This document shows, one piece after another, positions 1-21,244 of a stretch of DNA of 21,244 nucleotides. The DNA is from a virus. The position numbers and the translations under genes are program-made. Numbering within the stretch: the stretch's first letter is position 1; each line of letters opens with the position of its first letter. Under the pieces are notes generated by a model. It was not told where the DNA came from. It worked only from the letters and a program-made list of their open reading frames with translations, and did not search any database. The stretch covers positions 1-21,244 of the IMG/VR virus record IMGVR_UViG_3300006810_000492; one strand, 5' to 3'.

Positions 1-245
1 ACTCCAAATATATCCTCTGGATGTTCATCTGGATCAATAAATTTCTTAGCGTCTGATACTGCTGTTTCAAAATCTTTTTCAAAATAACGCATTACAACGT
101 CATCTGAGTATTCTACGCCTTCTTCTAATTCATCAGATTGAAGTACTAAATGTCCTACACCAAAAGTTTTAAGACCTAATGAATCTTTATATATCTTATT
201 GATTTTACCTTCGTGCTCAATAATACGTTGTTTAATCGCTTCCAA
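1..245 (-). CDS. T4-type lysozyme (GH24 endolysin), 3' part cut off by the window edge
   Basis: Peptidoglycan hydrolase for host lysis, predicted to cut the MurNAc-GlcNAc bond. The visible 81 residues carry the full N-terminal active-site layout of T4 lysozyme: E12 in EHEG, D21 in YKDS, T27 and H32 in KTFGVGH. The E-D spacing (9), D-T (6) and D-H (11) are identical to E11/D20/T26/H31 of T4 lysozyme. There is no ATG in the open stretch. I chose TTG at 245-243 because a GGAGAG ribosome site (258-253) sits 7 bases upstream and the start places the catalytic residues where the family has them. The start lies 14 bases inside the preceding nuclease gene, so translation is probably coupled. No signal or anchor segment is visible at the N-terminus, so a separate holin is expected, probably beyond the left edge. 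Family call is firm; the C-terminal half is not seen. Confidence 0.9.
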   Translation of the reverse strand, partial: MEAIKQRIIEHEGKINKIYKDSLGLKTFGVGHLVLQSDELEEGVEYSDDVVMRYFEKDFETAVSDAKKFIDPDEHPEDIFG

Positions 246-501
246 AATAACACTCTCCGTTTTCTTGTACGAAAAGTAATTTTACACTATATTGTTTTTG
301 TTTGCTAGTAGGTTTTCTATATATTTTTTGTCCATTCTTCTTTCTAAATGTCTCACTTTTAATATCTATTCCTATAAGTTTCTTGCCGTCAAATATAACA
401 ACGTCAATAAAACCAGTAACATGAACGTTTTTAAAAACATGATAACCTTGTTTTAATAACCAAGAAATACCAGCATATTCTGCTGATGTTCCCTTGACCA
501 C
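232..501 (-). CDS. Small PD-(D/E)XK-like nuclease domain protein
   Basis: An 89-residue protein with the layout of a minimal PD-(D/E)XK nuclease: GTSAEYAG with E8 in the first helix, then GFID with D33, then IDIK with D46 and K48, followed by a basic region (residues 52-68). In this superfamily the acidic residues bind the metal ion and the lysine helps catalysis; Holliday-junction resolvases and some homing endonucleases share the pattern. DNA cleavage is inferred, and its use (packaging cut, recombination, host DNA) is unknown. The start is GTG at 501, 5 bases after the stop of the large upstream gene; no clear ribosome site is visible, so translation may depend on termination of that gene. 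At 89 residues it is shorter than most relatives. It sits between virion and lysis genes. Confidence 0.6.
   Translation of the reverse strand: MVKGTSAEYAGISWLLKQGYHVFKNVHVTGFIDVVIFDGKKLIGIDIKSETFRKKNGQKIYRKPTSKQKQYSVKLLFVQENGECYFGSD
253..258 (-). promoter_or_regulatory. Ribosome binding site deciding the TTG start of the lysozyme
   Basis: GGAGAG on the minus strand, inside the 3' end of the nuclease gene, 7 bases before TTG at 245. It is the only good ribosome site near the start of the lysozyme frame, which has no ATG between its upstream stop (282-284) and the catalytic glutamate codon. Confidence 0.65.
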
Positions 502-506
502 TTTGC

Positions 507-3500
507 TTAGTTTGGGAGTAGATTTTTTAATAAACTTCCTGCGCTTTCTACTATTTTTTTAAGAACTGTATCGGTAGATTCTTCACCTTTTTTAGAAAAA
601 ACTTTCTCACCGAGATCGCTTACTTCTATTGCGGTCTTTCCCTCTTCTTCTCCAATATCTTGAATCGCTGTTAAAGTAGGTGCGACACTAGCACCGATAG
701 TTTTAAATACTCTTTTCTCAAGATCACGCATAGTTTGAGCATTTAATCTTTTAATAAATTCATCAGCATCAAATAGATATTTAGCGGCACCAGCCCTATC
801 GAACTGATCTAGTAATCCTAAGACACCTTTAATTTTTCTTCTTTTAGCATCAAGAGGACCGAAGATAACGTCTTTAATATTATTATAAGTTTCAGTATCA
901 AGTCCTGATTTAGATATATTCTGTAATCTTTTTTCTACTCCTGCCATTGTATCAGCTAAGTCAATCATTTTAAGAACGTTATTTTCACCATAAATACCTG
1001 CATAGAATTCTTGATTATCTCTTAAGTTTTTTAATAATACTTTTGAACTAAATATCTCTCCACCTGCTTCACCTCGAATAAAAGAACTATTAAATAACTG
1101 TCGTAAACTATAAGCTTTAAAATCAGTTTGACTTTCTTTCGATAATGCCTTTACAGCTTTCATAGTAAATTCAGGTCTTTGTAATAAGTTATTATAGATA
1201 GTTCCTAAATCAGTACTTGCGATAAAACCGTTAGTAGATGATTTTAAACTATCTATTTGTTTTAAAGCTTTTTCTTGAGTATCGATAAAACTATTTAAAG
1301 CATTTCTAGGATTTTTAAATGCTTGAAGAGCCTCTTCTCCAACTAATTCTTTTAATACTTGCTGTTTACTTTCGTTTCCAAAGTAATTATTCATATTCTT
1401 TAAAGTTTGCTTATAATTAAAACCAGGTAAATTTGCAATTTTTCTTAAAGCACTCGGGCCTTCAGATTTCAATAACTGATATGCTTCATAACCAAATACA
1501 TCTTTAATATAATCTTCCGTTACAAAGGTTTTAACTGCTTGATCTAATTCAGCACCGTTTGTGGCTCCTGATATAGACCTCATTAATTGATTTGCTAAGT
1601 CAGCTGAATTTTCTCCACCTTTTAATAATTGTTTTAATAAAGTAGTATCGTTATCTAGGTATATACCTGTATTATCTACTTTTAATATTTCATCTAATAA
1701 TTCTCTTTCTTTATTCGCTCTAGTAATTCTATATTTAGTTCTATTAGTAAGATACTCTGCAGCTTTTTCTGGTCCGAATTGTTTTTCTAAAGCAACTTTA
1801 TAATCATTTCTAACATTAGCAGTTAAATTTTTTAAATCTGATTTACTAATTTTAAAGTTCTTAAAGATAGCATCTTCACTTTGCTGTAAAATATCAGATA
1901 AATTTTTAATTGTAATTTCCATAGCTTCTAGAGATACAAATTTAGATGCTTTACGACCAGGTTTTCCTGTTTCTTCTGCCATACCTGTTTTTAAAGTATT
2001 TAAGATATTGCTTTTAGATTTGCTAAAATCAAATGCTCCTGTAATATCTTTTTTATACTTACCCATAGTATCATATACTTGTTGAAGAGATTTTGAATAT
2101 TGACCAAAGTTTTTCTTTTGCTCATTTGATAATAAACTTAAAAGACTATTTCTTTCTTTATCTAATGCATCTAAAGCTTGATCTTTTTCCTTAGTTAATA
2201 CATTTTGAATAGCATCTAAACTAATTCCTGTTTCTCCTTTTCCTAAGTTCTGCCAACCACCAATAGTATCTTCAACTGCAGCTAAAGTAGTAAGGAAATT
2301 AGTTTCTCCCATATCAATTAATTTATTTAATGCAGCTTGTTCAGCATCATTTAATTTAACTGCTTCTCCTCTAAAAGCTTCTAATATTTTTAATTGTGAG
2401 CCTTGAGGAAGATTATCGACACCCGCTAAATTCATCATCATTTCTTTCATAGCTACGTTAGTTTCAGCTATATTATTAAGAGTCATTATAGTGCCAGTAT
2501 CTGCAACTTCGCTTTTAGTAAATTTTCCAACTGTTCTTGATAATGTTCCTTCAGGCATTACTCCCATTGCCGATACTTTTAACTGAGGTGCGTTATCACC
2601 AAATATATTTAATAAATCTTGATTTAATTGTTTTATTTTTTCAGCATTAAGTTTTCCCTGTTCTACGAAAGGTGAATTATTATTAGCTACATCAACTAAT
2701 TCTTTAGTTAATTTTTTTCCACCAATATAACTTACAGCATTTCTTCTAAAGAATTTATATATAGCATAGACAGCTTTCTCTGGTATATAAGTTAATGCGC
2801 CTTCTATCGCAGGATTTGCTGCTAATGATTTTATTACATCAGTCATGGATAAAGGATCATTTCCTTCTAAATATCCTTGTATTCCTAAGTTAGCTACACC
2901 TAAAAGAAATTCTGCTCCCATAGCAGTTCCAGCACCAGTTGCTCCCATTCCACCAGGGCCTGCAGGTGCAGCAAGCATTGCTGTTATTGCTCCTAGAACA
3001 CCAGGTCCTAAATCTCTAGTTAATTGTCCTAAATCCCCTTTATCAAATCCTGGTGCGTTAATAACGTTATACTTACCATCACCTACTCGATAGACGATAA
3101 CGTCAGATAAATCTTCTTTGCTAATTGTATCAAGACCAGTAATATCTTTTATATCCTGTCTTAAATCAGATGAAGTTTCTGGAGTTCCTAAACTAGTTTT
3201 ATCTGCTGTTGTAACTTCTATTTTTTGATCTGGATATTGATAATTTAATATTCCTTTTACCATACCCATTTGATCTTCTAAATTTCCTGTCATGCCAGGA
3301 AGAGAAACAACAAATCTTAATGGAGCAGTAAAAGCTTCTTCATCAGAAATTCCTGACATATAAATAGATTCTTTTAAATCAGGAGTAAATGATCCTTGAT
3401 CCCTGTATAAGTTTTTAAGATTTTCTTTTTCTTGAAGATAGATCGGAGAATCATATATTTGTTCTCCATACTGCATTACTTGAGGAGCAAACATGGAGTT

Positions 3501-3704
3501 TACTTTTTTCGTTATTTCATCTTCTACGCCTTGAATTCTATTTTCATATAAGTCAATTCCTTTTTGAATAGTATCAACGTCAAGTCCAAAAGCTTCTATT
3601 CTTTTTAAAGAATCTTCATTAACTTTAGTATCAGTCGTAATAAGACCTTGATCTCTAAGATTATTAAGTATCTCAGCTGTTTGAGTATCAATTTGATCGA
3701 CCAT
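507..3704 (-). CDS. Very large putative internal virion / DNA-ejection protein
   Basis: A 1065-residue protein without a family I can name with certainty. Visible features: a charged helical N-terminus (1-100), a segment around 203-226 containing VINAPGFDKGD, then a glycine/alanine-rich hydrophobic stretch (about 232-278) that could insert into or cross a membrane, then about 750 residues of mostly helical, Lys/Glu/Asn/Leu-rich sequence with many predicted coiled segments. A conserved proline-glycine motif just before a hydrophobic Gly/Ala stretch is, from memory, typical of large phage ejection proteins. Gene order (nozzle, small protein, 369-, 659- and 1065-residue proteins, lysis) parallels T7 genes 12-16, putting this at the gp16 place. 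I see no transglycosylase signature. Its ATG overlaps the upstream stop as TAATG at 3702-3706. Role is inferred from size and position. Confidence 0.6.
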   Translation of the reverse strand: MVDQIDTQTAEILNNLRDQGLITTDTKVNEDSLKRIEAFGLDVDTIQKGIDLYENRIQGVEDEITKKVNSMFAPQVMQYGEQIYDSPIYLQEKENLKNLYRDQGSFTPDLKESIYMSGISDEEAFTAPLRFVVSLPGMTGNLEDQMGMVKGILNYQYPDQKIEVTTADKTSLGTPETSSDLRQDIKDITGLDTISKEDLSDVIVYRVGDGKYNVINAPGFDKGDLGQLTRDLGPGVLGAITAMLAAPAGPGGMGATGAGTAMGAEFLLGVANLGIQGYLEGNDPLSMTDVIKSLAANPAIEGALTYIPEKAVYAIYKFFRRNAVSYIGGKKLTKELVDVANNNSPFVEQGKLNAEKIKQLNQDLLNIFGDNAPQLKVSAMGVMPEGTLSRTVGKFTKSEVADTGTIMTLNNIAETNVAMKEMMMNLAGVDNLPQGSQLKILEAFRGEAVKLNDAEQAALNKLIDMGETNFLTTLAAVEDTIGGWQNLGKGETGISLDAIQNVLTKEKDQALDALDKERNSLLSLLSNEQKKNFGQYSKSLQQVYDTMGKYKKDITGAFDFSKSKSNILNTLKTGMAEETGKPGRKASKFVSLEAMEITIKNLSDILQQSEDAIFKNFKISKSDLKNLTANVRNDYKVALEKQFGPEKAAEYLTNRTKYRITRANKERELLDEILKVDNTGIYLDNDTTLLKQLLKGGENSADLANQLMRSISGATNGAELDQAVKTFVTEDYIKDVFGYEAYQLLKSEGPSALRKIANLPGFNYKQTLKNMNNYFGNESKQQVLKELVGEEALQAFKNPRNALNSFIDTQEKALKQIDSLKSSTNGFIASTDLGTIYNNLLQRPEFTMKAVKALSKESQTDFKAYSLRQLFNSSFIRGEAGGEIFSSKVLLKNLRDNQEFYAGIYGENNVLKMIDLADTMAGVEKRLQNISKSGLDTETYNNIKDVIFGPLDAKRRKIKGVLGLLDQFDRAGAAKYLFDADEFIKRLNAQTMRDLEKRVFKTIGASVAPTLTAIQDIGEEEGKTAIEVSDLGEKVFSKKGEESTDTVLKKIVESAGSLLKNLLPN

Positions 3705-5683
3705 TAATCTTCCTCTGGTTGACTAAATACTGTGTAATAATAATCATTAGGAGTCATTTCAAATGCATCAAATCCATATTTCTTTTTAAAGTTTTCTAAT
3801 ACACCATCTGGTAATTGACCAGTTTCATCAAGAGTTCTCATCTGTTCAATCGTTACAGTAAGATTATCAAAAGCGTTTTGTAATTCTTCAGCGTTTTTAA
3901 ACGAATTCCAATACTGTTCTGGAGTAGTTACTTTAGATACTTCTTTTCCTTTAAATACTTCTATTGGATCAATTCCCATTTGATCCGCAACTTTCGTTCC
4001 ATTTAACGCCATTAATTTTGCCATCGGTGTATAATCTTCTGGAAGTGTATCCGTTCCATAATCTTTTTCTTTTACAAATCCGTATGACTTCATCATTTCA
4101 TCAGTGATTCCACTATTTTTAAATCTTTTACTAACTTCTTTTAACTGTTTATTTCTCGCATAATCCATAAAGTTCATATAGCCTTCGTATTCAGTTCCTG
4201 ATGATTTTCCTGCTCTATCAACGTATTCTCTTGAATAATCTGAGTATAGTTGAGCGTATTCATTAAACGCTAATAGTTGAGCTGATAGCCCTGCGAATCC
4301 AAAAGCATCATTTGGGAATGATGCGATTAAGTTTTCTACGTCTTTATTTGATATCGGATATAGGTCTTTCATTCGAGGAAGTATCGCTTGGAATGTATTC
4401 GCCATAATCCTATTAACATTAGCGATATCGTTTGGATTTTTACCAATAGCATCCATCATTTCAAGATATGCACCTTCATCTATACCTCTTACAAAGCTTG
4501 CAACAGGAGCAACTAATTTATCGAATTCAGTAACACCACCAGCTGATAGTTCTTTCGCTAGATTAATATTTGACATAATAGCGTTTCTTTCATTTGTTAT
4601 TCCATTTGCTGTAGCGATTATTTCTTTAAAATTATCTTTATAATATCCTTCAAGTTCATCTCCACCACCACCTTTTGGATCTTTCTTTATAGATGCTGAG
4701 AATATAGAACCGAAACTACCATCATCATTTAAATTAGATTCTACGATATAAGTTTGTTTATTTACAAAATCCATGCCAGGAAGTGCAGCTTTGAGTGCAG
4801 CGTCTTTCGTTGGATTTGATCCAAACACATAATCTGTTTTCTTATCTTTTAGACCAGTCGTTCCTTTTACTAATTTAGCATCTAGTAATTTAGATTGAAT
4901 CATTGCGTTAGAAGTATCTTCTAAAGCTTCGAATACTCTTCCAAATGGTGAAGTAAATGAAGATTGACCTGATCGTTTCGCTAAGTTAATAAAGAACTGA
5001 GTTTTAGGGTCTTGTAATCCTTCTTCAAATCGTTGACCCATTCTTTCCATACCACCTGGTAATTGAATATCTCTTCCATTAGGAAGCGTTAAAGTTTCAG
5101 GTCTTTCAGTTAAAGTTTGATATATAGCTTCCGGTGCTCCTACAATAGTTTCTAGAAATGATTTTTTAGGTTTTATTCCTAAAGCCCCTTGAAGTCTTTC
5201 TTTAACTCTATCATCTAAGCCAGATACATATGATATCATCTCTACTATATTATCATTCATACTATTAGTATCTTCTTTTTCAGCTAAAGTATTATTTACT
5301 ACATTTTCAATTTCAGATTTTAAAGCGTCACCTGTAGTAATGGTATCACCGGTATTTGTAGTAATGGTATCAGCATCACTTACTGTCGATTTAGCAGTCG
5401 CACCTTTTAGTAATTCTTCAAATGGAATTTTTTCTACTGGTTGGCTTTTAGCTATATCTACAAGTGTAGTATCTTTAGGCTGTTCTTCTTGAAATACTTG
5501 ATTTAAAAACTCTGTTTCACTTCCATATTTATTAATAATATTTTCTTTTTGAGAAGCATATTGATCAGGGACTTCTGTTTCAGATAGAAATTTTAAATAT
5601 TTATAGTCGTTTTGAGGAGAAGTCGTTTCATCAATTTTAAATAAACTTGTGAAACGTTCTGCAATTTTATCTAATGCAGCCAT
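3704..5683 (-). CDS. Putative internal virion protein, 659 residues
   Basis: A soluble, acidic and largely helical protein of unknown family. The N-terminal 150 residues are low-complexity and acidic, with a duplicated DTITT motif from a 16-bp direct repeat in the DNA. The middle (about 165-290) has many Pro/Gly turns, and the rest is helix-rich. No signal peptide or membrane segment is apparent. It lies directly before the 1065-residue protein (TAATG overlap) and directly after the S74-domain protein (one base between them), at the position of T7 gp15. A role inside the capsid or in the ejected tail extension is inferred from this position only. The ATG start at 5683 follows the preceding stop (5685-5687) almost directly, consistent with coupled translation. 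Confidence 0.55.
   Translation of the reverse strand: MAALDKIAERFTSLFKIDETTSPQNDYKYLKFLSETEVPDQYASQKENIINKYGSETEFLNQVFQEEQPKDTTLVDIAKSQPVEKIPFEELLKGATAKSTVSDADTITTNTGDTITTGDALKSEIENVVNNTLAEKEDTNSMNDNIVEMISYVSGLDDRVKERLQGALGIKPKKSFLETIVGAPEAIYQTLTERPETLTLPNGRDIQLPGGMERMGQRFEEGLQDPKTQFFINLAKRSGQSSFTSPFGRVFEALEDTSNAMIQSKLLDAKLVKGTTGLKDKKTDYVFGSNPTKDAALKAALPGMDFVNKQTYIVESNLNDDGSFGSIFSASIKKDPKGGGGDELEGYYKDNFKEIIATANGITNERNAIMSNINLAKELSAGGVTEFDKLVAPVASFVRGIDEGAYLEMMDAIGKNPNDIANVNRIMANTFQAILPRMKDLYPISNKDVENLIASFPNDAFGFAGLSAQLLAFNEYAQLYSDYSREYVDRAGKSSGTEYEGYMNFMDYARNKQLKEVSKRFKNSGITDEMMKSYGFVKEKDYGTDTLPEDYTPMAKLMALNGTKVADQMGIDPIEVFKGKEVSKVTTPEQYWNSFKNAEELQNAFDNLTVTIEQMRTLDETGQLPDGVLENFKKKYGFDAFEMTPNDYYYTVFSQPEED
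5333..5372. repeat. 16-bp direct repeat, 24-base period
   Basis: The 16-mer tgtagtaatggtatca occurs at 5333-5348 and again at 5357-5372. The 24-base period keeps the reading frame and produces the repeated DTITT motif in the acidic N-terminal part of the 659-residue protein, consistent with a small in-frame duplication. Confidence 0.75.
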
Positions 5684-5684
5684 A

Positions 5685-6794
5685 TTAGTTTATCTTCTTA
5701 AAGTCTACATCAAGCTTATCGTAATCTACAGCTAAATATCCATCAACTTCAAACGAAACTTCTGGTACTTCTTGCGCTATAACACCTTGATATCTACCAG
5801 GGATATCTATATATTTAAATTCATAAATATTAATTCCTGATGGTGATTTACCGACTAACTCAATATCCTCTTTTAATCTTATATCACTAAACATTCCTAG
5901 CTGATAAGCAGTTCCAAGTCCACCAGCTATTTGTCCAAATGGTGAAGTTCCACCAATAACTTGTCCTAACATACCAGTACGTTCTTCTCCGTATGAACGT
6001 ATGGGCTGCCCTGCAAGTAATCCTGTTAAGAATTGAAGTTGACCTCTTTCAAATCCTTGACTTTCTACAAAGTCACGATAATCTTCTAACATTTGTTGTT
6101 GTGATATCGCTTGTTGTAAACCTCCAAACTGAGTTGCAGCTGCAGCTTCTTGAAGTCCTACTTGACCTAGTTGTGCTTGAAGAGCAGGAATTGCTTGTGC
6201 TGCAGTTATTTGCCCTTGAGCGGCAGAAGCACGATCTGCAGCAAATCTTGATGCTGCATCTTGAAAAGCTTGTGCTTGTAACTGAGCTGTAATATCACCC
6301 GCTCGTTTTGCTGTTTCAGCTTCACGAACAGCTTCTTGTACTCCCTGTCTTGCTCCACCAAAAGCACCCGATTGAATAGCTTGTGCTCTTTGCTGTTGTC
6401 CTGCTAAAGCAGACTGTTCTTGTAAATTTCTAATTGCCGCATTCGTTACTTGCTGAGTATAGGGACTCATATATTGCTGTGCTAGTTCCGGCGTAAACTG
6501 CGTTGCTGATATATTAGCGGCATTCGCAACCATCTGTTGTGCTTGCGGTATAACTCCTGATGCTCCAAATTGACCAAGCTGAGTCTGTGCTTGACTAATT
6601 GCAGCGTTTTGTAGAGCTGTTAAAGGAGCAATACGTTCACCAGTATAAGGTGTATAACCAGCTTGACTTGCAGCATTTGCTCGAGTAACTAAACTTTCCT
6701 GTATATCTTTAAAATACTGTGGAATATCGTATTGAACTTGTGATTGACTCGGTGCTTCTACTATTGTTGTAGATGGTTTAAATAAACTTCCCAT
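5685..6794 (-). CDS. Ala/Gln-rich virion protein with C-terminal S74 self-processing chaperone domain
   Basis: A 369-residue protein in two parts. Residues 1-250 are extremely Ala/Gln-rich and helical (coiled-coil-like), with blocks such as QQQRAQAIQSGAFGGARQG. Residues 275-302 are Gly-rich. Residues 303-369 match the Peptidase S74 / intramolecular chaperone domain: SDIRLKEDI gives the Ser303-Lys308 dyad at the family spacing of five, followed by YQGVIAQEVPEV. In this family the domain trimerises its partner and then cuts itself off just before the serine; here that would release 67 residues. S74 domains usually end tail spikes and fibres, so placement on a helical protein just upstream of the putative ejection proteins (T7 gp14 position) is notable. 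ATG start at 6794 in a TAATG overlap with the GNAT gene. Domain call is firm; virion role is inferred. Confidence 0.75.
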   Translation of the reverse strand: MGSLFKPSTTIVEAPSQSQVQYDIPQYFKDIQESLVTRANAASQAGYTPYTGERIAPLTALQNAAISQAQTQLGQFGASGVIPQAQQMVANAANISATQFTPELAQQYMSPYTQQVTNAAIRNLQEQSALAGQQQRAQAIQSGAFGGARQGVQEAVREAETAKRAGDITAQLQAQAFQDAASRFAADRASAAQGQITAAQAIPALQAQLGQVGLQEAAAATQFGGLQQAISQQQMLEDYRDFVESQGFERGQLQFLTGLLAGQPIRSYGEERTGMLGQVIGGTSPFGQIAGGLGTAYQLGMFSDIRLKEDIELVGKSPSGINIYEFKYIDIPGRYQGVIAQEVPEVSFEVDGYLAVDYDKLDVDFKKIN

Positions 6795-7237
6795 TATAAA
6801 TTATCTCCATACGTTCCACCAAGATATTCGAAATTCTGTCTCATTAACCACTGATGTTTTCTATCAATATCATGACCTTGCGTTATTTCTAGTATCAAAG
6901 GCATCTTCGTTATTTTAACGTATTCTTTAACATATTCTAGCAATTTTTTTGCTATTCTACTATTTCTTTTTTTATCATCTACATAGAGCCAATTCACTCG
7001 ATAAAACTTCTTATCAGTGTACCACATATCTCCTAGTACTAATGATATAGTTCCTACTATTTTACCCTCTTTTTCAGCCACTATAACGAAATGGTTATAG
7101 ATAATATCGTGAATATACGCATCTCCTTTTCCTGTATTAGGTTTTCCTAAGTCTAAAGGTGATTCTTTTAGCCAATTTAAAAGTAAGTTTCTAATAGGAC
7201 GAACATCGTCTAAAGTCGCTTTGCGATAATTAATCAA
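6794..7237 (-). CDS. GNAT-family N-acetyltransferase
   Basis: A 147-residue single-domain protein with the GNAT order: N-terminal IRKAT-like strand and helix (residues 2-24), FVIVAEKEGKIVGTISLVLG (50-69), VNWLYVDDKKR (81-91) and helix, then a late strand LILEIT and QNFEYLGG. Members transfer an acetyl group from acetyl-CoA to amines. The pyrophosphate loop, usually R/Q-x-x-G-x-G/A, reads RNSRIA (91-96), with arginine in place of the conserved glycine, so activity or cofactor binding may be altered. The substrate is unknown. The start is TTG at 7237, supported by AAAGGA a few bases upstream; it follows the nozzle gene by 12 bases. Position between nozzle and internal proteins corresponds to T7 gene 13. 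Confidence 0.8.
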   Translation of the reverse strand: MINYRKATLDDVRPIRNLLLNWLKESPLDLGKPNTGKGDAYIHDIIYNHFVIVAEKEGKIVGTISLVLGDMWYTDKKFYRVNWLYVDDKKRNSRIAKKLLEYVKEYVKITKMPLILEITQGHDIDRKHQWLMRQNFEYLGGTYGDNL

Positions 7238-7249
7238 GTAATCCTTTCA

Positions 7250-9106
7250 TTATCTATGACCATCGGGTCTAGCATCAACACGTAAAGTTCCAAATCTCCA
7301 ATTATCATCTACACTAGAATCGCTCAATATTTTAACTGCTATTTGTCTCCCTCTTGATCTAGTATTAACTTCTCTTGTACTTGATGTAATATCAATCTCT
7401 CCTGATTCCGTAGGAGTATCAGCAGGAAATTCTCTTGATAATAAATTCATTTTTACAGTTCCCTGTAAGTTTTTAAAGTCAGGAATATATCCTCGAATAA
7501 ACATGAATTGATCCCCGTCTGCTATATCTACATCTCCACTAGTAATATATGATTCCATAATCTCACCATTTTTAGTCGTACCAGTTTCTTGTTCATAAAT
7601 AAAGCTACGACCTGGCGATACTCCATTTAAAGTTTGAGATGTTGCTGCAGTAGAATTAGCGTAATATTCTGTAGCTTGAGGAACGTTGTAGACACCTTGA
7701 TCAACCCAAGTACTACGATTCATAGTTCCTATATACCATGTATTTTCTAAATAATTATAGATTACATACTTATCTACTTGACTTGAATTAGCTGAAGGGT
7801 AAAACCAGATAACTTCATTAAATTTATTATTTTCACCAGCGTAAACTTGAGGATATTGAATATTATTTATATCTCCAAATACATATGATTTAACTGTACA
7901 AGGAATTTCTTGTATTCCACCTCGATACATCATAAATCGACCTTCTGACATCCAATAAGCTGCATCATTTACTATAACAACAGCATTCATTCCTACTGCT
8001 CCACAATCAGTTCCTAATAATTTAAATCCAAAAGTATAAGGAGGACCAATAAACTGCATTGTGTGTAAAGCTTGATCAGTCCATATAAGTATTTCATTTC
8101 TAGTTTTCTTAGCAGATACGATTCTACTTCCTTCAGCTAGTCTTTGTGAACCTGCTGTATTAATAGCGTTAGCTGTCCATTGAGTAAAGTTTTCTTGATC
8201 AGACCATCTAATAAACATATCTTCTTGAGTTGAAGTATCTCCAATAGTAGTTTCAGTTCCAAAACATACTAGATGTCGATCTGGTGTAGAAACTAAACCA
8301 GTAATAGAACTAGTAGGAGCGTTATTAACAGGAACCATACGCTGAGTTACTCCTGCGGAAGTATCCCATACATATACTCCACCATCTTTTTTCCAACCAT
8401 ATAAATCTTCACCAGCGTTATCAAAAGACCACATTCCCATATTAAGTACAACGTTTGAAGTTGATCTAGCTGTTCCCCATGCTTCTGCACTCCAAGTAGA
8501 AGTGCCCCAACCATAACCTTGAGTTTGAATATCAGGTTCTATTGATATTTCAAAATCAGTATCGCCATCTCCTGTAGATGTAATACCAGCATTTGCTTCA
8601 TTAGATGGCATTTGAATGTAAAAAGCACTAGAGTTAGCTATACCTTGTATTTCAAATTCACCAGTTTCAAAGTCAGATGCTACATAAGAAGTTCCTGTAG
8701 TAAGATTAGTTACATTACTAAAAATAGCAAAATCACCTGTAGAAGCACCATGATTAGCTATTTCTACAGTAACGTTAGAACTACCATTAGTAGTTGTAAA
8801 CATATTAGTTAATGAAGTATTAGATTGTCGAATAGGAGTAACATCACTAAGATTTCCACCTGTATAAATATAAACTTTTTTATTAGTTCCAAGTCCGATA
8901 TATCGAGTACCGGCTAAATCGAACCAAGCTTTAATTCCTCTCACTGCTCCTACCATTGCTGTACTTGCAATACGAAGCCAACCACCTATTTTTTGAGGAA
9001 GTCCAAAGCGAAAACGTACTTTATCGCAATCGACCCATGTGCCTTCTGCGCCATATTCAGTGTTTTCTTTATCGATACCTGGACGGAATTGTACCTTATT
9101 TAGCAT
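7250..9106 (-). CDS. Tail nozzle/hub-like protein (T7 gp12 or P22 gp10-like), probable
   Basis: A 618-residue beta-rich protein. The opening FRPGIDKENTEYGAEG, then WVDCDKVRFRFGLPQKIGGW, is a pattern I associate with phage tail nozzle / stabilisation proteins, which close the distal end of the short tail and bind the adaptor ring. Repeated W-rich strand motifs follow (about 60-90, 200-245, 285-325), as expected for a propeller or beta-sandwich. The frame can also begin at TTG 9112, giving two more residues; I chose ATG at 9106 because neither has a ribosome site and ATG is the stronger codon. A 39-base AT-rich spacer separates it from the preceding cassette. Its place before the putative internal virion genes fits the T7 gene 12 position. 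Structural role is likely; exact homology is inferred. Confidence 0.6.
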   Translation of the reverse strand: MLNKVQFRPGIDKENTEYGAEGTWVDCDKVRFRFGLPQKIGGWLRIASTAMVGAVRGIKAWFDLAGTRYIGLGTNKKVYIYTGGNLSDVTPIRQSNTSLTNMFTTTNGSSNVTVEIANHGASTGDFAIFSNVTNLTTGTSYVASDFETGEFEIQGIANSSAFYIQMPSNEANAGITSTGDGDTDFEISIEPDIQTQGYGWGTSTWSAEAWGTARSTSNVVLNMGMWSFDNAGEDLYGWKKDGGVYVWDTSAGVTQRMVPVNNAPTSSITGLVSTPDRHLVCFGTETTIGDTSTQEDMFIRWSDQENFTQWTANAINTAGSQRLAEGSRIVSAKKTRNEILIWTDQALHTMQFIGPPYTFGFKLLGTDCGAVGMNAVVIVNDAAYWMSEGRFMMYRGGIQEIPCTVKSYVFGDINNIQYPQVYAGENNKFNEVIWFYPSANSSQVDKYVIYNYLENTWYIGTMNRSTWVDQGVYNVPQATEYYANSTAATSQTLNGVSPGRSFIYEQETGTTKNGEIMESYITSGDVDIADGDQFMFIRGYIPDFKNLQGTVKMNLLSREFPADTPTESGEIDITSSTREVNTRSRGRQIAVKILSDSSVDDNWRFGTLRVDARPDGHR

Positions 9107-9145
9107 AAACAATACTATATATTATGTTTTATTGCTATTAAACTA

Positions 9146-9682
9146 CTAATTTATATTGCATGTCATAGACAATTTTGGGCTATTTATTTCAACAACTTGA
9201 TGGTTAATAAATTTATCAAAACCAATACAGTCTTGGTCTTTTAAACTTATTTCTTTTTCGTCTATTATCCACTTTGATTTCCCAAATATATTTTTAACTA
9301 TAACTGGATAATAATGATTATGTTTATCAAAAGAAACTGATTTTTTCCCATTACCAAAATAAAAATTACAGTTACATTCTTTTTTAAAGATATTAAATAA
9401 TAACTGATTAAAAATCCAAGTATCTCTACAGAATCCATTTATTTTAGAGAAAATAAGAGTATAGCCTTCTTCATACCTTTTTATACATTTTTCAGAGTCT
9501 AGATAATCGTCTTTCCAAAAGAAGTCTTGATCTTTTTCTCCATTTTCATTTATGGCTTCAATACTAGGTTGATTATAAATTGGGTATATTTTAGGCCATC
9601 TATATCTATCTAATAATCTGTCTAATATATTTTCTTCAGTAAGATTTATTTTTTTGCTTTTTAAAAAATCTAAATTAATCAT
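9146..9682 (-). CDS. Cupin/JmjC-like protein, possible Fe(II) oxygenase
   Basis: A 178-residue protein whose C-terminal third looks like a double-stranded beta-helix core: FDKHNHYYPVIVKNIFGKSKW (around 118-138), then LKDQDCIGFDKFINHQV (147-163), then a final strand LSMTCNI. This resembles the HxD ... GxKxW ... H arrangement of JmjC/cupin_4 hydroxylases, but the first motif is H121-N-H123 instead of HxD, with H161 as the distal ligand. It may bind metal and hydroxylate a substrate, or be a non-catalytic cupin. The N-terminal half (1-110) has no family I recognise and contains CxC at 103-105. Last gene of the oxygenase cassette; its ATG overlaps the preceding stop as ATGA (9679-9682). Confidence 0.5.
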   Translation of the reverse strand: MINLDFLKSKKINLTEENILDRLLDRYRWPKIYPIYNQPSIEAINENGEKDQDFFWKDDYLDSEKCIKRYEEGYTLIFSKINGFCRDTWIFNQLLFNIFKKECNCNFYFGNGKKSVSFDKHNHYYPVIVKNIFGKSKWIIDEKEISLKDQDCIGFDKFINHQVVEINSPKLSMTCNIN

Positions 9683-10227
9683 GAATCTCTTACACTTATA
9701 TTAAACGCCATAGAAATTCTATCTTCTTCTCCTGTATGCTCAAATACAGCATGTTTTGTAAATCCAGGGAAAAGAACTAACATATTGTCCTTTAACTCAA
9801 GTGATTGTTGGTATTCTTCAAACCACATTTGAGTTAAACAAGGAACATTTAAATAAAAAGCACCCGAAAAAGGAATGTTATGAATATGAGAAATTGTAAA
9901 ATCTCCTTTTTTATGTCGCATGCCCCAAGAATTTTCTAAAGAAAAAATTGTTTTGTGATGAGGGGTTGGAGTTCTTAATGTCCAAACTGTACACAAAAAT
10001 TCAATTATTTTTTGATGAATAAAATTAAAATCTGAATCTTCCATTAATTTTGTATAGTTAGTCATGGATGCTTTTACATTAGTCATTCTCTGCATTTCAT
10101 CAACTTCTGTATATTGTTTAATTTTATTAGAAATATGTTTTATGTAGTTTTTATCATCAATAAAATCTTCAAATATATAAATACTATTAATAGCTGATGA
10201 AGAGTGTTGAAGTAATTTAAGTTTCAT
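9679..10227 (-). CDS. Putative 2-oxoglutarate/Fe(II) oxygenase (Oxy_5-like)
   Basis: A 182-residue protein resembling small phage 2OG-Fe(II) oxygenases. The core is SHIHNIPFSGAFYLNVP (113-129) with H114-I-H116, then LVLFPGFTKHAVFEHTGEED (150-169) with H159, and R170 in RISMAFNI as the likely 2-oxoglutarate carboxylate anchor. In the family I have in mind the iron-facing motif reads HxHxxxxxSG, so the absence of HxD is expected. These enzymes oxidise an unactivated C-H bond of a protein, sugar or nucleobase; the substrate here is unknown. The N-terminus IYIFEDFIDD is typical of the lead-in strand of these folds. The ATG start at 10227 overlaps the preceding gene by 11 bases. Third 2OG oxygenase of the cassette in transcription order. 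Confidence 0.7.
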   Translation of the reverse strand: MKLKLLQHSSSAINSIYIFEDFIDDKNYIKHISNKIKQYTEVDEMQRMTNVKASMTNYTKLMEDSDFNFIHQKIIEFLCTVWTLRTPTPHHKTIFSLENSWGMRHKKGDFTISHIHNIPFSGAFYLNVPCLTQMWFEEYQQSLELKDNMLVLFPGFTKHAVFEHTGEEDRISMAFNISVRDS

Positions 10228-10876
10228 AAAATTTAATTATTTCTTCTGGTATTTTACTTTTTATATAGTTTATTTGTTTTTCAGTTAATTTTCTAGTGGT
10301 ATTAGTAATATAGTCTTTTTTACGCTCATCAAAATCTTTAGCAGTCTGACTTACTCGATAATCTACATTATTAGTAAATAATATCCATTGAGCATTTCTT
10401 TTCTTTAGTCCTAATTTATTTTCTATTTGAGATAAAACTTCAACTGCTCCTGGTTGATCGCACATTTTTCTTTGATTCATAATTATATAATTAGTCCTAT
10501 TTAAATATTTAATCCAATTAGTATGAAATTCTATCCACTTTTCTATACATAAACGTAAGCTAAATCTATATTTTATATTATCGATAATTAAATCGGGATC
10601 AATATCGTCACTAAATTTAGTAAGATTCCAATAATTAATAAAATCTACATCACCTCGAATAATACTTTCTACCCACATTAAAGGTGTTTTATAACAAAAT
10701 ATTAAAGAACTGTTATTAGTTAAATTAGATGTAGCTTTATCGGCATCTGGATTATGTTTCCATGACCAATTACCAGCATCATTTATGTTTCCCCATTCAC
10801 TATAAAAATTAGTAAGAACTAATTGTTTTGCGTAATTAGTACAAGTTCTTTGAATACCAAAAGTGTAGAATTTCAC
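10217..10876 (-). CDS. Sulfotransferase-like P-loop protein
   Basis: A 219-residue protein with sulfotransferase-like elements: FGIQRTCTNY (6-15) at the place of the 5'-phosphosulfate loop, WKHNP (39-43), LIFCYKTPLMWVESI (58-72), which matches the usual strand plus vRdPxxwxxS segment that binds the 3'-phosphate of PAPS, and a late YIIMNQRKMCDQPGAVEVLSQI like the family's yExL-xDP segment, followed by LGL. Such enzymes move sulfate from PAPS to sugars, tyrosines or small molecules. The loop is not canonical and phage members of this fold may use other donors, so donor and acceptor are unknown. The start is GTG at 10876, overlapping the previous stop as GTGA (10873-10876). Confidence is moderate for the fold and low for the reaction. 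Confidence 0.6.
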   Translation of the reverse strand: MKFYTFGIQRTCTNYAKQLVLTNFYSEWGNINDAGNWSWKHNPDADKATSNLTNNSSLIFCYKTPLMWVESIIRGDVDFINYWNLTKFSDDIDPDLIIDNIKYRFSLRLCIEKWIEFHTNWIKYLNRTNYIIMNQRKMCDQPGAVEVLSQIENKLGLKKRNAQWILFTNNVDYRVSQTAKDFDERKKDYITNTTRKLTEKQINYIKSKIPEEIIKFYET

Positions 10877-11475
10877 TTTTTACTAGTTTCTCCAATAGAT
10901 TCTCTTTTGTCAAACTTATATTCTTTATAAGGTCCTTCTTGATCTACATAGTGTAAAAACACAGTTATGAAATGATCGTGTTTACAATATTCTCTCCAAT
11001 GAATTTTATCCATTCCTTTAAAAATTACTGCATTATTTGGAAGCATGGGAAATTTATAATCTATTCTATAACGATTATAGTTTCCTTGCGTATCCCAATA
11101 TTTATAATCTGAGTTTTCGTCAGCTTCTCCTACAAATATTTCGTAAGGTTCATTATGTGGTTGTGCTCCTAAACATAGTGCAACTGTGTATTCACACGAT
11201 GGTCTATCTGTATGAACTGCTAAATCAGATTCTTTATCATAAATCCTAAAAAAAGAATAAGTTGGCCATAGTCTTTTTTTCACATTTTGCTCTATAACAC
11301 TGGTGCTCATATCTAAAAGAGTTTCCATATAATAATCACTATATTGACTTACAAAACTTTTACTTTGATTATCTACATTTAATTGGTCTTTATTTTGAAA
11401 CTTTAAAAGACAGTAATTATATGAAAGATGTAATATATTTTCTGGTAAAAATTCTTTAATAAATATCGGTTCCAT
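10873..11475 (-). CDS. 2-oxoglutarate/Fe(II) oxygenase
   Basis: A 200-residue protein with a clear HxD...H core: SFFRIYDKESDLAVHTDRPS (74-93) giving H88-T-D90, NAVIFKGMDKIHWREYCKHD (148-167) giving distal H159, and FITVFLHYVD (169-178). The start of the core (YxxYxxG/ExDLxxHxDR) and the ending HWRE...FLHYVD are features of oxygenases common in marine phages. The fold hydroxylates a C-H bond using O2 and 2-oxoglutarate; the substrate is unknown. R161 or a later basic residue may anchor 2-oxoglutarate, as no arginine sits at the usual +10 position. ATG start at 11475, one base after the preceding stop (11477-11479), consistent with coupled translation. Neighbours are another oxygenase and the sulfotransferase-like gene. 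Confidence 0.8.
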   Translation of the reverse strand: MEPIFIKEFLPENILHLSYNYCLLKFQNKDQLNVDNQSKSFVSQYSDYYMETLLDMSTSVIEQNVKKRLWPTYSFFRIYDKESDLAVHTDRPSCEYTVALCLGAQPHNEPYEIFVGEADENSDYKYWDTQGNYNRYRIDYKFPMLPNNAVIFKGMDKIHWREYCKHDHFITVFLHYVDQEGPYKEYKFDKRESIGETSKK

Positions 11476-11476
11476 A

Positions 11477-12022
11477 TTAATACACCCACCCTATTATTGC
11501 GTATCTAATTCCTTTTGTAACTTTATTAACTTGATGAGGAAACATAAAATTTGAAGGGAACATTACAGCATCTCCAATATTTTGTGGGTATTGAATTTTA
11601 CCTTCTTTTCCTAAATCAAAAACAAATTCTCCGCCTGTGAAAGAATTATTTAAACAAATAGATATTGAAAAAGCTCTTTTTGTTACTTCAGTTCCAAAAT
11701 CTCTATGAAATTTGTAACCAGCATCATATTCGTTAGCGACATATTTTAAAATTTCTAATGAACTTATTTTATTAACGTCAGTTTTTTCTATGCTTTTTTC
11801 ATAAAAAGAAACACAATCAAAAATAGTTTTTTCAATATAGTTAAAACAAATTTTTTTACCAAAACTATCTTTAGTAATTGGTCTAGTATCACAGTTTCTA
11901 ATTTTTCTATTTTCCCCTCCTACAGTTTGAGCGGTTATTAGATTGTTGTCGTAATATGAAATAATTTTTTTACAGTATTCTTCTGGAATTAGTTTTTTAA
12001 CTTCTAAAATATACTCTTTCAC
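11477..12022 (-). CDS. Prolyl 4-hydroxylase-like 2OG-Fe(II) oxygenase
   Basis: A 181-residue protein with all expected residues of the P4H-type family: YDAGYKFHRDFGTE with H106-R-D108, FSISICLNNSFTGGEFVF (118-135), the beta-hairpin GDAVMFP (150-156), H163 in FPHQV and R173 in TKGIRY, ten residues after the distal histidine as usual for the 2-oxoglutarate anchor. It should hydroxylate proline or another side chain, or a sugar, using O2, Fe(II) and 2-oxoglutarate; the substrate is unknown. The start is GTG at 12022, with a GAAAGG ribosome site upstream; the ATG two bases further upstream is out of frame and stops at once. First gene of the AT-rich five-gene cassette, downstream of the tail appendage genes. 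Confidence 0.88.
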   Translation of the reverse strand: MKEYILEVKKLIPEEYCKKIISYYDNNLITAQTVGGENRKIRNCDTRPITKDSFGKKICFNYIEKTIFDCVSFYEKSIEKTDVNKISSLEILKYVANEYDAGYKFHRDFGTEVTKRAFSISICLNNSFTGGEFVFDLGKEGKIQYPQNIGDAVMFPSNFMFPHQVNKVTKGIRYAIIGWVY

Positions 12023-12035
12023 ATAAGCCTTTCTC

Positions 12036-12056
12036 TTATTAATTAAAAATTAATAA
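12036..12056. repeat. A/T-only inverted repeat at the cassette boundary
   Basis: A perfect 9-bp inverted repeat, ttattaatt at 12036-12044 and aattaataa at 12048-12056, with a 3-base loop. It covers the stop codon of the 150-aa gene and the short gap before the oxygenase cassette. Being all A/T it would be a weak hairpin, and chance occurrence in AT-rich DNA is plausible. Confidence 0.35.
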
Positions 12057-12502
12057 GTGATACTATGATTAGCTAAATAATTAACTCTAGCTGTGTCTGC
12101 TGCACTTGTAGCTGCACTTCTTGCCGCTGAATCATCTTCTAAGCCAGCGTCTGCATGAGCATCATAAGTAGAATTATAAGAAGATTGCCAAACATCTTGT
12201 GCCTCACATCTTATAACTACATTAGTAGCCCATTGAGGAAAAGAAGATAAAGATTCATTTTCCCTGTTATCTATAAATTCTAATTCGCCAGTGTTAGTTG
12301 TAGCATTCCATTGTAATGCATGGACATTAGCGTCTATTTCAGTATGGGATCTAATATTATAATAAACACGAGAATCGATATAAACATCTGATTCTGTGTT
12401 GCCTGTTCCTAACCTTGGACCGTTGCCATCTAAATATCCACCAGCATCAAAAATAATAGTTATTCTAGTATTAGCTGTTGTGTTATTTACTGTTGTTGTC
12501 AT
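12050..12502 (-). CDS. Unknown protein, likely tail appendage or accessory
   Basis: A 150-residue protein I do not recognise. It starts with a Thr/Asn-rich strand-like segment (1-20), has a GGYLDGNGPRLGTG loop, an aromatic-rich beta-like middle (about 38-105), and an acidic, Ala-rich C-terminal helix (115-140, including SAARSAATSAADTAR). The start ATG at 12502 follows AAGGAAAA and lies 20 bases inside the preceding four-cysteine gene. Its location right after the tail fibre and four-cysteine genes suggests a fibre-associated or fibre-assembly part, but nothing in its sequence shows this. No signal peptide or membrane segment. Confidence 0.6.
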   Translation of the reverse strand: MTTTVNNTTANTRITIIFDAGGYLDGNGPRLGTGNTESDVYIDSRVYYNIRSHTEIDANVHALQWNATTNTGELEFIDNRENESLSSFPQWATNVVIRCEAQDVWQSSYNSTYDAHADAGLEDDSAARSAATSAADTARVNYLANHSITY

Positions 12503-12920
12503 CTTTTTTTCCTTTCTTTACTTTTATCTTATTATTACTTAATTGTCTAATGGTTTCCTCTTCTAATTTAGGATCATTTTTTTCAATTGCTTTTTGATGG
12601 TTTCCAATTAATTCAAATATAGTAGTAGCGTTAACCATAAGATTTTTAGCTGAATCACTAGATTCTAAAAGCTTACTCATAGCATTATTTGATTTAACCA
12701 TTTCATTTCTAAATGATTCAGTTGCAGCTTGAGTTCCTTGAATATGTCTAGCGTTTTCTACTAATAATAATGGCATCCACGCTATTGAACATCCCCATTC
12801 TTGAACAGGAGCCCCTGTTTGTGGATGTGCTCCTTGAAGCATGTTATACCAAATACATTGGTGTTTAATACATTTTTTATTTAAAAGTGGACATTTTCCG
12901 TCCGGGTCGAATATGGGCAT
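12483..12920 (-). CDS. Four-cysteine virion-region protein, possible metal or Fe-S site
   Basis: A 145-residue protein with a compact N-terminal cysteine set: C10, C17, C22 and C44 in DGKCPLL, KKCIKHQCIWY and EWGCSIAW. The spacing (x6, x4, x21) would suit a zinc or iron-sulfur site. Then comes a hydrophobic helix (about 45-58, WMPLLLVENARHIQG), an amphipathic helical middle, and a basic Lys-rich tail (128-145). Similar cysteine-first proteins occur, from memory, beside tail fibre genes in other marine phages, so the family looks conserved; its function is unknown to me. The start ATG at 12920 has an AAGGAGAG ribosome site. It follows the tail fibre gene and precedes the unknown 150-aa gene. 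Confidence 0.65.
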   Translation of the reverse strand: MPIFDPDGKCPLLNKKCIKHQCIWYNMLQGAHPQTGAPVQEWGCSIAWMPLLLVENARHIQGTQAATESFRNEMVKSNNAMSKLLESSDSAKNLMVNATTIFELIGNHQKAIEKNDPKLEEETIRQLSNNKIKVKKGKKDDNNSK

Positions 12921-12935
12921 AAGCCCTCTCCTTTC

Positions 12936-14045
12936 TTAGTCTTTATTTGCTACAATTACGTTTGCGTATTTGACGTTCATCGCAGGTATAGATAATGGAG
13001 TATCTGCTGTTGACGCACTTGATAGAGAACCACTAAATGGGTGAGCATGCGATCCACCACCACCTGCTGGTTGCCATGTTTGAGGCTGAAAACTAAAAGG
13101 CCAAGGTTCTGCATTTCTATTATAAAAACTACTTGTCAACCAGTTCCATTGTGGATTTGGGTTATAAGGAGCTGGAGACTGACCACTTGGTTTGTGATTG
13201 TGCGAAGCTATTTGAGGAGTTGAAAGAGTTGTATCGCCCACAGTTCCTGACAAAGAACCTGAAACAGGAATTGTTCCTGTATTAACAGTTTTAGAAGAAG
13301 TAAAAGTTGAATAAAAAGAATCAGCTCCACCAGTTCCACCACCAGTTCCTGTTACAATAGACATTGCAGTATTTGCTAAAGCTGCACCTGTTTGTTTAGT
13401 CCAACCAGTCGGTGCTGAAGCTTGATTAAAAATCATTGAAGTATTAGCTTCGAAAGGATCAACGCCTGATAATCCAGCGCCGTTACCAGTAAATGAAGTT
13501 GCTGAAACTAAACCGTTAGCGTTAAGTGTAACTGCACTATTAACTGTAAGTGTACCTGTCATGGTAGTATCACCAACAATATTAGCAGTTCCTTTTACTG
13601 AAAGTGTTCCTAAAGAATTTGCAAATAGATCGACCATACCTGTACCTGCTTTATTATACATAATAGTATGAGCACCTTGAGTAATTGCTACACCATTAGC
13701 AGAATGGCCTGTTGGCGCAACTGTTAATGAAAAAGCACCAGCAGTATTATTATAAAAAATATATTCTTTTTCTACTGCAGGAACAAATACATAAATATTT
13801 CCGGTTAATGTCCCTGTAAATTCAATAATTTTATTAGCAGATTCATTTGTAGTTTCTACATTTGGATCTCTATTCGCTTGAGTTAAAGTAACGTTAGTTG
13901 AACCCGCAACTGACTTAGAAAGATATCCGCCGATAGCTGCATCTACAACTTCTAAGTTTTCGTTTGTATTATTTCCCCAAACACCAGAATTGGCGCCTGC
14001 TTCCATTAATTCTAATTTTAATCTATCTGAATAATTACTTGCCAT
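12936..14045 (-). CDS. Tail fibre with collar-type receptor-binding end
   Basis: A 369-residue fibre protein. Residues 1-45 (YSDRLKLELMEAGANSGVWG then NNTNENLEVVDAAIGG) are a common phage fibre N-terminus, followed by beta-rich shaft segments to about 190 with fibre-type repeats (GTLTVNSAVTLNANGL, SATSFTGNGAGLSG). Residues 200-240 (SMIFNQASAPTGWTKQTG onward) match the tail-collar domain opening. Two HxH motifs, H282-N-H284 and H333-A-H335, lie in the Gly/Pro-rich tip; in T4 long tail fibres HxH histidines from three chains bind iron ions along the tip. The ending PAMNVKYANVIVANK is typical of the collar domain. It probably trimerises and binds the host receptor. The start ATG at 14045 has AAGGAG overlapping the previous stop. 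Confidence 0.8.
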   Translation of the reverse strand: MASNYSDRLKLELMEAGANSGVWGNNTNENLEVVDAAIGGYLSKSVAGSTNVTLTQANRDPNVETTNESANKIIEFTGTLTGNIYVFVPAVEKEYIFYNNTAGAFSLTVAPTGHSANGVAITQGAHTIMYNKAGTGMVDLFANSLGTLSVKGTANIVGDTTMTGTLTVNSAVTLNANGLVSATSFTGNGAGLSGVDPFEANTSMIFNQASAPTGWTKQTGAALANTAMSIVTGTGGGTGGADSFYSTFTSSKTVNTGTIPVSGSLSGTVGDTTLSTPQIASHNHKPSGQSPAPYNPNPQWNWLTSSFYNRNAEPWPFSFQPQTWQPAGGGGSHAHPFSGSLSSASTADTPLSIPAMNVKYANVIVANKD

Positions 14046-14054
14046 TATTTCTCC

Positions 14055-15053
14055 TTATGCAGCAATATTAGTCCACGTGTTTGTAGAGCTTGCAGCAATA
14101 CTAGTCCACGTGTTTGTGGAGCTTGTGTTAACAGGTTGCCATAGTCTAACATCATCAAGTGAAATTATAGCAGAAAATCCTGTAATTGAAAGTATTTGTT
14201 GTGTACTTGGAGTAACATTTCCAAGTGTAGAAGTTGCTTCAATACCTGTAACTACAACTCCTATTCCTTCTCCAATTGTTACTGAATTTAATGCTGTAAT
14301 AGCTTCTAAACCAGTTGGAGATAGTATTTGTTCACTAGATATAGCAACACTAGCTATACTTCCTGTTAATTCTTGACCAGTTACTTCAATGTAAGCGGCC
14401 AATCCTACTTCTACATTTCCTAAAGCTGTAGGTGCTTCAAATCCAATTACTGGATTTATAGTTGCTCCTGTAGCTGTTACAGAGTTTAATGTAGTTGTAG
14501 CTTCAAAACCTGTAGCAGATATTATTTGTTCACTTCCAATAGAAACGCTAGATAATGCTAGATTAGCTTGTTGTCCTTCTTCAATTACAACAGCTCCACC
14601 AGTAACTACTTCATCTGAAAGAATACTTTGGGCTTCAAATCCAGTAACAGAGAATATAGTTCCTGTACCTTCAATAACGTTACCAATAGGTGATCCCCAT
14701 GCTCCTGATCCCCATTCATTAACGCCCCAACCTGCTCTCCAATTTACATCTACTGTAGCAGATACACCAGTGACTTGAATTTCTTTTCCTTCACCAGCGA
14801 TTACATTTCCTAATGCAGAACTAACTTCAAAACCAGTTATAGCTAAAGATTGACCAGTGCCTGGTGTTGCATCTCCTAATGTTGAAGTTCCGTTTATACC
14901 CGTTGGTAAAATGACAGCACTGCCCTGTACGACTTCATCTCCTAATGAAGCGTTAAGGGATAGCCCTGTGATAACGGCGATAGCGTCTGCTGACGTTCCC
15001 CACTCACCGTCACCCCAGGCTAATCTACTCCAACCAACCTGGGCAGTTGACAT
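14055..15053 (-). CDS. Tail appendage protein made of exact 22-residue repeats
   Basis: A 332-residue protein built from twelve repeats. The TG (or EG/IG) that opens each unit falls at residues 29, 51, 73, 95, 137, 159, 181, 203, 225, 247, 269 and 291, an exact period of 22 except for unit four, which carries a 20-residue insert. Unit pattern: TGxxxxxxLxxVxxxxxxxxxx. The insert (105-124) is Trp/Gly-rich (WRAGWGVNEWGSGAWG) and echoes the N-terminus (WSRLAWGDGEWG). The C-terminus ends in an 11-residue duplication. Short regular beta repeats suggest a beta-solenoid or fibre shaft. I know no named family. It follows the 139-residue protein by a TAATG overlap and precedes the tail fibre, so a fibre-like virion role is likely. 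Confidence 0.7.
   Translation of the reverse strand: MSTAQVGWSRLAWGDGEWGTSADAIAVITGLSLNASLGDEVVQGSAVILPTGINGTSTLGDATPGTGQSLAITGFEVSSALGNVIAGEGKEIQVTGVSATVDVNWRAGWGVNEWGSGAWGSPIGNVIEGTGTIFSVTGFEAQSILSDEVVTGGAVVIEEGQQANLALSSVSIGSEQIISATGFEATTTLNSVTATGATINPVIGFEAPTALGNVEVGLAAYIEVTGQELTGSIASVAISSEQILSPTGLEAITALNSVTIGEGIGVVVTGIEATSTLGNVTPSTQQILSITGFSAIISLDDVRLWQPVNTSSTNTWTSIAASSTNTWTNIAA
14059..14124. repeat. 33-bp tandem duplication at the 3' end of the repeat protein gene
   Basis: Two adjacent 33-base units, 14059-14091 and 14092-14124, differ at only two positions (t/c and a/g). They encode the 11-residue tandem STNTWTSIAA / STNTWTNIAA at the C-terminus. The near identity suggests a recent duplication. 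Each unit contains CCACGTG. Confidence 0.9.
14148..14969. repeat. 66-base coding repeat array, twelve units
   Basis: DNA counterpart of the 22-residue repeats: unit openings fall every 66 bases except for one 126-base unit that contains the 60-base Trp-rich insert. Units are similar but not identical in DNA (for example the repeated agtatttgtt and attatttgtt stretches), so the array is old enough to have diverged while keeping exact length. Confidence 0.8.
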
Positions 15054-15472
15054 TAACTAATTCTAATTAATGCGTTATTAGCGTCTGCGGTTGGAAATTG
15101 AATTTCAAACGTACCGTTTGTAGATGATTTATCTCCACCAAAATCTAAAACACAAATTGCTGAATTTGAATTTGAGTTATTATAAATTAGTGCAGCTTGA
15201 GCTGTAATTGTTGAGTTTGAGAATGCTACGTTATCACAATCAAAAATTGCAACGTTGCCATCTGTGCTAACTGTTACGTTTGCTAATGTTGCTCCACCTG
15301 CGGAGTAACCAGTACCTGCAACTTCGTTAGTTGCTGCATAAGATGCTGTGTTCTCGTTTAGTGTAGCCGCATTGGTGTAGAGAGCTAACTTTAATGTGCT
15401 AGCTTCTAAGTTTGCTCCGGGTGCCATTAAATCTTCTTTAAATGCCACGCAGAGTGCTTGTGTTATTGCCAT
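15053..15472 (-). CDS. Small phage virion protein (KLALYT...NEVAGTGYSAGG family)
   Basis: A 139-residue beta-rich protein. Residues 27-61 (LKLALYTNAATLNENTASY, then NEVAGTGYSAGGATL) form a motif I know from many phage structural regions, in which a short strand-rich domain is linked to tail or fibre proteins; the exact role is not established to my knowledge. The N-terminus FKEDLMAPGANLEA is the usual lead-in. The C-terminal half has alternating hydrophobic strands (AIFDCDNVAF, AALIYN, AICVLDFGG, FEIQFP). A strong ribosome site AAGGAGGT at 15486-15479, 6 bases before the ATG at 15472, suggests high expression. It starts the appendage block, directly after the neck genes. Confidence 0.65.
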   Translation of the reverse strand: MAITQALCVAFKEDLMAPGANLEASTLKLALYTNAATLNENTASYAATNEVAGTGYSAGGATLANVTVSTDGNVAIFDCDNVAFSNSTITAQAALIYNNSNSNSAICVLDFGGDKSSTNGTFEIQFPTADANNALIRIS

Positions 15473-15484
15473 GGTTCTACCTCC

Positions 15485-16138
15485 TTATTGGCTACCCGTT
15501 AGGGTGTCCGTGCCAGCTACGCTAGCAGGGAATTTGTAATCAGTTCGTCTGCGCCTTCTTGCTTGATTATTAAGACCAGCTACGATCTCCTGATATCTTT
15601 TATTATACAACGGATAATCTACTTCATTTTTTGTAAAAATAGAAGCTTCGGCTAAACAACCATAAAGTAATGCGTCATCAGCAAATTCAGTTAGCCAATT
15701 AGTTGTATTTGTATTTGAAAGATTTTGAATACGTGCAATGTATTGCATATGCACTGTGTAAGCTTGATCTGGTGTAGGTGCTAAGATTGTAGTATTATCA
15801 TCAAAATTAGCAAAATATTTAGGAAGTCCAGTTTGAGTTGCATCTGGCCAATATTCATATAAATATTCATCAGTTTTTATTTCTAAGAATATCTTATCGT
15901 TTCCATTAAAAACCATTAAATTTTTAATAATTAATAAATCACTTGGATTACTCATATATTGATTATTAGCGTCTAAAGTAGTATATGAATTAAAAGTAAA
16001 CGCTTCAGGATCAATTTCTCTTAATAATCGCTGTTCCGTATTATTAATAAATACGTCTAATTGATTAGTAAAATCAGTTCCTGTATTTTGCATCCAAGTT
16101 TGGATATCTGTTTTTAAATCTGAATAAGTTGTTGCCAT
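15485..16138 (-). CDS. Adaptor / tail-tube-A-like neck protein
   Basis: A 217-residue protein with the layout of podovirus head-tail adaptors (T7 gp11-like): N-terminal helices with YSDLKTDIQTWMQNT and LDVFINNTEQRLLREID (6-43), a strand region with NPSDLLIIKNLMV (64-76) and KIFLEIKTDEYLYEYWPD (82-99), the strand-turn LAPTPDQAYTVHMQYIARI (116-134), then helices WLTEFADDALLYGCLAEASIF and YNKRYQEIVAGL (146-189), closing with a basic RRRRR tract. These proteins form a dodecameric ring under the portal. A second protein of similar layout is encoded at 17271-17954. ATG start at 16138 in a TAATG overlap with the glycosyltransferase stop. Confidence 0.6.
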   Translation of the reverse strand: MATTYSDLKTDIQTWMQNTGTDFTNQLDVFINNTEQRLLREIDPEAFTFNSYTTLDANNQYMSNPSDLLIIKNLMVFNGNDKIFLEIKTDEYLYEYWPDATQTGLPKYFANFDDNTTILAPTPDQAYTVHMQYIARIQNLSNTNTTNWLTEFADDALLYGCLAEASIFTKNEVDYPLYNKRYQEIVAGLNNQARRRRRTDYKFPASVAGTDTLTGSQ

Positions 16139-16929
16139 TATGTTGCTATACTATCTTTTTTTGCAAATTTATGCGATACATTTCCTCTAAATCCATAAGT
16201 TCCAAAATGAGTTAAAGAACTTTGAATTTCAGCGTATATTTTTCCACCTATTTGCTGCCATCTACGACAGAATGTGTAATCTTCACTTAAATATCTATTA
16301 CTTTCAGGATCAATAATACAATCGAAAAATGAATAACACCAATCGCTAGAGTATCTCCCATTATTAATAATCTGATCTGAAGTATATTTTAATTGAGGAA
16401 AATGTTCTTTCATTTTAACAAATACATCTTTTTTAATAAGCATAAAACCAGTAGCTGCATCCAATACTTCTACAAATCCGTTTTCTACTTGAATATTCAT
16501 AGGATCAGCGAAGTTCATATTATATCCTAATAACTTCTGTTCTAATGCTTGTGTATCTCCCTTTTTCAAATAATATTCTAAGTTTTGCCATTCAATTGAT
16601 TTTCTTGGATAGATAGCTGAAACGACATCTTTATCGTGTTTCAATAACTTAGTAACTAATTCTGGGTTAAAAGCGATATCTGAATCTATAAATAATAAAT
16701 GAGTACAATGTTCTGTATCCATAAATTGAGAAACGATAGTATTTCTTGCTCTAGTAATTAAACTTTCATTTCCCATAGTATTTAAATGAATCTTATAACC
16801 ATTTTCTTTTGCTTCTTGTAATAATTTAATTACACTATGAAAATATGCTTCGTGCATTAAACCACCATAACATGGTGTTCCAATCATAACATATGCGTCT
16901 TGTAAATTAACTGATGACGACTGAGACAT
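16138..16929 (-). CDS. GT-A type glycosyltransferase
   Basis: A 263-residue glycosyltransferase domain. Visible elements: MIGTPCYGG (15-23) as the nucleotide-sugar loop, NTMGNESLITRARNTIVSQF (50-69), LLFIDSDIAF (78-87) with the D82-S-D84 DxD metal/UDP motif, AATGFMLIKKDVF (158-170) and SEDYTFCRRW (215-224) with the acidic E216-D217 expected near the catalytic base, then H241. It should move a sugar from a nucleotide-sugar donor; acceptor unknown. The gene sits inside the neck-protein run, which suggests a virion protein or host surface target, though no sequence feature identifies it. ATG at 16929 has GGAG upstream and lies within the 3' end of the 124-aa gene (23-base overlap). Confidence 0.85.
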   Translation of the reverse strand: MSQSSSVNLQDAYVMIGTPCYGGLMHEAYFHSVIKLLQEAKENGYKIHLNTMGNESLITRARNTIVSQFMDTEHCTHLLFIDSDIAFNPELVTKLLKHDKDVVSAIYPRKSIEWQNLEYYLKKGDTQALEQKLLGYNMNFADPMNIQVENGFVEVLDAATGFMLIKKDVFVKMKEHFPQLKYTSDQIINNGRYSSDWCYSFFDCIIDPESNRYLSEDYTFCRRWQQIGGKIYAEIQSSLTHFGTYGFRGNVSHKFAKKDSIAT

Positions 16930-17281
16930 TTCCTAACTCCAATCCTATTTGGTTTCCGGTAGCTACACCTACCTCTTGCCCTGTGTCTCCAAAGGTACCC
17001 GGATATATTACTGATAATTGATCAGGCACGCCTCCTGTAGCTGAAAGAGGAGCCTGCGGTCTGGCATTTTTTAGTGCTTCTGGATCACTAAAAACTATTG
17101 GATCTAGTTGTGGTTGTTTTGGTTCATATTCGCTAATGTGAACTAATAGTCCGTTCCATTCACGAACCATTTCTAAATAAGGATATTCTAATCCTGAACG
17201 ATCTGAAATTGCTCTAGCGTATTTTCCTTTAGCATATGGAAAGGAAGGTGCTTTAGTTGGTCCACGTTTATTAAAAGCCAC
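16907..17281 (-). CDS. Degenerate zinc-ribbon-like small phage protein
   Basis: A 124-residue protein. Residues 18-57 (KGKYARAISDRSGLEYPYLE, then MVREWNGLLVHISEYEPKQPQ) resemble a small phage family that, from memory, reads CDRCG...W.GL.VC..C....HPQ and would bind zinc. Here the cysteine places are Ser (S26 and S29) and His/Ser (H48, S50), and there is no cysteine anywhere in the protein. The metal site is therefore probably lost. The C-terminal 60 residues are Pro/Gly-rich and unstructured-looking. Role unknown, but a position between two neck proteins is suggestive of head-tail joining. The start is GTG at 17281, overlapping the previous gene by 11 bases. Confidence 0.6.
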   Translation of the reverse strand: MAFNKRGPTKAPSFPYAKGKYARAISDRSGLEYPYLEMVREWNGLLVHISEYEPKQPQLDPIVFSDPEALKNARPQAPLSATGGVPDQLSVIYPGTFGDTGQEVGVATGNQIGLELGNVSVVIS

Positions 17282-17954
17282 TGCGATAACCTGGTACTAT
17301 TCTAAATGTTTCGTTTAAATCTGCGTCTTTCGCTCTAGTAAATGCAGTTTCATACTCAGCTTTTAAATACGATAATTTATTTAAATCTACTCCTGCTCTT
17401 TTCATTCCCATATAATAAGCTAAACCAGCAACCATACATTCATAAAATCTAAAAGGAATATCGATATCTTGCTCACTACCACCAGAACTAAGAGCAGTAA
17501 TATCTTCTATTTTTCTTATTCTCCAATAAGTAATAACGTCAGTACTATTATCGGGTGCTGGATAGATATATAATTCTGGTGTTCTATCTTTTTGTAAATA
17601 AAATTGAGTTGCTCTTCCTGTCGTTAATTTATTAGGATAAGCATTATAATCAGTTAAACTAATACGTTCTACGCTATAATCTGTACCATCTCTTGTTACA
17701 TAAGTATCTACAATATCTACAGTATCGTAATCAAGAGCATAACTAGGTGTGTTTTCTACTACTGTTACAGTTTTCTTTTCAAGTGTCCATTGATTGACAC
17801 CACGATTAGCCCAATCAGCGAACATAACATTAAGACTACGTTTCGCTGAACGTATATCATAACCTAAAATCGGTTCTCCACCGATACGATCCATAGCTTC
17901 TTGAATCGCATCATTAACCGTTAAGTTAAATGTTGCTGTTCCTGATGTGGCCAT
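17271..17954 (-). CDS. Adaptor / tail-tube-A-like neck protein (T7 gp11 or P22 gp4-like)
   Basis: A 227-residue protein with the family layout: NDAIQEAMDRIGG (14-26), then IRSAKRSLNVMFADWANRG (34-52), NQWTL, strand YALDYDTVDIVDTYVTRDGTD (72-92), LTDYNAYPNKLTTGRATQFYL (100-120), LYIYPAPD (132-139), VITYWRIRKIEDI (144-156), and helices to the C-terminus (RFYECMVAGLAYYMGMKR). In short-tailed phages this protein forms a ring below the portal that receives the tail. ATG start at 17954 in a TAATG overlap with the 95-aa gene. A second adaptor-like protein is encoded by 15485-16138, so the two may form stacked rings, as T7 gp11 and gp12 or P22 gp4 and gp10 do. Confidence 0.75.
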   Translation of the reverse strand: MATSGTATFNLTVNDAIQEAMDRIGGEPILGYDIRSAKRSLNVMFADWANRGVNQWTLEKKTVTVVENTPSYALDYDTVDIVDTYVTRDGTDYSVERISLTDYNAYPNKLTTGRATQFYLQKDRTPELYIYPAPDNSTDVITYWRIRKIEDITALSSGGSEQDIDIPFRFYECMVAGLAYYMGMKRAGVDLNKLSYLKAEYETAFTRAKDADLNETFRIVPGYRSGF

Positions 17955-18241
17955 TATGCGTAAAATACTGTAACTGCTGCCACGTTTGCTGATAAGTTAG
18001 CAACTAAGTTAGTAGAACATTTTAAACCTTCAGATGGTAAAGAAATCTGAACAGGTCCTGATGCTGCACTAGCTGCAGTTGTTAACGCAAACAAAGTAGA
18101 ACTACCATCTTTAAAAGTTACTGTCCCTGCATTTGCAGTAGGTGTTACAATAAATCCTTTTAATCTTGTAGGACCTGCAAATAAAGTTACATCACTTCCT
18201 GTTGTAGTAGTACTATTGGCAAAAATATCTGAACTTGACAT
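17954..18241 (-). CDS. Small beta-rich virion protein, unknown family
   Basis: A 95-residue protein with a Ser/Thr-rich start, then alternating strands (VTLFAGPTRLKGFIVTP, GTVTFKDGSSTLFALTT, GPVQISLPSEG, NLVANLSANVAAVTVFYA). The compact beta pattern resembles small capsid or neck decoration proteins encoded between capsid and adaptor genes; I do not recognise the family. It has TAATG overlaps at both ends, with the acidic 150-aa gene before it and the adaptor gene after it, implying coupled translation. Confidence 0.6.
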   Translation of the reverse strand: MSSSDIFANSTTTTGSDVTLFAGPTRLKGFIVTPTANAGTVTFKDGSSTLFALTTAASAASGPVQISLPSEGLKCSTNLVANLSANVAAVTVFYA

Positions 18242-18690
18242 TATACATTTGCTCCTTTTTTAAGTGCATTTCTCAATGCTTCTAATTGTCCTTCAATGGA
18301 TTTTAATTTTCCACCAAAGTATGTATCTAACCCTGCAAACGCAGGACTAGGACTACCTCCTACATTAGCCATAGGACCATAGGGAGACATTGAACTAGGT
18401 GTTCCCATTAAATTTTGACCACTATAAACTTTAGCAGATGGTTCACTAGCTGCAGCTGATAATGCTTTTAAAGCTTTATCTAACTTAGCTTTTGTTTCGC
18501 TATCTTCTTGAGATGATTCAATAACAGATTTTATTTCTTCTAAAGTAGGTGTTTCAGTTTCTTCTTTTTCTAAATCTACTTTAACTTCATCTTTAGTATC
18601 TTCAACTTTTATTTTTTCAAAAGCATCTTTTTCAGCTTTTAAATCATCTGAAGATTTAAACTGACTTATGAAATCATCAAACCAACTCAT
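18241..18690 (-). CDS. Charged helical protein in the head-neck region, unknown
   Basis: A 149-residue protein: N-terminal amphipathic WFDDFISQF, a highly charged helix (10-85) rich in Glu/Lys/Asp, an Ala-rich stretch, a Met/Gly/Ser/Pro-rich linker (88-120) and a final helix GGKLKSIEGQLEALRNALKK. The charged helices would suit a scaffold- or adaptor-type role, but the gene follows the capsid gene rather than preceding it, so scaffold is doubtful. The frame extends to TTG at 18708, but I prefer ATG at 18690, where MSWFDDF begins a normal amphipathic helix; no ribosome site supports either. It follows a hairpin at 18712-18734. Confidence 0.55.
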   Translation of the reverse strand: MSWFDDFISQFKSSDDLKAEKDAFEKIKVEDTKDEVKVDLEKEETETPTLEEIKSVIESSQEDSETKAKLDKALKALSAAASEPSAKVYSGQNLMGTPSSMSPYGPMANVGGSPSPAFAGLDTYFGGKLKSIEGQLEALRNALKKGANV

Positions 18691-18711
18691 AATCGCAACT
18701 ATATACAATTA

Positions 18712-18734
18712 ATAGGGCCTTTAACAGGCCCTAT
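18712..18734 (-). terminator. Strong hairpin in an intergenic gap, terminator or stability element
   Basis: A perfect 9-bp stem, atagggcct at 18712-18720 and aggccctat at 18726-18734, with a 5-base loop, between the stop of the 151-aa gene (18743) and the next start. On the minus strand the stem is followed by TAATTGTATAT, a poor T-run, so termination is likely partial; it may instead protect the 3' end of the upstream message. Confidence 0.55.
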
Positions 18735-18742
18735 ATTAACTA

Positions 18743-19198
18743 TTATAAGTTATTGTTTTGAACGTATTCTACAGTAGCTGTAAAAGCACCAGTAGTCGCA
18801 TCGCCATCACCATTAGTTGCAGTTGCAATAACAGTAACATCAGTATTACCAATGTTGGTAGAATTTGCGATAGCTGCAATATTCATTGTAGTTCTAGCTG
18901 CAGCTTGAGCGTTTGCTGCCACTGTAAATAGTGTAGCATTCGCAGAAGTACCAACAGAAACTGTTGAAGCGTTAGTCGCATCAGAAACTTCAGTAATATC
19001 TAGCTTAACATCAATAACTTGTGAATATGCAGGAATAGTTCCGATTGTCCAAGTTGTTGAATTACCTGTTAAAACACCAGATGATGACTGTATCATTTTA
19101 ACAAATCCAACGTTTTTAACGTCTGATCCTACAGTAGTTCCTGTAGTTTCTTTAATTGTACCAGCTTTAATAGGGCCGGAAAATGTAGTTGTTCCCAT
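18743..19198 (-). CDS. Small beta-rich virion protein next to the capsid gene, unknown
   Basis: A 151-residue protein dominated by Thr/Ala/Val/Ser strands (TTTFSGPIKAGTI, VGFVKMIQSSSGVLT, STTWTIGTIPAYSQVIDVKL, and later VIATATNGDGDATTGAFTATVEY). It looks like a secreted-free, soluble beta-sandwich, as expected for a capsid decoration or head-fibre protein. I do not know the family. It has one of the strongest ribosome sites in the window, AAGGAGGT at 19213-19206, 7 bases before the ATG, and is flanked by hairpins on both sides. That pattern suggests its own high and separately controlled expression, in line with an abundant virion component. Confidence 0.6.
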   Translation of the reverse strand: MGTTTFSGPIKAGTIKETTGTTVGSDVKNVGFVKMIQSSSGVLTGNSTTWTIGTIPAYSQVIDVKLDITEVSDATNASTVSVGTSANATLFTVAANAQAAARTTMNIAAIANSTNIGNTDVTVIATATNGDGDATTGAFTATVEYVQNNNL

Positions 19199-19236
19199 AA
19201 TGTCTACCTCCTTGTAGTCGTTTAAGTCTTTAGGGA

Positions 19237-19263
19237 AAGAGAGGGCGAATAACGCCCCCTCTT
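19237..19263 (-). terminator. Terminator-like hairpin directly after the major capsid gene
   Basis: An 11-position stem with one mismatch: left arm 19237-19247, loop 19248-19252, right arm 19253-19263, GC-rich at the loop end. On the minus strand it begins 11 bases after the capsid stop codon and is followed by a short pyrimidine run (TTTCCC). This is the usual location of a phage terminator or attenuator that sets the excess of capsid message over downstream genes. Confidence 0.65.
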
Positions 19264-19274
19264 AGTTTTAATTA

Positions 19275-20183
19275 TTAGGCTGCGCCTGTAGTACCGAAGA
19301 TACCTCTCCAATCGGTGAAACCGAATGAATATCTCTCAGATACTTTATAGCGTAAATTGCCTGTCTCAAAATCACCTTCAACAGCTTTCTTAAGTGATCT
19401 TCTTACGAAGTGTTTTAAACCATCGTTTACATCTGTTAGTAAGAAGAAAGCATCAGGGTCAGTTAAACGCTGATTAACTGCTACGCCACCAGGGATCATA
19501 CCCATAGATTTCATAGCGTTAATGTCGTTGTCAGCTGTACCTAGTCTTAAGTTACTGTTAACGATTCTTTCAGCAACAAACATTAGTTCTGGTGGAACAA
19601 CCAATTTCTGACCTGTAGCTGCAACCGGAATACCTCTGTCATCTGTCATTTCAGAAATCTGAATTAACATAGTTTCTAGAGATGTTTCGGATAAGTCAGC
19701 TGCAGTTCCAAGAATGTTGGATGCAGTTCCGCCACCACCTAATGGGTGAGAAGCACTAAGCATAGCCACTCCGTCACCACCTGTTACTGATGTAAAGCCG
19801 TTGTTTAAGATGTTCGCACCTTTGATTTCTTTTGTGTGCTGCATTGATCTTGCTAAAGCTCTAGCGTATTTTGCACCAAGAGAACCGTAAAGACCATCTT
19901 CTTCAGCTTCTTCAGTAATTGCAAAAGCTAATGCGATTGTCTCGTGTGTGTATCTTGCTACAATACCTTCTCTTCCTGATTCGTAAGAGATGGCTGCGCC
20001 TTCTGCTTTAGTAGGAGCTGCACCGAAACCAATCATTTGTACATCTTCTTCAAAAGCTTTTTGTGATTGCTCAACAGAGAATAATTCTCTCCACTGCTCT
20101 GGATAACGGTCATATTCCATACCAAAGATAGTGTTGAGGCCTAAGTTAAGTTGTTTCGTAAATAACGATCTATTTAATGCCAT
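19275..20183 (-). CDS. Major capsid protein (HK97 fold, Mu gpT-like)
   Basis: A 302-residue capsid subunit. Recognisable segments: ALNRSLFTKQLNLGLNTIFG (2-21), YPEQWRELFSVEQSQKAFEE (27-46), the strand VARYTHETIALAFAITEEAEEDG (about 75-97), the spine-like helix ARALARSMQHTKEIKGANIL (107-126), the loop GVAMLSASHPLGGG (139-152), VVPPELMFVAERI (200-212) and the C-terminal YSFGFTDWRGIFG. These match the Mu gpT-like branch of HK97-fold capsid proteins. It should form the icosahedral shell. No delta domain or protease site is visible, so scaffolding may be separate. Ribosome site AAGGAG at 20195-20190, overlapping the stop of the decoration-like gene. A hairpin follows the stop. Confidence 0.88.
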   Translation of the reverse strand: MALNRSLFTKQLNLGLNTIFGMEYDRYPEQWRELFSVEQSQKAFEEDVQMIGFGAAPTKAEGAAISYESGREGIVARYTHETIALAFAITEEAEEDGLYGSLGAKYARALARSMQHTKEIKGANILNNGFTSVTGGDGVAMLSASHPLGGGGTASNILGTAADLSETSLETMLIQISEMTDDRGIPVAATGQKLVVPPELMFVAERIVNSNLRLGTADNDINAMKSMGMIPGGVAVNQRLTDPDAFFLLTDVNDGLKHFVRRSLKKAVEGDFETGNLRYKVSERYSFGFTDWRGIFGTTGAA

Positions 20184-20189
20184 AACTTA

Positions 20190-20195
20190 CTCCTT
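20190..20195 (-). promoter_or_regulatory. Ribosome binding site of the major capsid gene
   Basis: AAGGAG on the minus strand, 6 bases before the capsid ATG and overlapping the stop of the decoration-like gene, so capsid translation can start independently or by reinitiation. Confidence 0.7.
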
Positions 20196-20763
20196 ATACT
20201 CCTGCGCCTTGAGTTGATAATCTATGCTGGTTGATTGTTACCTCAACTTTTGCATTTTCAGCCCAAGCGTTATCTGGCTCATCTACTTTTCTTAGAACTC
20301 TAAGAACAAGAGAACCTGTTCCTAAAGTTGCGTTGTCTAACTCATGTTGTGAGTAGCCATAAGTAGAATTACCTGCTGTTAATAGAACGTTTGCTGTTTC
20401 TCCAACGTTAGCTTGAGCAATAGAACCGTTACCGGCCTGTACTGTATAAGTAATCATTGGATCATCATATACATAAGCTTTAATTGAAGTGTTAGCTTTT
20501 ACAGTAGTGTTAGCTGTCCATACTTTTAAGAACCTAACATCTCCTGTTGCTTCATCGACATATTCACAACCGTAAAATACACCAATCGCTTTATCTGAAT
20601 TAGCGAAAGCATCTAAATATCCATCTGATCCGAGATCAACAATATCTCCAGAGAAGAAACTAGTGCTATGCCCATTTTCGATTAGGTATTCGTTGGCTCT
20701 AATTATGCCGCCGGTTAAGTGTCTTTTAGGCACAAAACCATTTGGTTGGTCTGCATTAGCCAT
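20194..20763 (-). CDS. Capsid decoration-like structural protein
   Basis: A 189-residue beta-rich protein directly before the capsid gene. The opening ANADQPNGFVPKRHLTGG and the strands SGDIVDLGSDGYLDAFANSD, AIGVFYGCEYVD, FLKVWTANTTV and ITYTVQAG resemble proteins that regularly precede the capsid gene in marine short-tailed phages; a head decoration or capsid-stabilising role is likely but the family name is not certain. The C-terminal part (LVLRVLRKVDEPDN, VEVTINQH) is strand-like. Very strong ribosome site AAGGAGGT at 20779-20772, 8 bases before the ATG, fits a highly expressed structural protein. Confidence 0.65.
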   Translation of the reverse strand: MANADQPNGFVPKRHLTGGIIRANEYLIENGHSTSFFSGDIVDLGSDGYLDAFANSDKAIGVFYGCEYVDEATGDVRFLKVWTANTTVKANTSIKAYVYDDPMITYTVQAGNGSIAQANVGETANVLLTAGNSTYGYSQHELDNATLGTGSLVLRVLRKVDEPDNAWAENAKVEVTINQHRLSTQGAGV

Positions 20764-20794
20764 TTTATTTTACCTCCTTAAAATTGCCATTTGC

Positions 20795-21226
20795 CTACTC
20801 ACCATCATATGTCGTCTTAGATCGATGTTCTCGTTGAATCGGATTACCTGGTTGTTCTACTCTATGTAAGTCATTACTGACTGCAAGTTCCTGATTGCGT
20901 GTTTTATTTGCATAATATTCATTACGCTGCGCAACCATTTCCTCTGGCATTTCGCAGAGAACCATTCCTTCAACGCCAATATAACCAGCGAACTTTCCAT
21001 GTTCAATAGTTGCTACCGGAAAATCCTTAGACACTGTCTTTGCATCTCTCGGTTGCCAACCTTCTCTCATTCGTTTCGCCCAATTAGTTGGGTTATCTTG
21101 ACCTAAAATGCTAGTCGCTATCCAACGTTGCTTATATCCTGGCCTCGCTGGTGGCGCCTCTAACAATGATGGCGGTCTCCAAGCTTTTTTACGAGAAAGC
21201 TCATCTCGTGTTTCTTTAGTTGTCAT
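20795..21226 (-). CDS. Conserved phage protein before the capsid cluster, function unknown
   Basis: A 143-residue charged protein: basic N-terminus, Pro-rich stretch (18-30, RPPSLLEAPPARPGY), then QRWIATSILGQDNPTNWAKRMREGWQP, PVATIEHGKFAGYIGVEGMVLCEMPEEMVAQRNEYYANKT and a hydrophilic C-terminus with QREHRSKTT. I recall this layout (NxxxKxREGWxP ... GLVLxxMPxEM ... R) from proteins encoded directly before capsid genes in marine phages. Its role is unknown; a scaffold or assembly role is possible from position. The ATG at 21226 has AAGGAG upstream. The preceding 18 bases to the window edge hold only this leader. Confidence 0.6.
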   Translation of the reverse strand: MTTKETRDELSRKKAWRPPSLLEAPPARPGYKQRWIATSILGQDNPTNWAKRMREGWQPRDAKTVSKDFPVATIEHGKFAGYIGVEGMVLCEMPEEMVAQRNEYYANKTRNQELAVSNDLHRVEQPGNPIQREHRSKTTYDGE

Positions 21227-21244
21227 TATCAGGCTCCTTTTCTA

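Follow-up and report, generated by a model that had tools for sequence, protein, structure and literature searches.

In marine phages, the variable region around the tail-fibre gene forms host-recognition clusters or metaviromic islands in which Fe(II) oxygenases occur with glycosyltransferases (PMC7029224, PMC3909814), and the Fe(II)-oxygenase genes of metaviromic islands have already been placed among their host-recognition genes (PMC3909814). Pelagiphages of the HTVC023P type carry a pair described as '2OG-Fe(II) oxygenase plus ferrochelatase', for which a metabolic role with a ferrochelatase partner was proposed (PMC9599517, the main text of which does not contain the word 'sulfotransferase'). 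The cyanomyovirus S-SCSM1 has 24 oxygenase genes, seen as host-metabolism genes, and its ORF248 encodes one two-domain 2OG protein (PMC9602691). A metabolic role was also proposed for cyanophages (PMC3037559).

Here we analysed a stretch of viral DNA of 21,244 nucleotides (IMG/VR virus record IMGVR_UViG_3300006810_000492, positions 1–21,244; hereafter the window), which carries a five-gene cassette encoding the oxygenases E, D and B, the sulfotransferase-like P-loop protein C and protein A with its cupin/JmjC fold. The region resembles the host-recognition clusters and metaviromic islands in its variable fibre surroundings with Fe(II) oxygenases and glycosyltransferases, but here a constant oxygenase pair is co-inherited with the fibre tip, a separate exchangeable island bears the sulfotransferase-like gene, and a D–E fusion stands behind another fibre type. 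The D family adjoins E-like oxygenases in HTVC023P-type phages too, in a position flanked by structural genes and the nozzle gene; D is a haem enzyme in that description and an oxygenase by our alignment. S-SCSM1 ORF248 unites homologues of D and E in a single protein, likewise placed behind a fibre tip and a homologue of G.

A five-gene cassette between fibre and nozzle genes

The features considered are as follows, with the evidence for each.

7250–9112, minus strand: nozzle/virion structural gene (PHROG 3287, 8.1e-92), far boundary of the island
9146–9682, minus strand: A, small cupin/JmjC-fold protein (fold comparison, alignment, homologues)
9679–10227, minus strand: B, predicted 2OG-Fe(II) oxygenase (2OG-FeII_Oxy_5), one of the exchangeable genes of the island (Pfam, PHROG)
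10217–10876, minus strand: C, sulfotransferase-like P-loop protein, GTG start (fold comparison, invariant residues)
10873–11475, minus strand: D, predicted oxygenase whose family bears the label 'ferrochelatase' (PHROG 2954; alignments, fusions)
11477–12022, minus strand: E, predicted 2OG-Fe(II) oxygenase (2OG-FeII_Oxy_3), GTG start (Pfam PF13640, invariant residues, synteny)
12050–12502, minus strand: F, fibre-linked protein (between G and E in related loci)
12483–12920, minus strand: G, small Cys-rich protein (adjoining this fibre tip in unrelated phages too)
12936–14045, minus strand: tail-fibre gene (distance correlations, tip-domain occurrences)
16138–16929, minus strand: glycosyltransferase-like protein (PHROG 34859, synteny)

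The cassette (9146–12022) has the operon order E-D-C-B-A, and its coordinates bear out the tight packing given in the preliminary description: A/B, B/C and C/D overlap by 4, 11 and 4 bases, and D and E are separated by 1 base. The outer spacers are likewise as first described, 27 bases towards F (12023–12049) and 39 bases towards the nozzle gene, the latter with an ATG start at 9106 (33 bases with TTG at 9112), and the placement between fibre and nozzle genes holds. The GC content of the cassette is indeed low (26.4%; the window has 33.8% and the capsid gene 40.9%), but the initial figure of 17–23% fits single lines only, and the lowest 500-base window has 23.2%. Third-position GC is 0.14–0.18 in the cassette and 0.15 in the adjoining fibre and nozzle genes, which indicates that the low GC stems from amino-acid content and gives no sign of recent import; we therefore dropped a foreign origin of the cassette. 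Assemblies from three further metagenomes (L002, L003 and L004) encode the cassette genes at 99–100% protein identity over the part covered by each contig, so that an assembly artefact is ruled out. The enzyme classes first guessed for the five proteins were all supported: Pfam matches bear out B and E, the motif and the relatives of the protein bear out D, and support for A and C comes from fold comparison only.

E and D are predicted oxygenases

E matches Pfam PF13640 (3.3e-13), and its residues H106-x-D108, H163 and R173 are invariant across 28 loci. An HxD...H facial triad followed by an arginine on its C-terminal side, within a Pfam-recognised domain, predicts a 2OG-Fe(II) oxygenase. D matches PHROG 2954 (2.6e-34) and has the invariant motif H88-x-D90-R91 ... 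H159-W-R161, of which the HxD...H triad (H88, D90, H159) is shared by all of 22 sequences and 12 distant homologues, including annotated 'ferrochelatases'. In a fused D–E relative, the D part matches PhyH (1.3e-5) and 2OG-FeII_Oxy_2 (5e-4). The 2OG-binding Arg or Lys about ten residues past the distal histidine is not evident in D, in which an invariant arginine stands two residues past it (HWR) instead. The name 'ferrochelatase' is used for this family in PHROGs, in GenBank and in one 2022 paper. None of the 22 D members or of six cyanophage and pelagiphage homologues, five of them annotated as ferrochelatase, matched a ferrochelatase profile at E ≤ 1. The invariant HxDR...HWR signature points instead to an oxygenase and marks D itself as a probable member of that class. 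Profiles of D and C retrieved nothing relevant from PDB sequences, and a pattern scan of genome contigs confirmed no D relatives in bacterial genomes.

These results bear on a metabolic explanation, in which the oxygenases would drain 2-oxoglutarate or, as '2OG oxygenase plus ferrochelatase', reprogram the nitrogen, iron or haem metabolism of the host. Three earlier proposals speak for it (PMC3037559, PMC9602691, PMC9599517), but the supposed ferrochelatase has an oxygenase metal-site signature and matches no ferrochelatase model, and a bulk drain of 2-oxoglutarate would not need a fibre-specific pair. We consider this explanation highly improbable.

A constant gene pair and an exchangeable island

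We compared gene order in related IMG/VR contigs, counting loci non-redundantly. The order fibre-G-F-E-D was present in 55/55 loci with the fibre type of the window, and loci with a different fibre type had a fused D–E protein behind that fibre (6/6), so that E and D are constant partners by synteny. A neutral search based on A gave the same picture, with D/E present in all 17 non-redundant fibre-bearing loci returned. One relative, L104, keeps most of the genes that surround the cassette in the window (mostly 84–97% identity) and has another fibre C terminus, a fused D–E and another island.

The fibre tip has two HxH motifs flanking a variable loop, and also occurs in four cultured cyanomyoviruses and one Roseobacter phage. 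In S-SCSM1 a D–E fusion of 453 amino acids (D part 38–182, E part 269–452) stands beside a fibre with this tip domain and G. In S-SCSM2R the fusion stands behind G, and a nearby gene annotated as glycosyltransferase family 25 is no more than suggestive of the collagen-like logic considered below. CRP-361, S-B43 and RN05-S have the same tip and G with no D/E nearby, which indicates that the tip does not always need D/E.

The interval from D to the nozzle gene is an exchangeable island, and C, B and A are among its members. The 53 complete islands showed 43 gene orders, and about 95% of their genes fell into clusters with an assigned class, mainly oxygenases and glycosyltransferases, the classes coming from annotation matches and our own interpretation of the sequences. 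Dozens of related contigs have oxygenases recurring with glycosyl- and sulfotransferases in this slot, which supports the theme of oxidation followed by conjugation in the preliminary description. The idea that all five genes form one pathway was not borne out, and we rejected a single fixed system: E and D alone are constant, whereas C, B and A can each be exchanged on their own and are found in other orders, or are absent, next to E-D. Co-occurrence thus holds for the E-D pair but not for the full set, as L055 was the only distinct relative with all five families, with its A gene beyond the nozzle gene.

The pairing of an oxygenase with a glycosyltransferase is a known logic in phage DNA modification, and by analogy with phage TET-like enzymes the 2OG oxygenases here might hydroxylate a base that the glycosyltransferase caps. 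More distant D relatives do lie away from fibres in cyanomyoviruses, for example in Syn30, with a DNA methyltransferase on one side and a clamp-loader gene on the other, and in S-PM2 near a helicase; the D family is therefore not generally tied to fibres, which weighs against a fibre role as well. However, E and B match 2OG-FeII_Oxy_3 and 2OG-FeII_Oxy_5 and not Tet_JBP (there was one weak, superfamily-level Tet_JBP match, 0.0087, in L104), the annotated island families included no recognised DNA methyltransferase gene, and the genes lie among tail genes with linkage to the fibre tip. A role in DNA modification is, in our judgement, very unlikely.

D and E are co-inherited with the fibre tip

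Co-inheritance was measured as the Spearman correlation of sequence distances between genes. D and E followed the fibre C-terminal tip (0.63, reached in 0/1000 permutations, and 0.51, respectively) and each other (0.69) but showed next to no correlation with the nozzle gene (0.03 and 0.04), whereas the fibre N terminus and the glycosyltransferase tracked the nozzle gene (0.59). The N-terminal part of the fibre is thus kept with the phage backbone, and the tip domain is co-inherited with G-F-E-D. For D and E only, tracking of the tip favours a virion substrate.

Part of the D–fibre correlation is physical linkage, since its excess over D–F and D–G falls short of significance, with 95% limits of −0.06 to 0.50 and −0.02 to 0.30, respectively, and a glycosyltransferase adjoining D correlates with it at 0.58 (n = 8). 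Linkage might even be all there is, with recombination junctions inside the fibre gene and beyond D carrying D/E along with the tip and the enzymes serving unrelated tasks. The drop in correlation between D and the nozzle gene is what such a junction would produce, and the tip is tracked as well by G and F, neither of them recognisable as an enzyme. This account leaves aside that the alternative fibre module has its own D–E protein in the same position and that S-SCSM1, an unrelated myovirus, repeats the arrangement; we regard it as quite unlikely.

The main rival to fibre modification is that during infection the island alters glycans on the surface of the host, in the O-chain or capsule, blocking superinfection or adsorption to the debris of lysed cells, and that the genes lie near the fibre as parts of a shared host-recognition cluster. 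The glycosyl-, sulfo-, carbamoyl- and methyltransferase and epimerase genes of the relatives in this region are typical of glycan tailoring, the host-recognition clusters of pelagimyophages, with their glycosyltransferases, were interpreted in this way (PMC7029224), and the glycosyltransferase goes with the backbone and not with the tip. Left unexplained is why E/D track the tip and change form with the fibre type, and we judge host-glycan modification a serious but somewhat unlikely reading. The glycosyltransferase itself matches PHROG 34859 (1.6e-8), with a weak match of one relative to Anp1 (0.0024); its gene is upstream of the fibre in the window and within the D-to-nozzle island in most relatives.

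Exchangeable proteins C, B and A

C has a candidate 5'-phosphosulfate loop, FGIQRTCTN (residues 6–14), and a candidate 3'-phosphate site, K63-x7-S71; FGxQRTCTN and K63-x7-S71 are invariant in ten sequences and resemble the classical PAPS motifs without being identical to them. The classical motifs have a glycine in the P-loop and an arginine at the 3'-phosphate site, where C has cysteine and lysine. In fold comparison (VIA-align), 49 of the 50 best rows were sulfotransferases or their homologues (Z 4.8–6.1, for a model with a pLDDT of only 55.7), the best matches being PAPS-dependent enzymes (SULT, tyrosylprotein sulfotransferase, 3-OST) whose P-loop and K/R-x7-S pattern the candidate sites of C resemble. 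Foldseek gave E 0.08 at best, uninformative on its own. C had no sulfotransferase match in Pfam, NCBIfam or PDB sequences, and tblastn found no cultured phage carrying it. Pfam-recognised sulfotransferases occur in the same phage group, and an HMM of C run against the other island proteins gave no link to them, so that they are either very distant from C or separate families.

B carries a Pfam oxygenase domain (PF13759, 1.9e-11; PHROG 81, 4.1e-18). The model of A predicts a double-stranded beta-helix of the cupin/JmjC fold, matching YcfD, NO66 and PHD2 (Foldseek E about 1e-6, VIA Z about 12), and A homologues occur in cyanophage S-SSM7 and pelagiphage HTVC008M. H121-x-H123 and H161 of A are invariant, but an acidic ligand at the usual HxD/E position is not evident in the alignment. 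A differs from the JmjC ribosomal oxygenases YcfD and NO66 in this respect, in its much smaller size and in sequence (9–15% identity).

A possible route to fibre modification

We see an even chance that the cassette genes are part of a host-recognition module in which E-D and the island enzymes chemically modify the fibre, most likely its tip. In the mechanism that we infer, including the fibre as substrate, the order of reactions and the effect on host range, E and D would be a pair of Fe(II)/2-oxoglutarate oxygenases, probably in a complex since they are also found fused, and would act during virion assembly to hydroxylate fibre side chains, those of the C-terminal tip being the likeliest. 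Island enzymes would then act on the hydroxylated residues or their attached sugars: the glycosyltransferase would add a sugar, C would add sulfate from PAPS, and B and A would carry out further oxidation. Swaps of island genes would alter the chemical coat of the receptor-binding structure with the fibre gene unchanged. In collagen-type modification, a lysyl or prolyl hydroxylase acts before a glycosyltransferase; the proposal shares with it the logic of a fibrous protein whose new hydroxyl is conjugated, a likeness of logic only. We found no report of phage-fibre hydroxylation or sulfation in the literature searched. More tentatively, exchangeable hydroxylating, glycosylating and sulfating enzymes may set the surface chemistry of the fibre, sulfation included, in which case swaps of enzymes, alongside mutation of the fibre, would shape the evolution of host recognition.

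Correcting the 'ferrochelatase' label of D touches an iron/haem interpretation that was built on it. The hypothesis is directly testable in the cultured phages S-SCSM1, HTVC023P and HTVC033P. If true, it would offer a role for at least part of the large set of unexplained 2OG oxygenases in marine phages, and these phages would adjust host recognition through post-translational chemistry, a layer missed by sequence-based predictions of receptor binding.

Enzyme families of the five genes

The window covers the whole virus record, which is 21,244 bases long. A check of gene calls on the window bore out the coordinates and overlaps that the preliminary description had claimed for five packed genes, A to E, which lie with their neighbours as follows.

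16138-16929, glycosyltransferase-like gene
12936-14045, minus strand, tail fibre
12483-12920, minus strand, G, short and Cys-rich
12050-12502, minus strand, F
11477-12022, minus strand, E, 2OG-Fe(II) oxygenase
10873-11475, minus strand, D, predicted oxygenase
10217-10876, minus strand, C, probable sulfotransferase
9679-10227, minus strand, B, 2OG-Fe(II) oxygenase
9146-9682, minus strand, A, predicted cupin/JmjC fold
7250-9112, minus strand, nozzle gene
6794-7237, GNAT acetyltransferase gene that directly follows the nozzle gene; of all the loci, only the window's lineage and L104, a related contig, showed it
232-501, short ORF whose GxxDVV...IDIKSE pattern resembles, by eye, that of a PD-(D/E)XK nuclease
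3-245, ORF cut off by the contig edge, T4-type lysozyme-like by eye

Pfam firmly identified B and E as 2OG-Fe(II) oxygenases. D had no significant Pfam match and was assigned to PHROG 2954, named 'ferrochelatase'. Residues H88, D90, R91, H159, W160 and R161 are invariant in 22 D sequences, and this HxDR...HWR motif is common to 'ferrochelatase'-annotated genes of S-PM2, S-SSM5, S-RIM32, HTVC008M, Syn30, HTVC023P and HTVC033P and to the D parts of fused D–E proteins, one of which matched PhyH (1.3e-5). Neither the 22 D members nor the six scanned homologues gave a match to a ferrochelatase model. The motif gives good grounds for predicting that D is an oxygenase; its sharing, together with the absence of ferrochelatase-model matches, suggests that the published ferrochelatase reading of the D-type partner gene is probably wrong. 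PHROG 3531, matched by E, carries the same name; the first half of its profile matches D and the second half E, and it therefore appears to describe D–E fusions. A tandem pair of D paralogues occurs at L006:3908-5139, the second being 47% identical to the window's D.

A matched a PHROG without a name. Its structure model, built from six sequences (pLDDT 60.4, poor at residues 24–84), was matched by Foldseek to JmjC and cupin enzymes at an E of about 1e-6 and aligned with YcfD, NO66 and PHD2 at a VIA-align Z of about 12, giving good support for the predicted fold. Invariant H121, H123 and H161 are compatible with a metal site, but catalysis by A is uncertain because the customary acidic metal ligand is not evident in the alignment.

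Searches with C gave no match in Pfam or NCBIfam and no informative match in PHROG. Its model, built from ten sequences, was poor (pLDDT 55.7) and Foldseek did not place it. VIA-align was then used to realign the top 1000 chains from Foldseek with the model; sulfotransferases or near homologues made up 49 of its top 50 rows (Z 4.8–6.1), two of the 49 being retinol dehydratase, a member of the sulfotransferase superfamily. As a Z below 8 may by itself reflect a common arrangement, this result is informative because the list is uniform, not because of the Z values. FGxQRTCTN and K-x7-S are invariant in C sequences and are similar to, though not identical with, classical PAPS-site motifs. C is probably a sulfotransferase.

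A constant pair and a variable island

Relatives retrieved with C, A and D as queries were dereplicated to 74 non-redundant loci. The suggestion that the five genes form one set was not borne out for all five: the order fibre-G-F-E-D was constant, with an occasional oxygenase-like extra gene between fibre and G as the sole exception, whereas D is followed by a variable island reaching to the nozzle gene, with 43 gene orders among 53 complete islands. Separate E and D genes were present in all 55 loci showing fibre and G; six loci carry a different fibre C-terminus, a 90–100-residue protein and a fused D–E protein (370–405 residues). Because loci retrieved with D are biased, those from the A search were counted separately, and D/E were found in 17 of 17 fibre-bearing non-redundant loci (11 separate, 6 fused). 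For this phage group there is good support for D/E as a constant pair beside the fibre.

Island clusters were classed by Pfam matches of representatives, and about 95% of island genes fall in classed clusters, an approximate figure because several oxygenase-like clusters and the methyltransferase-like cluster k29 were assigned by reading sequences. Pfam recognised sulfotransferases of three families other than C, inside the islands of L051 (PF00685, 4.7e-11) and L074 (PF03567, 4.5e-5) and beyond the nozzle gene in L115 (PF03567, 2.1e-11); counting C, a sulfotransferase-type gene occurs in 9 of 53 islands. The island at L030:3706-5925 has three consecutive genes, which encode a glycosyltransferase of the TOD1/MUCI70 type, a radical SAM protein and a sugar epimerase. 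The usual place of the window's glycosyltransferase-like gene is between D and the nozzle gene; in the window and L104 it lies upstream of the fibre.

Co-inheritance with the fibre tip

L104 and the window have most surrounding genes in common (mostly 84–97% identity) and diverge from the fibre C-terminus through the island; the difference is a natural module swap. Over 26 dereplicated loci, Spearman correlations of pairwise distances were 0.63 for D and the fibre tip (the C-terminal domain), 0.69 for D and E, 0.51 for E and the tip and 0.03 for D and nozzle; the fibre N-terminus and the glycosyltransferase each gave 0.59 with nozzle. These correlations therefore place a module boundary inside the fibre gene. 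The D–tip correlation was not significantly above those of D with F and G, so linkage accounts for part of it.

Among cultured phages, S-SCSM1 has the tip domain and G, with a fused D–E protein one gene further; S-SCSM2R has G and a fused D–E protein, with glycosyltransferases; P-SSM2 has the tip, G and an E-like gene; and CRP-361, S-B43 and RN05-S have the tip and G without D/E nearby. D of Syn30 and S-PM2 is located away from the fibres. G, up to 90% identical among relatives, adjoins the same tip domain in the unrelated P-SSM2, S-SCSM1, CRP-361, S-B43 and RN05-S. It is a candidate fibre-tip cofactor or chaperone.

We consider modification of the fibre the best explanation, with about an even chance of being correct. 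Its main rival is that the island enzymes modify host glycans. Fibre modification and host-glycan modification may both be true, for different enzymes.
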